Shown here: one piece after another, positions 1 through 64,000 of the stretch
Layout: every line of letters starts with the position of its first letter
How positions within the stretch are numbered: the first letter of the stretch is position 1
Assembly: GCF_002788215.1 (NCBI RefSeq)
Contig: NZ_CP024845.1
Location: 1,054,001-1,118,000, forward strand
From: Halohasta litchfieldiae
Lineage (GTDB): Archaea; Halobacteriota; Halobacteria; Halobacteriales; Haloferacaceae
Length of the DNA stretch: 64,000 bases
Reading direction: 5' to 3'
Made by a program: the position numbers and the translations under genes
Notes under the pieces: model-generated
The model's database searches: none
Told to the model about the DNA's origin: nothing
What the model saw: the letters and a program-made list of their open reading frames with translations, nothing else

Positions 1-3000
1 CAGTCGTTGATGGATACTCGGCGACCAGCCGGTCGACGAACGACCGAACGTCGGTCGTCTGTGGGACCGTCACCACGACCCGCTGGCACGTCCCATCGGT
101 CTCGATCTCGGTCGGGATCGCCCCACAGTCGACGAGTGTGGCCGCGAGCACAGGGCCCGAAACCGCCAGTTCGAACACCGCGATCTCGGTTCGGTCGGCG
201 ACGGCCCGAAGGCGCTCAATGCCGTATATCTCTGCGGCTACCGTCTCGACAGTGGCGGTCGGGACACCGGTAACTGAGACATACAGCAGCGAATGCTCAC
301 TCTGGGGGACGAACCCTTCAAAGACGACCTGCGTGCCGAGCCGTGCTGCCAACTGACTCAACACGTCGTCGCCGTCGGTGAGTTCGAGTTCCACCTCGGT
401 CCGCTGGTCGGTCAGCAATCCCTGTTTGGTCTCCGTGCTGGCGATCACGTAGGCGGTGATCCGAGCGAACTCGGTCAGCACCGTCTTGGTATACTCGTCG
501 AAGGCTGTGGTCGTCCCGGCGTAGATCGACAGTATGCCGTGATTAATCCCGTTGTGAGTGAGCGGGACGCTCAGCGCCGACTGGTAGCCGCGGGATAACG
601 CCTCCTTTTGCCACGGTGCGTCCTGCCAGTCACGGGCGATCCGGTCGACCGAGACAGGACTGTCGGCTGTGAGTGCCCGGCAGGTCGGCTCGTCGACCAA
701 CCCACAGCCTGCCTCGGCGATATGGTCGGCGAGCCAGTCGAGATACCCCTGTTCGGTGCCCGCCGCAGCCCGGGGAACGATAGTATCGGTCCGGCTCTCG
801 ACCGCCCCGATCCAGGCAAAGCTGTAGCGGTCGAAATCGGTGAGGATCGAACAAACGGCCTCTTCGACCTCCTCGCGGGTCGACGCATCGAACAGTCGGT
901 CGCCGAGTGCCTCGACCAACTCGTTAGTGTGTGCCAGCGTCTCTAGTTCCGCGGTCCGTTCGGCCAGCGTCTGCTGGTTGGCTTCCGACCGGCGCTCGGA
1001 GGAGAGCCGGGTGAACGCCGCCGCAAGCGTCGCCCCCAGTAGCTCCGCGACAGTCCGTGTCTGCTCGGTTGTGGTCCCGGTTTCAGTGTCACCGACGAAC
1101 AGCACCCCGTGCTCGTCGAACGGGACGAACATGGCACGGCGGTAGGCTGTCTCGGGGTTGTACGCCTCGGGGAGTTCGCTCATATCGTCGGTGGCGACGA
1201 GTTCACCGTCGAAAAAGGCCCGACCGGCGATACTGGAGTCACTGGCACTGATCGGCAGGGGTGCGGGGAGATGTGCTTCGGCCGACTCCGTGTACGCCAG
1301 CGAATGAAAGACGTTCAGCTCCTCGTCGTAGCTGAGGACGATTGCATCCTCAAACCCGAGCACCGAGGCCGCGGCCTCGACGCCGATCTCGGCGATCTCC
1401 TCGGTCGACCGGGCCGAAAGCAGATCGTGAGCCGCGTCGTACAGCGCGGTGAACGTCGCCTCGGTCTGCTTGCGAAAACTGATGTCACGAACAACGCTGA
1501 CTGTTCCACGCTCGCCGTCAGGCAGCCACAGCGGCGTCATCCACGCCTCGACCGGCAGTCGCTGGCCGGATTCAGTGATGATCTCGCCGGTCAGCATCGC
1601 CGCGTCGTCACCCGAAAACAGTTGTTGTCTGCGCTCATCGAGCTCCCGTAGCTTTTCGCTGTCGGTGACGAGCGACGCATTCGCTCCGAGGAGTTCGGCT
1701 TCCGGGTAGCCCGTCAGGTCAGCAAACGCATCGTTGACGAAGGCGAAATCGAGGGTCGAGTCGAGAATACAGACCCCGTCGCGGACCGATTCGATGATCG
1801 TCTGGTACTGTTCGAGTTCACGCTCGCGGTGTTTTTCCTCGGTGATCTCCCGGAAGAACACCGAAACCCCGCTTTCGGAGGGATAGAGTCGCGCGCGGTA
1901 CCACGCGGCGGTCGGCTCCGGGATGTAGGTCTCGGTCGTCTTGGCCTCCTGGCTCTCAAGCACTGCTCGGAGATCGGCTTCGTACTGCCCGAGGAATGGG
2001 TGGAGATCCGACAGCTTCGACCCGATAACCTCGTCGACGGGATACCGATCAGGGTTGATCGCCTGCGTGCTGCAGTAGGTGAATCTGAGGTCTGTATCGA
2101 ACGCCATGAAGCCGTCGGTCATCCGGGCGAGAACGGTTTCGAGGGTGGTCTCTAGCTCCACCTCGGCCGACACGTCATCCAGCGTGACGACGACACAGTC
2201 GACTGCCTCGCCGTCGGCCAGTGGCGAGGCGCTGATCGAGAGCCATCGTCGGTCCCCATCTGTGGGAATACTCACGAGTTCGTCGACAACAGGCTGGCCC
2301 GATTCCAGAACCCGGGCGACAGGGCGATTGCTCAGTGGTAACGACTCGTCGCTTTCGGTCCGCATATCCAGCGCCTCGCAGGTGCCGCCGATTGCGTCGG
2401 CTGCCGGCAGCCCCAGAATCCGTTCGGCCGCCGGATTGAGCAGCGTGATGCGTCCCTCGCTGTCGAAGACGAGAATGCCCGCGTGGCTCCGGTCGACGAT
2501 CTCCTCGGAGGTCGCCGCTGTCGCCGGCTCGTCTGTATCGGCGGCCGCCGAGTCAGCGGCCGGAGTGCACTCCGAGTCGACATCCGAATCCGAATCGGTA
2601 TTTTGGCCCTCTGAGTCGGTGTCTTGGACCGCCGATCCGGTGGCACTGCCGACGACCGACCGAATCCGGTGGGCAACGAGCCCGCCCTGTTCGGCCAGTT
2701 CCTGTTTGTATACGTACTCAGTGTGGCCGTCAAAGCTGTCGACGACACGGTCGGCAGGCTCGTCGGTAACCCACACTACCGGAAGGGTGGAGGTCCGCGA
2801 GCGTGCAGCGTCGACGACTGCGGACGTCTCGCCCGACGAGAGCTGGTCGGCAACCAGACAGTCGACGGGGTCGGTTTCGAGCACCGCAAGCGCCGCGGAC
2901 GCAGAATCGACGTGAGAGATCGATAGCTCGGGGCCAGCCGTTTCGAGCGCCGAGACGATCTGTTCGATAGCCTCGTCGTTGGGGGCGATATAGAGGACCT

Positions 3001-3013
3001 GAATCTGTGCCAT
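1..3013 (-). CDS. Bat-type multi-sensor transcriptional regulator, C-terminus beyond window
   Basis: The reading frame is open from ATG at 3013 to the window edge, about 1004 codons, so the C-terminus is missing. Order seen: a receiver-like domain (about 1-120, with an acidic pair near residue 13, Asp in CLVADQ and Lys in YVYKQ), an acidic linker, three PAS domains (about 165-280, 285-400, 405-520), two GAF domains (about 525-670 and 690-850), and the start of a bacterioopsin-activator (BAT) domain. In this family an HTH_10 DNA-binding domain follows; here it would lie off the window. The family senses light, redox or oxygen state and regulates transcription in haloarchaea; the ligand here is unknown. 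The Bat-type assignment rests on architecture. Confidence 0.85.
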   Translation of the reverse strand, partial: MAQIQVLYIAPNDEAIEQIVSALETAGPELSISHVDSASAALAVLETDPVDCLVADQLSSGETSAVVDAARSRTSTLPVVWVTDEPADRVVDSFDGHTEYVYKQELAEQGGLVAHRIRSVVGSATGSAVQDTDSEGQNTDSDSDVDSECTPAADSAAADTDEPATAATSEEIVDRSHAGILVFDSEGRITLLNPAAERILGLPAADAIGGTCEALDMRTESDESLPLSNRPVARVLESGQPVVDELVSIPTDGDRRWLSISASPLADGEAVDCVVVTLDDVSAEVELETTLETVLARMTDGFMAFDTDLRFTYCSTQAINPDRYPVDEVIGSKLSDLHPFLGQYEADLRAVLESQEAKTTETYIPEPTAAWYRARLYPSESGVSVFFREITEEKHRERELEQYQTIIESVRDGVCILDSTLDFAFVNDAFADLTGYPEAELLGANASLVTDSEKLRELDERRQQLFSGDDAAMLTGEIITESGQRLPVEAWMTPLWLPDGERGTVSVVRDISFRKQTEATFTALYDAAHDLLSARSTEEIAEIGVEAAASVLGFEDAIVLSYDEELNVFHSLAYTESAEAHLPAPLPISASDSSIAGRAFFDGELVATDDMSELPEAYNPETAYRRAMFVPFDEHGVLFVGDTETGTTTEQTRTVAELLGATLAAAFTRLSSERRSEANQQTLAERTAELETLAHTNELVEALGDRLFDASTREEVEEAVCSILTDFDRYSFAWIGAVESRTDTIVPRAAAGTEQGYLDWLADHIAEAGCGLVDEPTCRALTADSPVSVDRIARDWQDAPWQKEALSRGYQSALSVPLTHNGINHGILSIYAGTTTAFDEYTKTVLTEFARITAYVIASTETKQGLLTDQRTEVELELTDGDDVLSQLAARLGTQVVFEGFVPQSEHSLLYVSVTGVPTATVETVAAEIYGIERLRAVADRTEIAVFELAVSGPVLAATLVDCGAIPTEIETDGTCQRVVVTVPQTTDVRSFVDRLVAEYPSTT

Positions 3014-3181
3014 TCGGTTCACTGAGCTAGGCGAGACAGCCGTTTATCCCTTGTGACAGTATCGATGTGAAGACCGTCCGGGACACCGCAGTAGTTGCCT
3101 GCCGAGCCGATGGGCGTCTGTCACGTTCCGATCAGCGCCCGGATAGAGATGCCGTCGAGCCGACAGCTCTGCCACCGCACC

Positions 3182-3190
3182 CTTTTTATT
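3182..3190 (+). promoter_or_regulatory. TATA box of GGGP synthase gene
   Basis: A T/A-rich stretch (tttttatt) lies about 27 bases before the ATG at 3216. This is the usual spacing for a haloarchaeal leaderless transcript and supports that ATG over the upstream TTG at 3189. Confidence 0.55.
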
Positions 3191-3215
3191 GTCACACAAA
3201 ACAACTCAACGCAAG

Positions 3216-3944
3216 ATGAACACACGCCCGTGGACCGACTGGGACCACATCCTCAAGATCGACCCCGACAAGCCGCTTGTCGACGGCGAGACCTTCGAGG
3301 ACGTCTGTGAAACCGGCACCGACGCAATCGAGATCGGCGGCACTCTCGGGATGACCGAGGACAAAATGCAGCGGGTCGTCGACGCCTGTGCGGCCTACGA
3401 CGTGCCACTGTATCAGGAGCCCTCAAACCCCTCGGTCGTCATCGACTCGCCCGCCTTGGATGGCTACCTCATTCCGACCGTCTTCAATTCGAGCGATCCG
3501 TTCTGGATCGTCGGCGCGCACAAAGAGTGGGTGCGGATCGAAAACGGCCTCGACTGGGATCGGACGACCACCGAAGCCTACATCGTGATGAACCCCGACG
3601 CCTCCGTGGCCGAGTACACCGAGGCCGACTGCGACCAGTCGGCCGACGACGTGGCCTCCTTCGCCCGCGTGGCCGAGAAAATGTTCGGCCAAGAAATCAT
3701 CTATCTGGAGTACTCCGGCATGTTTGGCGACCCCGAGATCGTGAGTGCCGCAGGCGACGCACTCGACGACTCGACGCTGTTCTACGGCGGCGGTGTCCAC
3801 GACTACGACGACGCCTACGAGATGGGCCAACACGCCGACGTCGTCGTGGTCGGCGACCTGCTCCACGAGGAAGGCTGTGACGCAGTCAGCGAGACGGTCG
3901 ACGGTGTCAAGGACGCCCACAAGGCCTCCGCGCCGACGAAATAA
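3216..3944 (+). CDS. Geranylgeranylglyceryl phosphate synthase
   Basis: The 242-residue product matches the PcrB/GGGPS family. This enzyme joins geranylgeranyl diphosphate to sn-glycerol-1-phosphate, the first committed step of archaeal ether lipids. Visible motifs: DPDK at 16-19 near the N-terminus, YLEYSG at 163-168, GGGVHD at 191-196 (phosphate binding), and GDLLHEEG at 213-220. The length is normal. I chose ATG 3216 because the open frame before it would begin at a TTG inside the promoter. It stands alone, divergent from the Bat-like gene and convergent with the YeiB-like gene. Confidence 0.93.
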
Positions 3945-3951
3945 TCGGTCT

Positions 3952-5154
3952 CTAGCTCTCTTTTCGCAGCGGCTGTCGACTGCCGTAGGTTCCGGTTCGC
4001 CAGAGCCACTCGACGGGGCCGAACCGGAAATATCGGAGCCAGACCACCGAGAGCAGAATCTGAACGGCCCAGATCCCGGCGACGACGCCGAGCAGTTCGA
4101 CTCGACTCATCGTGCCGAACAGCCCGAGTCCGTGGCCGTAGAAGATCCACGTCGCAAGCACGGTCTGGAGCAGGTAGTTGCTGAGAGCGGTGCGGCCGAC
4201 TGCCGACAGCGCGGTGAGTTCAAAACCACTGGTCCGGTACCGACAGTAGAGCATCACCGCCGCGATGTAGGCCAGCGCCAACAGCAGACTCCCCCAGTAG
4301 TTGAACTGAGTCCCGAAGTAGGCCGTCTCCCGGGCCGCCCAGTCGACGCTGTCGATATACCAGACGCCGGTGAGGATCAGCGCCAGTCCGCCGACCGTGC
4401 CGCCGGCCAGCAGTTTCCAGTAGAACCGCGTCGACCGACGGTTCGAGAGGATGCCTGATTTGAATAACCCCATTCCCAACAGCATCAGCCCGCTGAGCCG
4501 CCAGAGCGTACTGGAGAGGAACCCCTGTGTCTGGAGGAGAAACGCCGTCGGGCCGCGGTGGTCAAACTGGGCGAGCCAGCCACCACGGTAGGTCGCGATC
4601 TCCGAGGCGAGTTCGGCATCCGACGGCGACCATCCGGGGAGGGTCGACCCGGGTGGAACCGACAGCCCCTGAAGAACCGCCATCAGGGTCGGCACGGCGA
4701 TCAACAACAGCCCGAACCGCGCCAACAGCGCCGGCTCCAGATCACGAACCGAGACGACCAACAGCCCACACAGCGCGTAGAGCACCAGAATATCACCGTA
4801 CCACAACAAATAGGCGTGGGCCAGTCCGATGCCGAGCAGTATCGCCGTCCGGCGGTAATGTAATCGATCCGCTGAGGCATCGTCCTTGCTCCGAGTGAAG
4901 AGGATGATTCCAGCCCCGAACAACAGTGTAAACAGCGTAATAAACTTCTCCTGGGCGAAGACGTGGCCCACCAGCCATGCGATGTAGTTTGCACCGGTGA
5001 AATCACCGTAGGCCGTTGGGTTCTGTAACACGGCAAACGGCATCGCAAACACCCGTATGTTGATGATGAGAATCCCGAGCAGGGCAACTCCACGGAGGAC
5101 ATCCAAACTGACGATCCGATCCGACGGAGCGGTCGGACTCGGTCCCGAACTCAT
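3952..5154 (-). CDS. DUF418 (YeiB-like) multi-pass membrane protein
   Basis: This 400-residue, very hydrophobic protein has about ten transmembrane segments. The N-terminus carries the family signature RIVSLDVLRGVALLGILIIN (residues 13-32), and the C-terminal half is typical of DUF418 (GPVEWLWR near the end). The family is related to membrane acyltransferases and is often called a putative transporter. Its substrate is not known and cannot be read from the sequence. Its stop lies 7 bases from the end of the convergent GGGPS gene. Confidence 0.88.
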   Translation of the reverse strand: MSSGPSPTAPSDRIVSLDVLRGVALLGILIINIRVFAMPFAVLQNPTAYGDFTGANYIAWLVGHVFAQEKFITLFTLLFGAGIILFTRSKDDASADRLHYRRTAILLGIGLAHAYLLWYGDILVLYALCGLLVVSVRDLEPALLARFGLLLIAVPTLMAVLQGLSVPPGSTLPGWSPSDAELASEIATYRGGWLAQFDHRGPTAFLLQTQGFLSSTLWRLSGLMLLGMGLFKSGILSNRRSTRFYWKLLAGGTVGGLALILTGVWYIDSVDWAARETAYFGTQFNYWGSLLLALAYIAAVMLYCRYRTSGFELTALSAVGRTALSNYLLQTVLATWIFYGHGLGLFGTMSRVELLGVVAGIWAVQILLSVVWLRYFRFGPVEWLWRTGTYGSRQPLRKES

Positions 5155-5310
5155 TTGGTAACTGTCTTTTTCGCATGCTCAAAAGCTTCCCTGAATCGGG
5201 TTGCAGTCGACATGGTCGTCACGGATGGTACCCAGAGAACTCACGCCCGCCTACTGGTCGCGAATTGGCATATTACTTACTGTAGATTGAACTTACACGT
5301 CTGTTTTGCG

Positions 5311-5318
5311 TATAAAAG
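5311..5318 (+). promoter_or_regulatory. TATA box of CBS protein gene
   Basis: The sequence tataaaag lies 42-49 bases before the ATG at 5360, a clear archaeal core promoter element that predicts a leader of about 20 bases. Confidence 0.5.
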
Positions 5319-5359
5319 TACAAACCCTCTGGGAGCGAATCGCACTGTGTTGATTCAAA

Positions 5360-5779
5360 ATGCCAATCCAAGATCTCGCACGCAGTGACGTCATCACCGC
5401 GACAAAAGAGACAGCCGTTGCAGAACTCGCACAGACAATGGCTGATGAAACCGTCGGCAGTGTCGTCGTTGTCGACGACGAAACACCAGTTGGAATCGTC
5501 ACCGACCGTGATCTGGCGCTCCGGTGTGTGGCCGACGAGACAGCGGACAAGACCGCCGACAACGTGATGTCGGAAGATCTCAAGACCATCGAGCCGGATG
5601 CTGGCTTCTACGAGGCCGTCGACCTGATGAGCGACAACGGGATTCGTCGGCTCCCGGTCGTCGACGGCGACGAACTCGTCGGAATCCTCACGACGGATGA
5701 TCTGACCACACTCCTCGCTGACGAACAACAGGGGCTCTCCGACGTCCTCGAAGCCCAGCGGGCTCCTTACGAACAATAA
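5360..5779 (+). CDS. Two-CBS-domain protein
   Basis: The 139-residue product consists almost wholly of a pair of CBS domains, about 8-60 and 72-130. Each has the usual motif: GIVTDRDL in the first and GILTTDDL in the second. Such Bateman modules bind adenine nucleotides and act as energy or ligand sensors for other proteins. No catalytic or membrane part is attached, so the partner is unknown. It has its own promoter and sits 86 bases before aspS. Confidence 0.92.
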   Translation: MPIQDLARSDVITATKETAVAELAQTMADETVGSVVVVDDETPVGIVTDRDLALRCVADETADKTADNVMSEDLKTIEPDAGFYEAVDLMSDNGIRRLPVVDGDELVGILTTDDLTTLLADEQQGLSDVLEAQRAPYEQ

Positions 5780-5865
5780 CACAGCAGGCGATACAACCTA
5801 GCCACAGCGAGTCACGGTCGACCGAAACCGGCCGAGTTTAAGGGCTGTGACCGAAACCCCAGTGT

Positions 5866-7170
5866 ATGCAGAACCGAACCTACACTGCCGACGCCGAACC
5901 CGGCGAGACCGTCACGGTCGCCGGCTGGGTCCACGAGATTCGTGACCTCGGTGGCATCGCCTTTCTTATCCTGCGAGATACGACCGGGAAGATCCAGATC
6001 AAATTCGAAAAAGACGAGATGGACGACGAGCTCGTCGAGACCGGTCTCAATGCGGCCCGCGAGAGCGTGATCACCGCGACCGGCGCGGTCGACGAAGAAC
6101 CACGCGCACCCACGGGCGTCGAACTGACGCCCGACTCCGTGGAGGTCATCGCCGAAGCCGATACTGAGCTTCCGCTCGACCCCTCCGGTAAGGTCGACGC
6201 CGAGATCTCGACCCGACTCGACAACCGAACGCTCGACCTCCGCAAGGAGGAGGTCCAAGCGATCTTTGAGATCCGCGCCGAGATCCAGCGTGCGGCCCGC
6301 GAGACGTTCCGCGATCTGATGTGTACGGAGATCACCACGCCGAAGATCGTCGCCACGGGGACCGAGGGCGGCACCGAGCTGTTCCCGATCACCTACTTCG
6401 GCGAAGAGGCCTTCATGAACCAGAGCCCACAGCTGTTCAAGCAGCTGATGGCTGGCTCGAACTTAGAGCGGGTCTTCGAGATCGGCCCGATCTTCCGCGC
6501 CGAAGAACACAACACCCCACGACACCTCAACGAGGCAACTTCCATCGACTTCGAGGGGGCGTTCTGCGACCACCACGAGGCGATGGACGTCGCCGAGGCG
6601 GTTGTCAAATCGGTCTACGAAGCAGTCGACGAAAACTGCCAGAGCGAACTCGAAGCCCTCGGTCTCGCCGAGGAGTTCGAGGTTCCGGAAGGCGATTTCC
6701 CCCGCCTGAGCTACGAGGAGGCCATCGAGCGCATCAACGCCACCGGCGAACTCGACGAACAGCTCGTCTGGGGCGACGACCTCCCGACCGAGGGCGAACA
6801 CGCGCTTGGACAGGATGTCGGCGAACACTACTTCATCACCGACTGGCCCGCCGAGATCAAACCGTTCTATATCATGGATCAGGAAGACGACGAGCAGCTG
6901 TCGACCGGATTCGATATGATGCATCCACGGATGGAACTCGTCTCGGGTGGACAGCGTGAACACCGCTACGACAACCTGATCGAGGGCTTCGAAGCACAGG
7001 GTCTCAACCCAGAGGACTTCGACTACTACACGAAGATGTTCAAATACGGGATGCCGCCACACGCCGGGTTTGGACTCGGTGGCGAGCGACTCGTGATGAC
7101 CCTTCTTGGGTTGGACAACATTCGAGAAGCCGTTCTCTTCCCGCGAGACCGACAACGGCTTTCGCCGTAG
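5866..7170 (+). CDS. aspS: Aspartyl-tRNA synthetase (archaeal type)
   Basis: The 434-residue class II synthetase charges tRNA with aspartate. The N-terminal OB-fold ([11 protein letters not shown], residues 20-30) binds the anticodon; the class II core follows ([14 protein letters not shown], motif 2) and the end [11 protein letters not shown] is motif 3. His23 and Pro79 lie where non-discriminating archaeal AspRS carries His and Pro, whereas discriminating forms have Trp or Lys. It may therefore also form Asp-tRNA(Asn) for GatCAB. A TATA-like aagttt lies about 30 bases upstream. The end of the gene is duplicated just downstream (7138-7243). Confidence 0.95.
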
Positions 7171-7243
7171 TCGGCGAGCGAGAGCAAGCGATTCCTTCGG
7201 AATCGCCCAGTTCCCGCGAGACCGACAGCGGCTGAGTCCATAA
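7138..7243 (+). repeat. Duplicated 3' end of aspS enclosing a small hairpin
   Basis: The last 33 bases of aspS (7138-7170) encode [10 protein letters not shown] and stop. A second copy at 7211-7243 encodes the same ten residues and stop. The first 23 bases match with one mismatch; the last codons differ but are synonymous (tcgccgtag against agtccataa). Between them lies a perfect hairpin at 7188-7206, with 8-base arms and a 3-base loop. This looks like an insertion or short duplication of 73 bases that displaced the old gene end. No tRNA or integrase is near. Confidence 0.85.
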
Positions 7244-7294
7244 ATCGACGACTAAAAAGAGAAGCGTTAATCGGTCGCTGTTTGTGGTGAGCGT

Positions 7295-8146
7295 ATGAAC
7301 GACGCGGACGGTCGACCGATGACGACGGCCTTCGTTCCGGGCCACATCACCGGCTTCTTCAGCACGCATCCGGACCCCGAGCCAGCCGCGGCCGGGAGCC
7401 GCGGTGCGGGGCTGGCCCTCTCGGATGGCGTCACCGTTACCGTCAGCCGCGGCGCTGGAACCCGGCTCAACGGCGACTCGGTCGAGATTGCGGCCGTCGA
7501 CCACGTCATCGACCACCTCGGTGTCGAAGCGACGGTCGACGCCGAGACATCACTCCCCCTCGGCGCAGGGTTTGGCGTCTCGGGAGCGATGGCGCTTGGA
7601 ACCGCACTCGCGGCCAACGCCGCCTTCGGCTGCCACCGGACCGAAAACGAACTGGTCGAGATCGCTCACTGCGCGGAGGTCGAGGCTGGGACCGGCCTCG
7701 GCGATGTCGTCGCCCAAGCCCGCGGCGGGCTGCCGATCCGGCTCGAACCCGGCGGCCCGCGCCACGGCGCGCTCGATGGCCTGCCGGCGCGGCCTCGGAT
7801 CGAGTATCTGACGTTCGGCGAACTGTCGACCGAGACCGTTCTTGCAGGGGATACTGACCGGCTCTCGGCGGCCGGGGAAGCCGCACTCGACGAGCTACTG
7901 GCCGAACCGACAGCCGAGCAATTCCTGCGATCCTCGAAGACGTTCGCCGAGGACGCTGGACTGCTGACAGACGACGTTCGGGATGCAATCACGGCCGTCG
8001 AGCAGGCTGGCGGGCAGGCCGCGATGGCGATGCTCGGTCGGACGGTGTTCGCACTGGGAACCGGGCTCTCGGCTGCTGGCTACGAGCCCGCAGTCTGTCG
8101 CACCGACGCTGCCGGCGGACGGCTCGTCGACGTCGAGGATTCGTGA
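7295..8146 (+). CDS. Pantoate kinase
   Basis: This 283-residue GHMP-family kinase has the archaeal pantoate kinase N-terminus (FVPGHITGFF) and the GHMP ATP-binding loop PLGAGFGVSGAMALG near residue 86. It phosphorylates pantoate, the archaeal replacement for the bacterial order of steps to phosphopantothenate. The next gene encodes the ligase that uses the product, which strongly supports the assignment. ATG 7319 is a possible alternative start. Confidence 0.92.
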   Translation: MNDADGRPMTTAFVPGHITGFFSTHPDPEPAAAGSRGAGLALSDGVTVTVSRGAGTRLNGDSVEIAAVDHVIDHLGVEATVDAETSLPLGAGFGVSGAMALGTALAANAAFGCHRTENELVEIAHCAEVEAGTGLGDVVAQARGGLPIRLEPGGPRHGALDGLPARPRIEYLTFGELSTETVLAGDTDRLSAAGEAALDELLAEPTAEQFLRSSKTFAEDAGLLTDDVRDAITAVEQAGGQAAMAMLGRTVFALGTGLSAAGYEPAVCRTDAAGGRLVDVEDS

Positions 8147-8207
8147 CTGATGTCGGCGATGCGCCCGAAAAGAGAACGTTTTGATGCCGGAGCCGAATCA
8201 CCCCCCA

Positions 8208-8957
8208 ATGAGCGAGATCGATCTCCCGGAAGATCACCCACGCTACCAGTCACTCCTGACGAGACATCGCATCGAGGCGGGCGTCGATAAGGGAATCACG
8301 AGTAAACAGGGCCTAATTGCCGAAGGCCGCGGCGAAGCCTTCGACTACTTATTGGGCGAACAAACAATCGAGAGTGCCGACGCGGCCGAACGCGCCGCGG
8401 CGGCTCAGTTGTTGCTTGCTGAGCAGCCAGTGCTCTCTGTCAATGGGAACGTCGCTGCGCTCGTGGCCCCGGAAATCGTCGACCTTGCGGCGGCTGTCGA
8501 TGCAGATATCGAGATCAACCTCTTTAATCGTACCCCCAAGCGGATGGAGGCTATTGCGACCCATCTCCGGGAGCACGGCGCTGAAGACGTCAAGGGACTC
8601 ACCGCTGACGGTCGGATTCCGAACCTGAGCCACGAGCGGGCAAAGGTCGACGCCGACGGCATCGGATCGGCGGATGTGGTGGTCGTCCCACTCGAAGACG
8701 GCGACCGGGCGGAGGCGCTGGCAGCGATGGGCAAAACCGAAATCGTGATCGATCTCAACCCGCTGTCGCGGTCGGCCCAGACGGCGGCAATTCCGATTGT
8801 CGACAACATCATTCGGGCCGTTCCAAATATGACCGATCACGCCCGCGACCTGCAGTCCGCAGACCGGGAGACGCTGGAGGCAATCGTCGACGCGTTCGAT
8901 GGGGCGGCGGCACTCAGCGATGCTGAGGCTGCGATCCGAGCCGGTGAATTAGACTGA
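8208..8957 (+). CDS. 4-phosphopantoate--beta-alanine ligase (phosphopantothenate synthetase)
   Basis: This 249-residue member of the archaeal phosphopantothenate synthetase family (DUF137) joins 4-phosphopantoate to beta-alanine with ATP, making 4'-phosphopantothenate for CoA. It contains the conserved stretches HPRYQSL, EAGVDKGI and VVVPLEDGDR. The start MSEIDLP at 8208 fits the family. In-frame starts at 8181 and 8184 add a poorly conserved proline-rich tail. It lies 61 bases after pantoate kinase, probably in one operon. Confidence 0.92.
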   Translation: MSEIDLPEDHPRYQSLLTRHRIEAGVDKGITSKQGLIAEGRGEAFDYLLGEQTIESADAAERAAAAQLLLAEQPVLSVNGNVAALVAPEIVDLAAAVDADIEINLFNRTPKRMEAIATHLREHGAEDVKGLTADGRIPNLSHERAKVDADGIGSADVVVVPLEDGDRAEALAAMGKTEIVIDLNPLSRSAQTAAIPIVDNIIRAVPNMTDHARDLQSADRETLEAIVDAFDGAAALSDAEAAIRAGELD

Positions 8958-9041
8958 CTGGTCCAGAAGACCTATCACTCGACCCGAGAAAAGGCGGGCT
9001 ATGTTTTCGCAGTCCGGGCTCGCAAGGTCGGTGAGTCCCTG

Positions 9042-11159
9042 ATGGACGCCGACCGCCTTCCAGTCGACCGTCGTACTGTGCTCGCATCGCTCGGTGCAGG
9101 CGGAGCCGCCTCGCTGGCTGGCTGTACAGCCTTCGACTCTGGCGCGGATTCCGGGACAACCGAACTAAGCGACGAGGCGGCCCGCGACCTCGCCGAGCAG
9201 TTTGCCCCGACGCTCTACTTCGATGAGAACGAAAAGTGGTTCCCAACCGATCCCCGGGGCTACGAAAGCCAGCAGGACGGCGAGACCGTCGTCGACGGGT
9301 TCGACGCTTTCGATGGCTACACGAAAGCCGCCACCGACTCCGAGGAGCCGCCGGAGCCGACCATGTTCTACCACGCTGTCGAGTACGACGACTCGCCACT
9401 GGCAGTTGTTCAGTTCTGGTACTACTCGGCGTTCGACCAGTTTACGACCAACTTCCACTGGCACGACTGGGAAGTGCTCCACGCCTTCGTCGACACCGAC
9501 TCGGGCGAGCCACAGCTGTACGTCGCCAGCTCCCACTCCGGACGCGTGCCAAACAACGAGTTTCTGGACCCCGATCCCGACCAGCAGCCACGGATTCTGT
9601 CGGAACTCGGCTCGCATTCGAGTGCGCTGTCGATCAACGACATCGCCGACCGGTTCCAGCGACTCTCGGCAGACGGCACGTTCGCAGATATCACCAACAG
9701 CGCCATCAAAACGCTCGAAGACATCGCAAATATTCCGATTGCTTACGGGCTTCCCAGAGACGAGGGGTCGCGGCTGCCGTATCTGATTCCAGAGCTCGAT
9801 GGCGCACCAATCTACGACCACGACCGACTCCCCTCGGTCGACCGCGAGGATCTGATCACAGATGCCCTCACGGTGAGTTCGTTTGCCGATCTTACATCGC
9901 CACCATCGGATCTCCCAACGCGAGCGACCGGGCTCGTCTTCGGGCACGCGGGCGGTGAGACCAATGATACCGTCGACGTCGAGTACAATCTCGTCTCGAC
10001 CAGCGAGGTCGACCACATCACGGCCTTTACCGGCCCACAGCTGAGCTTCGAGTTCGACGTCCCGCAGTTCGCCGAGGACGCGCTGGCGGGCCACATCACG
10101 ACCACCGGTGTTCCATGGAACCAACCGCGATACGAGGAGCCAGCTGCCGACATCACCGATTCGAACCACCGTGGCACACTGGCCGAGCGGTACGATGTCA
10201 TCGGCGAGCCAGCCTCAGTCAACAGCGTGATTGCCAACATCTCGGAGGCAGTGGCCTCCGACGACGCGCCCGAAGACGAGGGGTTGACAACACAGACGCT
10301 GTCGACCGAAGGAGTTGCGCTGCTCGAAAGCGATCCCGAGGCCGTCCCGACGTTCGGCGGCGTTGCAGTGCTGCAGGACGTGCCGGAGGGCGACCACCGA
10401 CTGACGGTCAACGCCGCTGGTGTCGAGCCACACAGCGAAACGGTCGCGGTCGCAGACAGCGACAGTGGCCCGACCGCCGCCGGTGTCGACGGGCGAATCC
10501 CGGTGGTTGCCCGCGAGAACGCGACGAAATTCGAAGTCGACGCCGAAGGCTCCGACAGCGAGATCACGGATCTCGCCGTCGAGGACGATTTCGCCGGGCG
10601 AATCTACGACGCCCCACTCTCGGGACAGGATGCGGTGTACGTCCATCGCGGCGGGGCCTACACGACAGAGGTCAGGGATAGCGACGACGAAATCGGTGCC
10701 GAGCGCGTCAATCCCACCGACAACGAGGGGGTTCGCATTGAGAACCCGTCGACGGGCAAAGGCTCGCTCGCGGAGTATCTCGCTGATGTGGCCGACGAGA
10801 CGAGTACAGCTGTGGCAGCCGTCGACGAGGAGGGCGATAGCGATTCCGACGACGATGACGACGATACGAACGGAAACGGTGCCAGCGGTGGCGGGTCGGC
10901 AAACGCCGTTCGAGGGCTCTCGCAGGCACTGGCGGCGATTTCCGAGGCTGCCCGCCGGGCTGCCGAACGGGCCGCCGCGGGTGATCGCGGGCAGGCCGAC
11001 CAAAGCCTCGCAAACGTCCAAGATCGCCTCGAACGAGCAGCAACGCGGCTCGCCGAGGCCAGCGACGACCTGCCAGACGACCTCGAAGCCGCAACCGAGC
11101 GTCGACTCGATCAGTCGCGTCGACGCTCCGAGCAGGCACGGGCAGCAGAAAAACTATGA
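9042..11159 (+). CDS. Tat-exported lipoprotein with Vps62-like domain and helical tail
   Basis: The 705-residue product starts with a Tat signal (DRRTVLASLG) and a lipobox LAGC with Cys28, so it is probably anchored outside the membrane. The N-terminal part (PTLYFDENEKWFP, then HWHDWEVLHAFVD) resembles Vps62-type domains, in which a His/Asp-Trp-Glu stretch is the hallmark. The region after about 390 looks like beta-sandwich material. An Asp-rich linker (about 600-615) leads to an Ala/Arg/Glu-rich tail (about 625-705) likely to form a coiled coil. The function is unknown. It is monocistronic and ends 12 bases from the convergent GST gene. Confidence 0.7.
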   Translation: MDADRLPVDRRTVLASLGAGGAASLAGCTAFDSGADSGTTELSDEAARDLAEQFAPTLYFDENEKWFPTDPRGYESQQDGETVVDGFDAFDGYTKAATDSEEPPEPTMFYHAVEYDDSPLAVVQFWYYSAFDQFTTNFHWHDWEVLHAFVDTDSGEPQLYVASSHSGRVPNNEFLDPDPDQQPRILSELGSHSSALSINDIADRFQRLSADGTFADITNSAIKTLEDIANIPIAYGLPRDEGSRLPYLIPELDGAPIYDHDRLPSVDREDLITDALTVSSFADLTSPPSDLPTRATGLVFGHAGGETNDTVDVEYNLVSTSEVDHITAFTGPQLSFEFDVPQFAEDALAGHITTTGVPWNQPRYEEPAADITDSNHRGTLAERYDVIGEPASVNSVIANISEAVASDDAPEDEGLTTQTLSTEGVALLESDPEAVPTFGGVAVLQDVPEGDHRLTVNAAGVEPHSETVAVADSDSGPTAAGVDGRIPVVARENATKFEVDAEGSDSEITDLAVEDDFAGRIYDAPLSGQDAVYVHRGGAYTTEVRDSDDEIGAERVNPTDNEGVRIENPSTGKGSLAEYLADVADETSTAVAAVDEEGDSDSDDDDDDTNGNGASGGGSANAVRGLSQALAAISEAARRAAERAAAGDRGQADQSLANVQDRLERAATRLAEASDDLPDDLEAATERRLDQSRRRSEQARAAEKL

Positions 11160-11171
11160 GTTAGAAAGAGG

Positions 11172-12182
11172 CTACTGTGGGTCCGCGGCGGCTGCGAGTC
11201 GGTCGCGGTCGTGTGGTTCGGAGAAGTCGAGGTCGGGCCCTTGGGCGATGATGCCGTGGGGCGTCACGTCGGGATGGGTTGTGTAGTAGTGTTCCTTGAT
11301 ATGGCTGATGTCGACCGTCTCGGCAACCCCGGGCTGCTGGTAGACATCACGGAGGTAGGGCCAGAGGTTCTCATACTGGTGGATGTACTGCACGTTACAC
11401 ATGAAGTGTGTATGGTAGACGTGATCGAACCGAATGAGGGTCGTAAACATGCAGATGTCGGCCTCGGTCAACTGGTCGCCAGCGAGGAACCGTTGGTCTT
11501 CGAGGACCGAATCCCAGTGGTCGAGGGCGTCGAACAGTTCGTCGACGGCCTCGTCGTAGGGGCCCTGTTTGGTCGCGAATCCGGCCCGGTAGACCCCGTT
11601 GTTGATCGGCTCGTAGATATCGGTGATGATCTCGTCGACCTCCTCGCGGATCGCTTCGGGCGCGAGGTCGACGTCCCGCTCGGCCACGTCGCCGAACCCA
11701 GTCGAGAGCATCCGAATGATTTCGCGTGACTCGTTGTTGACGATGGTCTCTTCTTTCGTGTCCCACAGCACCGGGACGGTCACCCGGCAGGTGGCGTCGG
11801 GGTCGGCCTCGACGTACAGTTCACGGAGATAGTCGCTCCTGTAGAGTTTGTCCTCGGTACACCCCTCCTTCTCGGGGGTGAACTGCCAGCCGTCATCGTC
11901 GCGATAGGGGTCGACTACCGAGATGTCGATGGCGTCTTCAAGTCCCATCAGCGCCCGAATGAGCAGGGTGCGGTGGGCCCACGGACAGGCATAACTCACG
12001 TAGAGGTGGTAGCGACCGGCCTCAGCCTCGAAGCGGTCGTCCGGTTCGGCCTCAATGTGCTCCGGCACGTCGGAGCCAGCAATCCAGTTCCTGAACGGGG
12101 TCGTCTGCCGCTCGAAAGCCCCCTCCTCGTTGGTCGCCTGAAACATGTCGGTTCGCCACTCGCCGTCGACGAGCATATTCAT
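11172..12182 (-). CDS. Glutathione S-transferase family, glutathionyl-hydroquinone reductase type
   Basis: This 336-residue protein has the CPWAHR active-site motif (Cys66) of Xi-class GSTs (YqjG/GHR), which reduce glutathionyl-hydroquinones, and the all-alpha C-terminal domain of that family. Haloarchaea use gamma-glutamylcysteine rather than glutathione, so the thiol partner is probably different; that is an inference. I chose ATG 12182 (MNMLVDGEW) because the frame before it crosses the divergent thi4 promoter and is not family-like. Confidence 0.88.
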
Positions 12183-12268
12183 TAGTACCGATAGTAGGAG
12201 AGCAGCGCTCAAAAGGGTTGTTCGCGGTTGTGTCAGTGTTACCACTCCGAGAAACCGACCGACCACAA

Positions 12269-12303
12269 ACCACTTGTACCACCGGGAGATATCACTAAGT
12301 GGT
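12269..12303 (+). promoter_or_regulatory. Inverted repeat in front of thi4
   Basis: The arms accactt (12269-12275) and aagtggt (12297-12303) form a 7-base inverted repeat with a 21-base spacer that ends directly at the thi4 ATG. It could be an operator for the ThiN-domain regulator encoded at 20415-21323, or a chance match. No second copy was seen in the window. Confidence 0.3.
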
Positions 12304-13233
12304 ATGACACAGTTCAACGGATTCAGCAGAGCAGGCGAGGCGGAAGTCACGCGAGCGATCACCGAAGAGTTCGCCGACGAGTTCATGGATTACACCGAAA
12401 GCGACGTCATCATCGTCGGTGGCGGTCCCTCGGGGCTGATGGCCGCCAAGGAGCTCGCCGAACAGGGTGTGAAGGTCATGGTCGTCGAGAAAAACAACTA
12501 TCTCGGCGGCGGCTTCTGGCTCGGTGGCTTCCTGATGAACACGCTCACCGTCCGCGAACCGGCCGACGAAGTGCTCGACGAACTCGACGTGCCGCATCAG
12601 GAAAGCGAGGAGGTAGAGGGGCTCCACACCGCCAAAGGCCCCCACGCCTGTTCGGCGCTTATCAACGCGGCCTGCGATGCCGGTGCCAAAATCCAGAACA
12701 TGACCGAGTTCACCGACATCGTCGTTCGAGAGAACCACCGCGTCGCTGGCATTGTCATGAACTGGACGCCAGTCCACGCCCTCCCACGTGAGCTCACGTG
12801 TGTCGACCCAATCGCCGTCGAATCCGAACTCGTTATCGACGCCACCGGCCACGAGGCCGTCGTCGTCTCGAAACTCCAGGAACGTGGCGTCCTCGACGCG
12901 AAAGGAATCAGCCACGCTGAGGAGCACAACACCGGGATGGACCAGAGCGAGGACGGCGAATACGGTGCGCCCGGTCACGACTCGCCGGGCCACGACTCGA
13001 TGTGGATCACCGAGAGCGAAGACGTCGTCGTCGAGGAGACTGGCAAAGTCCACGACGGCGTGATCGCCACCGGTCTTGCCACGGCGACCACCCATGGCCT
13101 GCCGCGGATGGGCCCAACGTTCGGTGCCATGCTGCTGTCCGGCAAGCGCGCTGCCTCCATCGCGCTTGACGAACTCGGCGAAGACGGCTCGGCGGTCGAC
13201 TTCTCGGTCGCCCCGTCGCCTGCTGACGACTAA
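12304..13233 (+). CDS. thi4: Thiamine thiazole synthase Thi4
   Basis: The 309-residue product belongs to the Thi4 family, which builds the adenylated thiazole of thiamine from NAD and glycine. A Rossmann motif VGGGPSGL lies at 38-45. Cys166 in TCVDP sits where yeast and Haloferax Thi4 carry the cysteine that donates sulfur, so this is probably the single-turnover (suicide) type. Methanogen-type enzymes have His there and use sulfide. ATG 12304 begins MTQFNGFS and fits the family. The gene diverges from the GST gene across 121 bases. Confidence 0.95.
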
Positions 13234-13315
13234 CTCCCTTCTGCTCCCCCCACGCACTCTCCCTCCCACCTCCCGTTGCCGAACCGCTCTTGTCGACTGC
13301 GAGCCAACGGGCCGT

Positions 13316-13870
13316 ATGTACGTGCTGGGCCACGTCGGCATCTCGCTGCTGTTGTACGCGCCGCTTGCGTGGCTGTTGCTGTCGACTGGCCAGCCAGCGG
13401 TGGCAGCGCTTACCGGACTGCTGATGATCGTGCTCGCGCCACTACCGGATCTCGACACCTACACCGACCGACTCGACCATCGCGGCCCGACCCACACCGT
13501 CTGGTTCGCTCTCGGTGTCGGTCTCGTAACTGCTCTCGTCGCCGGTGTTAGCGCGGTCGCTGGCGGTGCTATCGTCGGGAGTAGCCACTCACTACCACCG
13601 GTTTGGGTGGCTGGTTGGTTCGGCACGGTGTCGACGCTCACGGTGCTGGGCCATCTGGCCGGAGATATGCTCACGCCGATGGGTGTCTGGCCGTTTCGCC
13701 CGCTCTCAGCGTGGCACTATACAGCAGAGTTGACACCGTCGAAAAATCCGCGGGCGAACCGACTCTGTTTCGCGGCTGGCGTCGTGATCCTAACACTGAC
13801 GCTACTTGCGACAGGCAGTCATGAAAGTATACAGCGGGTAGTTGTCGGCTGTTTGGGATGTGGATCGTAA
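13316..13870 (+). CDS. Membrane-bound metal-dependent hydrolase (YdjM/DUF457 type)
   Basis: This 184-residue protein has about four transmembrane segments. It contains the family motifs HVGISLLLYAPLA, PLPDLDTYTDRLDHRGPTHT and GHLAGDMLTPMGV, with His/Asp residues likely to bind metal at the membrane face. The family includes the LexA-regulated E. coli YdjM. Its substrate is unknown. It starts 82 bases after thi4 and reads the same way, but nothing shows a link to thiamine. Confidence 0.85.
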   Translation: MYVLGHVGISLLLYAPLAWLLLSTGQPAVAALTGLLMIVLAPLPDLDTYTDRLDHRGPTHTVWFALGVGLVTALVAGVSAVAGGAIVGSSHSLPPVWVAGWFGTVSTLTVLGHLAGDMLTPMGVWPFRPLSAWHYTAELTPSKNPRANRLCFAAGVVILTLTLLATGSHESIQRVVVGCLGCGS

Positions 13871-14040
13871 CCCCGAGTAGTAACTGAACCCTACTGAAAC
13901 CTCTGTCGACGATTCAGTGACGGTGTCGCCAGCAACGGGGCCCCTCTATACTTACGCAGAATGATGATCGGAAACAATCAAAATGAGATAGATGCGAGGT
14001 CGTATGATCGATACCAGTTACGGTAGATAATACTCTAAAT

Positions 14041-14065
14041 GCCGCTAAAAAGGACTTATAGCGGC
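14041..14065 (+). promoter_or_regulatory. Inverted repeat upstream of sugar ABC operon
   Basis: The arms gccgcta (14041-14047) and tagcggc (14059-14065) are perfectly complementary around an 11-base A/T-rich spacer. They lie about 70 bases before the likely TATA box in the 296-base gap that precedes the operon. It is a candidate operator, perhaps for the GlpR-type regulator downstream, or a small hairpin. The rest of the gap (13871-14166) is A/T-rich and holds no supported gene. Confidence 0.35.
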
Positions 14066-14133
14066 TATAAACGTCATTTTGCGATTATTCAAGATCGCAG
14101 ACGATGATTGTATACGAAAAACAATCCACAGGA

Positions 14134-14140
14134 TTTATTA
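14134..14140 (+). promoter_or_regulatory. TATA box of sugar ABC operon
   Basis: The sequence tttatta lies 27-33 bases before the ATG at 14167. The spacing fits a leaderless transcript and supports that start over the in-frame ATG at 14104. Confidence 0.5.
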
Positions 14141-14166
14141 TGTATGGGTTTAGCATGATTATTTGC

Positions 14167-15465
14167 ATGAAAGATACACACTACAAAACTCGTCGTCGGT
14201 TCATCACCGGCGTGGGAGCGACCGGTGCAGTTGCGCTTGCAGGGTGTACTGATTCCAACGACAGCGGCTCGTCCGGCGCGACAGCGGGCTCCGGATCCGA
14301 ATCGATGGCCGATGAGATCGTGTTCTACAACTCCGGGTCACTGGAGTTCGACCCCGGAACGGAAGCGAACATCGAACGGTTCGAAGAAGAGACCGGAATC
14401 AGCGTGGAGGTCAACGAGGTTCCGTGGAGCAATCTAAAAACCAGCCTCACCACGATCTGGCGGAACGAGGACAACAAGGTCGACGCGTTCAACGGTCCGA
14501 CGTGGTGGCTCGCCGACTTCGTCAGCTCCGGATGGCTCGAACCGCTCGGACTCGGCGATGATCACATGTCCAAGTTCCCGGATTCGCTCACGAATCTGGT
14601 TCAGTTCGACGGTCAGACGTATATGGCCCCGGAGTTCGGCAAATGGGGCAGCTACCTCTACGACCAGCAGTATCTCGAACAACAGGGATTCGAATCACCA
14701 CCGGACACGTGGGACGAGGTGCTCGAACAAGGTGAACAGCTCGCGGGCGACGGCAAGGCGGGCTTCGCGTTCACGTGGTCCGATAAGTCAGTGTTCACGT
14801 TCAAGCAGTTCCTGTATCAGGCGGGCGGGCAGCTGTTCAACGACAGCAACGAACCAACGTTCGTCGAGGAGGGCGTCGAAGTGTTGGAGTTCTTCGACCA
14901 ACTCCGCGAGCGGAACATCATCCCCGACGGCATGTCCAGTCTGGGCGAGGGTGGGATCGGTGACAACTTCGTCGCCGGTCAGTACGCGACGGTCGAATCG
15001 TGGACGCCGCTCGGCTCCCGCGCGATCAGCGAATGGGAAGACGGTCGACTCGGGAGCGCACGACCGCCGAAAGGGCCCGAGTCGCGCGCCACGTTCCAAG
15101 ACACGAACGGGATCAGCGTCTCGGCGTTCTCCGAGCGAAAGGACGCTGCCAAGGAGTTCGCGCGGTTCATGACCACCCGCAGTTCGTCGAAAAACAACAT
15201 GCTCGTCGAAGGGAACCCCAGCGTCGTCCCGGACGTCTACGAGGACGACGAGATTCAGGCAGAGTACCCCTCCGAACTGCTCGATGACATGCGGTTCAAT
15301 CTCGAAAACGCGCAGGGCGAGAACTACATGGCTCAGCCACAGGTCGACGATTACCTCAACGAACAGATCACTCAGGCGTTGCTGGGTAATAAAGAACCCC
15401 GAGCCGCACTCGAAGATGCCTACGCCAACATCGAACGCCTCTACCAAGACATCGGCCTGATCTAA
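14167..15465 (+). CDS. Sugar ABC transporter substrate-binding lipoprotein
   Basis: This 432-residue family 1 solute-binding protein starts with a Tat signal (TRRRFITGVG) and a lipobox LAGC with Cys27, so it is exported folded and lipid-anchored. The mature part (EIVFYNSGSLEFDPG, later YLYDQQYLEQQGFESPPDTWDEVL) is typical of maltose/glycerol-3-phosphate-type binding proteins. It probably captures a sugar or oligosaccharide; which one cannot be told. It is the first gene of the importer operon that runs to 18657. Confidence 0.92.
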   Translation: MKDTHYKTRRRFITGVGATGAVALAGCTDSNDSGSSGATAGSGSESMADEIVFYNSGSLEFDPGTEANIERFEEETGISVEVNEVPWSNLKTSLTTIWRNEDNKVDAFNGPTWWLADFVSSGWLEPLGLGDDHMSKFPDSLTNLVQFDGQTYMAPEFGKWGSYLYDQQYLEQQGFESPPDTWDEVLEQGEQLAGDGKAGFAFTWSDKSVFTFKQFLYQAGGQLFNDSNEPTFVEEGVEVLEFFDQLRERNIIPDGMSSLGEGGIGDNFVAGQYATVESWTPLGSRAISEWEDGRLGSARPPKGPESRATFQDTNGISVSAFSERKDAAKEFARFMTTRSSSKNNMLVEGNPSVVPDVYEDDEIQAEYPSELLDDMRFNLENAQGENYMAQPQVDDYLNEQITQALLGNKEPRAALEDAYANIERLYQDIGLI

Positions 15466-15488
15466 GGGCAAATACTTTTATATTTATT

Positions 15489-16427
15489 ATGTCGGTAGAA
15501 AAAAATGACCTGCGTCGGAAACTCGACAGGCTGTTCGTACCGCTGACCGTTGGGCCGACGCTCATCTGGATAGCGGCGATCATCGTCTACCCGACGGTTA
15601 AGCTGCTTCTCAGTAGCCTGCAGTTCCGGAACCCCGTCACCAGCGAGATGGAGTTCGTCGGGCTTCGGAACTTCCGGCGGCTCCTGTTCGCCCGGGAGGG
15701 AGGCGATGCCGTGTTAGGAGTGTTCAGCCCCAACTTCGTTTCGTTCACGACGAACACGATCGTGTACGTCGGGTTCAGTGTCACTATTTCGTTCCTCCTT
15801 GGGTTGGGTATCGCGATGTTGCTCAACAAGGATCTCACGGGTCGAGGCTGGCTGCGAACCGCAGTCATTGTCCCGTGGATCATGCCCTACGTGATGAGCG
15901 GGCTGATGTGGCGCTGGATGTTCCAGACCGACTACGGGGCACTCAACGCGATTCTCATGCGGATTGGGGTTATCTCGGATAGCATCCCGTTCCTCTCGGA
16001 CGGCACGCTGTCGATGATGGCACTGATCGTCGCGGACGTGTGGGTCTTTACCCCGTTTATTATCATCATCCTGCTGGCCGGGCTACAGAACGTCCCCGAA
16101 CAGCTGTACGATGCCGCCGAAGTCGACGGCGCGAGCCGTTGGTCGCGGTTCTGGAACGTCACCTATCCGTTCCTGAAACCCTCGATACTGGTCGCGCTTA
16201 CCATCCGTATCATCTTCGACATCCGGGCGCTTGATCTGGTGTGGGTGATGACGGGCGGCGGTCCCGGAAAATCCACCGAGGTATGGGCCTCGTGGCTGTA
16301 CCGCACTGCACAGGTGTTCAACGAGCCGGGATCGGGTGCGGCACTCGGTGTCGTCCTGCTGGCTACGACGTTCGCCATCGTGGCTGTCCTCTACAAGATA
16401 TTCGGCGAATCACCCTACCAAGCATGA
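15489..16427 (+). CDS. Sugar ABC transporter permease (MalF/UgpA type)
   Basis: This 312-residue membrane protein has six or so transmembrane helices and the cytoplasmic EAA loop EQLYDAAEVDGASRWSRFW that docks the ATPase. It forms the channel together with the next permease. An A/T-rich stretch (cttttatatttatt) lies just before it, after a 23-base gap from the binding-protein gene. It is too close to be a promoter for this ATG. The stop overlaps the next start (ATGA). Confidence 0.93.
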   Translation: MSVEKNDLRRKLDRLFVPLTVGPTLIWIAAIIVYPTVKLLLSSLQFRNPVTSEMEFVGLRNFRRLLFAREGGDAVLGVFSPNFVSFTTNTIVYVGFSVTISFLLGLGIAMLLNKDLTGRGWLRTAVIVPWIMPYVMSGLMWRWMFQTDYGALNAILMRIGVISDSIPFLSDGTLSMMALIVADVWVFTPFIIIILLAGLQNVPEQLYDAAEVDGASRWSRFWNVTYPFLKPSILVALTIRIIFDIRALDLVWVMTGGGPGKSTEVWASWLYRTAQVFNEPGSGAALGVVLLATTFAIVAVLYKIFGESPYQA

Positions 16428-17344
16428 GCACAGATAAGTCGACACTCAACCGGATCCGGACGTCGCTCGGCATTGACACACAGAACGAATGGCCCACGGT
16501 GGCTCGCGAGCGACTGCTCGCCTACGGGCTGTTGGGCGTCTACATCCTCGTGATATGGTTCCCGATCTACTACATCTTCATCACGAGCATCAAACCGTCC
16601 AGCGAGGTGCTGACGCTGCCGGTCACGTTCATTCCCCAAGAGCCCACGATACAGAATTACGTGGACATCTTCGCGGATCGACCGTTCGAAAGCTACACGT
16701 TCAACAGCCTGATCGTCGCGAGCACGACGACGCTTGTCTGTATCACGCTCGGGACACTCACTGGCTACAGCTTCTCGCGGTTCGACTTCATGGGGAACAA
16801 AGCGCTGCTGCTGTCGATTGTCGGCGCGCGGATGATCCCACCGATTGCGCTCATCGTCCCGTTCTTCCAGATCATGTCGAACCCGCCGCTGATCGGCGCG
16901 ATCACCGGGAGCCTCTACGATACGCGACTCGCGTTGATACTCACGTACACGTTTTTCAACCTCCCGTTTGCGGTGTGGATAATGAAAAACTACTTCGACG
17001 GGGTACCCATGTCGCTCGACGAACAGGCGAAAGTCGACGGCTGTTCGACGTGGGAAGCGTTCGTCAAGATCATCCTGCCGATGGCGAAACCGGGAATCGC
17101 GGCGACCGCGATTCTCACGTTTATTTTCTCGTGGAACGAGTTCGTCTTCGCGCTCGTGCTCACCTCTTCGGAGGTCTCACAGACGCTGCCCATCGCCGTC
17201 TCGCTGTTTGTCGCCGACGACTTCGTCGACTGGGCACATCTGGCGGCCGGCGGCATGATCGCCGCGCTGCCGGGGATTCTCTTCGGGCTGTTCTTCCAGC
17301 GGTACATCGTGAGCGGACTGACACAAGGTGCTGTCAAGGAGTGA
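16424..17344 (+). CDS. Sugar ABC transporter permease (MalG/UgpE type)
   Basis: This 306-residue second channel subunit has the EAA motif EQAKVDGCSTWEAFVKIILP. The start at 16424 overlaps the previous stop by four bases (ATGA), which indicates translational coupling. The N-terminal MSTDKSTLNRIR is cytoplasmic and six transmembrane segments follow. It pairs with the MalF-type subunit as usual for CUT1-family sugar importers. Confidence 0.93.
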   Translation: MSTDKSTLNRIRTSLGIDTQNEWPTVARERLLAYGLLGVYILVIWFPIYYIFITSIKPSSEVLTLPVTFIPQEPTIQNYVDIFADRPFESYTFNSLIVASTTTLVCITLGTLTGYSFSRFDFMGNKALLLSIVGARMIPPIALIVPFFQIMSNPPLIGAITGSLYDTRLALILTYTFFNLPFAVWIMKNYFDGVPMSLDEQAKVDGCSTWEAFVKIILPMAKPGIAATAILTFIFSWNEFVFALVLTSSEVSQTLPIAVSLFVADDFVDWAHLAAGGMIAALPGILFGLFFQRYIVSGLTQGAVKE

Positions 17345-17350
17345 TTCAAC

Positions 17351-18481
17351 ATGGCTAACGTAGACCTCAACGACTTGGTAAAGAAGTTCGACGACGTCAC
17401 CGCGGTCGACGGGATCTCCTTGGAGATCCCCGACGAGAGTTTCACCGTGCTGGTCGGCCCCTCGGGCTGTGGGAAAACAACCACGCTCCGGCTCATCGCC
17501 GGGCTCGAACGCGCGACCGACGGGGAGATCCGCATCGGCGAGACGATGGTGAACGACAGTCGAGCCTACGAGCGGGATATCGCGATGGTGTTCCAGAACT
17601 ACGCGCTGTATCCCCACAAGACCGTTCAGGAAAACATGCGGTTCGGACTCGAACAACATGACACCGAGGAGGACGTGATCCAAGAGCGGGTCGAAGACGC
17701 CGCTGAACTCCTGCAGATCCAAGAGCTGCTGGACCGACGGCCCGCCGAGCTCTCGGGCGGTCAACAGCAGCGTGTCGCTCTCGGGCGTGCTATCGTCCGT
17801 GACCCGGCGGTGTTCCTGATGGACGAACCGCTCAGTAACCTCGACGCGAAGCTCCGCGTCCAGATGCGCGCCGAGCTGAACAAGCTCCACGAGAAACTGT
17901 CGACGACGACAGTGTATGTCACCCACGATCAGGTCGAGGCGATGACGCTGGCCGACCAGATCGCAGTCATGGACGACGGTCAGATCCAGCAGGTCGGCGC
18001 ACCGACGCGCGTCTACAGGAACCCTCGCAACATGTTCGTCGCCGGCTTCCTCGGCTCTCCGAGCATGAATTTCATCGAGGGGAACCTCGAAGAGGCGAAG
18101 ACCGGGAACCTACAGATGGATCTCGGAGCACACACGCACAACATCCCCGACGAGTACGCCGACCGGCTACGGGACCGGCTCGGCGAGGAGGTCATCCTCG
18201 GGATCCGTCCGGAAAACGTGTCGCTGAGCGAAAGCGGGGTCGCGGCGAACGTCCATCCGGGAGTGGTGTCAGTTGTCGAACCACAGGGTGAGAAAACGGT
18301 GCTTGAGGTCGAACTCGAAACCGGGCAGACCATCAAAGCCGCCATCGCCCCCGACATGGCTGTCGAAACGGGAGACGAGGTGAATCTCCGATTTGACCGC
18401 GACTCGCTGCACTACTTCGACCCCGAATCCGGCACGTCGATCATCTACGATCTGAAGACGACGCCGAAGGTAACCCCATGA
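17351..18481 (+). CDS. Sugar ABC transporter ATPase (MalK/UgpC type)
   Basis: The 376-residue ATPase has Walker A GPSGCGKTT (36-44), signature LSGGQQQRVALGRA, Walker B VFLMDEP and the switch His in VTHDQVEA. A C-terminal TOBE/OB regulatory domain (about 240-376, GIRPENV) marks the MalK/UgpC subfamily. It energises the two permeases. It starts 6 bases after the permease stop, and its own stop overlaps the start of a small membrane protein. Confidence 0.95.
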   Translation: MANVDLNDLVKKFDDVTAVDGISLEIPDESFTVLVGPSGCGKTTTLRLIAGLERATDGEIRIGETMVNDSRAYERDIAMVFQNYALYPHKTVQENMRFGLEQHDTEEDVIQERVEDAAELLQIQELLDRRPAELSGGQQQRVALGRAIVRDPAVFLMDEPLSNLDAKLRVQMRAELNKLHEKLSTTTVYVTHDQVEAMTLADQIAVMDDGQIQQVGAPTRVYRNPRNMFVAGFLGSPSMNFIEGNLEEAKTGNLQMDLGAHTHNIPDEYADRLRDRLGEEVILGIRPENVSLSESGVAANVHPGVVSVVEPQGEKTVLEVELETGQTIKAAIAPDMAVETGDEVNLRFDRDSLHYFDPESGTSIIYDLKTTPKVTP

Positions 18482-18657
18482 CCGCGAGCATGCAGGACGA
18501 ACGCGACATCGCATCCGCGCCAGTTGTTGCGTTTGGAGCGGCGTTTCTGCTCGCGGTACTCGCTGCGTACAACTTCAGTACTGGCGTGTACGGCGGCGCG
18601 ATCGTGAGCGGGGTCGGCGTGATGATCGCGACGCTGTTCGGGCTGCTAACTGAATGA
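18478..18657 (+). CDS. 59-residue membrane protein coupled to the sugar ABC operon
   Basis: ATG 18478 overlaps the ATPase stop by four bases (ATGA). The product begins MTASMQDERDIASAP and then has two hydrophobic segments (about 16-31 and 38-56) around a short YNFSTGVYGG turn. The base composition and codon use match the operon. No family is recognised. Position and coupling suggest an accessory subunit of the importer or its assembly; that is inference. It is short but has a full frame, good start context and a plausible two-helix fold. Confidence 0.65.
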   Translation: MTASMQDERDIASAPVVAFGAAFLLAVLAAYNFSTGVYGGAIVSGVGVMIATLFGLLTE

Positions 18658-18693
18658 GATCCGAGACGTGACGGAACCACCGCTGTGCTGGAC

Positions 18694-18713
18694 GCTGACG
18701 AGCAATCGTCAGC
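18694..18713 (+). other. Perfect hairpin after the sugar ABC operon
   Basis: The arms gctgacga and tcgtcagc are perfectly complementary around a 4-base loop, 36 bases after the last stop of the operon. A run of C, not T, follows, so a classical terminator is not shown. It may protect the 3' end of the mRNA or serve as an operator for the downstream regulator gene. Confidence 0.4.
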
Positions 18714-18861
18714 CCCCAACAAGCGTTCCCTCTCCGGGCGGATTGTCGTCCGTAGAGCGACGCACGTGGTCTCGCCGCGTACCTCGCGATATACAAACAT
18801 ATAACAGAGATTGGCGTAGGTATCTGCAACGGAGTAATTGAAGAATGTGTCACAGGTAAAG

Positions 18862-19653
18862 ATGTTGCCCGAAGAACGCCGGAAAAAAATAGTTCGGAAG
18901 GTCAACGAATCCGACAGAGTAACAGTCGAAGGATTAACCGAGGAGTTCGACGTCTCGGAGCCGACGATCCGGCGCGACCTCGCCTCGCTCGCGGAGGAGG
19001 GACTCATCGAGCGGTTTCACGGTGGCGCGCTCCCAGCTTCGGACAACGGTCGACACGGTGCCGCGTCGGGCGGTCGGAGACGTCGACTGATCGAGAAGGC
19101 CGTCACGAACCCGACAGGGAAGCGTGCGATCGCCAACCGGGCCGTCGAGGAGCTGAGCGACGGCGATGCGGTGCTGTTCGACACCGGGACGACGACACTG
19201 GAGGTGGCGAGAGCCATCCCGGAGTCGCTCTCGCTGCTTGTCGCAACCAACTCCCCGGAGAACGCCTTCGAGCTTCGAAGACCGTGCGGCGAGGTGAAGC
19301 TCGTCGGCGATTCGCTGCGACAGACCTCCGACGCGCTCGTCGGGTCCAGCGGGGAGTCGTATCTCAAGAAGACGAACTTCGACGTGGTGTTTCTGGAGGC
19401 CGACGGGATACACACAAACGGCGATCTGTCCGTCTCGAACGAAGACGAGGCGAGACTGAAATCGCTGATGTGTGAGGGTGGCCGGCACGTCGTTCTCGTG
19501 GCTGACGGGAGCACGCTCGGTACCCAGAGCTTCCGCGAGTTTGCGACAATCAATGAGGTTGATATGCTCATTACCGATCTCCCTCTGGACGGTGAGATGC
19601 GCGACGTGTTTACCCGGGCTGACGTACAGATCGTCGACGACCTCGTCCCGTAG
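18862..19653 (+). CDS. DeoR/GlpR-type transcriptional regulator
   Basis: The 263-residue product has a DeoR winged helix (MLPEERRKKIV, then FDVSEPTIRRDLASL) and the C-terminal sugar-phosphate-binding DeoRC domain (VLFDTGTTTLEVAR, LLVATNSPENAFEL). Haloarchaeal GlpR represses fructose and glucose catabolic genes. Here it directly follows the sugar importer and is its likely regulator. ATG 18862 fits the family; a TTG at 18838 is in frame but unlikely. A TATA-like acatataac lies near 18798. Confidence 0.9.
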   Translation: MLPEERRKKIVRKVNESDRVTVEGLTEEFDVSEPTIRRDLASLAEEGLIERFHGGALPASDNGRHGAASGGRRRRLIEKAVTNPTGKRAIANRAVEELSDGDAVLFDTGTTTLEVARAIPESLSLLVATNSPENAFELRRPCGEVKLVGDSLRQTSDALVGSSGESYLKKTNFDVVFLEADGIHTNGDLSVSNEDEARLKSLMCEGGRHVVLVADGSTLGTQSFREFATINEVDMLITDLPLDGEMRDVFTRADVQIVDDLVP

Positions 19654-19700
19654 CGCTCCGCCGCGTCTCTCGATTTAGTACGTCGCTCTCCATTGTCGAG

Positions 19701-20375
19701 TTAGTCGACAGTCCCAGCGCTCAGCCGAGCGAATCCGAGAGCTCGCGTTTCGGACTGGGCGTCCGAACATCGCTCGTGGAGTCGTTTATGAGCCGCCGCC
19801 ACCCGGCGATCTAGCGTCGACAGCGGCGCAGTCGACTGCCGGACTGATCGTGGATTTGCATACGTCACGAACCGCCGAAACAGCCCGTTGAGCACTCGCG
19901 CTCGGGGGTGACTGCTCCGCGCCAGATCCATGAGACCGAGGCGTCCACCCGGACCAACGAGTTCGGCCCAGTCGTCGACAACCCCGGCCGGAGCATCGAA
20001 CATGGCGACGACCAGCGATGCAAACAGGCAGTCGACGTCGGCACTGTCGACTGGCGGCTGTGTGGCGTCGCTGCGAACGATGTGGACGTTCGTCCAACCG
20101 TTGCGGTCGACTCGTTTTCTGGCGACCGAGAGGACGCCCGGACTGACGTCGACGCCGATCACCCGACCCTCGGGACCGACTCGGTCACGCAACAGCGAGA
20201 GGTTCGCGCCACTGCCACAGCCCATCTCAACGACAGTGTCACCCGGCTGTGGGTCGAGCAAGTCGACGGCCGCCGTCCGAATAGAGCCGATTCCGGGCGT
20301 CTGGACGGCGACGAGATCGTAGAGCCGTGCCCACCGCGTGTAAAACTGCTGTGTCGGACCAATCGGCTCGCTCAT
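19701..20375 (-). CDS. Class I SAM-dependent methyltransferase
   Basis: This 224-residue Rossmann-fold methyltransferase has motif I VVEMGCGSGANLSLL (about 49-63), followed by VIGVDVSPGVLSVARKRV. It resembles UbiE/phospholipid N-methyltransferase-like proteins (FYTRWARLYDLVA at the N-terminus). The substrate cannot be told from the sequence. It lies between the convergent regulator gene and the dcd-thiR operon and reads the same way as the latter. Confidence 0.88.
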   Translation of the reverse strand: MSEPIGPTQQFYTRWARLYDLVAVQTPGIGSIRTAAVDLLDPQPGDTVVEMGCGSGANLSLLRDRVGPEGRVIGVDVSPGVLSVARKRVDRNGWTNVHIVRSDATQPPVDSADVDCLFASLVVAMFDAPAGVVDDWAELVGPGGRLGLMDLARSSHPRARVLNGLFRRFVTYANPRSVRQSTAPLSTLDRRVAAAHKRLHERCSDAQSETRALGFARLSAGTVD

Positions 20376-20414
20376 ACAGAGCCTACCGGGTGCCTCGTAT
20401 AAAACAGTCGACAG

Positions 20415-21323
20415 TTACGTGGCTGATCGGACAACCGAAGCGACTGTCGGCGCATCGGGGCCGAGCACGTAGGAGATGGGTTCGATACCGAAGCCGCCGG
20501 TCTGATACAGAACGAACGTATCGGTGAGCGATGCCTCGGCGAGAGCCTCGCCAATCGTCGTCTCAAGCTCCTCGCTGGCCTCGGAGTCGAACTCGATGGT
20601 CGTATAGCCGGCCTGCTCGAACTGCGCGATCAGCTCGGCGTCGTAGGTGATATTCAGTCCGGCCTGGACGTCGACCGCGTGGCTCCGGGCCGCCAGCAGG
20701 ACCGAGGCGGCGTGTTCGCTGACGCCGAACTCCGGATCGGAGGGGACGGTCGCCCGGCCCTTGATATCGAAGATCCGGCCCGGCACGCCAGCGACGTCGT
20801 CGACGGTCGTCGCATCCGGGAGACACTCGACGAGATTCGAGCCGACGTTCGGGATCAGTCGAGCGAAGTCGCCCATGCTCGTGAGGGTACGGAGCCCGCG
20901 GCGAACCGACGACCGGACCTGTTCGGTGGTTCGGATGCGGCTGTCGGGGTCGTGGATCGAGAAGTCGATATCGGCCTCGGTGAGTGCGGGCATCGCCGCC
21001 TCGTGGAGGTCGGCCAGCAGGTCGCCGTCTTCCAGTTGGCGGATCAGCACCTCGATCTCGACGAGCGCCTGAACACGGCTCATGTCGCCGGTCGACAGCC
21101 CATCGGCGACCTGTTCGACGAGGTCGACGACCCGCTCGTCGCCCGCGATCCGGTCGTTGCGGGCGACCTCGCCGTGGGCGTACTTCGAGACCGCCGACTG
21201 GCTAATTCCGAGCACGTCGGCGACCTCTCGCTGGGTCAGATCGCGGGCGCGGAGCGATTCGGCTAGCATCGACCGCACCGTGGGCAGAAACTCCTCGACG
21301 ACGAGTTCCTCGATGAATTTCAT
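20415..21323 (-). CDS. ThiN-domain transcriptional regulator (ThiR-like)
   Basis: This 302-residue protein joins an N-terminal HTH ([24 protein letters not shown], about 29-52) to a C-terminal ThiN domain (about 115-300; [25 protein letters not shown]). Stand-alone ThiN makes thiamine phosphate. HTH-ThiN fusions are the archaeal ThiR regulators that sense thiamine phosphate and control thiamine genes. Thi4 (12304) and thiL (63337) in this window are possible targets. Its start overlaps the dcd stop (ATGA), so both are probably cotranscribed. Confidence 0.88.
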
Positions 21324-21964
21324 TGGCTATCGTCGGTCCCTTTGGATGGCTTGGCTTTGGATTCGTCGGTCTCGGCGTCGACCGCGAGATCGAACTCGGG
21401 GTCGTCTTGAATCTTCGAAGCCCGTGGCCCGGCCTGATCTTGGTACTTCGAGCCGCGTTCGCTGCCGTAGGGGCGGGTCGAGGCCGATTTGAGTTCGGTA
21501 AAGACGAGTTGGGAGACCCGCATCCCCGGCGACAGCGCGACCGGCGCAGCCCCAAGATTCGAGAGTTCGAGCGTGATCTGGCCCTTGAATCCGGGATCGA
21601 TGAACCCCGCCGTTGCATGGACTACAACCGCAAGACGGCCAAAGGATGATCGGCCTTCGACAGTCGCAACGAGATCCGGGGGAATCTCGACGCGCTCTTT
21701 GGTCGTGCCGAGCACGAAATCGCCCGGATGGAGGATGAATTCGTCGCCCTCTTCGACGTAGGTTTCCCGAACGTACTCGTCGACCTCGTCGGCGCGATTC
21801 GGGTGGATGCAAGGAATGTTGGTGCGTTGGAATTCGAGGAACTCAGAGCCGAGCCGCATATCGATGCTCGCGGGCTGGACCTGGGTATCGAGGTCGTCGA
21901 TGGGGTCGACGACGAGATCGCCCTCGCCCAACCGTTCGAGCAGGTCGGTGTCCGATAGGATCAT
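21320..21964 (-). CDS. dcd: dCTP deaminase
   Basis: This 214-residue trimeric enzyme converts dCTP to dUTP for dTTP synthesis. Motifs: [10 protein letters not shown] (near residue 30), [27 protein letters not shown] and ITLELSN with the catalytic Glu. The start [12 protein letters not shown] at 21964 matches the family; the longer open frame before it is not conserved. The last 25 residues are an acidic/basic tail. It is the first gene of an operon with the ThiR-like regulator. Confidence 0.94.
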
Positions 21965-22071
21965 CGTGTGCTGAGTTCGACGGATGGGGTAAAAACCCAG
22001 CCATTGACCCGACAGGCCACACCCATATCGCCAATCCACACTCTCTTAGCGATCCCATCCAACAGACAGGT

Positions 22072-22410
22072 ATGAAACAGGTCATCGCCGCCCGGACTGA
22101 CATCGGCATGGGGAAAGGCAAACTCGCCGCCCAAGTCGCCCACGCCTCGCTGTCGGCCTACGAAGACACCGACCCGAAAACACGCAACGCCTGGAAAGGT
22201 GGCGGCCAGAAGAAGATCGTCGTCAAAGCGCCCAATGAGTCGACTCTCTTTGAACTCGCTGACAAAGCCCGCCGCGACGGCCTCCCACATGCGATCATCC
22301 GCGATGCAGGCCACACCCAACTCGAACCGGGGACGCCGACAGCGGTCGCCATTGGGCCGGGCAAGGAGAATCTGGTCGACCGCGTGACGGGCGATCTCTC
22401 GCTATACTGA
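22072..22410 (+). CDS. pth2: Peptidyl-tRNA hydrolase, archaeal/eukaryotic type
   Basis: The 112-residue Pth2 enzyme releases peptides from prematurely dropped peptidyl-tRNA. The conserved [14 protein letters not shown] (about 13-26), carrying the catalytic Lys and His, and [14 protein letters not shown] near the C-terminus are both present. The length is normal. The gene is divergent from dcd, with a 107-base gap, and convergent with the PsiE-like gene. Confidence 0.95.
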
Positions 22411-22414
22411 TTTT

Positions 22415-22894
22415 TCAGTCGGACAGAAGGGGGGACTCACCACCATAGACCCGCTCGGCGAACAGCAGCGCCACCAGCGCGAGAATCAGCAGTGTGTAGG
22501 CACCGGCAGCCAGTAGTGCGTCCTGAAGGGTTGCGTACTCACCGGTTCGAAAGATGATCGCCTTTCGGACCATCGCGATCACGCCGGTGTAGATCACGAG
22601 CTGGACGATCCGCCGGGTGTTGTTCTCCTCGACGTAGGCCAGCACTGTCTGATAGACTTCGACGATAATCAACAGCAACAGGCCAGTATCGATGAATCCG
22701 ATCACCACAAGCGGGTCGGTGATGCTCCCGGTCTGAACCGCACCGCCGATCTGGAGGATCAAGTCGACGACGCCGACCGCAAAGAGGACCGCAAACACCG
22801 TCGCGGCAGCCAACTCGACACCGTGGACGAACCGCTCGACGAGCAGCGAATACTGCTCCGACAGCGACGGCGTAGACGAATCGTCATCTCTCAT
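22415..22894 (-). CDS. PsiE-like membrane protein
   Basis: This 159-residue protein has four transmembrane segments and matches the phosphate-starvation-inducible PsiE family (VVIGFIDTGLLLLIIVEVYQT, then RRIVQLVIYTGVIAMVRKAI). The molecular role of the family is unknown. Induction by phosphate limitation is known for the E. coli namesake only. It ends 4 bases from pth2 on the other strand. Confidence 0.8.
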   Translation of the reverse strand: MRDDDSSTPSLSEQYSLLVERFVHGVELAAATVFAVLFAVGVVDLILQIGGAVQTGSITDPLVVIGFIDTGLLLLIIVEVYQTVLAYVEENNTRRIVQLVIYTGVIAMVRKAIIFRTGEYATLQDALLAAGAYTLLILALVALLFAERVYGGESPLLSD

Positions 22895-22976
22895 GGATTC
22901 ACAAGCAGGTGTGACTCGTCGCTCGTCTGGTTGGCTGCGGCAGGGAGTCGACCATCCGAATCGTCGACCGTGTCGA

Positions 22977-23273
22977 TCAGGCGTCGACGGCGAACCCCTC
23001 TTCGCGGAGGAGTTCGGGCAGTCGACGCTGGTGGTCGCCCTGAATCTCTATCGTCTCGCCCTCGACCGTGCCGCCCGCGCCGAGTCGTTGTTTGAGTCCC
23101 GAGGCCAACTCCTTGAGATCGATGGTCGTGTCCTCGAATCCTTCGACGATGGTCATCGGTTTACCGTAGCGACGCGACTCCATGCGAACCGAGAGGACGG
23201 TTTCTGTGCGTGCGAGGTCTTCCTCGATATCGAGGTCAAGGTCGTCCGGAAGGCCGGTGATGTCATCAACCAC
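22977..23273 (-). CDS. SUI1/eIF1-family protein (YciH type), paralogue 1
   Basis: The 98-residue product has a SUI1 fold: RRYGKPMTIVEGF, GTVEGETIEIQGDH and a C-terminal LLREEGFAV. It acts at the 30S subunit in start-codon selection. I propose GTG 23273 (VDDITGLPDD), since DDITGLPDDL is the usual N-terminus of this haloarchaeal paralogue. An ATG near 23441 would add an unlike Arg-rich stretch. It lacks the CxxC knuckle of the second copy at 51670-51963. The 210 bases to the divergent truD start hold no other gene I can support. Confidence 0.85.
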   Translation of the reverse strand: MVDDITGLPDDLDLDIEEDLARTETVLSVRMESRRYGKPMTIVEGFEDTTIDLKELASGLKQRLGAGGTVEGETIEIQGDHQRRLPELLREEGFAVDA

Positions 23274-23483
23274 AATCGGAGTACGTGACTCCAGCACATA
23301 CGTCTTGGTTCCGTCCGGTTTGGCCGATTGTCGACCGATTTGAGAGACACTGCAGGTCGACCAGTCCAGCCGGTCCCAGCGTGACTGCGGCGAAGGGACA
23401 GGCCGATGTACGTGGGCCGCAACTCGGAGGTATGTATCCATCTCTCGGTCGACCAGTCGGCCACCCAGACGAGGTGAGCCGCT

Positions 23484-24854
23484 GTGCGTGAGTCCCACCC
23501 CATCGAACAGGCAGTCGGCATTGACTACTACGTGAGCGACGCCGACGGCATCGGTGGCCAACTTCGCACCGAGCCCGATGACTTTCAGGTCACAGAAATC
23601 GAGAATTTCGATCCCGAACCAGTCGACGCCGATCCCGGTGCGTACCCCGAAATCCTCCTGCGAGCCACGCTTCGAAAGTGGGACACCAACGATTTCGCGG
23701 GCCGGATCTCCGATGCGATGGGGATCAGCCGCGAGCGCGTCGCGTGGGCCGGGACCAAGGACAAACACGCCGTCACCACACAGCTGTTTTCGATTCGGGA
23801 CGTCGACCCCGAAGCTGTCGACGCGCTGGATGTCAATGGCGCGGAGATCGAAGTCTTGGGCCGAACCGGGCGCTCGATCTCGTTTGGCGATCTCCACGGC
23901 AACCGATTCGTGATCCGGGTCCGCGATGCCGACTCCGATGCCCCCGAACGAACCAAAGAAACGACCGCCGCGCTCCGGGAGTTCGTCGACAGTCTCGATA
24001 GTGGCGGCACCGAAGGGACCGCTGGCGTCCCGAACTGGTTCGGTCAACAGCGGTTCGGCAGTCAGCGACCAGTTACCCACGAAGTCGGACTCAACATCGT
24101 CCGCCGCGAGTGGCGCGAGGCCGTGCTGTCGTACGTCGCCAACCCCTTTGAGACCGAACGCGAAGGGACACAGAGCGCTCGGCAGTTCGTCGCGGACGAG
24201 GCCGCTTCCGATGATCCTGACTGGCAGGCCTGCCTCGACCAAATTCCGGGCTATCTCGGCTACGAGCGATCCATGCTCCATCGCCTGATCGAAGACGGAG
24301 CCGAAACGCCCGCGGACTTCCGCAACGCACTCGAAGCCGTCCCCTGGAACCTCCAGCGACTGTTCGTCAATGCGGCCCAGTCGTATCTCTTCAACCAAAT
24401 CCTCTCGGAGCGACTCCGTCGGGGGATTCCGTTTGACCGACCAGTCGAGGGCGACGTCTGTTGTTTCGTCGACCGCGAAGCTCCCGATGGACTCTATGCC
24501 CCCGACACCGACCGACTGCAGAACGTCTCGGGCAAGCGCGTCGACGTGATGGAACGACACTGTTCGCGCGGGCGGGCCTTCGTTACGGCCCCCCTAATCG
24601 GCACTGAGACGGAGTTAGCCGAGGGTGAACCCGGCGAGATCGAACGCGAGATTCTCGACGAGTTGGATCTCGATCCGGCTGACTTTGATTTACCGGGGAG
24701 TTTCGAGTCGACCGGGACGCGGCGGGCAATCTTGGTTCGGACCGATCTGGACGTCGACCCTGACGAACTGACCTTCGAGTTCGCGCTGCCGAGCGGGTCG
24801 TATGCGACCGCCCTCATGCGGGAGTATTTAAAACGCGGGCCGCTGGACCTGTAG
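23484..24854 (+). CDS. truD: tRNA pseudouridine(13) synthase TruD
   Basis: This 456-residue enzyme of the TruD family makes pseudouridine 13 in tRNA. The catalytic motif [11 protein letters not shown] with its Asp, the family stretch [10 protein letters not shown], and [10 protein letters not shown] are seen. The inserted TRUD domain spans about 165-390. The start is GTG 23484; no ATG lies near in frame. The gene is divergent from the SUI1 paralogue. A long frame on the opposite strand is only its shadow. Confidence 0.93.
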
Positions 24855-24869
24855 CGACGGTCACGGAAG

Positions 24870-25325
24870 CTACTCGGCAGGCTCGTGGTCCGGAAACCAG
24901 AGTGGAATTTCTCGGCCAGCGTCCTCGGGGTCCGCGCTGGCGTGGATGAGGTTTCGTAACGCCCGCCCCTCGTCGTCGGCCTGGTCCATCGAGTCGACGC
25001 CGAGTTCGCCGCGGATCGTTTCCGAGTCGGCGTTGGCTGGGTCGGTGTCGCCGATGATCCGCCGGGTCGTGTGTATTGCATCCTCACCCGCAAGCACCGC
25101 GGCGATGACTGGGCTGTCAGTGAGGTACTCCACGAGCGGCCCAAAGAACGGCTTGTCCTGATGTTCCTGATAATGTTGTTCGACGTGGCGCTGTTCGGGA
25201 TAGCGGAGTTCGAGGGCGGTGATCGAGAGGTTCGCCGCTTCCAACCGTGCGAGAATCTGACCGACCAGCTGTCGCTGGACGCCGTCGGGCTTGACTAAAA
25301 CGAGTGTGCGTTCGGAGTGCGACAT
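24870..25325 (-). CDS. ndk: Nucleoside diphosphate kinase
   Basis: The 151-residue enzyme balances NTP pools by phosphate transfer through an active-site His. Motifs: RTLVLVKPDGVQR at the N-terminus, TIRGELG, and NLIHAS with the catalytic His. About ten extra residues (SMDQADDEGRALR) stand between the TIRGELG loop and the His, compared with bacterial Ndk. ATG 25325 (MSHSERTLV) fits; the open frame before it is short and not family-like. Confidence 0.93.
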   Translation of the reverse strand: MSHSERTLVLVKPDGVQRQLVGQILARLEAANLSITALELRYPEQRHVEQHYQEHQDKPFFGPLVEYLTDSPVIAAVLAGEDAIHTTRRIIGDTDPANADSETIRGELGVDSMDQADDEGRALRNLIHASADPEDAGREIPLWFPDHEPAE

Positions 25326-25433
25326 AGTATGTGGTGTGTGGGCATCCATCTATGGTTTTTTGACGAAACGAACGACAGTCAGTTGAAACATAGTCACCAC
25401 CGAGTATTTCACACTGCTTGCTGACGATATCGT

Positions 25434-26405
25434 ATGGAGTATACCACACTGGGCACAACGGGCATCGAGGTCAGTCGACTCTGTCTGGGCTGTATGAGCT
25501 TCGGCAAGCAGAACCGCGACGAGTGGATGCTTGACGAGGAGGGCGGCCGCGAACTCATCGAGCGGGCCATCGAACTCGGAATCACGTTTTTCGACACTGC
25601 CAACATCTACTCGCAGGGCGAAAGTGAGGAGATTCTTGGGGATGTCCTCAGCGAGTACGACCGCGACCGGTTTACTGTGGGGACGAAAGTACGGTTCGAA
25701 ATGGGCGACAACCCACAGTCGGCGGGTCTCTCGCGCAAGACCATCGAACAGGAGCTGGACAACTCTCTCGAACGACTGGGGATGGATACCGTCGACCTCT
25801 ATCAGATCCACCGCTGGGATTACGACACCCCAATCGAACAGACGCTTCGCGCGCTCGACGACGCCGTTCGGCGCGGTAAGGTCCGACATATCGGAGCCTC
25901 ATCGATGTGGGCACATCAGTTCGCCGAGGCGCTACAGACAAGCGAGCGACTCGGTCTCGAACGGTTCGAAACAATGCAGAACCTCTACAACCTGGCCTAC
26001 CGCGAGGAGGAACGCGAGATGCTGCCGCTCTGCCAGAAGGAGGGAATCGGCGTCATTCCGTGGAGTCCGGTCGCGGCGGGCTATCTCGCCCGCCCCTACG
26101 AGCAGGACGATGCCACCGATCGGGGCGAACACGAAACGTCGCTTGGTCGACCCTACCGCGAGGGTGGCGGTGAGACGATCAACGAACGCGTCCAAGAACT
26201 CGCAGCCGAAAAGGACCGGTCGATGGCCCAGATCGCGCTGGCGTGGCATCTCCACAAGGAGACAGTCACCGCACCGATTGTCGGCACCTCAAGCGTCGAC
26301 CACCTCGAAGACGCCGTCGAAGCGCTCTCTATCGACTTGTCCGACAACGAACTGTCGTATCTCGAAGAACCGTACGAGCCGGTTCGGATCAGCGGTCACG
26401 AGTGA
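25434..26405 (+). CDS. Aldo/keto reductase
   Basis: This 323-residue NAD(P)H-dependent oxidoreductase of the AKR fold has family signatures GCMSFGKQNRDEW, FFDTANIYSQGESEE (catalytic Asp and Tyr), Lys in VGTKVRF, and the His of YQIHRWDYDTP. The C-terminal NADP site (IVGTSSVDHLEDAV) is present. It resembles YajO/YhdN-type enzymes. The substrate is not known. It is divergent from ndk. Confidence 0.93.
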   Translation: MEYTTLGTTGIEVSRLCLGCMSFGKQNRDEWMLDEEGGRELIERAIELGITFFDTANIYSQGESEEILGDVLSEYDRDRFTVGTKVRFEMGDNPQSAGLSRKTIEQELDNSLERLGMDTVDLYQIHRWDYDTPIEQTLRALDDAVRRGKVRHIGASSMWAHQFAEALQTSERLGLERFETMQNLYNLAYREEEREMLPLCQKEGIGVIPWSPVAAGYLARPYEQDDATDRGEHETSLGRPYREGGGETINERVQELAAEKDRSMAQIALAWHLHKETVTAPIVGTSSVDHLEDAVEALSIDLSDNELSYLEEPYEPVRISGHE

Positions 26406-26511
26406 GAAGGCATGCGGGGCGCTCAGCGTGGCTCTCTGGAACTGAGACAACGAGTCGACTGGGACCGTACCGAACGGATGACGTTTTAATCGCTGGCCCT
26501 CATGTTCCGCT

Positions 26512-27243
26512 ATGCACTGTGGGCAGTGCCACGCGGACCTCGACCGACCGGGCGACTACTGTCTGGTCTGTCACACTGCCAACTGCGACGGGGTCGTCGT
26601 CGAGTTCGACCGCGAGGCGGCCACCCTCACCATGCTCGACGACGAGGACATCCTCGGCGAGACCACGATCACAACCGTTCCCGAACCGGACGATGACCAC
26701 CACGACCGAAACGCCGTGATGGAACTCCGCAACTTCGCGGGACGGGTCGCCGACGAGATCCAGCGCAAGCGCCCCGAAACCGTGTTTGCGGCCGGTGAGC
26801 GCGAACCCCTTCGAGAGACGCGCAAACAGCTCCATTACGAGTTTTATCGCGTTCCAGAGGACAACTCCGTGCAGGCAGTTATTGATCGGCGGGGGAATCG
26901 AGCCCTCGAAGTCGTCGACATCCCGCCACGCGAGAAAATCGGCGGCAGCCACTCGACCATTATTGGCGACCGGCAAGGACGAAAAGCGATCAGCGTGGTT
27001 GCGGACCATCCACACATCAAGAAAATCATTCCCGGCCCGATTGATGCCGGGGGAATCGGCTCCCAGAAGGGACTCCGGGCGAAGATTACACGGGCAGATA
27101 CCAACGGCAACGTGCGAATGCTGTTGCGGGATGGCTCAAGCGTTCAGGAAAACCGACTGGTGACGACCGCGATGGATCTCGAAACCGGCGAGCGAGTACG
27201 GACAGATCTCAACGAGGCGCTGGCCGAGGAAGATCTGCAGTAG
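26512..27243 (+). CDS. DUF2103 zinc-ribbon protein
   Basis: The 243-residue protein starts with a zinc ribbon (CGQC at 3-6, then CLVCHTANC) and continues with an archaeal DUF2103 domain (IGGSHSTIIGDRQGRKAISVVADHPHIKKIIPGPI, given here only as a region about 140-175). The family is conserved in archaea; its function is unknown, though the ribbon suggests nucleic-acid or metal binding. A ttttaat box about 28 bases upstream fits a leaderless transcript. It precedes the L37ae gene by 100 bases. Confidence 0.82.
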   Translation: MHCGQCHADLDRPGDYCLVCHTANCDGVVVEFDREAATLTMLDDEDILGETTITTVPEPDDDHHDRNAVMELRNFAGRVADEIQRKRPETVFAAGEREPLRETRKQLHYEFYRVPEDNSVQAVIDRRGNRALEVVDIPPREKIGGSHSTIIGDRQGRKAISVVADHPHIKKIIPGPIDAGGIGSQKGLRAKITRADTNGNVRMLLRDGSSVQENRLVTTAMDLETGERVRTDLNEALAEEDLQ

Positions 27244-27343
27244 GCGCTGTCGACTGAGAGCCGAAACCGCATCCTGAAAGCGGCTCACACAGTAGGCTCG
27301 ACACAACAGCTTTTTACCTATACTGGCAGTAGCACCTGCTACT

Positions 27344-27610
27344 ATGGCCGAAAACAAGGCACGATCTACCGGCAGCGCTGGCCGATTTGGCGCACGGTAC
27401 GGACGCGTCTCACGCAAGCGGGTCAAAGAGATCGAAGCGGGAATGCAGAACGCCGAGGTCGACGGCGACAGCGTCAAACGCGTCGGCACCGGCATCTGGG
27501 TCAACGAAGAGACCGGCGAGAAGTTCGCTGGCGGGGCTTACAAGCCAGAGACGCCCGGTGGACGACAGGTCCGACGGTCGATCCGCGCGGCACTCTCCGA
27601 AGACGAATAA
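27344..27610 (+). CDS. 50S ribosomal protein L37ae (eL43), zinc-free form
   Basis: The 88-residue protein keeps the family frame: [15 protein letters not shown]-like N-terminus, RVGTGIWVN in the middle, and [22 protein letters not shown] at the end. The four cysteines of the zinc ribbon known from Haloarcula L37ae are absent; there is no Cys at all. Asp/Glu/Asn residues occupy those sites (NAEVDGDSV and NEETGEKF). A ctttttacc box lies about 30 bases upstream. It is the first gene of a cluster with rpoP and pcc1. Confidence 0.92.
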
Positions 27611-27618
27611 CACACCCG

Positions 27619-27753
27619 ATGAGCTACAAATGTTCCCGCTGTAAACGAGACGTGACGCTCGACGAGTACGGCGGCGTTCGCTGTCCGTACTGCGGTCACC
27701 GCGTCCTGCTGAAGGAACGCGGCGGCGGCATCAAAGAAGTCCCCGTCGAGTAA
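27619..27753 (+). CDS. rpoP: DNA-directed RNA polymerase subunit P (Rpo12)
   Basis: The 44-residue product begins [12 protein letters not shown] and has two CxxC pairs (CSRC and CPYC) forming the single zinc ribbon of archaeal Rpo12, the counterpart of eukaryotic RPB12. The C-terminus [13 protein letters not shown] is the family end. It starts 8 bases after the L37ae stop and ends 4 bases before pcc1, so it is in an operon with both. Confidence 0.95.
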
Positions 27754-27757
27754 CCCG

Positions 27758-28024
27758 GTGTCCCCGCACGTTCATACTGCAGCTCTTTGCTTCGAGTATC
27801 CGACCGCCGCGGCCGCACGACTCATCGAGCGGAGCGTCCGCGTCGAAGTCGACCAACTCGACGCCGACCGGTCGACGGCTGGTGTGAGCCGAACCAATAC
27901 GCGGGTCGAGGTCGACATTGCGGCCGACGATCTGGTCGCGCTTCGGGCGGGGCTCAACAGCTGGCTTCGGTATCTCTCGGTGGCCGAACAGGTGGCTGGC
28001 TGTGAGTCGACACGGCACTCGTAA
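27758..28024 (+). CDS. pcc1: KEOPS complex subunit Pcc1
   Basis: This 88-residue protein matches Pcc1, the dimerising subunit of the KEOPS complex that makes t6A37 in ANN-decoding tRNAs. Seen: a short alpha/beta fold with RSVRVEVDQLDADRS, TRVEVDIAADDLVALRAGLNSWLRYL. The start is GTG 27758, 4 bases after the rpoP stop; no in-frame ATG is nearby. The rpl37ae-rpoP-pcc1 order is common in haloarchaea, which supports the call. Confidence 0.85.
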   Translation: MSPHVHTAALCFEYPTAAAARLIERSVRVEVDQLDADRSTAGVSRTNTRVEVDIAADDLVALRAGLNSWLRYLSVAEQVAGCESTRHS

Positions 28025-28119
28025 CCACCGTAATCAGCCGTGTTGAATTGTGAGGCGTTCGATACAGGTGGCCATCGGAATTGCGGGGGTTTTTGGGTGT
28101 GGCGACCAACTCGGAAGGT

Positions 28120-28509
28120 ATGCAGGGTAATCTGCCGCCAGAAGCCCAGGAGAAGCTCGAAACGCTCCAGGATCTTCAAGAGACAGCACAGAACGTCGCC
28201 GAACAGAAACAGCAGACCGAGACCCAGCTCAACGACACCGAGACCGCCCTCGAAGCCCTCGAAGGCGTCGACGATGACTCGGTTATGTACCGCGAGGTCG
28301 GCGAACTGCTGATCCAGACCGACTACGACGAGGCCGCCGAGGACCTCGAAGAGAAACAGGAGAGCCTCGAAGTCCGCGTCGAGCAGCTCACCAAACAGGA
28401 AACCCGCGTCCAAGAACGCTTCGAGGACCTTCAGGAAGAGCTTCAGGAGATGCTCAGCGGTGCAGGCGGCCCCGGTGGTCCGCAGGGCCCCGGCGGCGCA
28501 GGCGCCTAA
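28120..28509 (+). CDS. pfdB: Prefoldin subunit beta
   Basis: This 129-residue, almost wholly coiled-coil protein ([17 protein letters not shown]; central [21 protein letters not shown]) matches archaeal prefoldin beta, which holds unfolded proteins for the thermosome. The C-terminal tail is Gly/Pro-rich ([11 protein letters not shown]). ATG 28120 fits the family, and the upstream frame is not conserved. The next gene starts at the base following its stop. Confidence 0.94.
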
Positions 28510-28752
28510 ATGTCGGAGCCGACTGACGAGACCGTCGTTCAGACGGCCGCCGAGGCCGCTGAAGGTCTCGTCTTTGCCCGATTTGCGAACAGTGCAGTCA
28601 AAGACCTCGACATCACCGTCGGATTCGATGACGGGATTCTCGATGTCGACGTCTACTTGAATACCGTCGACGACACCGACGCTGACCCCGACGACGTGGC
28701 CCACGAAGCCATCGAGGCAGCCGAGGAAGCCGTCGACGAACTGTTTGCCTGA
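28510..28752 (+). CDS. DUF3194 protein
   Basis: The 80-residue acidic protein (VVQTAAEAAEGLVFARF, then VGFDDGILDVDVYLN) matches DUF3194, which commonly sits directly after prefoldin beta in archaea. Its ATG follows the pfdB stop without a gap, so the two are translationally linked. The function is unknown; the link suggests a role with prefoldin. Confidence 0.82.
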   Translation: MSEPTDETVVQTAAEAAEGLVFARFANSAVKDLDITVGFDDGILDVDVYLNTVDDTDADPDDVAHEAIEAAEEAVDELFA

Positions 28753-28873
28753 GCGGCACCTTGCCGCTGAGGTCGTTTTTACATTCGTGAGCGGCAGTGC
28801 TGAACCCGTTGAGCTGTTTCTCTACCGGATCGTGTGTCGAAGACAGAGATCAGCCGGATAATGAGATCGGCTA

Positions 28874-29059
28874 CTATCGAGTCGCTGACTCGGCTACGTG
28901 TCGGGTGGCTTCCCTGAGAATCACGAACACGCTGAGTAGTATGCCGATGAAAAACAATGGCTGTAACGAGCCATCGGGTGATGCCGTCCCAACAATAGAC
29001 AACTGAATGGCAAACGCCATCAGGAGAATATCTTTGATCCGGTCGTCTGTTACGGACAT
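28874..29059 (-). CDS. Small two-helix membrane protein
   Basis: The 61-residue product starts MSVTDDRIKDILLMAF and has two hydrophobic segments (about 8-28 and 34-50) ahead of a basic/polar end ILREATRHVAESATR. No family is recognised with certainty. It is convergent with DUF3194 and lies 141 bases from the guaA amidotransferase gene. The in-frame extension before the ATG is Arg/Cys-rich and looks non-coding. Confidence 0.6.
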   Translation of the reverse strand: MSVTDDRIKDILLMAFAIQLSIVGTASPDGSLQPLFFIGILLSVFVILREATRHVAESATR

Positions 29060-29200
29060 ACCAAGAACTGTACGTTTGAAACACTTTCTTGTTTTGATAT
29101 AACACCGGGCGGGTTGCTGTATGTACGCCGAAACGACTAGCGCTCGGTAAAACGAGTCGTACTGAACCAGCCGAGAACGGAGAGACCGCAATCGCGTCGA

Positions 29201-29749
29201 CTACTCGCAGATGTCGACGAAGTTCTCGAAGACCTCTTCGCCCTGTTCGGTGTGAATAACCTCGGGATGCCACTGGACACCGTACAGATCGCGGTCGGTG
29301 TCGCTCATTGCCTCAACACCACAGACGTCTGAGGTCCCAGTATGCGTAAAGCCATCAGGAAGCGTTTTGACCTCGTCGGCGTGGCTGGCCCAGACGCGGG
29401 TTTCGGGAGCCAGCGAGCCGATCAGTGGGTCGTCGTCGTCGAGGATCTCCACGGTGACGTCGGCGTAGCCGCCGTATTCGCCGGAGCCGGTGGTACCGCC
29501 GAGTTCTTCGGCGATGAGTTGCATCCCGAGACAGATGCCGAGAACGGGGACGTCGCCGTCGAGATACTCCGCCGAGCGACCGGCGCGATCCATATCCGGG
29601 CCACCGGAAAGGACGATCCCGTCTGCGTCGACCTCGCTGGGGTCGACATCGTTGTCGATCAGCTCGGTGTCGACGCCGAGATCCCGGAGCGCACGGTGCT
29701 CCAGATGCGTAAACTGCCCATGGTTGTCGATAACGACAATGCGAGTCAT
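29201..29749 (-). CDS. guaA: GMP synthase glutamine amidotransferase subunit
   Basis: This 182-residue class I glutamine amidotransferase is the A subunit of archaeal two-part GMP synthase; it supplies ammonia to the ATP-pyrophosphatase subunit encoded elsewhere. Cys nucleophile in GICLGMQ (about residue 74), His and Glu in VQWHPEVIHTEQG. The start MTRIVVIDNHGQFTHLE at 29749 matches the family. The longer open frame before it is not conserved. Confidence 0.94.
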   Translation of the reverse strand: MTRIVVIDNHGQFTHLEHRALRDLGVDTELIDNDVDPSEVDADGIVLSGGPDMDRAGRSAEYLDGDVPVLGICLGMQLIAEELGGTTGSGEYGGYADVTVEILDDDDPLIGSLAPETRVWASHADEVKTLPDGFTHTGTSDVCGVEAMSDTDRDLYGVQWHPEVIHTEQGEEVFENFVDICE

Positions 29750-29937
29750 GAGCGGTGTTGGACGGTCAGGCTCAAAAGCAAACCGGATCGGGACCGAACT
29801 ATGCGCGTTCGTGCAACGACCCTCCCAATCGGACAGTGATACCGAACTGCTCTGGTTGTGATGATACACAACAGCCGTCTCCCTATGGATGTCGCGGGAC
29901 AACTTGACGCAGAGACGTTGGAAAAACGGTCGACGGC

Positions 29938-30153
29938 TCAATCGAGGTAGTACTCGTAGGGCTGTCGCCGGTAGACGGTGATGTCACCGCGGTCTGCCCA
30001 CCGACCGAGGACGGTCGCGATCTGGTGTGGGCTCTCGAAGGCCGTCTCACTCTCGGCTTCGAGTGCGGCCAAAATCTCGCGGGCGGTCAGCGGCTCCTCG
30101 GCAGCAGCAAGCACACCCTGTAATCGGTCGAGATCACTGTGTGTGGTGCGCAT
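29938..30153 (-). CDS. Small winged-helix-like protein
   Basis: The 71-residue product (MRTTHSDLDRLQGVLAAAEEPLTAREI, then SPHQIATVLGRWADRGDITVYRRQPYEYYLD) has the helix-turn-helix and wing pattern of a small winged-helix domain. It may bind DNA; no target is known. It lies between the guaA subunit gene and a DUF5815-like gene, all on the minus strand with separate gaps. Confidence 0.65.
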   Translation of the reverse strand: MRTTHSDLDRLQGVLAAAEEPLTAREILAALEAESETAFESPHQIATVLGRWADRGDITVYRRQPYEYYLD

Positions 30154-30298
30154 ACAATTTGTTTGTGCGTCGTCCGGTTTATGTGTATGTGTGACCTCTG
30201 TCAGACAGTCCAAATATCCTACAGAGACGGCCTCAAGGCAGTAAAATCGGACGACGCGGAACTGATTGTTGGCATATATATCCCGTAAAAATCCGACG

Positions 30299-30829
30299 TT
30301 AGTAGACGTCGTGTTCGCTGAGGTCGCGTTGGGAGCGGTACTGGTCGACGAATTCGGCCACGTCGAACTCGTGCATCTGCTGTTCGAACTCGGTGAGGGC
30401 GGTGGTGTCTTCGGCGTGACTGACGGCGTGTTCCATCAGTTCAATCACGAGTTCGACGATGAGTTCGTGGAGCTTTTGCGAATCGAAATCAGTCACCCAC
30501 AGCATCGCAAAGCCGACGTCTTGGTCCTCGGTGGCGTCGTGAGAGGCCACTTGGTCGGGGAACTCTTCGAGGACGATGCCCAGCAGGTGGGGCGTGCCGA
30601 ACTCCGGCATCTCGGCGCTGGTGGTCTCGATTGCCTCTTGGAGGACTTCGACGAGAAACTCCGGGAGAAACCGGTCGGGTGGATGGACGTCCATCACGAC
30701 GCCGTGGGTCGACCCACAGTCGCAGTCGAACTCCCGCATGCCGAGGTCGAACTCGCCGATTGGGACCTGCTCGCCACAGGGGAGTTCGAGCGCCTCGCTG
30801 GGCTCGCCCGGGACGCGTGGTTCTGCCAT
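30299..30829 (-). CDS. DUF5815-like haloarchaeal protein
   Basis: The 176-residue acidic protein has a Cys/His-containing N-terminal part (LPCGEQV, REFDCDCGSTHGVVMDVHPP) that could bind metal and a helical C-terminal half. It resembles a conserved haloarchaeal family that I recall as DUF5815. The function is unknown. It starts at 30829, 24 bases after the end of the sensor kinase gene, and may be cotranscribed with it. Confidence 0.7.
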   Translation of the reverse strand: MAEPRVPGEPSEALELPCGEQVPIGEFDLGMREFDCDCGSTHGVVMDVHPPDRFLPEFLVEVLQEAIETTSAEMPEFGTPHLLGIVLEEFPDQVASHDATEDQDVGFAMLWVTDFDSQKLHELIVELVIELMEHAVSHAEDTTALTEFEQQMHEFDVAEFVDQYRSQRDLSEHDVY

Positions 30830-30853
30830 AGCCGGCTTTGGTCGGCCCGACCG

Positions 30854-32419
30854 TTAAGTGTCGTGTTCTTCGGTGGACGGCGCTCGAAGGCACAGTTCGA
30901 CCGCCGCCCCGCCGAGTTCTGGATCGGGGCCGGCGAAGGTGAGCTCGCCGCCGTAGGCTTCGACGATCCATTTGGCCAGCCACAGCCCGAGGCCGCTGCA
31001 GTGGTCCAGCGGCGTGATCGATTGGGAGCCGTCGACGACTGCCAGTTCGTCGGCCGGAATGCCGGGGCCGTCGTCGGCGACTGTGATCACGACTGTCTCG
31101 GTGTCAGGACAGGCGACCCGTAGCTGGATCGTCGGGTCGACCGGCGTGTGTTCGACCGCGTTTTCGACGAGTTCGACGACTGCCTCACGGAGTTCGGGGC
31201 CCCCAATCGCGACCGCAGGCCCGTCGACCGTGGTCGTGATCGTCGCGTTCGGATACGTCTCGCCGAGTTCGTCGACGACCGTCGCAACGAGATCGGCGAT
31301 GGCAGTCGGCGAGCTGTCGGTCTCCGAGCGGTCGATCACCGATTCGAGCTCTCTGGCCCGGCGGGTTGTCTCGATGAGGTCGAGTGCCCGCTGTTTGAGT
31401 CGGTCGCCGACAGCCGTCATCTCGGTGTTCGCGGCGTCGAGTTCGGTCGCCAACTGATCGGCGAGCCCCAAAATCACGTTGAGATCGTTGCGGAGGTTGT
31501 GTCTGAGCAGCCGGTTGAGCACCTCGTGGTAGCGCTGTTGACTCTCACGGTCGGTAACATCGGTGTAGACGCCGAAGCTGTGTTGCTCGCCATCGTGACG
31601 AAACGGGATACTCCGAAAGATGAACAGTCGCGGCCCGTCGACGGCCTCGCGGATGACCTCCGCCGAGGTCCACTCTCCGTTTGCGGCCTCGCGGTCGAGT
31701 TCGGTGTCATCGGTGGCCTCCTCGGGCACAATATGCTCGTTGAGCGGTTCGCCGACCAGTTCGGTGTGGTCGAGACCGAACGTGTCCTCGAAGGCCGGGT
31801 TCACCGAGGTGACAATCGGCACATCCGCAACGAACTGGACTTCGGCAACCGGATCGGGAAGCTGTTCGAACAGCGCTCTGAACCGATCCGGGCCCACATC
31901 GGACGGCTGTGGCTGCTGTCCACCGATCTCGACCACGTTCTCGTGGACAACACCGACAAGCCGCTCGGCGGTCGATTCCGCATCTGGATGGGTCGAGAAC
32001 TCGACTATTACCGACTGTCGACCGTCGGGGGTTCTGAGTAGACAGGCCGTCGACCGAACGGTCGAGGCCCCTTCCCGAAGTCGTCGACGAGCGGTGTCCA
32101 GATGGGCCGTGAAATCGCCGTCCGGAACCGCCAGCAGCGACGAGAGATGCTGACCCGAGAGCCCCGACCTACCGACCAGCTCCGACAGCGGCTCGGTGAC
32201 GGTCGTGAGCCGATTGTCGGCGCAGACCGCGAACAGAGCGGTCGACTGGCCGAGGGCACTGTGAGAAATATCGGTGGCGTGGTCGGAACGGTTCGTTCCG
32301 CCATCCGTGACGCAGCGATAGCTCCGAGAGGTGGCGGTCCGAACCGGTCGTGCCCTCGTCTCATCGTGGTGCGCTGGCAATCTGTCTGGCACCCAGCAGG
32401 TAATCGAAATCAGTCTCAT
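30854..32419 (-). CDS. PAS-domain sensor histidine kinase
   Basis: The 521-residue protein has an N-terminal PAS-like region (about 50-150), a second PAS domain (about 180-300; FEDTFGLDHTELVGEPLNEH), an H-box HNLRNDLNVILG with the phospho-accepting His, and an ATPase domain with VELVENAVEHTP, DDGPGIP and GLGLWLAKWIVEAYGG. No transmembrane segment is seen, so it is probably a cytosolic sensor. ATG 32419 lies just after a strongly A/T-rich promoter stretch (about 32430-32500). No cognate regulator gene is adjacent. Confidence 0.87.
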   Translation of the reverse strand: MRLISITCWVPDRLPAHHDETRARPVRTATSRSYRCVTDGGTNRSDHATDISHSALGQSTALFAVCADNRLTTVTEPLSELVGRSGLSGQHLSSLLAVPDGDFTAHLDTARRRLREGASTVRSTACLLRTPDGRQSVIVEFSTHPDAESTAERLVGVVHENVVEIGGQQPQPSDVGPDRFRALFEQLPDPVAEVQFVADVPIVTSVNPAFEDTFGLDHTELVGEPLNEHIVPEEATDDTELDREAANGEWTSAEVIREAVDGPRLFIFRSIPFRHDGEQHSFGVYTDVTDRESQQRYHEVLNRLLRHNLRNDLNVILGLADQLATELDAANTEMTAVGDRLKQRALDLIETTRRARELESVIDRSETDSSPTAIADLVATVVDELGETYPNATITTTVDGPAVAIGGPELREAVVELVENAVEHTPVDPTIQLRVACPDTETVVITVADDGPGIPADELAVVDGSQSITPLDHCSGLGLWLAKWIVEAYGGELTFAGPDPELGGAAVELCLRAPSTEEHDT

Positions 32420-32576
32420 TGCCCGAATTACGTAGGATATATCGACTAGACATATAGCTGTATTGTATCTATTACCGAACTGTAGTATCCGATAAATCAC
32501 GCACGGAACCGTGCGCAGTATCGCGAAGAGTACAGCGAACGATCTATGCTGGGTCACATCGACCAGCGAGAGCCGA

Positions 32577-33176
32577 TTAGCTGTCGGCTGTATCAGCATC
32601 GTCGACGCCGGGAGCGTCAGTTGGGTCGACATCCGCTGGCTCGTCGGTCTGGCCACCGGGGGTGATCGTGCCAGTGTCGTCTTGGACGTAGACGTCGTCT
32701 GCGAACCCGGCAATGGCGTTTTCGTAGCTCGGCTGGTCGCGCTTTTCGGGCGTGTCCGGTGCGGGTGGCACACCCTGAGGGGGTGCGAACTCGCCGAGTG
32801 GGTCGTCGACCGAGATGCCGTAGCGTTTGAAGAACTGCTCGTAGCGCCGGAAATGCTCCTCGAACTCCGCGGCAGGGATCTCCATCATCTCGGTCCAGCC
32901 GTGGTTGAAGAAGTCGAAGTTGGCCTGGATGTGGGTGATTTCGCGGGCCTCGGCCTCGGTGTGGCCGGCTTCGAGGGCGGCGACGTAGGTGTCCATCGTC
33001 GCATCGAAGAAGCCGTCGAGATGGGCCCGGCGCTCCTCACGGGAGTCCTCGTCGGCCTTGTCGAGGAAGATCTTGGTGTGCATGTCGACCAGCTTATCAA
33101 TGGCCACATCGCCGACGACTGGCGTCGTCAGCGCCTTTTTTGCGGCCCAGTGACGCAGATTTTGACGGATTTTCAT
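32577..33176 (-). CDS. DUF6149-like haloarchaeal protein
   Basis: This 199-residue protein has a helical N-terminal domain (MKIRQNLRHWAAKKALTTPV, then ITHIQANFDFFNHGWTEMMEIP) followed by a Pro/Asp-rich disordered tail. It resembles a family conserved among haloarchaea (I recall DUF6149). No catalytic motif is seen. It is divergent from the flavin oxidoreductase gene and 157 bases before the kinase. Confidence 0.65.
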   Translation of the reverse strand: MKIRQNLRHWAAKKALTTPVVGDVAIDKLVDMHTKIFLDKADEDSREERRAHLDGFFDATMDTYVAALEAGHTEAEAREITHIQANFDFFNHGWTEMMEIPAAEFEEHFRRYEQFFKRYGISVDDPLGEFAPPQGVPPAPDTPEKRDQPSYENAIAGFADDVYVQDDTGTITPGGQTDEPADVDPTDAPGVDDADTADS

Positions 33177-33349
33177 CGTACTGACTGTTGGGTGTCGACT
33201 CTCTTGAAGGCCACGACGTCGAATCGGAACGGTGGGTTGCTCTCACCGGCTCACTGGGCCTCAACGGGGTGTTCGAGGGAGGACTGAAACCTAGAGGAAT
33301 GTTTTCGGCGATAGCAACCGACTTTACCCCTGACTACGAACGCGTGTGT

Positions 33350-34588
33350 ATGACCCAGTCGTACGTGATCATCGGCGATGGGATCGCGGGAAGTTCCGCC
33401 GCGGAGACACTCCGTGAGGAAGCCCCCGAGGCCGACGTGACCGTCATCACTGATGAAGGCGAAGCCCTCTACAACCGCATCCTGATCAAGGAGTTCGCCA
33501 AAGGCAAACTCCCCGAAGCGCCGATTTCGATTCACGACGAAAGCTGGTACGACGACCGCGACATCGAACTGGAACTCAACACGCTGGTCACCAACATCGA
33601 CCCCGACGGCCACACGGTGTCGACCCACGACGGCGAGACCTACGAGTACGACAAACTCCTGATCGCCACCGGTGGCACACCCACACAGCTCCCTGTTGAG
33701 AACTCGGATGCCGACGGCGTCCACCACTTCTGGACGTTCCAAGACGCCCGCAACATCCGCGAACACATCGAAGAGGCCGACACCGCGACTATCGTCGGTG
33801 CAGGGCTGCTTGGCATCGATCTGGCGGCCATCTGCGGGGCCCAAAAGGTCGACGGCAACTACCTCATGCGCGGCGACAGCTGGTGGCGCTACGCACTCGA
33901 TCAGGAAGGCGCTGATATCATGCACGACGCGATGCGCGAACGCGGCGTGACGCCCGTCTTCCAGAGCGGCGTCGACCACTTCGAGACCGACGACGACGGT
34001 CACGTGACGACGACGGTCGACCCCAACGGCGAGGAGTTCGATTCCGACTTCGTGGGCATCGCCATCGGCCTTGATTTCAATCTCGAACTGCTCCAGAATT
34101 TCGAGATCGAGATGGACGACGGTGTTGTGGTCGACAAATATATGCGAACCAGCGCCGAGGACATCTTCGCGGCTGGTGACCTGACCCGATACTACGACGT
34201 GATTCTCGGCGAACACGCTCAAAACGGCTCGTGGGGATCGGCCAAAGAGCAGGGCACGATTGCCGCGAAGAATATGATCGACCCCGAAACCGACGAGTTC
34301 CGCTGGGTGTCGTCGTACTCGATTACCCACTTCGACTTCCCGTTCCTCTCGTTCGGGCATCCGACCCTCGGGGAGGATTCGGTGTCGAAAAAGTACTCCG
34401 AGACCGAGTGGCGTCGACTTGCCATCAAGGACGGCAAGATCGTCGGCGGCGTCCTCATTGGGGATCTGGCCCCCCAGAGCGGCTACAAACAGCTCATGCG
34501 TGAGGAGACCTTTGTCGGCGACCAGAAGGAGGCCCTCCTCAAGGAGAAGTTCTCGGCTGACGACATTGCGGCCACCCAAGAGCAGTAG
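33350..34588 (+). CDS. FAD-dependent pyridine nucleotide oxidoreductase (NirB/rubredoxin-reductase type)
   Basis: This 412-residue flavoprotein has an N-terminal FAD motif (YVIIGDGIAGSSAAE), a central NAD(P) motif (ATIVGAGLLGIDLA) and the second FAD motif with ENIFAAGD-like AEDIFAAGDLTR. It lacks the redox CxxC of disulfide reductases, placing it with NirB-like or ferredoxin/rubredoxin reductases. The electron acceptor is unknown. ATG 33350 (MTQSYVIIGDG) is chosen because the FAD motif begins there. Confidence 0.9.
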   Translation: MTQSYVIIGDGIAGSSAAETLREEAPEADVTVITDEGEALYNRILIKEFAKGKLPEAPISIHDESWYDDRDIELELNTLVTNIDPDGHTVSTHDGETYEYDKLLIATGGTPTQLPVENSDADGVHHFWTFQDARNIREHIEEADTATIVGAGLLGIDLAAICGAQKVDGNYLMRGDSWWRYALDQEGADIMHDAMRERGVTPVFQSGVDHFETDDDGHVTTTVDPNGEEFDSDFVGIAIGLDFNLELLQNFEIEMDDGVVVDKYMRTSAEDIFAAGDLTRYYDVILGEHAQNGSWGSAKEQGTIAAKNMIDPETDEFRWVSSYSITHFDFPFLSFGHPTLGEDSVSKKYSETEWRRLAIKDGKIVGGVLIGDLAPQSGYKQLMREETFVGDQKEALLKEKFSADDIAATQEQ

Positions 34589-34636
34589 TCGACCCACAAA
34601 CGAAGCGGTTTTCGGCATCCCTGAAGTAGATCATCT

Positions 34637-35056
34637 ATGGATGGAGGAAGCGACACCGGCGAGATGACGTTGGCGTTCGAACTCGAAGCACTGCAGTCGC
34701 TGGCGAACCCGAACGTCGTCTTCAACGATGCCCGACAGTGGACCAAATACGTCGGCGTCGTCAGCGAGAAACCGACCTACGTCGTGACGAACTTCACACG
34801 GAAACACCGCGTCCGCCAAGATTTCTTTTCCGGCCCGCGTGGTGTCGACGAGAGCCTCGAAAACGTCGCCGAGCAGTTCGACACCGAGCGCCACGTCTTC
34901 ATCGGTACCTCCGAGGCCGACGCCGAAATCGCCGAGAAAACCGGCTGGGAGTATCTCCCCTTAGCACAGGCTGCCGAAGCCGCCGAGTGGGAGTTGGCTG
35001 GCGAGGACAGCGACGAGGAGTATTTCGAAGCCGAGACACGCGACGACTGGCCGTAA
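34637..35056 (+). CDS. Haloarchaeal conserved protein, DUF7124-like
   Basis: The 139-residue acidic protein has a conserved core (TLAFELEALQSL, KYVGVVSEKPTYVVTNFTRKH, RQDFFSGPRGVDESL). It resembles a haloarchaeal family I recall as DUF7124; its role is unknown. It starts 48 bases after the flavin oxidoreductase stop and may be cotranscribed, so a link with redox metabolism is possible but unproven. Confidence 0.65.
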   Translation: MDGGSDTGEMTLAFELEALQSLANPNVVFNDARQWTKYVGVVSEKPTYVVTNFTRKHRVRQDFFSGPRGVDESLENVAEQFDTERHVFIGTSEADAEIAEKTGWEYLPLAQAAEAAEWELAGEDSDEEYFEAETRDDWP

Positions 35057-35168
35057 CACTGGTCGACTCGACGCCTGATCGCGGGCTGTCTGTTTCAGAC
35101 GAACACAGATAGCCGCAGGTGTCTCGCCGACCGAAAGTCCTAATTAGCACACACACCTACCGAACGCA

Positions 35169-36101
35169 ATGAGTCATCAGCTTCCCGACGTCCAAGCCAG
35201 TCGACCCGAGGTCGCCGTCGGGCTTAGCCAAGTCGGTGTCACAGGCGTCGAAAAACTCGTCAAACTCGCCCGCAAGGACAAGCGCCCAATCGTCCTGATG
35301 GCGGAGTTCGAGGTCTTCGTCGACCTGCCGGGTGGCCGCAAGGGAATCGACATGAGCCGCAATATGGAGGTCATCGACGAGATCCTCGAAGAGACCACCG
35401 AGGCCGAAGCCTACCGGGTCGAGGACGTCTGCGGGGAGACCGCCGAACGACTCCTGTCGAAACACGACTACACCTCGACCGCCGAGGTCAAGATGACCGC
35501 CGAGCTAATTACGAAGGAACAAACCCCAGCCAGCGACAAGCAGACCCAAAACACCGCGACGATCATCGCCAGCGCTACTGCCACCGAAGAGGCAACCCAC
35601 GCCGAGATCGGCGCGGAAGTCACTGGAATGACGGTCTGTCCCTGCTCACAGGGGATGTCCGAATCGCGTGCCCGCGACGAACTGCAGGATCTGGATGTCG
35701 ACCGCGACGTGATCGACGAGTTCCTCGACCGGGTGCCACAGCCGGGCCACTCCCAGCGCGGCCACGCCACCCTCACGGTCACAAGCGAGGGAAGTCCCGA
35801 GGTCGACCTCAGAGACATTATCGACATCGCTCGGGACTCGATGAGCGCCCGGATCTACAATCTGGCCAAACGGCCCGACGAGGACCACATGACCTTCGAG
35901 GCCCACTCGGACGCCAAGTTCGTCGAGGACTGTGTCCGAGCCCTCGCCGAGGGGGCAGTCGAGCAGTTCGACCACCTCGACGATTCAGCGGTGGTCCACA
36001 TCAAACAGTCCAACGACGAGTCGATCCACCAGCACAACGCCCACGCCGAACGCGAAGTGACGCTCGGCCAGCTTCGAGCCGAACTCAACGGCAACGCCTG
36101 A
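35169..36101 (+). CDS. mptA: GTP cyclohydrolase MptA (FolE2 type)
   Basis: The 310-residue enzyme opens GTP to a dihydroneopterin phosphate, the first step to archaeal pterins; in haloarchaea it feeds tetrahydrofolate and archaeosine/queuosine-type base synthesis. Seen: [14 protein letters not shown] at the start, [29 protein letters not shown] (region 52-75), [12 protein letters not shown] with the metal Cys, and [10 protein letters not shown]. It is metal-dependent. It is monocistronic and convergent with the TrmB-type gene. Confidence 0.95.
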
Positions 36102-36125
36102 TCGGTCGGCAACGACCGCCGACGC

Positions 36126-36929
36126 TCAGAGATCCAGCGGCTCGGCCCGCTCCCACCGCGGCGTAAACTCCTCGCGGATATCGGCGGCAAACGGTTGGTC
36201 TTTTAAATTGATCATCGCAAACGATTCGGTTGGATCGAGCGGGTTCGGCACTGCGATACAGACCTCGACCCCATCGATCAGTGTGAACGTGCCGTCGACC
36301 GAGTCGAGCATCCGGACCTCGAAATTGTCGTACTGTGTGAGTCGAGAGTGGTATTGCTCAGCGCTCTGGTCGGGGAGGTCGCAGACCAGCTCCGGCGTCA
36401 CTAACAGATCGATGTCGACGCCGCGTTTGAGGGCTGCTTCGAGTGTCTCGGTGACGCGGTCGCTAACGCTCTGGAGGTCGATCTCCGAGGCGGGGGAGCC
36501 AGCGACGTAGATCAGTTCGGTTTCGGCCGCCGAGATACGTTCGAGCTGCAGTTCGAGCGTTTCGTCCGGACCGATGGCAGCCGTCCAAAACTGGTCGTCG
36601 ACCGGCTCACCGGTGTCGATATCATCGACGAGCGTGTCGACGACCTCCTCGTACTGTTTGGCCTGCTCGTCGAGCTCACGCTTCTTCGCCTCCAACAGCC
36701 GGTCGAGGGCAACCTCCGGCTCGACGGCAACGTATTTTTTTGGTCGACCAGCCGACTGACTCCGAACCAAACTGTGCTGTTCGAGCCCGTTCAACACGTC
36801 GTAGATCCGCCCCATCGGCACCTCGCTCGTTCGGGACAACTCTTTGGCCGTTGTCGGCCCTGTCTGGAGGAGCGACCGATAAGACCGGGCCTCGTACTCG
36901 GAGAGACCAAGATCGCGGAGGCTTGGCAT
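36126..36929 (-). CDS. TrmB-family transcriptional regulator
   Basis: The 267-residue protein has an N-terminal winged helix (LGLSEYEARSYRSLLQTGPTTAKELSR, then GRIYDVLNGLEQ), a short coiled coil (about 80-105) and a C-terminal effector domain with the PLD-like fold of TrmB proteins. Such regulators respond to sugars in several archaea. This one lacks an adjacent transporter, so its ligand is unknown. The gene lies 42 bases before the DUF255 protein stop. Confidence 0.88.
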   Translation of the reverse strand: MPSLRDLGLSEYEARSYRSLLQTGPTTAKELSRTSEVPMGRIYDVLNGLEQHSLVRSQSAGRPKKYVAVEPEVALDRLLEAKKRELDEQAKQYEEVVDTLVDDIDTGEPVDDQFWTAAIGPDETLELQLERISAAETELIYVAGSPASEIDLQSVSDRVTETLEAALKRGVDIDLLVTPELVCDLPDQSAEQYHSRLTQYDNFEVRMLDSVDGTFTLIDGVEVCIAVPNPLDPTESFAMINLKDQPFAADIREEFTPRWERAEPLDL

Positions 36930-36971
36930 ACAGAGAAATATCTATTCCGTTGATAAAAACGTATCGGACGT

Positions 36972-38612
36972 TTATTCGTCGTCGACAGTCGCCGAGACCT
37001 GACTCATAAGCGTCTCTGGGTCGGTTGCTGGCGGCTGGTCGGTGTCCCGGAGGTGAGCGGTGCCAGCGTCGACGCCGGGCGCGTTGGGAACGACGACAGT
37101 CTCGTGGTCGGCGATTCGGAGGGCCGCTCGATGGAGATCGGAGCCAGCCTCGCCGCCGACGTCGACGACCAGATCCCCATTGATGAGTCGGGCGGCGACG
37201 CTGCCGTAGCCAGCGACTTGGACGCCGATCCGATCCCACGCGCCGGCGAAGGCTTCGATGGCTTCGGTGGCGACCTCGCGGTAGCGTGGCTCGTCGGTGA
37301 GCACTGCGAGATCGAGGAGCCCGTCGGCGAACTCGACGCCGGTATCGATGGGATACAGCGCTCGGTCGCAGAGGCCCTCGCCGCGAGCGGGGCCATCGCG
37401 GAACGCACCATCGTCTTGGAGGGTATCGATAGCCTCGTCGGCCACGCGTTGGGCGACCTCGCTGTATCGGCTATCTCCAAGCACCTGATGGGCGCGAGTC
37501 CAGCCGTTGAGAACCGCTGCGGCGTCTTCGAGGAGGTGGGTTTCGCCGGTTTCGTCGCCAGCGCGGTAGTGGGTGACGACGCCGGAGTCGGTGTCGACCA
37601 ACTCGCCTTCGAGCGCCTCGATGATACGCTTAGCGTACGTGGTGGCCGTTTCGTCGTCGGTGTAGGCGGCGTAGGTGAGCAGCGCGTCGACGGCCTGGGC
37701 GTTACTGCTGGCGAAGACTGTGAGGTCAGTACGTGGCTGTTCGTGATCGGCTCGCTCGTCGGCCGAGAGGGTGTAGTAGGCCGCCCCTTGGCCGGGACCC
37801 TGACTGCCGCCGATGGCAATCCCGGTCCAGAGGGTGTCGGTCAGGTAGTCGACGGTGCGAGCCGCGGGTTGTCGGTAGGCCTCGTCGCCGGTGTAGAGGT
37901 AGGCGTTGGCGAACGCCCGCAGGAGTGCGGCGTTGGTGTCGAGAACCTTTTCGTAGCGCACGTCGGACCAGTCGCGGCTGGTGGCGAATCGGAAGAAGCC
38001 GCCGTCGACCGAGTCGTGGAGATGCTGGGCGATAGCGTCGAGCGTCTGGATCGCCTGTCCCTGTTCGCGTTTGAGCGCGAACTCGATGGTTCGCGGCATG
38101 GGGAACTTGGCGTCGGTCCCCCAGCCGCCGTGCTGTGGATCGAACTTTTCGGTAAGTTGGCCGGCGATGTGTTCCTCGATTCGGCTATCGAGGTCGCCCG
38201 CGGGGGTCGGTTCGTCGGCAAGTGCGCGGGGAACGCGACCTGCGCTCGATCCTTTTTCAGCCCAGACGTCACGGATTCGGTCGACGACCTGTCGCATCCC
38301 GTCGGGACCGAGATAGGTCGCGCCGCTGAGCAGGCGACCCTGCGGTGTGAGAAACGCGGTGGTCGGGAAGCCGCCCATGTTGTAGCGTTCCCGGACGCGT
38401 GGGTGTCGGTCGACGTCGACGCGGATCGGGACGAAACTGTCGTTGATGTTGGCGGCGATAGCTGGCTCGGCGTAGGTGCGGGCATCCATCTCGTGGCACT
38501 CGCCACACCACGTTGCGGTGAGTGAGAGCAGGATGGGGGTGGCAGTCTGTTCGGCCTCCGCGAAGGCGTCGGGCCCCCACGACCGCCACTCGACTCGGGT
38601 CGACTCGTTCAT
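36972..38612 (-). CDS. DUF255 thioredoxin-domain protein (YyaL/SPATA20-like), short form
   Basis: The 546-residue protein starts with a thioredoxin fold carrying CGEC (SLTATWCGECHEMD, about 28-41) and continues with a (alpha/alpha)6 barrel-like domain (RTVDYLTDTLW, DAAAVLNGWTRAHQVLGD) similar to glycosyl-hydrolase/epimerase folds. Family members are usually about 600-700 residues, so this is the compact form with part of the barrel shortened. The function is unknown; the CxxC suggests redox activity. Confidence 0.88.
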   Translation of the reverse strand: MNESTRVEWRSWGPDAFAEAEQTATPILLSLTATWCGECHEMDARTYAEPAIAANINDSFVPIRVDVDRHPRVRERYNMGGFPTTAFLTPQGRLLSGATYLGPDGMRQVVDRIRDVWAEKGSSAGRVPRALADEPTPAGDLDSRIEEHIAGQLTEKFDPQHGGWGTDAKFPMPRTIEFALKREQGQAIQTLDAIAQHLHDSVDGGFFRFATSRDWSDVRYEKVLDTNAALLRAFANAYLYTGDEAYRQPAARTVDYLTDTLWTGIAIGGSQGPGQGAAYYTLSADERADHEQPRTDLTVFASSNAQAVDALLTYAAYTDDETATTYAKRIIEALEGELVDTDSGVVTHYRAGDETGETHLLEDAAAVLNGWTRAHQVLGDSRYSEVAQRVADEAIDTLQDDGAFRDGPARGEGLCDRALYPIDTGVEFADGLLDLAVLTDEPRYREVATEAIEAFAGAWDRIGVQVAGYGSVAARLINGDLVVDVGGEAGSDLHRAALRIADHETVVVPNAPGVDAGTAHLRDTDQPPATDPETLMSQVSATVDDE

Positions 38613-38729
38613 ATATGGGCTGGGAGGCGGCTCTGCCTAAGACCTTCGGCACTAGGTTGTGAGAGTGGTTGGATGGGGTAGTGTGTCTGAGTTTGCGGGG
38701 TCGACTGTATGCGTGTGTGGGCACAGAAT

Positions 38730-38915
38730 AGTGGCTGTGAACAACCAGAAAGCCCCACCCACAGCAGGTGGACCACCCGCTATCGGGCGGGACTGAAAGG
38801 GGCGGCAGGCTCCGGGAAGACGGCTGACACAAGGACCGCAGGCCGAAGGCCGAGGACCGCAGCGAAGCCCTCGACTGGAGCCTGCCGGGGCTTTCTGGGC
38901 GTTCACGTTTCCACT
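38730..38915. ncRNA. Candidate structured RNA or miniature element with long terminal arms
   Basis: Left arm 38737-38756 and right arm 38887-38906 are complementary over 20 bases with two mismatches. A further 5-base pair (agtgg 38730-38734 with ccact 38911-38915) extends the stem. Inside are a nested pair of arms (ggcaggctcc and ggagcctgcc), a small hairpin (cccgc/gcggg) and two copies of ggaccgca at 38833 and 38854 around a ggccgaaggcc palindrome. It is G/C-rich and has no supported ORF. It could be a stable ncRNA or a MITE-like repeat. The flanks 38613-38729 and 38916-39029 hold nothing else I can support. Confidence 0.55.
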
Positions 38916-39029
38916 CTTGCAATAGACCACGATCTCGTATTCAATCCCACTCCAGTAGCCACCACCACCCCCACATACCAGCGTCAGTCGACGGAAGAGA
39001 TTATAGACGGTCGCCAACAACGAGTATGC

Positions 39030-39605
39030 ATGCGAACGCGCTATCTGATCGCGCTGTTGCTTCTCATCCCGCTGGTCGACTCGTTTGTCCTCGTGGCAAT
39101 CGTCGGCTGGGGGCTGTTGACGTTGCTCCAGACGGTCGCACTGGTCGTCCTGACTGGCCTGCTTGGGATGATCCTCGTCCGTGCGGAGGGTCGCAACACA
39201 CTGGCTCGGTTCCAACGCAAGCTGGCCTCCGGGTCGCCACCAACGGATGAGCTGCTCGACGGCGGACTGCTGATCGCCGCCGGAGCGTTCCTGCTCACGC
39301 CCGGCCTCGTCACCGACCTGATCGGCTTCCTGTTGGCGATCCCGATCACACGGTATCCAATCCGCGCGGCGCTCAAGCGCTGGGTCGTCATTCCCTACAT
39401 CGACAAGCAGACCGGCGGCCTCGGCACCGGGAAGGTCTGGACCTTCGGGTTCCCCGACCCCGAGCAGGCCAGCAACGGTGGGAACGGCTTCGATATTGGC
39501 GGCACGACCCAGCAAACCCAACAGAGCCAGCGCGATCAGAGTGAGGATGATATCGTCGACGTCGACTTCGAACGCGCCGACGAGGACGAGCGTTCGGATT
39601 CGTAA
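39030..39605 (+). CDS. FxsA-family membrane protein
   Basis: The 191-residue protein has three or four hydrophobic segments and the FxsA signature (IPLVDSFVLVAIVGWGLL; LLIAAGAFLLTPGLVTDLIGFLL). E. coli FxsA overproduction relieves F-plasmid exclusion of phage T7; the normal role of the family is unknown. The C-terminal 60 residues are Gln/Asp-rich and soluble. The start ATG 39030 is followed by a typical MRTRYLIALLLLIP. Confidence 0.87.
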   Translation: MRTRYLIALLLLIPLVDSFVLVAIVGWGLLTLLQTVALVVLTGLLGMILVRAEGRNTLARFQRKLASGSPPTDELLDGGLLIAAGAFLLTPGLVTDLIGFLLAIPITRYPIRAALKRWVVIPYIDKQTGGLGTGKVWTFGFPDPEQASNGGNGFDIGGTTQQTQQSQRDQSEDDIVDVDFERADEDERSDS

Positions 39606-39777
39606 GGCCTACAGTTCTGTTTTTAAGCGGTGTTCGGTTGGTCGACGCTCTGGGTAATTGGAATGGGGAGCTAGCACCAGGTCGACTGGCATGCTGCACC
39701 GTGGAATCGACTGACGCAACGGTGGCAAAAGGAAACTGTTAAACAGAACCCGCGGTTATCAGGAAATGCGCCACTCC

Positions 39778-39851
39778 GGGCCGATAGCTCAGTTAGGTTG
39801 AGCGCTCGGCTGATAACCGGGAGGCCCGCGGTTCAAATCCGTGTCGGCCCA
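39778..39851 (+). tRNA. tRNA-Ile (anticodon GAT)
   Basis: Full cloverleaf: acceptor gggccga with tcggccc and discriminator A, D-stem gctc/gagc, anticodon stem ctcgg/ccggg with loop ctgataa (GAT), five-base variable loop, T-stem cgcgg/ccgtg with ttcaaat. CCA is not encoded and no intron is present. Ten bases upstream of the gene (39753-39762) are complementary to the anticodon arm. GAT tRNA-Ile is expected to carry t6A37 made by the KEOPS complex. Confidence 0.96.
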
Positions 39852-40016
39852 CTTCAGAATTCGGCGGCCTACGGTCGTTCGAAATCACGGCGCAGCCTCC
39901 CCAGCCAACTAATTTCGCGCTTTCAATAACACTCAGAGAGGCTTTTTTCGGAGCAATTCATTCGTTTGTGAGCCGAAAGGACTGTATCGGCGTCGCGGTT
40001 CGTGATATGTGTGACC

Positions 40017-40451
40017 ATGTTCCCGTGGCCGATACAGGCGGTTGTCATCTCACCAGAGATACGCCGTTCGATCACCAGCCACGTCGCTGCCGATCATCCA
40101 CGGGAAGCAGGTGGCTTTCTTAAATGTGTCCGCCGTGGGAACCGACTGTATGCGACCCATCACGTTCGGCTTTCGAACGAATCGTCGACCCCAAAACGCC
40201 GCTTCGAGACGACTGTCGACGACCGTGTGCCACCACCGCCGCGAGTGTTCTACCACTCGCATACGAGCGCGAGTTCTCCCTCCGGGCTCACACGGGTCGA
40301 CAAACGATCTATTCCGGAACCCTTCGCACTCGTCGTTTTTGCACCCCACCGAACAGTACTCAGCTATCGTGGGTTCAAACGCAGACTACTCCGTTGGCAT
40401 GAAATCCGTTTCGAAACGAGTACCGACCAAACCCGGCTTGCACGTCTCTGA
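40017..40451 (+). CDS. JAMM/MPN-domain protein with altered metal motif
   Basis: The 144-residue single-domain protein resembles JAB/JAMM metalloproteases: a Glu in REAGGFL, then YHSHTSASSPSG and a later Asp in TRVDKRS. In canonical JAMM proteins the second His is followed by ten residues and Asp; here the Asp is two residues further on, so the site may be rearranged or inactive. Active haloarchaeal relatives remove SAMP ubiquitin-like tags. ATG 40017 is preferred; GTG at 40002 or 40011 is possible. It follows tRNA-Ile by 165 bases. Confidence 0.7.
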   Translation: MFPWPIQAVVISPEIRRSITSHVAADHPREAGGFLKCVRRGNRLYATHHVRLSNESSTPKRRFETTVDDRVPPPPRVFYHSHTSASSPSGLTRVDKRSIPEPFALVVFAPHRTVLSYRGFKRRLLRWHEIRFETSTDQTRLARL

Positions 40452-40499
40452 CTAGTAATCCGCTCTTAGAGTCGACTGCATCTGTCGACAGTTGGCGAC

Positions 40500-40553
40500 G
40501 TATATACTGTACATACTGTATATACATTTATCTACGAACAGATACTGTTCGTA
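40500..40553 (+). promoter_or_regulatory. Palindrome and repeats upstream of SSS transporter
   Basis: A perfect palindrome at 40533-40553 has 9-base arms (tacgaacag and ctgttcgta) around ata. Upstream, gtatatac occurs at 40500 and 40518, and atactgt occurs at 40504, 40513 and 40542. The whole 267-base gap (40452-40718) is A/T-rich with no supported gene. A TATA-like ctaataat lies near 40686, about 28 bases before the transporter ATG. The palindrome lies about 150 bases before the TATA box. It is a likely regulator-binding region. Confidence 0.5.
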
Positions 40554-40718
40554 CGCACATTCCCGTTGCACAATTGAATTATACAAATACAGGCCAGGAC
40601 TTTTCATTACCGACTGTTTTTCAAACTTTGTCGATAATATGCAAACGAAAGAACGCCTCTTTACCGAAACAGTAGACAAACGCGCTCTAATAATCGGTCA
40701 CATAGGTGGGGATAGACA

Positions 40719-42284
40719 ATGAGTATAATCGTCTATGGTATCGCGGCGATTATCATTACGATGTTAGCTATCGGGTTTTACGTCTCCCGGAAAATCAAAG
40801 GCGACAGCATCAACTACATCGTCGCAGGCCGCGGACTGATTCTCCCGCTGGCTGCGGCGACGCTAATGGCTCAATCGCTCGATTCGAATGCGACGCTCGG
40901 AAACACGGATCTGGTCTCCTCGTTCGGCTTTTGGGCTGGGGCCGCACTGCCTGTTGGGCTGGCACTCTGTTTGTTCCTCACAGGGCTGTTCTTTGCCAAG
41001 CCGATGAATCGAATGAACCTCACAACGCTTCCCGACTTCTACCGCCGAAAGTACGGTCGGACTGCTGAAGTACTTGCAAGCGTCATTATGTCGGTTGCCT
41101 ACGCGTTCCTGTTGGCAGGCAACCTTGTCGCTGGTGGCTTCTTGTTCGAGATTTTTGTTGGGACGAGTTTCGAACTCGGAGTTGTGATTATCGCCGCCCT
41201 CGTGCTTTCGTATACCGTCGCTGGTGGTCTGTTTGCGGTCGCATATACTGATTTCCTTCAGGCTGGTGTCGCGTTCGTCGGTTCGATTGCACTCATTATC
41301 TTTGTGACATCACAGTACGGGATCACGATCCCTGCGGGAATGGGCCCGACAAATCTCGGACAGCTTACCGATCCAAGCCAGGGTGCATATATCAATCTCG
41401 CTACCATTGTTGCTCTCGGCTTAGGTGATATCGTTGCCATCGACTTCATGGAGCGGGTATTTGCGGCCGACAGCCCCGAAACTGCCCGGAAAGCCTGTTT
41501 TATCGGCTCCGCGGGGACCCTTATTATCGGGATCCCGTTTTCGATTATCGCCCTCTCAGCGAACCCGATCCTCGCGTCGTTAGGCGTCGAAGCCGGCAAT
41601 CAAGCAGTTCTCTACTCGCTGTTGCAGAATGCAGTCCCACCATGGCTCGCGGCACTCGTCATCGCGGGCATTCTCGCCGCGTCGTTCTCGACAAGCGACG
41701 GTGCGATACTGGGTACCTCTTCAGTTCTCGCACGGAACATTGGCGGCATCCGCGTCGACGAGAGCACTTCCGTAACGACTGACGGTGGTGTGGACCAAGG
41801 AGGGCTCTTCGACACCAACAGTGACAGTGATAAACTACTTACTGTTACTCGGTTGATGTCACTGCCGATCACACTCCTTGGAATCTTCTTTGCGCTCCGT
41901 ATTTCTGCGACCGGGATGCTGCTCGTGTTAGCATTCGATATTATGCTTGCTGGTGCGTTCGTGCCGTTGGTGTTAGGGCTCTACTGGTCGGATATGGCAA
42001 ACACACCTGCGGCACTCTCCTCGATGGTCGCTGGATCGGCGACCCGTCTCATTTTGTTCGTGCTCGTCCCGACGACGTACGCGTATGAAAACACCCTATT
42101 GTACATCCCGAACAACATCTTCACGGCGGCCTTCGATGGGCTCCCGACCTTCATCGCCGCAGGAGTGAGTCTCGTAACCTTCGTTGCGGTCGCCTATGCC
42201 ACAAAGGACTCCTACAGCGCTCGGACGCTCACCCGAGACGGTCGACGGACGATCGTTGCGGGCGGCGACAGCGAAGACGAATAG
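40719..42284 (+). CDS. Sodium:solute symporter family transporter
   Basis: This 521-residue membrane protein has about 13 transmembrane segments and SSS-family features: GRGLILPLAAATLMAQ, TLPDFYRRKYGR, SYTVAGGLFAVAYTDFLQ and FMERVFAADSPETARKA. It imports an organic solute with Na+. The substrate is not told by sequence. The neighbours, an AbrB-PhoU regulator and a ureohydrolase in the same direction, suggest a guanidino compound or other amine. Confidence 0.92.
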   Translation: MSIIVYGIAAIIITMLAIGFYVSRKIKGDSINYIVAGRGLILPLAAATLMAQSLDSNATLGNTDLVSSFGFWAGAALPVGLALCLFLTGLFFAKPMNRMNLTTLPDFYRRKYGRTAEVLASVIMSVAYAFLLAGNLVAGGFLFEIFVGTSFELGVVIIAALVLSYTVAGGLFAVAYTDFLQAGVAFVGSIALIIFVTSQYGITIPAGMGPTNLGQLTDPSQGAYINLATIVALGLGDIVAIDFMERVFAADSPETARKACFIGSAGTLIIGIPFSIIALSANPILASLGVEAGNQAVLYSLLQNAVPPWLAALVIAGILAASFSTSDGAILGTSSVLARNIGGIRVDESTSVTTDGGVDQGGLFDTNSDSDKLLTVTRLMSLPITLLGIFFALRISATGMLLVLAFDIMLAGAFVPLVLGLYWSDMANTPAALSSMVAGSATRLILFVLVPTTYAYENTLLYIPNNIFTAAFDGLPTFIAAGVSLVTFVAVAYATKDSYSARTLTRDGRRTIVAGGDSEDE

Positions 42285-42430
42285 CAAGTTCTGTTTTCTT
42301 TTGTCTGTGGGTATTGTTTTCTTTTATCCGCACATACATACTGAAACAGCACCTACATGTTTATACGGGCAAGGAACGTCTCGTTATTTGTCCATATGGT
42401 TTCGGTTACTCAACTTTCGAGGTATCGTCG

Positions 42431-43480
42431 ATGAAAGGAGATGACCTGCGTATCCGCCGGAAAGCCCAGAAGTTGGGTTCGTCGACACTCGCAGTCACGG
42501 TACCCGCCGAGTGGGCTCGTCGCCACGAGCTCTCGAAGGGAGACGATCTGGTCGTCCAACGCGACGAGAACGGCAACTCGCTTTTGATAACCCCTGACCA
42601 ACCGACACGCAACGACGCCGAAACAGTCATTACTGCTGATTCAATGCGCGCCGACGCCCTTTCGCGGGCGGTCGTCACCCAGTACGTTCTCGGGCGTGGG
42701 TTCGTCCGTATCGAGGCCACAGAGACGCTTGATCCGACTCATTATGAGGCTATTCTCGACGCTGAACGCCGCCTGATGGGGCTTGGAATCGTCGAAGAGT
42801 CTTCGACCCATATCACGATTCGCTGTTCGGTCGACCCCGACGACTTCGACCTTCCAACCCTCCTCGGTCGGTTGGGACGTACAGAGGCCACGATCCGGTC
42901 GAGCGCTGTCGAGGCCCTGTTGGATGGGAACTCTGAGGCAGCCCGTCGGGTACGCAACCGGAGTCCACAGCTCGAAAAACTGTTTTCGTTGTTTTTGCGG
43001 CTCGTCTTTACGACCTATCGGAACCCCCGGCTCAATCAGTCAGTAGGAGTCGGGACGGGGTTCCCACTTATCGGCTACCGGTCTGCAGCCCAAGACATTT
43101 CGCTGATGGCCGGCATCGCCGATGATATTGCGACGATCGCTGCCGAGCAAGTAACTGAGCCACTCGAACCGGCGGTGAGAGACGACATCGAGTTGGTCCA
43201 CGAAGCACTCGATACAGCGGCCGAAACGGTCCGTGAGGCGGTGATTGAGCCGGATTATGAGCAAGTAATTGCTGCCCGAGAGAGCCTCGCACAGTTCGAT
43301 GAACGCTCTTCGACAGTCACAGACCGCCTCCAGAACGAACGCCCCGAACCACTTGTTTCGCTCTGTCGAATTCACTTCCTTTTCGAGCGAAGCGCATGCC
43401 ACGCTCGCGACACCCTCGATGTGGCGACCCATCTCGCGTTTCGAGAGAGTCCCGATGTTGTCACCCACAATCATCATTAA
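42431..43480 (+). CDS. AbrB-PhoU domain regulator
   Basis: This 349-residue protein has an N-terminal AbrB/SpoVT DNA-binding domain (KLGSSTLAVTVPAEWARRHELSKGDDLVV region, about 10-45) and a C-terminal helical PhoU-like domain (about 200-340). Archaeal proteins of this design are often named phosphate uptake regulators, but no phosphate transporter is near. The gene sits between the SSS transporter and the ureohydrolase, so it may regulate them. ATG 42431 begins directly at the AbrB domain. Confidence 0.88.
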   Translation: MKGDDLRIRRKAQKLGSSTLAVTVPAEWARRHELSKGDDLVVQRDENGNSLLITPDQPTRNDAETVITADSMRADALSRAVVTQYVLGRGFVRIEATETLDPTHYEAILDAERRLMGLGIVEESSTHITIRCSVDPDDFDLPTLLGRLGRTEATIRSSAVEALLDGNSEAARRVRNRSPQLEKLFSLFLRLVFTTYRNPRLNQSVGVGTGFPLIGYRSAAQDISLMAGIADDIATIAAEQVTEPLEPAVRDDIELVHEALDTAAETVREAVIEPDYEQVIAARESLAQFDERSSTVTDRLQNERPEPLVSLCRIHFLFERSACHARDTLDVATHLAFRESPDVVTHNHH

Positions 43481-43558
43481 GGTGTTTTAGGATACTGGTA
43501 CTGCTCGAACGTACACTCACTCCTCGGTAGGACTTGAACCACCCCCAAGAAAGCCTTT

Positions 43559-43610
43559 AGTATGTTCTTCGTATTTTGATTAAATAAGCGCAAAAGAGCT
43601 CGAACATACT
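43559..43610 (+). promoter_or_regulatory. Inverted repeat flanking the ureohydrolase TATA box
   Basis: The arms agtatgttc (43559-43567) and gaacatact (43602-43610) are perfect complements. The likely TATA box (ttaaataag, about 43580-43588) lies between them. A related sequence ctcgaacgtac lies at 43504-43514. A dimeric regulator bound there could cover the core promoter. The half-site shares cgaaca with the palindrome at 40533-40553. Confidence 0.5.
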
Positions 43611-43642
43611 CAAAAACGCGCTAAAAGCGGATAAACAAACAC

Positions 43643-44749
43643 ATGAGCGACGAAAAATCTGGAGAAGAGATGTATGGCGACAAGTACAAAGAATCGAACG
43701 AACCCATCTTTAGTGGGATTCCAACCTTCCTGAAGCTCCCGGAAGTCGACCGTGATCAGCTGAGCGAGGAGGACGTCGACATCGGGATTATCGGTGCCCC
43801 GCTCGATACTGCGACGACGATCCGTCCGGGCACTCGCTACGGGCCACGTGCGGTTCGTGCGGCCTCGACAGTTCCCTCGCCGCCGTACGAACACTTCAAC
43901 ATCGAAACCGGCGTCGACCCATTCGATACGTTCCAAGTCGCCGATACTGGCGATGCGGCGGTGTCGCCCGGTGATACCCGACAGAGTCAACTGAACATCG
44001 AGGACGCTGTCGCCGAGGTAAGCGAGCAGGCAACCCCGATCGTCATCGGTGGCGATCACTCGATTTCCTACCCGGATATCAAGGGCTGGGCCGAGGCCAA
44101 CGGCTACGAGGATATCGGCCTGATCCACTTCGACTGTCACGCCGACACGGGCGACGAAGGGTTGACCGGCTTCGAGTACGATCACGGCGCGTGGGTCAAG
44201 CGAGTCTACGACGAGGGGATCATGGGTGGCGAGAACTACACCTTGATCGGTCCGCGTGGCTTTTGGCCCGGTCCCGACACCTACGAGGAGATGCGCGAGG
44301 CCGACATGAAGTGGTACACCTCAATGGAGGTCGCTGGGATGGACCTCGATGACATCGTCGCCGATGCAGTCCAGCGTGCGACTGATGGCACCGACGCAGT
44401 GTGGGTCTCATTCGATGTCGACGTGATGGAGCCTGCCTATGCACCGGGAACTGGTGAACCCGAACCCGGTGGACTCGTTCCTCGTGAGGCGATCTACATG
44501 GTTCGTGAGGTCGTCAAAGCACTCGATCCCGAGAACTTCGGCTTCGACGTGGTCGAGGTTTCACCGGCCTACGACACGAGTGATTCGAACTCGTACAACG
44601 GCGGTGTCACCAGTGGGCTCGCCAATCGTCTCATTATCGAGGTCATGGGAAGCATGGCACTCGCTAAAAAAGGACTCAAAGAAGGCTCACCGATCAAACC
44701 GAAAGAGCCGCTCGGTCCGACAGAACCGGTCCAGCCGGCCGACGACTAA
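43643..44749 (+). CDS. Ureohydrolase (agmatinase/guanidino-acid hydrolase family)
   Basis: The 368-residue enzyme has the binuclear Mn/Ni site of arginase-like hydrolases: GGDHS, DCHAD and SFDVDVMEPAYAPGTG. They release urea from guanidino compounds. The usual final DP of the third motif is EP here. The long N-terminus with PGTRYGPRAVRAAS and the PRGFWPG loop resemble guanidinobutyrase/guanidinopropionase-type enzymes more than classical agmatinase, but the substrate is unproven. Adjacent are an AbrB-PhoU regulator and an SSS transporter. Confidence 0.9.
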   Translation: MSDEKSGEEMYGDKYKESNEPIFSGIPTFLKLPEVDRDQLSEEDVDIGIIGAPLDTATTIRPGTRYGPRAVRAASTVPSPPYEHFNIETGVDPFDTFQVADTGDAAVSPGDTRQSQLNIEDAVAEVSEQATPIVIGGDHSISYPDIKGWAEANGYEDIGLIHFDCHADTGDEGLTGFEYDHGAWVKRVYDEGIMGGENYTLIGPRGFWPGPDTYEEMREADMKWYTSMEVAGMDLDDIVADAVQRATDGTDAVWVSFDVDVMEPAYAPGTGEPEPGGLVPREAIYMVREVVKALDPENFGFDVVEVSPAYDTSDSNSYNGGVTSGLANRLIIEVMGSMALAKKGLKEGSPIKPKEPLGPTEPVQPADD

Positions 44750-44877
44750 CGCATTATTTCAGTTTTTTGAGAGTCTGTTTGTAAAGCTGGCAGCTGCTGG
44801 TTTCGAACTGTCCGACAAAATATGACGTCGACGGCGAAGTCGACCGATGCGACGGGCAGGAGTTGCACGCTGCGTTA

Positions 44878-44894
44878 CGGTCGTGGAACGACCG
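44878..44894 (+). other. Small perfect hairpin in intergenic region
   Basis: The arms cggtcgt and acgaccg with loop gga lie between the ureohydrolase stop and the convergent Cys-rich protein gene. It could help end transcription from either side; no T-run follows. Confidence 0.3.
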
Positions 44895-44977
44895 TGTGAT
44901 TCTACTACACCACCGTCGCGCACCCTGACAAACCGGACCGAAAGTAATTGTTAGTCGGCTACTACACGGTCCAGATC

Positions 44978-45322
44978 TTAGGCAGCCATCGATCGACAGC
45001 TTTCGATACAGGGTTCGAGGACTTCGGCACAGGTCTGGCAGTGGTCCATGTCGTGTTGCTCGCACTCGTCGCGGCAGGCTTCACACGCATCGGCACAGAT
45101 ACCGGCCAGTTCGGCGTGGAACTCGGACTCACGACTCATAAACCGGGCGTGGAGTGAGGCGAGGTCGGCAACGTCCCGACAGAGGCGGAGACACCGCGCC
45201 ATCTCCTCGCCCTCTTCGGCGCAGGCGTCCGCACACATCTCGCAGGCTTGGGCAGCCTCCGAGCAGAGATCGATACACTCGCTGATGTCGCTATCTTGCT
45301 GTTGGAGCTGTTGAATTGCCAT
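44978..45322 (-). CDS. Cys-rich four-helix-bundle copper-binding protein
   Basis: The 114-residue protein has 15 Cys residues, mostly as CxxC or CxxxC along predicted helices (ECIDLC, ACEMCADAC, ICADACEACRDEC, HCQTC). This matches the four-helix bundle copper-storage/DUF326-like family, which binds many Cu(I) ions inside the bundle. No signal peptide is seen, so it is probably cytosolic. ATG 45322 (MAIQQLQQQD) is preferred; the longer frame starts with a non-conserved stretch. Confidence 0.85.
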   Translation of the reverse strand: MAIQQLQQQDSDISECIDLCSEAAQACEMCADACAEEGEEMARCLRLCRDVADLASLHARFMSRESEFHAELAGICADACEACRDECEQHDMDHCQTCAEVLEPCIESCRSMAA

Positions 45323-45456
45323 CGCAGACCATACATCCACGGATGCGATCACAGGCGTTATGGCGAGATGGATGCCAATAGCTACAGTCGACGGTCGCTG
45401 ACTATGCACGGACTGAGACAGAAACTATTAGTTGGAAATACCACCTCGTACTCAGT

Positions 45457-46242
45457 ATGCAACTCTCCGATGCAGAGTTCGAACAGTACCAGACCGAAGG
45501 CTATCTCGTCGACGACGACGCCCTCTCTCCAGAGACCGTCGACCGCGTCAAAGAACGCCTCCGCGAGTACACCCACGGCGACCGTGAGCCCGAGACGTTC
45601 AACAAGCAGCTCGAACCACGCGTCGAACGCGGCGAACTGGACGTCGACGAACCGGGCGACGCCGTCCGAAAGTTCGAGGGCCTCGGCATGGTCCAAGAAG
45701 ACGACGTCTTTGCAGAGATCGCGAACCACGAAACGATCACCGAGGTGGCCACCCAGCTTCTGGGACCGAACCTCAAACTCCTGCGGAGCGCGGCGATGTT
45801 CAAACCACCCTCCGTGGGGAGCGAGAAGGGCCTCCATCAGGATGCCGCCTACTATCCCATCCAGCCGATGGATCACCTCACGGCGTGGATTGCACTCGAC
45901 GACGCGACCCCCGAAAACGGCTGTATGACCGTCATTCCGGGCGCACACAAGGACGGCATTCTCACCCACGAGGCCGTCGAATACGATACCGATACCGTGA
46001 TCAACGACACCGACTATTCGGAGGAAGATCTCGTCGAGATCCCGATGGACGCCGGAAGTGTGCTGTTTACCCACTGTTTAACCCCACATTATACCGCACC
46101 GAACACGACCGACCAGTGGCGACGGGCGCTGATCATGTCCTACATGGATGCCCGCTCGCGGTTCACCAAGTCGGACGAGGAACTCCCAGCGTGGGTCGAC
46201 GCGGTCCACATTCGGGGCGAGGAGTTCCCCGGCTGCGTGTGA
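45457..46242 (+). CDS. Phytanoyl-CoA dioxygenase (PhyH) family oxygenase
   Basis: This 261-residue Fe(II)/2-oxoglutarate-dependent oxygenase has the iron ligands in LHQDAAYYPI (HxD) and a distal His in THCLTPHYTAPN, with Arg in WRRALIMSY for 2-oxoglutarate. It hydroxylates an unknown small molecule. It resembles general PhyH enzymes, not ectoine hydroxylase, whose signature is absent. It has its own start after a 134-base gap, divergent from the copper protein gene. Confidence 0.88.
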   Translation: MQLSDAEFEQYQTEGYLVDDDALSPETVDRVKERLREYTHGDREPETFNKQLEPRVERGELDVDEPGDAVRKFEGLGMVQEDDVFAEIANHETITEVATQLLGPNLKLLRSAAMFKPPSVGSEKGLHQDAAYYPIQPMDHLTAWIALDDATPENGCMTVIPGAHKDGILTHEAVEYDTDTVINDTDYSEEDLVEIPMDAGSVLFTHCLTPHYTAPNTTDQWRRALIMSYMDARSRFTKSDEELPAWVDAVHIRGEEFPGCV

Positions 46243-46315
46243 GACCGGTGGCATCGAAGCCGGGCCACGACCACAGGTGAGTAGAGATATACGTTCGGCG
46301 GCGCTACCGGAGGCT

Positions 46316-46681
46316 GTGCCGACTTCGCCAGATGATACCGACCACGCGCCAACCGTCGACGCAGTCGACGACACGCCGACGATCAGCTGTTCGCGGTGCG
46401 ACCAGTCGTGGGAACTAACATACGAACTCGAAACGCTGTATGCGGGCAATCAGGCGTTCGAGCAGTTTGCTCTCGATCACAAACGACACACGGGCCATTT
46501 TCCCGACGACATCTCCCCGTGGGTCGTCGACTGCCAGCAGTGCCGCGACGAGGACGCCTATCTTGACGAACGCCCAGCCAGACGCTGGGCCGAAACCCAC
46601 GCCCGCCACACCGGCCATCCGGTCCGACTCACCTACGAGGCCGACGAGATCGACACCGTCGTCACCCCCGATAGTCCCTAA
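46316..46681 (+). CDS. Zinc-ribbon protein with repeated HxRHTGH motif
   Basis: The 121-residue product has CSRC and CQQC pairs likely to bind zinc. Two copies of a His-rich motif, HKRHTGHFP and HARHTGHPV, each sit with a Cys pair, which suggests an internal duplication. I propose GTG 46316 because a gatatac box lies about 30 bases before it and no in-frame ATG is near. The protein seems conserved in haloarchaea; its function is unknown. Confidence 0.65.
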   Translation: MPTSPDDTDHAPTVDAVDDTPTISCSRCDQSWELTYELETLYAGNQAFEQFALDHKRHTGHFPDDISPWVVDCQQCRDEDAYLDERPARRWAETHARHTGHPVRLTYEADEIDTVVTPDSP

Positions 46682-46719
46682 CTACTGAGAGCGACGCTTC
46701 GGTAGGCTGTTCCTACGAG

Positions 46720-47676
46720 CTACGAAAACCGGTCGAGACCGCTTTGGGTGCGACTCACGCCCTCGGGATCAGCGACCCACCGGCTGCGGCTGTCTCGAAG
46801 CGCTTCGAGATCCACTGCTGGCGACGCACCCGATTCGAATCCCTCGCAGTTCGACCCACAGTCGACCGCGGGGTTGACCACACAGTCAAACCACGAACAG
46901 TGAGGTCGACCGTCATCAGTCGCCGTCATTCGCTGGCAGGCCGGGAACTCGTAATTTCGCCACCCCTTGCCGTAGGCCCGTTCGGCGATCCGGCGTTGTT
47001 TTTCCTCCTTTTGGGCGGGCGTCACGAACTCGATATCCGTCCGTAATGGCTTCGATTCCAGCAGTTCGACGCCCGGCTCCGCAGTCGACAACGGTGTCGA
47101 CTCCCGAACCACCGTCCGCTCCCCAGAATCGGGGTCGAACCGCCAGACGCCGACCGCCTCGGGGAGTCGGTTGAGATGGGCACGAGTGACGTAGCTCTTG
47201 GTGGCGAGGATTACCTCGTCGAACAGCCCCAACGAGACATCGAGCCGAAGTTGTCGGTCGAGATCACCCGGCCTACCGAGATCCGGTTTGTTTTCGATGC
47301 CGACCAGTCGACCGATCCAGTCGGGGTACCGCGTGGTCTGGCGGACGTACTGTCGACCGTTGCGGTACTCGGTCTCGAAAAAGCCGCAGTCGACCGCACG
47401 CTCGATGACGCTCCGGGCGTGGTCGGCACTGCAGTCGAAGGCATCCCGCCAGAAGACGGCCTCCCCGAGACCGACATCGCTTTCGATTGCCAGCGACGGG
47501 ATTTCCTGACTCGTGATTCGGGTTCGTTGGTCGAACTCGGGACCGGGTTCGAGACAGCAGACGTCGACGATTCGGCTGCCGGGCGAGGCAACCGCACCAC
47601 CGAGCTGGCGGGCGACGAGCCACTCGGTGGTGGCTTCGAGCCAGCTACAGAGCGCAACCTCGAACCGGAACTCCAT
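46720..47676 (-). CDS. DUF5787-like haloarchaeal protein
   Basis: The 318-residue protein starts MEFRFEVALCSWLEATTEW and ends in a Cys cluster (HCSWFDCVVNPAVDCGSNCEGF) that could bind metal. The middle (IGIENKPDL-like VGIENKPDLG, LDVSLGLFDEVILATKSYVTRA) resembles nuclease-like folds, with Glu/Lys in a possible active site. I recall this as DUF5787; no activity is known. It is divergent from the next small protein gene. Confidence 0.68.
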   Translation of the reverse strand: MEFRFEVALCSWLEATTEWLVARQLGGAVASPGSRIVDVCCLEPGPEFDQRTRITSQEIPSLAIESDVGLGEAVFWRDAFDCSADHARSVIERAVDCGFFETEYRNGRQYVRQTTRYPDWIGRLVGIENKPDLGRPGDLDRQLRLDVSLGLFDEVILATKSYVTRAHLNRLPEAVGVWRFDPDSGERTVVRESTPLSTAEPGVELLESKPLRTDIEFVTPAQKEEKQRRIAERAYGKGWRNYEFPACQRMTATDDGRPHCSWFDCVVNPAVDCGSNCEGFESGASPAVDLEALRDSRSRWVADPEGVSRTQSGLDRFS

Positions 47677-47756
47677 GGTTGGTCTCAGAGTGCAACCAGA
47701 ATAAACCGGTCGACTCCTGTCGAAATTCCTATTCCAAAAGGGCCCTTACCGCTGGT

Positions 47757-48161
47757 ATGCGCCGAATCATGCGAAACGCCCTCATTGCGGTCGGGCTGGT
47801 AGTGGTCGTGCTGTTGGCGCTGGGGGCACTCCCCAGCTATCTCGGCTCGGGCCAGCAGTACTATCTCGAAGTCAGCGCTACCGACGACACCGAGACGGCA
47901 GTCGACGTCGGAAATATCAGCGAACGACGGTATCCGTATCTCACGACGGCCCTCGCTGCCGATGATGGTCGCTCGGAGGGCTACCAGCGCGGACTCGGCG
48001 GCTTCAAGGAGGCGTTTACCCATACCCCGTTCGACGAGCACAGCGCGCTCCAGCAGTTGGAACCGGGGGCCGCTCGCGACAGTGGCGACCGTGTGATTAT
48101 ACAACTGGACGAAGAGCGCTACAGCGTGGCAATCGTCAATGAGTCGGGAGTCACTCAATGA
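47757..48161 (+). CDS. Single-pass membrane-anchored protein of unknown function
   Basis: The 134-residue product has one N-terminal hydrophobic segment (about 8-26, NALIAVGLVVVVLLALGALP) and a soluble part probably outside the cell (YYLEVSATDDTETAVDVG, then LDEERYSVAIVNESG). No family is recognised with certainty. The stop overlaps the Nudix start (ATGA), so both are cotranscribed, although no functional link is evident. Confidence 0.7.
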   Translation: MRRIMRNALIAVGLVVVVLLALGALPSYLGSGQQYYLEVSATDDTETAVDVGNISERRYPYLTTALAADDGRSEGYQRGLGGFKEAFTHTPFDEHSALQQLEPGAARDSGDRVIIQLDEERYSVAIVNESGVTQ

Positions 48162-48718
48162 GCGACCCCCACCCACTCGCCGAACTGGCCGACCCGAAGT
48201 GGTCGGTGATCGAGTCGGTCACCGAGTACGAAACCGGCTGGTACACCGGCGGCTACGATCTGGTCGACCAGCCCGACGGATCAACGAAAAAATACTATTG
48301 GGCGGAACTCGCGCCCGCGGTCGTTATTGTTGCGGTCACTGACGACAACCTCCTGTTCGTCGAGCAGTACCGGCCAACGGTTCGAGAGACACAGCTAGAG
48401 CTTCCAGCGGGGATCGTCGAACCCGGCGAAGGCTTCTGCGAAGCGGGGGCCCGCGAACTCCGGGAGGAAACCGGCTTCGACCCCGACTCGACGTCGCTAA
48501 TCGAGGAGTGTTGGTGTTCGACAGGCTTGCTCAGACATCGCCGTGGGTTCGTGTTTGCCGAGGGGCTGTCGCCTGTCGACCGCGAACTCGATTCCAACGA
48601 GTTTCTCGTTCCACGGACGGTGCCCGTCGAGGAGGCGGTGTCGGTCGCACGGGCCGACCCGACCAACGATGCGACTATCGAAGGTGTGTTACTGGCAAAA
48701 AACGATGGACTGCTGTAG
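48158..48718 (+). CDS. Nudix hydrolase (ADP-ribose pyrophosphatase type)
   Basis: This 186-residue protein has a full Nudix box: G(IVEP)E followed by seven residues and RELREETGF (about 84-106), which binds Mg and cleaves nucleoside diphosphate derivatives. The N-terminal part (VTEYETGWYTGGYDLV; VEQYRPTVRETQLELPAGI) resembles ADP-ribose pyrophosphatases. The start overlaps the previous stop. It is convergent with a UspA gene, 2 bases apart. Confidence 0.92.
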   Translation: MSDPHPLAELADPKWSVIESVTEYETGWYTGGYDLVDQPDGSTKKYYWAELAPAVVIVAVTDDNLLFVEQYRPTVRETQLELPAGIVEPGEGFCEAGARELREETGFDPDSTSLIEECWCSTGLLRHRRGFVFAEGLSPVDRELDSNEFLVPRTVPVEEAVSVARADPTNDATIEGVLLAKNDGLL

Positions 48719-48720
48719 GG

Positions 48721-49248
48721 CTACTCCGAGAGCCGGACAGTCATCACCGGTCGATCCGAGATTCTGACCACCTTTTCGGTGACACTGCCGATTAGTCGAC
48801 GCCGAATTCCACGTCGACCGTGGGTGCCCATCATGATCAGGTCGATGTCTGCTTCCTCGGCGTACTCCGTAATCACCTGATGCGGTTCACCCTCCCTGAC
48901 GGCGGTGACGGTATCGACGCCTCCTTCGGCCAACTCCGAGGCGACCGCATCTGTCAGTTCGTGGCCCCGCTCTTTGATCGCCTCCAAAAACTCGTCATTG
49001 TGCCGCGACATGTGGCCCTCGCCAGCGGTCTTCTCGTCGCGTTTCATCATCCCCGTGACCCGCTCTTCGCCCTCTCCATGTTCGCCCCGTTCATGCCGGG
49101 GCACCATCCCTGACTGGATGTGTTCGGCGTCGACGACGAACAGGACGTGTAGCGTCGCATCGTACTTGGATGCGAGGTCATGAGCATGATCCACCACTGC
49201 TTCGGCCCCTTTACTCCCGTCTGTGGGATAGAGGATGTTATCGTACAT
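48721..49248 (-). CDS. Universal stress protein (UspA family)
   Basis: The 175-residue product has the Usp fold: ILYPTDGSKGAEAVVDHA at the N-terminus and the ATP-binding GTHGRRGIRRRLIGSVTEKVV loop (region about 142-162). An insertion in the middle (RHERGEHGEGEERVTGMMKRDE, region about 54-75) is longer than usual and charged. Haloarchaea have many such paralogues. A strong TATA box lies upstream. Confidence 0.92.
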   Translation of the reverse strand: MYDNILYPTDGSKGAEAVVDHAHDLASKYDATLHVLFVVDAEHIQSGMVPRHERGEHGEGEERVTGMMKRDEKTAGEGHMSRHNDEFLEAIKERGHELTDAVASELAEGGVDTVTAVREGEPHQVITEYAEEADIDLIMMGTHGRRGIRRRLIGSVTEKVVRISDRPVMTVRLSE

Positions 49249-49282
49249 GGGGTACCACGTCCTTTTCTAGTACGAACGATAA

Positions 49283-49290
49283 TTATATAA
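49283..49290 (-). promoter_or_regulatory. TATA box of UspA gene
   Basis: The palindromic ttatataa lies about 35-42 bases before the UspA ATG (49248) on the minus strand. The sequence reads the same on both strands, but the rhodanese gene on the plus strand begins too far away to use it directly. Confidence 0.5.
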
Positions 49291-49412
49291 GTGTTCTGTC
49301 TATTCTCAGCTTAACCAAACAGTCCGGCGTTCCGAATTGAACGGTCGACCACTGCATCGTCGTCGCACAGATACGACGAGGGACTTATTTGGACTCGACG
49401 GTCAGGATGGGT

Positions 49413-49766
49413 ATGGACGGCGAAATCAGCCCGTCGGAGGTCGAATCCTTGTTGGAGACAGCCGAGGCACCACGGATCGTCGACATTCGCTCACCTGCCG
49501 CCTTTCGGCGGGGCCACATTCCCGGGAGCGAGAACATTCCGTTCGACGAACTCCCACAGCGCGTCGAGTCGCTGGCCGAGGCCGACCGAATCGTGACTGT
49601 CTGTCCGCATGGGCAGGCCAGCGTGCAGGCCGCCCGGTTAATCGGCTCCTACGAAGGGACCGACACGGCACGCGTCGAGAGCATGCACGGCGGCCTGACC
49701 GAATGGGACGGTGAGTTCGATACCGAGACCACCGACGCCACGGAAGGACCCGACGCCCCGTTCTGA
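49413..49766 (+). CDS. Rhodanese-like single-domain protein
   Basis: The 117-residue product has the rhodanese features RIVDIRSPAAFRRGHIPGSENIP and the active loop VTVCPHGQAS with Cys, which carries persulfide sulfur. A cttattt box (49383-49389) predicts a start near 49413; ATG 49407 is an alternative. It could supply sulfur for thiolation or serve detoxification; no partner gene is adjacent. Confidence 0.88.
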   Translation: MDGEISPSEVESLLETAEAPRIVDIRSPAAFRRGHIPGSENIPFDELPQRVESLAEADRIVTVCPHGQASVQAARLIGSYEGTDTARVESMHGGLTEWDGEFDTETTDATEGPDAPF

Positions 49767-49781
49767 CGCCGTGGGTTGGTT

Positions 49782-51548
49782 CTAGCACCGTCGACGCGCA
49801 AGGAGCCCCCCTAGTAGGAAGGCACTAACTGCCGGAATCACACCGAATCCCGGCGTTTCGACGTCGACCGGGAGCGACTCCGAGGCTGTCTCCGGCTCTT
49901 CGACACGGATATCCCACTGTTCGTCACCAACCGTGACCGTGTACTGTCCCGGCTCGGAGAACGTGTGGTTAAACTGGTGGGTCGACGTTTCGTTCGGCCT
50001 GAGCCGCCCCGTGGCGGTCGTTTGGCTTTCATTAACTTGGAACACGAGTTCGTAGGAGCCGACTGTGCCACCGACGTTTTGGGCGACCATGTCGACGATG
50101 AGTGTCTCGCCGACGGTCAGCGTTCCCGACGTGCCGGCAAGCGGTTTGGTGCCGTTGGAGCCGGAGATTCGGATCGGATCGTCGTCAGCGAGCATGAAAC
50201 TGAACCGGGCCGGACGCTGTCCGAACGCCTCGCCGTGTGTCTCGGCGTCCCACATCGTTGGCGTGGCGTCGGTCGTGGTGTAGCGAGTCGACTCAGTTGC
50301 CACGTCGTCACCCCCGGCGGCTGTGACGGATCGCTCGAAATCGCTCGCGGTGAGAGTCCCATCGTCGACAGAGCTCTCGGCATGGTCGTTGAGTGAGCCG
50401 AAGACGGTCTCGAAACTCGCTTCACTCCCGGTTTCCAGTCGAATCTGTCGGTCGAGTTCGCCAACGACGAGCGACCCTTTCCAGTAGTTGGCGTTGTTTT
50501 CCCAGCTGTCGGGCTGGCTCAGTACCGCGGTCGACTGCGGCTCGACGGTGCCCTCTTCGAGCACGCGGCGGAACTGGTCGAACTCGATTCGATCCTGTTC
50601 GAGCGTGAGCAACGCCGCGTAGTAGCTCGCAGTTGCCTCGGTGAGCCACCGTGTCTCGGCGGCCGGACGCTGAGCGGCCTGTCTCGTGTGGACGTACTCG
50701 TGAATCCAGACGTTTGTGGCAACATCCAGTCGCTCGCTGTCTTGGATCCACATATCACTCTCGCCGACTTGGAGGCCACGGACACCCCAGTCGACGGCGT
50801 CAGTCGGTGCAGCAACCACGAGCACATCCGAATCCCGGTCACCGACACGGAGCGAATCGGAGGCGTGGCTCAACGAGTCGAAGATATCGTCGGGTGATTC
50901 AGTGAGATCAGCCGCATCCGGCACGACGAGCCGGAACGTTTGGCCATGAGCGGTATGGGTCTTGACCTCGTGGGGACCGAGAAACGCCATCCGGTCGCCC
51001 ACTGCACCGTCGCCGTCGACCGCGGTCTCACGGGTAACCGTCGGCCCCGGGCTCCCGGTGTATCGCCACCCGAGACCGACAGACGGAATCCGAACGAGCG
51101 ACCACTCTTCGGTGTCGGCAAACAGATACCGTCCGTCCTCGGCCAGCGGCCCCTCACCGTCGGTGAGTCTATCGGCGTCGACGCGGAACGTCACCGAAGG
51201 CCGGTCAGTTTGTTCGTCCCACTCGTAGGCCGTCTCGGTATCCCGTTCAAACCCATCCGTATCGGTTACACCGACTCCCTCAGGAAGCCGGGCAGTCAGC
51301 TCTGAGACACGGCCGGGTATCCGAAACGAGACCGTCGCGGTGATCTCACCGGTCCGGTCTGGCGTCCGGTCGAGCGTTGTCGTCATCCGGATCTCGTCGT
51401 CGACACTCTGTGTTGTGCCAGTCGATGTAACGACCTGTTCGGCGGTGGAGGCAGTCGGGTCGACCGGCGTTGCGGTGGCCAGCGGAACCCCAACCGCGCT
51501 GACGACAACCAGCACGACAATGAATCCGGTGACAACGTGACGTCGCAT
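49782..51548 (-). CDS. Secreted gluzincin-like metalloprotease with PGF-CTERM tail
   Basis: The 588-residue protein has a Sec signal (about 1-27), an N-terminal beta-rich domain, and a zinc site HEYVH (283-287) with the third ligand probably Glu304 in WLTEA; this is the HExxH-E arrangement of M1-like gluzincins. A CARDB/Ig-like domain follows (about 450-560). The end TPGFGVIPAVSAFLLGGLLA plus RRR is a PGF-CTERM signal: cut by archaeosortase and lipid-anchored at the S-layer. Its substrate is unknown. Confidence 0.82.
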   Translation of the reverse strand: MRRHVVTGFIVVLVVVSAVGVPLATATPVDPTASTAEQVVTSTGTTQSVDDEIRMTTTLDRTPDRTGEITATVSFRIPGRVSELTARLPEGVGVTDTDGFERDTETAYEWDEQTDRPSVTFRVDADRLTDGEGPLAEDGRYLFADTEEWSLVRIPSVGLGWRYTGSPGPTVTRETAVDGDGAVGDRMAFLGPHEVKTHTAHGQTFRLVVPDAADLTESPDDIFDSLSHASDSLRVGDRDSDVLVVAAPTDAVDWGVRGLQVGESDMWIQDSERLDVATNVWIHEYVHTRQAAQRPAAETRWLTEATASYYAALLTLEQDRIEFDQFRRVLEEGTVEPQSTAVLSQPDSWENNANYWKGSLVVGELDRQIRLETGSEASFETVFGSLNDHAESSVDDGTLTASDFERSVTAAGGDDVATESTRYTTTDATPTMWDAETHGEAFGQRPARFSFMLADDDPIRISGSNGTKPLAGTSGTLTVGETLIVDMVAQNVGGTVGSYELVFQVNESQTTATGRLRPNETSTHQFNHTFSEPGQYTVTVGDEQWDIRVEEPETASESLPVDVETPGFGVIPAVSAFLLGGLLARRRC

Positions 51549-51669
51549 ACCGGGAGCGAAGGACGCGCCACTGATAGCTTTTCAGGGTATCTGATAGGTA
51601 TTCGAAAGCAACGCAGTCGCTCGGGAGAATACAAACAACGGCAACCCGACGTATGGAGTTAGGTGCTGG

Positions 51670-51990
<321 letters not shown>

Positions 51991-52223
51991 TTAAACAGTG
52001 TCGGGAACTCTCGGTGGACATCTCCGGTCGTGGTTGGTAGAACCAGCTTATCAATCACTACCAGCGGTAGTCTCTGGTTAGTTACCGTCCCGAACACCAG
52101 ACAGTCGACAGTAGAAACGTTGTTCTCCTGTTACCAACTGAGAGCCTATATCGGAGATCGAGTATATCTCGATTTCTTGATATTAGCGAGTCGTTTATGT
52201 CGCTTGGGGACTCCCTACCGCTA

Positions 52224-55040
52224 ATGACAACCGTGACCGGGCCCCCATCAACGATGGCCGACAAGCAGGATGAGCTGACGCCGATGTTGAGCCAGTATTT
52301 GGAGCTGTGTGAGGCTCACACCGATGCCCTCGTGCTGTTTCAGGTCGGTGACTTCTACGAAGCTTTCTGTGAGGCCGCCGAGGAGGTTGCCCGTATCTGT
52401 GAGGTAACGCTGACCCAGCGTGAGGATTCGACCGGCACCTATCCGATGGCTGGGATTCCAATCGACAACGCGAGTTCCTATCTCAAGCGACTGGTAGACG
52501 CCGACTACCGGATCGCCATCGCCGATCAGGTCGAGGATGCCGCCGACGCGACCGGGCTGGTCGACCGGGCTGTTACCCGCGTTATCACCCCGGGCACTGT
52601 CGTCGAAGACGAACTGCTGGCAGCCGGCACCACGAACTACGTCGCAAGCGTCGTCCGCGACGAAAACGAGTTCGGGGTTGCCGCGGTCGACGTCTCGACC
52701 GGCGAATGTTCCGTGACGAGCGTCCCCACCACCGCCGACGTCAGCGAGGAACTCGACCGTATCTCGCCCGCCGAACTCCTGGTCGGCCCCGAGATGCCGT
52801 CGATCACACCGGCGAACGCGACCGCGGGCTGGCTCGAAAGCGAGGTCGACCCCGCGTGCTTCGAGCGTGCGGCCGCCGTCGACTGTCTGGCTGGCTACCT
52901 TTCGGATCCCGTGGGGCGCGTCGAAAACGACGCTGAACTCCGGGCCTGTGGCGCAGTGTTGGCCTACGCCGAGTACACGCAAGGTGACGATGGCACCCTC
53001 GAATACGTCTCCCGGATCCGCCGCTACGATCCACGGGGCCAACTCCGCCTCGATGCCGCGGCCCTCCGCAGCCTCGAACTGTTCGAGAACCGTGGGCCGG
53101 GTGCTGGCGACACGCTGTTCGGCGTCATCGACGAGACGGCCTCCGCGCTCGGTCGACGCTGTCTCACACGGTGGCTCCGCCGCCCGCTGGTCGACCGAGA
53201 TAAAATCGAGGCCCGACTCGATGCCGTCGAAGCACTCACCGACGCGTCGGTGGCCCGAACGGAGCTTCACGACCTCTTAAAAGAGGCCTACGACCTCGAA
53301 CGGCTCGTCGGACGCATCTCACGCGGACGAGCGCATGCGCGGGACCTCCGGTCGCTACAGTCGACGCTGTCGGTTGTCCCGGAGCTGAAGGAGGCCCTCT
53401 CGGAGTTCGACGCGCTCGCCGACTATCGCGAGCGACTCGATGAACTGGCAGAGCTTGCCGAACTCATAGACGACGCTATCGTGGCTGACCCACCGACAGA
53501 ACTCACAGAGGGCGGCGTGATTCGTCCCGAGTTCGACGACGACCTCAACGCGCTTCGGACGACCGAAACAGAGGGTCGACAGTGGGTCGCCGACTTAGAG
53601 GCGACCGAGCGGGAGCGAACCGGTATCGACTCGCTGTCGGTCGGCCACAATCAGGTCCATGGCTACTACATCGAGGTGACGAACCCGAACCTCGACAAGG
53701 TGCCCGACGACTACACGCGTCGACAGACACTCAAAAATGCCGAACGGTTCTACACACCTGAACTCAAGGAGCGAGAAGACGAGATCTTCGGAGCCGCAGA
53801 GCGCGCTGACAGTCTCGAATACGACCTGTTTTGTTCGGTCCGACAGCAGGTAGCCGCCGAAACCGAGCGGATTCAGGCACTGGCAACCGCCATCGCTGAA
53901 CTCGATGCGATCTGCTCGCTTGCAATCACCGCCAACCAAGGCGAGTACATCCGACCCACGTTCCATTCGGAGTCCGAGGAGTCGACCGATGCAACAAATA
54001 CCGGAATCGACATCGAGGGCGGTCGACATCCGGTCGTCGAAACCACCCAGGAGTCCTTCGTGCCGAACGATGCGGACCTCTCAGGCGGCGAGGTAGCGAT
54101 CATCACCGGCCCGAACATGAGCGGGAAGTCGACCTACATGCGGCAGGTCGCACTGACCTGCGTGCTGGCCCAGATCGGGAGCTTCGTTCCGGCGGAGGCC
54201 GCCGAGCTCCCGGTTCTCGACCGCATCTTTACGCGAGTCGGTGCCAGCGACGACATCGCCGGCGGCCAGTCGACGTTTATGCGTGAGATGACCGAACTCA
54301 CCGAAATCCTCCACGATGGAACCGACAACACCCTCGTGTTGCTCGACGAAGTCGGGCGGGGCACGAGCACCGCCGACGGGCTGGCGATTGCCCGCGCCAC
54401 CACCGAGTTCATCCACGACGAACTGGGCGCACTAACGCTGTTTGCGACCCACTACCACGGGTTGACGGGGCTCGCCGACGAACGCGAGGGCGTGTTCAAC
54501 CTGCATTTCGCGGCCACCCGCGAGGACAACGAGATAACGTTCCTCCACCGGATCGCACCGGGGGCCTCCTCGGCGTCCTACGGGATCGAGGTCGCCCGGA
54601 TGGCCGGGGTTCCCGAGACGGTCGTCGACCGCGCGCGGTCGATTGTCGATGGGACCGAAGGCCAGAACAGACCAACCGGTGAGCCGACGGTGCTACCCAA
54701 CTCCAAGCCGACAGACACCAGCAACACACAGTCGGAGACGAGCCGTGACACAGCAGACGACCGAAACAGTGACCAGACCAGTGCGGTCGACGACGACCGC
54801 GTCTCCTACCCCGAAGAAGAGTTCGAAACCGAGTCGACCAACGACGACGCCGCCGACGACCGTTCCTCCTATCCCGAAGAGGATTTCTTTGGTGGAACGC
54901 CGGACCCCGCGGTCGACGCACCGCTCGACGAGGAGTCGATGGTCCGCGTCGCCGTCGCGCTCCGATCACTCGATGTTGCGAGCATGACACCGCTGGAAGC
55001 ACTCAACACGCTGGACGAACTGCGGTCGGAACTAGAGTAG
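52224..55040 (+). CDS. mutS: DNA mismatch repair protein MutS
   Basis: The 938-residue MutS1 recognises mismatches and small loops. The mismatch-binding motif is [10 protein letters not shown]; the ATPase has Walker [29 protein letters not shown] and [14 protein letters not shown], and ends with an HTH-like tail. A variable acidic stretch (about 815-895) contains two similar peptides, SYPEEEF and [11 protein letters not shown] 52224 is likely; 52197 and 52254 are in-frame alternatives. MutL follows after 63 bases, so it is an operon. Confidence 0.94.
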
Positions 55041-55103
55041 CTGTTAGTCACCGCCTACTAGCCCGAAGACGCTAAACGGGTTGGGGCGTTGGCTTCAACT
55101 ACG

Positions 55104-56765
55104 ATGTCCGCGCCGACGATCCACCGACTCGACGAGGCGACAGTTGCGCGGATTGCCGCCGGAGAGGTGATCACGCGCCCGGCCCGTGTCGTCGCCGAAC
55201 TTCTCGACAACGCACTCGATGCCGGAGCCGGGCGGATCGATGTCACGGTCGACGGCGACGGGACAGAACGAATCCGGGTTGCCGACGACGGCTGTGGCCT
55301 CTCGCAGGCCGACGCCGAACGCGCCATCGAACGCCATGCGACGAGCAAACTCCCGACTGGAACCGACACCGACCTGACGGGCGTCTCGACGCTTGGTTTC
55401 CGGGGCGAAGCACTGGCAGCAATCGCCGACTGTGCGACCCTCGAACTGGTGACCAACAACGGCGAGGCTGTCGGTACCGAACTCCGTGTCGAAGACGGCG
55501 ATCTGTCCGTTCGAAACGCAGGTCGACCACAGGGGACGACCGTCACAGTGACTGACCTCTTTGCGGACCGCCCCGCCAGACGGGAGTCGCTGGCGGGTCA
55601 AGCCGCCGAGTTCGGCCGGATCAGCGAATTAGTCGCCCGATACGCACTGGCTCGCCCTGAAGTCCGATTTTCGCTGACCCACAATGGCAACGAGACACTC
55701 TCGACGAGCGGCGGCGGGTTTCAGGACGCTCTCCTTGGCGTCTACAACGCCGAAACTGCCAGCCGTGCGACCACGATTGAGCATGCGACGACAGTCGACG
55801 GCGACGGCAGGCTCTCGGTTCGGGGCATCTGTTGTTATCCATCGGTTACCCGGTCGACCCGCGACCACGTTCGCGTCTCAGTCAACGGGCGTCCGGTCAC
55901 CGACAGTGGCCTCCGTCGGGCGGTAGTCGCAGGCTACGGCTCGCTGATCGCCGGCACCCGGTATCCGGTCGCCGCAATCGATATCGCGCCACCGGCTCGC
56001 ACGGTCGACCCCAACATTCATCCAGCGAAACAGGAGGTTGGACTCACGGCCCGTGAGGAAATCGAGGAAAGCGTCGAAACAGCCGTCTCGAAGGCGCTGA
56101 CGACAGCCGATATTCGCCGAACAGAGGACGCAGCAACTGACCTCGAGACCGAACTCGCTGCTGTCGACCGCTCGGACCCGTTTGGCGAGGTTCGGGTCAT
56201 CGGTCCGTTTCGAGATCTATATCTGCTCTGTGAGGACGGCAACGAGCTCCTTGTCGTCGACCAGCACGCCGCCCACGAGCGGGTGAACTACGAGCGACTT
56301 CGTGGGTCACTCGCAGAAGAAGGGGTGCCAACCGCGTCGGTCGAACCATCGGAGACAGTCTCGGTGTCGCCTGCGGCCGCGGCAGCCGCCGAAACGCATG
56401 CCGATCTTCTCGCCGAACTCGGGTTCGATGTCGACCGCTTCGGTGGTGGAACGCTCCGCGTCTCGGGGGTTCCGGCTCCGCTTGGCCGCGTTGCCGATCT
56501 CGACCTGCTCGTCGAAACGCTAGATAAGCTCGCTGCTGGCCAACAGCCGGGCGATCAGCGCGACGAGTTGCTGTCGGATCTGGCCTGTCACCCCTCACTC
56601 AAGGCAGGTGATCGTCTCACGAAGGCCGACGCCGAGGCACTATTAGAACGGTTGGGCGAATGCGAACAGCCGTTTGCTTGCCCGCATGGTCGACCAACCG
56701 TTTGTTCGCTCGATGAGTCGACACTCGCGGCCGGGTTCGAACGTGGGTCGACGCGGTTTCGGTGA
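55104..56765 (+). CDS. mutL: DNA mismatch repair protein MutL, endonuclease type
   Basis: This 553-residue GHKL ATPase has ELLDNALDAGA, DDGCGLS and GFRGEAL. The C-terminal half carries DQHAAHERVNYE, which fits the nicking-endonuclease motif DQHAx2Ex4E, together with ACHPSLKAG and CPHGRP. It therefore probably nicks the strand to be repaired without MutH. ATG 55104 is chosen for the motif-containing start. It forms a MutS-MutL pair. Confidence 0.95.
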   Translation: MSAPTIHRLDEATVARIAAGEVITRPARVVAELLDNALDAGAGRIDVTVDGDGTERIRVADDGCGLSQADAERAIERHATSKLPTGTDTDLTGVSTLGFRGEALAAIADCATLELVTNNGEAVGTELRVEDGDLSVRNAGRPQGTTVTVTDLFADRPARRESLAGQAAEFGRISELVARYALARPEVRFSLTHNGNETLSTSGGGFQDALLGVYNAETASRATTIEHATTVDGDGRLSVRGICCYPSVTRSTRDHVRVSVNGRPVTDSGLRRAVVAGYGSLIAGTRYPVAAIDIAPPARTVDPNIHPAKQEVGLTAREEIEESVETAVSKALTTADIRRTEDAATDLETELAAVDRSDPFGEVRVIGPFRDLYLLCEDGNELLVVDQHAAHERVNYERLRGSLAEEGVPTASVEPSETVSVSPAAAAAAETHADLLAELGFDVDRFGGGTLRVSGVPAPLGRVADLDLLVETLDKLAAGQQPGDQRDELLSDLACHPSLKAGDRLTKADAEALLERLGECEQPFACPHGRPTVCSLDESTLAAGFERGSTRFR

Positions 56766-56843
56766 CACAGGGGTGACAGCGACAGCGTCGACGCGCCGAT
56801 CGGGACACCCTGTGAGTGTTCGATACAGTTGTGAGTAGTCGGC

Positions 56844-57722
56844 TTACTCGTCCGGTTCACACTCGGGATCGTTCAGTTGGAAAACGTTATCGGCTGAATC
56901 ATCGTCGACAGCGCAGGGACCGTCCCCATTATCGTTCAGGTCGTTATCGGTGAAGCGATTCTGCTCGGCACTTATCAGATCGAGTCCTGGTCCATCATTG
57001 TTTGTGAGTGTGTTTCTCACAATATCGTTTCGGTCAGCTTCGCTGAGTCGAAGTCCAGCCACCGCATTCCCCGAGGAAACGTTATTGACATAATAGTTGG
57101 CAAACGACTCAAAGCCAGCAATTCCGCTTCGAGGCGATCCAGTCACCTGATTTTCGACAACGATGTCGTTTGCCGAATCATCGAGGACGATGGAGCCATC
57201 CTCGATGGTACAAAACCGGATGACGTTTGACCGCGAAACGGTCACATCGATACCTACTCTGCAGTTGCTGGTAGCAATCCGGCTTAGCTGCCCGCGAACG
57301 AATTCTTCGGCGGAAATCCCGACATCGAGATCATCAAGCGAGACATTCGTGACCAATACGTTCGAGACTCCTGTCGGCTCAATGCCACGCCCACTACCGG
57401 ACCCAGTGATACTGTATCCATCGCCGTCGAACGTTACGTTGTTCGACTCGATCTCGATACAGGCCTCGTTGGAGTCGAGATCGACATCGAGATCCTCGAC
57501 GAGTACATAGTCTCCGGGTTCGGTGATTGTGGTACAGCCGTTGATCTCTGTTGGATCGTCCGGGTCGGTAGCCTCTACGTCGGCTTCCATCTCGTCGACC
57601 ATTTCTTTGCGGTCGTCAAGGGGTTCGTTTCCGGCAGCTGCGACACCACTTGTCAGCGTGAGTGCTCCAAGCGCGGTAGTAGCACGTAGATATCGTCTAC
57701 GAGTTGTTTTGTCAGGTAGCAT
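56844..57722 (-). CDS. Secreted right-handed beta-helix repeat protein
   Basis: The 292-residue product has a Tat signal (TTRRRYLRATTALGALTL). It continues as a NosD-like parallel beta-helix, with repeated Asn-containing rungs (NNVTFDGDGYSI, SNVLVTNVSL, DRNDIVRNTLTNN). Such proteins bind or cleave polysaccharides or shape cell-surface structures; no catalytic site is visible. There is a Cys in ITEINGCTTI, a feature seen in many haloarchaeal relatives. It is monocistronic. Confidence 0.85.
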   Translation of the reverse strand: MLPDKTTRRRYLRATTALGALTLTSGVAAAGNEPLDDRKEMVDEMEADVEATDPDDPTEINGCTTITEPGDYVLVEDLDVDLDSNEACIEIESNNVTFDGDGYSITGSGSGRGIEPTGVSNVLVTNVSLDDLDVGISAEEFVRGQLSRIATSNCRVGIDVTVSRSNVIRFCTIEDGSIVLDDSANDIVVENQVTGSPRSGIAGFESFANYYVNNVSSGNAVAGLRLSEADRNDIVRNTLTNNDGPGLDLISAEQNRFTDNDLNDNGDGPCAVDDDSADNVFQLNDPECEPDE

Positions 57723-57874
57723 TGCATCCCAGTAAATGGAGATACCCCGTTTTGTTACTCTTCAACAACAGTTGTATAATATCTACATGTGTACATATGT
57801 GGTACCTTAAAACAAGTATTCGACGTGACAGTGTGACCCATCAAATTACGGGCGTACGATCTCAGACAGCCCAC

Positions 57875-58069
57875 TCAGTCCCACGATTTGCAGTCCGGAC
57901 AGACAAACTGAGCGTCGTCGAGCCACTGTTTTTCAGTCGACGTCTCACACTGCTCACAGACTGCGCCATCCGACTGCCAGCGGTAGGTGACGGTCGCTGG
58001 CTCGGCGGTGTCGCCATTTGCAGTCGAATCGGTCGACGAAAACTCCGACAACGGCTGGTCCTCGCTCAT
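57875..58069 (-). CDS. Small zinc-ribbon protein (DUF7573-like)
   Basis: The 64-residue product has an acidic, flexible N-terminus and a C-terminal ribbon VCEQCETSTEKQWLDDAQFVCPDC that binds zinc through CxxC pairs. It resembles a small haloarchaeal family I recall as DUF7573. The function is unknown. It lies 41 bases before the lysS stop on the same strand. ATG 58069 is chosen; the upstream ATG adds a poor context. Confidence 0.68.
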   Translation of the reverse strand: MSEDQPLSEFSSTDSTANGDTAEPATVTYRWQSDGAVCEQCETSTEKQWLDDAQFVCPDCKSWD

Positions 58070-58110
58070 ACTCGCTCTTCGGTGGTTCTCCAATAAAAGC
58101 GACCGGTCGC

Positions 58111-59778
58111 TCAGCGTTCCCGACGGAGTCGACCCACGACGAACTCGGTTTCGAGTTCGCCAAGGAACTCGCCGAGCCGGGGACCTTGCGTTTCGTCGAA
58201 GAACAAGCGGTACCCAGCCTCAAACAGGTCACTAATTTCGATATCGTACTCGCGGGCGGTGTCGTAGATCGCCGACTGGATCTCCTCGCCGGAGTGGCCA
58301 GCTTCGACGACCTCGGCCAGCGCATCGAGAGCTACAGCAACCGACTCGTTGAGGTCGACGGTGGGTAGATCGGTCTGGAGCCGGTAGTTGTACGCATTGT
58401 CCATCCGCTCGGCCCAGTTGCGTGCCTTCTCGACACGGGCGAGGGCGGCCTCAACGGTAGACTCGTCGGCATCTTCGGGAATGTGGCCCTCATCACGGGC
58501 GAGTTTGATACGGAGGTCGCGCTCCTCTACCATTCCGAGCACGGCGGCAAAGGTGTAGGGCAATCGGATCGGCTGGTCGTCGCTCACCTCGTCGACGACA
58601 TACAGATACGCCGCCTCGGCGAATTCAGTGATTGATTCATCCTCGACACCCTCGTAGTAGGCTCTCTCAAACCGGTCGAAGTCGTCGACTAACTGGTCGA
58701 GCCGCGAGAGATCGAGGTCTCGTGCCTTCTTCGGATCGAGAGCAAAGAAGTAGCGGATGATTTCCGGTTCCAACAGTTCGAGGAGTTCAGTGACGGTGAC
58801 GATGTTGCCAGCCGACGACGAGAGCGCCTCGCCGTTGAGCGTGAACCATTCGTAGACCATCGGCACGGGTGGCTGGATGTCCAGAACGTTTTCGGCGATG
58901 TCGACGCCCGAGGGCCACGAGCCTTCGGCGTGATCCTTGCCAAACGGTTCGAAGTCGACGCCCAGAACCTGCCACTGGCCGGGCCACTCGAAGCGCCACG
59001 GTAGTTTCCCCTCGCGGAAGGTGGCGGTTCCCTCGTGGCCACAGCCCTCAATGGTGTCGCCGCCGACCTCCATATCCGTGCAGACGTAGTCGACGGTTTC
59101 GCTATCGAGATCGATGTGCGTGACTGTCTCGGTTAGTTTGCCGCACTCCTCACAGAGGGGGTTGAACGGGACGTAGTCCTCGTCGACTTTGGCCTGATAT
59201 TCGGACAATACTTTGCGGGCGGTGTCGGCGTTCGCGAGGACGTGGGAGACGACGGGGTCGAACGTGCCATCGGCGTACAGCTCGGTGTTGGAGTGCATCT
59301 CGATGGGGACGCCGAGTCGGTCGGCATCGGCTTCGAGAAGGGCCGCAAAGTGGGCCGCATACGAGTCGGCCTCGCCGAAGGGGTCGGGAATCTCGGTGTA
59401 CGGTTTGCCGAGGTTTCGACCGAGTGCGCCCGCGTCGACCTCACCCAAGCCAACGATTTCGCCGTCAGCGTTGGCAAGCTTTCGGGGGAGTTTGCGGAGT
59501 GGGTCTTTGTCGTCGCTGGTGAACACTTGGCGGACCTCGTGGCCGCGACCCCGGAGGACAGCCGCCACGAAGTAGCCCCGCATGATCTCGTTGACATTGC
59601 CGAGGTGGGCGACACCCGACGGCGAGACGCCGCCTTTGACGACGATGGGTTCGTCCGGGTCACGGGTCTCTATCTCGTCGGCGATTTTCTCGGCCCAGAA
59701 AGCGTGGTGTGTGTCGGTCAACTCGGCCTCGGAATCGGCCGAAAGAGTATGTGGTGACTGCTCGGTCTCGTCGCTCAT
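58111..59778 (-). CDS. lysS: Lysyl-tRNA synthetase, class I
   Basis: The 555-residue class I LysRS is the archaeal form of the enzyme. The signature SPSGVAHLGN (HIGH variant, about 52-61), the zinc-binding Cys pair of CEECGKL, CTDMEVGG, and the SSSAGN stretch replacing KMSKS are seen. It charges tRNA-Lys. The start overlaps the pyrH stop by four bases (ATGA), so the two are cotranscribed; pyrH is upstream in the operon. Confidence 0.94.
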   Translation of the reverse strand: MSDETEQSPHTLSADSEAELTDTHHAFWAEKIADEIETRDPDEPIVVKGGVSPSGVAHLGNVNEIMRGYFVAAVLRGRGHEVRQVFTSDDKDPLRKLPRKLANADGEIVGLGEVDAGALGRNLGKPYTEIPDPFGEADSYAAHFAALLEADADRLGVPIEMHSNTELYADGTFDPVVSHVLANADTARKVLSEYQAKVDEDYVPFNPLCEECGKLTETVTHIDLDSETVDYVCTDMEVGGDTIEGCGHEGTATFREGKLPWRFEWPGQWQVLGVDFEPFGKDHAEGSWPSGVDIAENVLDIQPPVPMVYEWFTLNGEALSSSAGNIVTVTELLELLEPEIIRYFFALDPKKARDLDLSRLDQLVDDFDRFERAYYEGVEDESITEFAEAAYLYVVDEVSDDQPIRLPYTFAAVLGMVEERDLRIKLARDEGHIPEDADESTVEAALARVEKARNWAERMDNAYNYRLQTDLPTVDLNESVAVALDALAEVVEAGHSGEEIQSAIYDTAREYDIEISDLFEAGYRLFFDETQGPRLGEFLGELETEFVVGRLRRER

Positions 59779-60494
59779 TCGCTGTCGACCCAGTGTGCAG
59801 GCTCGTTGCTTCCCGGCGGGATAATGTCAGTGCCGGTGTGGTCCCCACGGAGAATTGCGGACTCGATGTTCTCGGGATCGGAGCCATCCAAGACAATCGA
59901 GCGCATCCCCGAGCGCTCGATGAGTTTGGCCGCCAGAATGTCGACCGGGGCAGACGCCCCGGCATCCCGGCTCATCGGGACGATGATGTCGACGAGTTCC
60001 GACGGCGACATCGTCGTATACTTGATCGCCTCGGGATCGGTCGCGGGGTCAGCATCGTAGACGCCGTCGGTGTTTGTCGCATAGACGAGCAGATCTGCAT
60101 CGATGTATTCGGCAAAGGCCGCAGCCACCGCATCGGTCGTCTGGCCGGGGGTAATGCCACCCATCACCGAGATGTCACCACGTTGGAGGGCGTCGCCAGC
60201 CCCGTCGTAGTCGGTTGCTGGAGCTGAATTCACCTGCACATCGAGGGCCGAAATAAGTAGGCGGGCATTAATCCGGGTGACATCGATGCCAAGCTGGTCG
60301 AGTTGGACCTCGTTTGCGTCGAGTTCCCGCGCGGTCGTGATATAGTCGCGGGCGACGCCACCGCCACCGACGACGATCCCGATTTCACAGCCCTCCCCGG
60401 CGAGCGATTCGATAGCCTCCGCGTGGGCGGCCACACGGTCCGAATCAAGCTCCGGAGCCAGAATACTGCCACCAATCGAAATGACGACTCTCAT
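59775..60494 (-). CDS. pyrH: UMP kinase
   Basis: This 239-residue hexameric UMP kinase of the amino-acid kinase fold makes UDP. Motifs: VVISIGGSILAP, IGIVVGGGGVARDYI, and GDISVMGGITPGQTTDAVA. It lies at the head of an operon with lysS through a four-base overlap. Its own start is 141 bases from the divergent MoaE-fusion gene. Confidence 0.94.
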   Translation of the reverse strand: MRVVISIGGSILAPELDSDRVAAHAEAIESLAGEGCEIGIVVGGGGVARDYITTARELDANEVQLDQLGIDVTRINARLLISALDVQVNSAPATDYDGAGDALQRGDISVMGGITPGQTTDAVAAAFAEYIDADLLVYATNTDGVYDADPATDPEAIKYTTMSPSELVDIIVPMSRDAGASAPVDILAAKLIERSGMRSIVLDGSDPENIESAILRGDHTGTDIIPPGSNEPAHWVDSE

Positions 60495-60635
60495 TGCAAC
60501 GGGCTAACTCCGAGTTGACCTTAAGCGTTGTCAACCATCCACCTCTGCTACCTACACCGTCCGAACAACGGCCAACTGACCGAAAAATAGGGAGTGACTA
60601 CAACACTAAAGGTCGACTAACTCGCCTATTCATCC

Positions 60636-61448
60636 ATGCAAACACTCTGTATCATCGGCGAGGGGTGTCTATCGACGGTCCAGACAGTCGTCGAGCGATT
60701 GACCGACAGCCGCGAGGGACGAGTTGCGACCGTCGACTACACGACTGAGGATCTCGCGGCGGAGGACGAAGCCGTATCCGACACCGACGGCACGTTCCGC
60801 GTCGACAGCAACGGACAGTGGACCGGAACCGGAACCGGGCGCTCGGTCACCGAACTCCTCGACTCGATTGGGACCGACTACGAGTACGCAGTCGTGGCCG
60901 GACTGGCCCACCACCGCCTGCCGACGGTCGTAATTGGCGATGCAGAAACGCCACCCACGGCCGACATCGTCGCCAGCGCACCGACCGCTGCTGATCTTGA
61001 TATCGAGTCGATTGTCGACCGGATCGACAGCTTCGAGCCACACGTGAGCCTCGAAACGCTCGTCGACCGAGCCAAAGCCTCGCCGAAGGCCGAGCGGTCG
61101 GGGGCGATTGCGACGTTTACCGGTCGCGTCCGCGCCAAGGATAGTCCCGAAGATGCCCGAACCAAGCATCTCTCCTTTGAGACGTACGAGGGCGTCGCCG
61201 AACAGCGACTCGACGCCATTAGGCAGGAGTTAACCGAGCGAGAGGGGGTGTTTGAAGTCCTGCTACACCACCGTGTCGGGCTGATGCGAGACGGCGAAGA
61301 CATCGTGTTCGTCGTCGTGTTGGCGGGCCACCGCGAGGAGGCGTTCCGGACGGTCGAAGACGGCATCAATCGGCTCAAAGACGAGGTGCCGATATTTAAA
61401 AAGGAAACGACGACTGACGAGGAGTTCTGGCTCCACGAAACCGAGTAG
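60636..61448 (+). CDS. moaE: Molybdopterin synthase catalytic subunit MoaE fused to degenerate MobB-like domain
   Basis: The 270-residue protein has a MoaE domain in the C-terminal half (GAIATFTGRVRAKD, FETYEGVAEQRLDAI, LLHHRVGLMRDGEDIVFVVVLAG, FKKETTTDEEFWLHE), which converts precursor Z to molybdopterin. The N-terminal 120 residues resemble MobB, but the P-loop has been lost (IIGEGCLST in place of GKTT). It therefore may not bind GTP in the usual way. No other Moco gene is adjacent. Confidence 0.88.
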   Translation: MQTLCIIGEGCLSTVQTVVERLTDSREGRVATVDYTTEDLAAEDEAVSDTDGTFRVDSNGQWTGTGTGRSVTELLDSIGTDYEYAVVAGLAHHRLPTVVIGDAETPPTADIVASAPTAADLDIESIVDRIDSFEPHVSLETLVDRAKASPKAERSGAIATFTGRVRAKDSPEDARTKHLSFETYEGVAEQRLDAIRQELTEREGVFEVLLHHRVGLMRDGEDIVFVVVLAGHREEAFRTVEDGINRLKDEVPIFKKETTTDEEFWLHETE

Positions 61449-61461
61449 CCCTCGCATCTGT

Positions 61462-61497
61462 CGACCAACTGGCGCGCGCGCCACAGTCAGTTGGTCG
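61462..61497 (+). other. Hairpin after moaE fusion gene
   Basis: The arms cgaccaactg (61462-61471) and cagttggtcg (61488-61497) are perfectly complementary around a G/C-rich loop gcgcgcgcgcc. It starts 14 bases after the stop and may shape the 3' end of the transcript. No T-run follows. Confidence 0.4.
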
Positions 61498-61604
61498 GCC
61501 GAGCGGCCAGGCTGTCGACACAAGCGACAAAAATAGCCGTCTGACCGGTAAAACAGCGGCTGAATACGGCGCGTATAACTCAGTCTTAGATGTCTGAAAT
61601 ATAC

Positions 61605-61723
61605 TATTAGAACTGTTTGTGAAAGTTCTAATAATCTTTGGGGCAGTTTTGAATGATCGGTTTTTCGGTCATTTTGAACCGTTGCAGCGGTAAATCGGGG
61701 TAAATCACCCACAACGGTCTGCC
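61605..61723 (+). other. Highly folded intergenic region before the DUF7123-like gene
   Basis: The gap 61449-61766 has no supported gene, but much secondary structure. Arms tattagaact (61605-61614) and agttctaata (61624-61633) form a 10-base stem. A closed unit follows: ggcag (61642-61646) with ctgcc (61719-61723), enclosing a hairpin aatgatcg/cggtcatt (61652-61673) and a stem accgttg (61678-61684) with caacggt (61712-61718), itself holding gggt/accc. gtaaatc is repeated at 61690 and 61700. It could be a structured RNA or overlapping operators. Confidence 0.45.
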
Positions 61724-61731
61724 TTATATAA
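61724..61731 (+). promoter_or_regulatory. TATA box of DUF7123-like gene
   Basis: The sequence ttatataa lies 24-43 bases before the two possible ATG starts (61755 and 61767). It follows directly after the folded unit that ends at 61723, so a factor bound there could block or help TBP. Confidence 0.5.
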
Positions 61732-61766
61732 TGGATACAGTGAACAAGCAGGGGATGAGGTTCACC

Positions 61767-62036
61767 ATGAGCGCAACCACACCCCCAGACGCATGCCAGA
61801 CACCAGTCGACGGGAACCCGAAAGCAGAACGCCTTCGACAGTACCTCTGTGAGCGTGCTGCAGACGGCGACCGGTACTTTAAAAGTAAGTTCATCGCCAA
61901 GGATGTGGAACTGTCGCCGAAAGAGATCGGCGCGCTGATCGTTCGGCTTCAAGAATCAGCGACCGACATTTCAATCGAACCGTGGTCCTACACGGGTGCG
62001 ACCACGTGGCGTGTTGAACCGACCGAATCCGCCTAA
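61767..62036 (+). CDS. DUF7123-like winged-helix protein
   Basis: The 89-residue product has a small winged-helix-like core (AERLRQYLCERAADGDRYF, then SKFIAKDVELSPKEIGALIVRLQ, then WSYTGATTWRVE). It resembles a haloarchaeal family I recall as DUF7123 and may bind DNA. Start ATG 61767 (MSATTPPDACQ); ATG 61755 is an alternative if the transcript is leaderless. Its promoter region is unusually structured. Confidence 0.72.
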   Translation: MSATTPPDACQTPVDGNPKAERLRQYLCERAADGDRYFKSKFIAKDVELSPKEIGALIVRLQESATDISIEPWSYTGATTWRVEPTESA

Positions 62037-62165
62037 GTCGCCGTGACAAGGCGGCACGACACTACCACACTCCTTTCGTTTCACCAAACCGCGAGCCACA
62101 GCGATGGCGGGCGTATCAGCTCACGACGACGAGCGTTTATCAGGGTCGACCACGTAGCACGGGCG

Positions 62166-63311
62166 ATGGCTGACTCGGAGGCCGACGTGCCTCGTCCAGA
62201 CAATCTTGAGACATGGTATCACCTCACTAATGTTCGGATCGAGGACGGACGGATTATCTACTACGGCGAGCCGCTGATCCCCGAGCGTCGGCTTCTCGAC
62301 GAGCTCTGGCCAGCGTTTCAAGACGTTGGCTACGAACTCAAACTCGCACAGTCCGACCAGAGCGTCGGGACTGCACTGGTTGCGGTCCCGGTCGAAGAGA
62401 CGACAGACACCGGTGGCGTCCCATGGACACACATCGCGCTCCTCGCGGCCACGGTGCTGTCGACGCTGTTTGTCGGTGCCACCGCTTGGTATTTCGTGCC
62501 ACTCGACGAGGTTCTTTCAAGTCCCCTCACACTGTTACAAGCATGGCCGTTTACAGCCTCCGTGCTGGGCGTCCTGTTGACCCACGAACTCGGCCACTAC
62601 GTGATGGGCCGGTACCACGACGTCGACGTCTCGCTGCCCTACGTGATCCCGTTTCCCTCCTATTTCGGAACGTTCGGTGCAGTGATCAAAATGAGCGGAC
62701 GGATGCCGAGCCGGAAAGCGCTGTTTGATATCGGCGTCGCCGGGCCGGTTGCGGGGTTGGTTGCGACCGTCGTCGTCACGATCATCGGCCTCTCGCTGGG
62801 GCCGATAGAGATTCCGGCCGCAGTGGTCGAACGGAGCCAGTCCGGCGCCTCAATCGTCTTCAATAATCCGCCCCTACTCGATATTATTGCCTCGCTACTC
62901 GGCGAGCAAACGAGCTACAGCGACCCGGCACGTAATCCACACCCCGTGATCATCGGCGGCTGGGTCGGGATGTTTTTTATCCTGTTGAACCTGATGCCGG
63001 TCGGCCAGCTTGACGGTGGCCACATGGTCCGGGCGATGATCGGCCAGCGTCAAGAGACGATTGCCGCCCTCGTCCCGACAGCGCTGTTCGGGATTGCTGG
63101 CTATCTCTACTTCGTCCGGGAGCTGTCGCTTAACGATTCGGTCATACTCTGGACCATCTGGGGCGGCATCGCGCTGGTAATCGCATACAAGGGTCCCGCC
63201 GAGCCAGTCGACGAGAGTTCGATTGGCCTGCCCCGGCTGCTGCTTGGCCTCCTCACGTTCGGGATCGGCCTGCTGTGTTTCATGCTGGTCCCGATTCAGG
63301 TACAAGGCTGA
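62166..63311 (+). CDS. Site-2 protease family membrane metalloprotease (M50)
   Basis: The 381-residue protein has a soluble N-terminal domain (about 1-90), then about seven transmembrane segments with HELGH (zinc site) and GQLDGGH (third ligand Asp). It cuts proteins within the membrane, typically releasing anti-sigma factors or other regulators in bacteria; archaeal targets are little known. ATG 62166 (MADSEADV) is preferred over upstream codons. It is convergent with thiL. Confidence 0.9.
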   Translation: MADSEADVPRPDNLETWYHLTNVRIEDGRIIYYGEPLIPERRLLDELWPAFQDVGYELKLAQSDQSVGTALVAVPVEETTDTGGVPWTHIALLAATVLSTLFVGATAWYFVPLDEVLSSPLTLLQAWPFTASVLGVLLTHELGHYVMGRYHDVDVSLPYVIPFPSYFGTFGAVIKMSGRMPSRKALFDIGVAGPVAGLVATVVVTIIGLSLGPIEIPAAVVERSQSGASIVFNNPPLLDIIASLLGEQTSYSDPARNPHPVIIGGWVGMFFILLNLMPVGQLDGGHMVRAMIGQRQETIAALVPTALFGIAGYLYFVRELSLNDSVILWTIWGGIALVIAYKGPAEPVDESSIGLPRLLLGLLTFGIGLLCFMLVPIQVQG

Positions 63312-63336
63312 GGTGGTCGGACAGAAACAGCGGTTC

Positions 63337-64000
63337 TCAGTGGGTGTAACCACGGTCAGCGAGTGGGTCACCGTCGACAGTGACGCCCGCCTTAGCGTCG
63401 GTAACCTCGCCGATCACCGTCAGCGGTGTCGGTGAGTCGGTCTGAACCGCTTCGAGTGCCGCTTTGGGAACGGTACAGACGAGTTCGAAATCCTCGCCGA
63501 AATGAACTCCGGCCTCCCAGCGGTCGAGATCGAGCGTTTCGACGCTCGCGTCAATCGGAACGCTGTCACGGTTGATGGCAAAGCCACAGTCGCTTGCCTC
63601 GGCGAGCTGGTGGAGCGACCGGGCAAGACCGTCGCTGGAATCCATCAACGCGGTCGCCGTTCCAGCCAGTCGTCGACCGGTCTCGATTCGCGGCGGGAAC
63701 CGGAACAGTTCGTTGGCTCGGTCGGTCTCACCCTGTTCGAACAGTGCGAGGGCCGCCGCACTCCGACCGAGCGTGCCGGTGACACAGACCAGATCACCCG
63801 GTTCGGCTCCCGACCGGGAAACGGGCTGGTCGACCTCACCGATAGCGGTGGTCGTCACCGTGAACTCGGAGTGGTTGTCGAGATCACCACCCACGTAGTC
63901 AGCCCCGACCGACGCACACACCGTCTTTGCGCCGTCGACAAAGGCCCGGAGCTCGCTGTCGACGAACGACTGGTCGGCGTAGGCGGCGACGGCGGCGGTC
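63337..64000 (-). CDS. thiL: Thiamine-monophosphate kinase, N-terminus beyond window
   Basis: The last 220 or so residues of ThiL are in the window; the frame is open to base 64000, so the start and the N-terminal ATP/Mg site lie outside. Seen: DYVGGDLDNHSEFTVTTTAIG, GDLVCVTGTLGRSAAAL, MDSSDGLARSLHQLAEAS and FGEDFELVCTVP. It phosphorylates thiamine monophosphate to the diphosphate cofactor. It is the third thiamine-related gene of the window. Confidence 0.93.
   Translation of the reverse strand, partial: TAAVAAYADQSFVDSELRAFVDGAKTVCASVGADYVGGDLDNHSEFTVTTTAIGEVDQPVSRSGAEPGDLVCVTGTLGRSAAALALFEQGETDRANELFRFPPRIETGRRLAGTATALMDSSDGLARSLHQLAEASDCGFAINRDSVPIDASVETLDLDRWEAGVHFGEDFELVCTVPKAALEAVQTDSPTPLTVIGEVTDAKAGVTVDGDPLADRGYTH

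Follow-up and report, generated by a model that had tools for sequence, protein, structure and literature searches.

A three-gene haloarchaeal locus with an SSS symporter, an AbrB-PhoU protein and a ureohydrolase is a probable guanidine assimilation module

That guanidine can serve cells as a source of nitrogen has been recognised only recently and is known from bacteria; for archaea, no paper on guanidine use was found in the literature searched. We located two bacterial arrangements in which an SSS-family symporter accompanies a guanidinase of the type carrying tryptophan at its specificity position (Trp-type). On a plasmid of Rubrobacter indicoceani, an operon (L145) combines a guanidine-I riboswitch (75.7 bits), a Trp-type guanidinase and an SSS symporter, with fmdA and the urease genes ureABC-ureF close by, while in Nonomuraea the SSS gene is divergent from the Trp-type guanidinase gene. 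For the known guanidinase GdmH (Synechocystis sp. PCC 6803, Nitrospira inopinata; structures 7esr, 7oi1, 9fek), PMC11410670 gives Trp305 as the specificity residue. Both this paper and PMC12625717 describe ammonia-oxidising archaea as having no genes for guanidine degradation, and an archaeal pair is called an agmatinase and a low-affinity urea SSS in PMC11131427.

In the present report, we analyze a haloarchaeal locus within a 64 kb stretch of DNA (hereafter, the window). Three open reading frames, all on the + strand and all with Pfam support as expected from the initial annotation, encode an SSS-family symporter of 521 aa (40719..42284; PF00474, 105.6 bits), an AbrB-PhoU protein of 349 aa (42431..43480) and a ureohydrolase of 368 aa that we call UREO (43643..44749; PF00491, 259.9 bits). 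The intergenic gaps measure 146 nt between the symporter and the regulator and 162 nt between the regulator and UREO. The suggestion that each gene has its own leader gains indirect support, as the SSS gene is inverted relative to the regulator gene in several relatives and UREO has a conserved leader or promoter block of its own, AAGNAANNYTTT (43547..43558, + strand), 96 nt upstream of its start. By pattern count, an exact copy lies between -79 and -107 in 17 of the 33 regions upstream of UREO, against none of the 32 regulator or 31 SSS upstream regions. A JAB/Mov34-domain protein just 5' of the SSS gene (40002..40451, + strand) is a possible extra member; it has a tblastn match upstream of SSS in 20 of 34 haloarchaeal loci, and its Pfam Prok-JAB match is below the cut-off.

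Our analysis shows that the three genes form one unit. They are kept together in 31 of 34 haloarchaeal loci, a set that leans to close relatives because it came from a scan with six patterns drawn from the window protein, and their distributions across the order coincide, the same 7 of 116 genomes carrying each of them. Haloarcula marismortui has a UREO orthologue on pNG700 (RR_RS02575); the corresponding SSS and regulator genes are RR_RS02565 and RR_RS02570. The scattering among relatives that would have spoken against a module is not what these loci show, although in genome G036 UREO lies 86 kb from the SSS-AbrB pair, an observation that counts against the module. Urease (E <= 1e-40) is present in 7/7 module genomes versus 28/116 overall (hypergeometric 2.5e-5, with kinship ignored). 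Among the 23 genomes reached through loci, 22 have urease, and in 11 it is within 15 kb of UREO. The urease of the genome studied here is elsewhere, at about 622 kb (G000:C1:622370), and by reading its surroundings contain a urt-like ABC transporter with ure genes. NicO-type nickel transporters adjoin some UREO loci.

The regulator combines an AbrB/MazE domain (PF04014, 41.8 bits; cut-off 24.7) with a PhoU domain (PF01895, 26.3 bits; cut-off 23.5). Three of the four AbrB-PhoU paralogues in the genome sit at pst- or phn-like transporters, and no shared operator was found in the upstream regions of the module genes; both points would fit a protein that serves phosphate control and stands beside the other two genes by history. 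We consider this unlikely, because the genomes with close orthologues of the protein (54% or more) are precisely those 7, out of 116, in which UREO and SSS occur, and because the window has no detectable pst or phn genes, in agreement with the initial annotation. When Pst- and Phn-type proteins from this genome were searched against the window by tblastn, the only matches were the general ABC ATPase of a different transporter and some short weak ones, and the nearest pst-like set found (G000:C1:1142015) is about 43 kb beyond UREO. That other transporter has a binding protein and permeases that look sugar-type by reading. The proposed AbrB-PhoU control of the module is consistent with the strict linkage and with the contrast to the pst/phn-linked paralogues, and on these two grounds we treat the protein as a predicted regulator. 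Visual inspection of the DNA ahead of UREO gave a GAACRTAC-type inverted repeat, which was considered as a shared operator and rejected as not conserved, since its only occurrences outside the window are one upstream of UREO in L006 and one in an overly long SSS region of L029. Scans for sigma-70 promoters and terminators, which are not apt for archaea, gave chance-level numbers and were set aside.

The symporter has no second representative of its kind in the genome, and its nearest bacterial relative is the SSS of the Rubrobacter guanidinase operon (56.6% identity); the guanidinase-linked SSS of Nonomuraea is 50.8% identical to the haloarchaeal SSS. Together the haloarchaeal, Rubrobacter and Nonomuraea proteins form one clade (support 100/99), so that the symporter falls among those encoded beside Trp-type guanidinases, an argument built on one riboswitch-controlled operon and one linked pair with no detected riboswitch. 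In Aquificota, a NitT/TauT-type ABC importer follows UREO in 3/3 loci. Its closest plasmid relatives (44%, 44% and 40%) are in urea/guanidine-carboxylase operons, two of the three with a guanidine-I riboswitch, while two of six more distant binding-protein relatives inspected (31-38%) are in a guanidine or allophanate context and four are not. Overall, 5 of the 9 binding-protein relatives inspected come from guanidine-carboxylase or allophanate contexts, among them every one of the three with 40% or more; two additional Enterococcus raffinosus records at 40% (H3 and H5) are outside this count. Judged by these relatives, the Aquificota importer supports guanidine as a second, independent transporter link. 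No guanidine riboswitch reached the gathering score in the window, in the first 8 UREO loci scanned, or in L107 and L108; this counts against guanidine.

UREO has an intact metal site, with ligands H139, D164, H166, D168, D258 and D260 invariant in 24 alignment rows, and T59, H181 and E305 are conserved. T59 is the equivalent of GdmH Thr97; we dropped it as a guanidinase diagnostic because guanidinopropionase (3nip) carries Thr too. The enzyme belongs to its own clade, spanning haloarchaea, Nitrososphaerota (ammonia-oxidising archaea) and Aquificota, and it does not appear to be an orthologue of GdmH. It is 35% identical to GdmH, 34% to guanidinobutyrase and 39% to an actinobacterial "agmatinase", and being about equidistant from the first two and closer to the third weighs against guanidine. 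Neither of two trees joins UREO to GdmH, with weak deep forks (55/70), and the topology test rejects neither a joint UREO and GdmH clade (p-AU 0.265) nor a joint clade with GbuA/GpuA/PAH (0.188). By both sequence and Foldseek, the best solved-structure matches are the guanidinases 9fek and 7esr. We draw no pocket geometry from the predicted model (mean pLDDT 74.8) because its confidence is low exactly at the pocket loops, 58-79 and 308-320.

The pocket differs from that of GdmH, as E272 stands in place of the specificity Trp, with Glu in every row that has letters at the site, and there is an insertion of 7 residues, of SYNGG type, after the catalytic Glu. The absence of the Trp across the UREO clade is itself a point against guanidine, and together the two differences would suit a module that imports and hydrolyses a substituted small guanidine such as methylguanidine, whose extra group Glu272 would recognise. 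We regard this as quite improbable, given that the symporter is 57% identical to one from an operon whose guanidinase is of the canonical Trp type and which has a guanidine-I riboswitch, and that the maps read show no dioxygenase or demethylase regularly accompanying the genes.

The initial annotation had taken bacterial guanidinopropionate and guanidinobutyrate systems as its precedent. The pairing of an SSS symporter with a ureohydrolase is indeed real in such loci, as in the guanidinobutyrate-type locus of Pseudomonas (L151, gene annotated speB), but the relative was the wrong one: the P. aeruginosa symporter shares only 25.6% identity and belongs to a different clade, unlike the riboswitch-operon SSS that nests with the haloarchaeal proteins. 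The Pseudomonas locus also has extra carbon-skeleton genes, whereas no recurrent aminotransferase or aldehyde dehydrogenase is found beside UREO in the clusters read, unlike other haloarchaeal "agmatinases", and guanidinobutyrase and guanidinopropionase have PGTGT in the pocket as opposed to PGTGE. A catabolic pair for either guanidino acid is therefore very unlikely here. Another reading, which follows the annotation used for ammonia-oxidising archaea, is an agmatinase that supplies polyamines or urea next to a urea-type SSS. It agrees with database names and with the naming of the archaeal pair in PMC11131427 but is scarcely credible for a protein below the curated cut-offs of the NCBIfam agmatinase models (TIGR01230, 156.1 < 174.3; PRK02190, 210.2 < 302) that is patchy in haloarchaea (7/116 genomes), unlike a core polyamine gene, in a genome with a separate agmatinase-like gene beside aIF5A. 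That gene and an arginase-like gene of the same genome also favour the guanidine reading.

Gene linkage, urease co-occurrence, the intact metal site, clade structure and transporter families shared with riboswitch-controlled guanidine operons together indicate that the three genes are quite probably a guanidine assimilation module, with substrate, metal, Na+ coupling and regulation predicted. The initial annotation is thus partly upheld: uptake and hydrolysis of a guanidino compound stands, and its choice among a guanidino acid, guanidine and agmatine narrows to guanidine itself, which such comparisons make the most likely substrate. The symporter would import guanidinium, presumably with Na+ as in its family; the Glu-type ureohydrolase, with a two-metal centre, would convert guanidine to urea and ammonium; and urease, encoded elsewhere in this genome and adjoining in several relatives, would release ammonia from urea. 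AbrB-PhoU may control the genes in place of the bacterial guanidine riboswitch.

The UREO clade is also found in 35 of 150 genomes searched of the ammonia-oxidising-archaea class (Nitrososphaerota). Should the Glu-type enzyme prove to be a guanidinase, genome surveys of these archaea will have missed it. On balance, we lean towards a second guanidinase lineage apart from GdmH, with Glu for Trp, in haloarchaea, ammonia-oxidising archaea and some Aquificota, such that ammonia-oxidising archaea would import guanidine and feed its nitrogen into nitrification, against what those surveys say, and a phosphate-type AbrB-PhoU protein would have been recruited for guanidine control in haloarchaea. If true, nitrifying archaea, which are widespread, would have a new source of nitrogen and energy, a function could be given to a ureohydrolase that is annotated as an agmatinase, an SSS importer can be named for guanidine, and the AbrB-PhoU type, otherwise at phosphate/phosphonate loci in the genome, gains a nitrogen-linked role.

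Compared with known systems, the regulator shares its two-domain layout with the haloarchaeal AbrB-PhoU proteins of pst/phn loci, paralogues in the same genome, and differs in being a subtype tied to a nitrogen module and seen only with that module in the 116 genomes searched. UREO resembles GdmH in its ureohydrolase fold, six metal ligands, active-site Thr, His and Glu, and logic of importer plus urease, and no other solved structure matches it better in fold or sequence. It differs in having Glu272 for the Trp and the SYNGG insertion at 33-35% identity, in lacking any noticed GhaAB/HypAB-type pair beside it, and in a haloarchaeal module whose importer is SSS rather than ABC or APC and which has no riboswitch. 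The Rubrobacter operon shares the SSS clade (57%), an adjoining ureohydrolase and a nearby urease; its ureohydrolase is Trp-type and 34% identical to UREO, and its riboswitch stands where haloarchaea have AbrB-PhoU.

The haloarchaeal genome carrying the window is a single contig of 3.33 Mb (window, G000:C1:1054001-1118000), and the three open reading frames named by the initial annotation lie where it had placed them: an SSS-family symporter (SSS, 40719-42284, +), an AbrB/MazE-PhoU protein (AbrB-PhoU, 42431-43480, +) and an arginase-family ureohydrolase (UREO, 43643-44749, +), separated by 146 and 162 nt. Its remark that no phosphate transporter lies near the PhoU-like protein also holds: we found none in the 64-kb window, nor one of the phosphonate type, and tblastn of the genome's Pst- and Phn-type proteins against the window matched nothing but short weak stretches and the general ATPase of a different ABC system (a sugar-type importer, by reading). 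Immediately 5' of SSS, a JAB/Mov34-domain protein (40002-40451) may be an extra module member; it recurs in 20 of 34 haloarchaeal loci and is found both chromosomally and on the Haloarcula plasmid. UREO is followed by genes for a cysteine-rich Csp1-like protein (44978-45409, −; weak match to TIGR04401) and a dioxygenase of the PhyH family (45457-46242, +), neither matched in other loci by tblastn.

Scanning 84,980 species genomes with patterns from UREO yielded 78 loci (34 haloarchaeal, 1 Aquificaceae, 43 Nitrososphaerota). The three genes are one unit: AbrB-PhoU (≤0.4 kb) and SSS (≤3.4 kb) both adjoin UREO in 31 of the 34 haloarchaeal loci, the exceptions being L012 and L028, without both partners, and L031, whose contig starts inside UREO. 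Several loci have SSS in an inverted or displaced position, so this linkage is more than one unbroken operon. Among 116 genomes of the order, UREO and SSS occur in the same 7, to which close AbrB-PhoU proteins (at least 54% identity, 365-755 bits) are also confined; a separate paralogue at 38-43% is found in most of the 116. One of the 7 (G036) has UREO 86 kb from the SSS-AbrB pair. At family level UREO occurs in 11 of 170 genomes, and orthologues are also plasmid-borne, a patchiness expected of an accessory catabolic module. In Natronorubrum bangense (L027/L134, ~12374-14276), SSS is reduced to a short fragment beside an IS200/IS605 TnpA and TnpB pair, and the module may be broken. The L012 MAG contig carries a second, PGTGT-type ureohydrolase (8745-9734, −) 1.7 kb from UREO, adjoining an ABC permease (so named by reading).

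The metal ligands of UREO (H139, D164, H166, D168, D258, D260), together with T59, H181 and E305, are kept in 24 of 24 aligned rows. Specificity in the Synechocystis guanidinase GdmH is assigned to Thr97 and Trp305 in PMC11410670. At the Trp305 position UREO has Glu272, as do all 35 haloarchaeal rows, the Aquificaceae row and all 36 of the 43 Nitrososphaerota rows with letters there; guanidinobutyrase, guanidinopropionase, proclavaminate amidinohydrolase and the compared plasmid "agmatinases" mostly have Thr and never Glu. The UREO clade is monophyletic (100/99), with an insertion, SDxxSYNGG, following the catalytic Glu. Since the tree gives no firm sister and identity to GdmH (35%) is no closer than to other ureohydrolases, we do not file UREO as GdmH, and propose that it would work like it. 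The best structural matches of its AlphaFold model (mean pLDDT 74.8, pTM 0.82, pocket loops poorly modelled) are guanidinases 9fek and 7esr, with other ureohydrolases close behind. UREO is not needed as sole agmatinase, because the genome has an agmatinase-like gene directly behind aIF5A and another that resembles arginase (names by reading).

Outside the haloarchaea, SSS has few matches among 72,556 plasmid records. The best, from Rubrobacter indicoceani (57.6%), follows a ureohydrolase of true guanidinase type (PGTGWPEPGG) with a guanidine-I riboswitch (75.7 bits) 80 nt 5' of it, and precedes fmdA (formamidase, opposite strand; L145:11526-12770), ureA, ureB, ureC and ureF; another fmdA lies near the module on Haloarcula marismortui pNG700 (L132:2890-4161). 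The second, from Nonomuraea gerenzanensis (50%), is divergent from another Trp-type guanidinase, with no riboswitch at cut-off at that locus. Both nest with the haloarchaeal symporters (100/99), whereas the symporter of L151, a Pseudomonas locus of guanidinobutyrate type, falls in a different clade (25.6% identity). Guanidine is a denaturant; the thermosome gene a few kb from UREO in L003, L005, L008, L010 and 26 non-haloarchaeal loci may be there by chance.

Of 136 genomes of the Aquificota class, 3 carry UREO, each time followed by an NMT1-type binding protein, permease and ATPase, with genes for urease and a urea-type ABC system around them. Among plasmid records, the binding protein is nearest to those of Paenibacillus (44%), Cupriavidus (44%) and Enterococcus (40%). 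The latter two are annotated with ABC, UAAP1/2, urea carboxylase and allophanate hydrolase genes, which we take to be a guanidine carboxylase operon, in agreement with the riboswitches; Paenibacillus has a similar order (ORFs by reading). Both Paenibacillus and Cupriavidus have a guanidine-I riboswitch 5' of the binding-protein gene; Enterococcus has none there. Six remoter relatives (31-38%), taken as controls, have mixed contexts: two agree, from Burkholderia (with urea carboxylase and two guanidine-I riboswitches) and Acinetobacter (with allophanate hydrolase), and four do not, from Chondrocystis, Ilyobacter, Pseudomonas mendocina and Pararhizobium (the last with agmatinase and aminotransferase). 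The putative Aquificota importer is a second, independent pointer to guanidine as the probable substrate.

Urease alpha is present in all 7 UREO-bearing genomes of the order and in 28 of the 116 at E ≤ 1e-40 (43 at E ≤ 0.001, the remainder weakly scoring); the hypergeometric chance of this co-occurrence is 2.5e-5 (116 genomes, kinship ignored). It is found in 22 of 23 genomes reached through loci (L014 and L017 left out), within 15 kb of UREO in 11, and remote from the module in the window's genome (C1:622370). Some loci are flanked by NicO-type nickel transporters, of which the one in L016 passes the Pfam cut-off and the one in L056 does not. At L056:9151-9534 a free-standing urease-gamma-like protein (PF00547, 41.6 bits) lies 3' of UREO, an arrangement shared by many Nitrososphaerota loci.

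Five AbrB-PhoU proteins are encoded in the window's genome. Three of the four paralogues accompany pst-like or phn-like transporter genes, and the closest (38%) has an inositol phosphatase and a nitrilase-like gene nearby, which leaves the module's subtype as the one linked to nitrogen. A search for a shared operator found none. A conserved block at -79 to -107 of UREO (exact pattern in 17 of 33 loci; upstream of AbrB-PhoU in 0 of 32 and of SSS in 0 of 31) may represent the core promoter, followed by a long leader. A role for AbrB-PhoU in controlling the module, and any signal to which it would respond, is inference.

In the class of ammonia-oxidising archaea, UREO orthologues occur in 35 of 150 genomes. 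Of 43 loci, 33 have SSS near UREO on the opposite strand, as do all 22 with a 5 kb flank on that side. Queried with the L056 symporter, the guanidinase-linked and haloarchaeal group tops the matches (241-271 bits, next 134), and the tree makes these symporters sister to the haloarchaeal, Rubrobacter and Nonomuraea group (98/99). At only 37-38% identity to guanidinase-linked symporters, they leave the guanidine case weaker here than in haloarchaea. Guanidine genes are reported absent from ammonia-oxidising archaea (PMC11410670) and, by blastp, from one study's MAGs (PMC12625717), and an SSS adjoining "agmatinase" is interpreted as urea regulation (PMC11131427). Our comparison suggests that these archaea carry a predicted guanidinase that such surveys would not name.

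The initial annotation's guanidino-compound module thus stands in kind, and its open choice of substrate narrows to guanidine, the most likely one on present sequence comparisons. Guanidine assimilation through an importer, a guanidinase and urease is already known. What we propose as new is a predicted archaeal guanidinase lineage in which Glu replaces Trp, together with import by an SSS protein and control by AbrB-PhoU where bacteria use a riboswitch.
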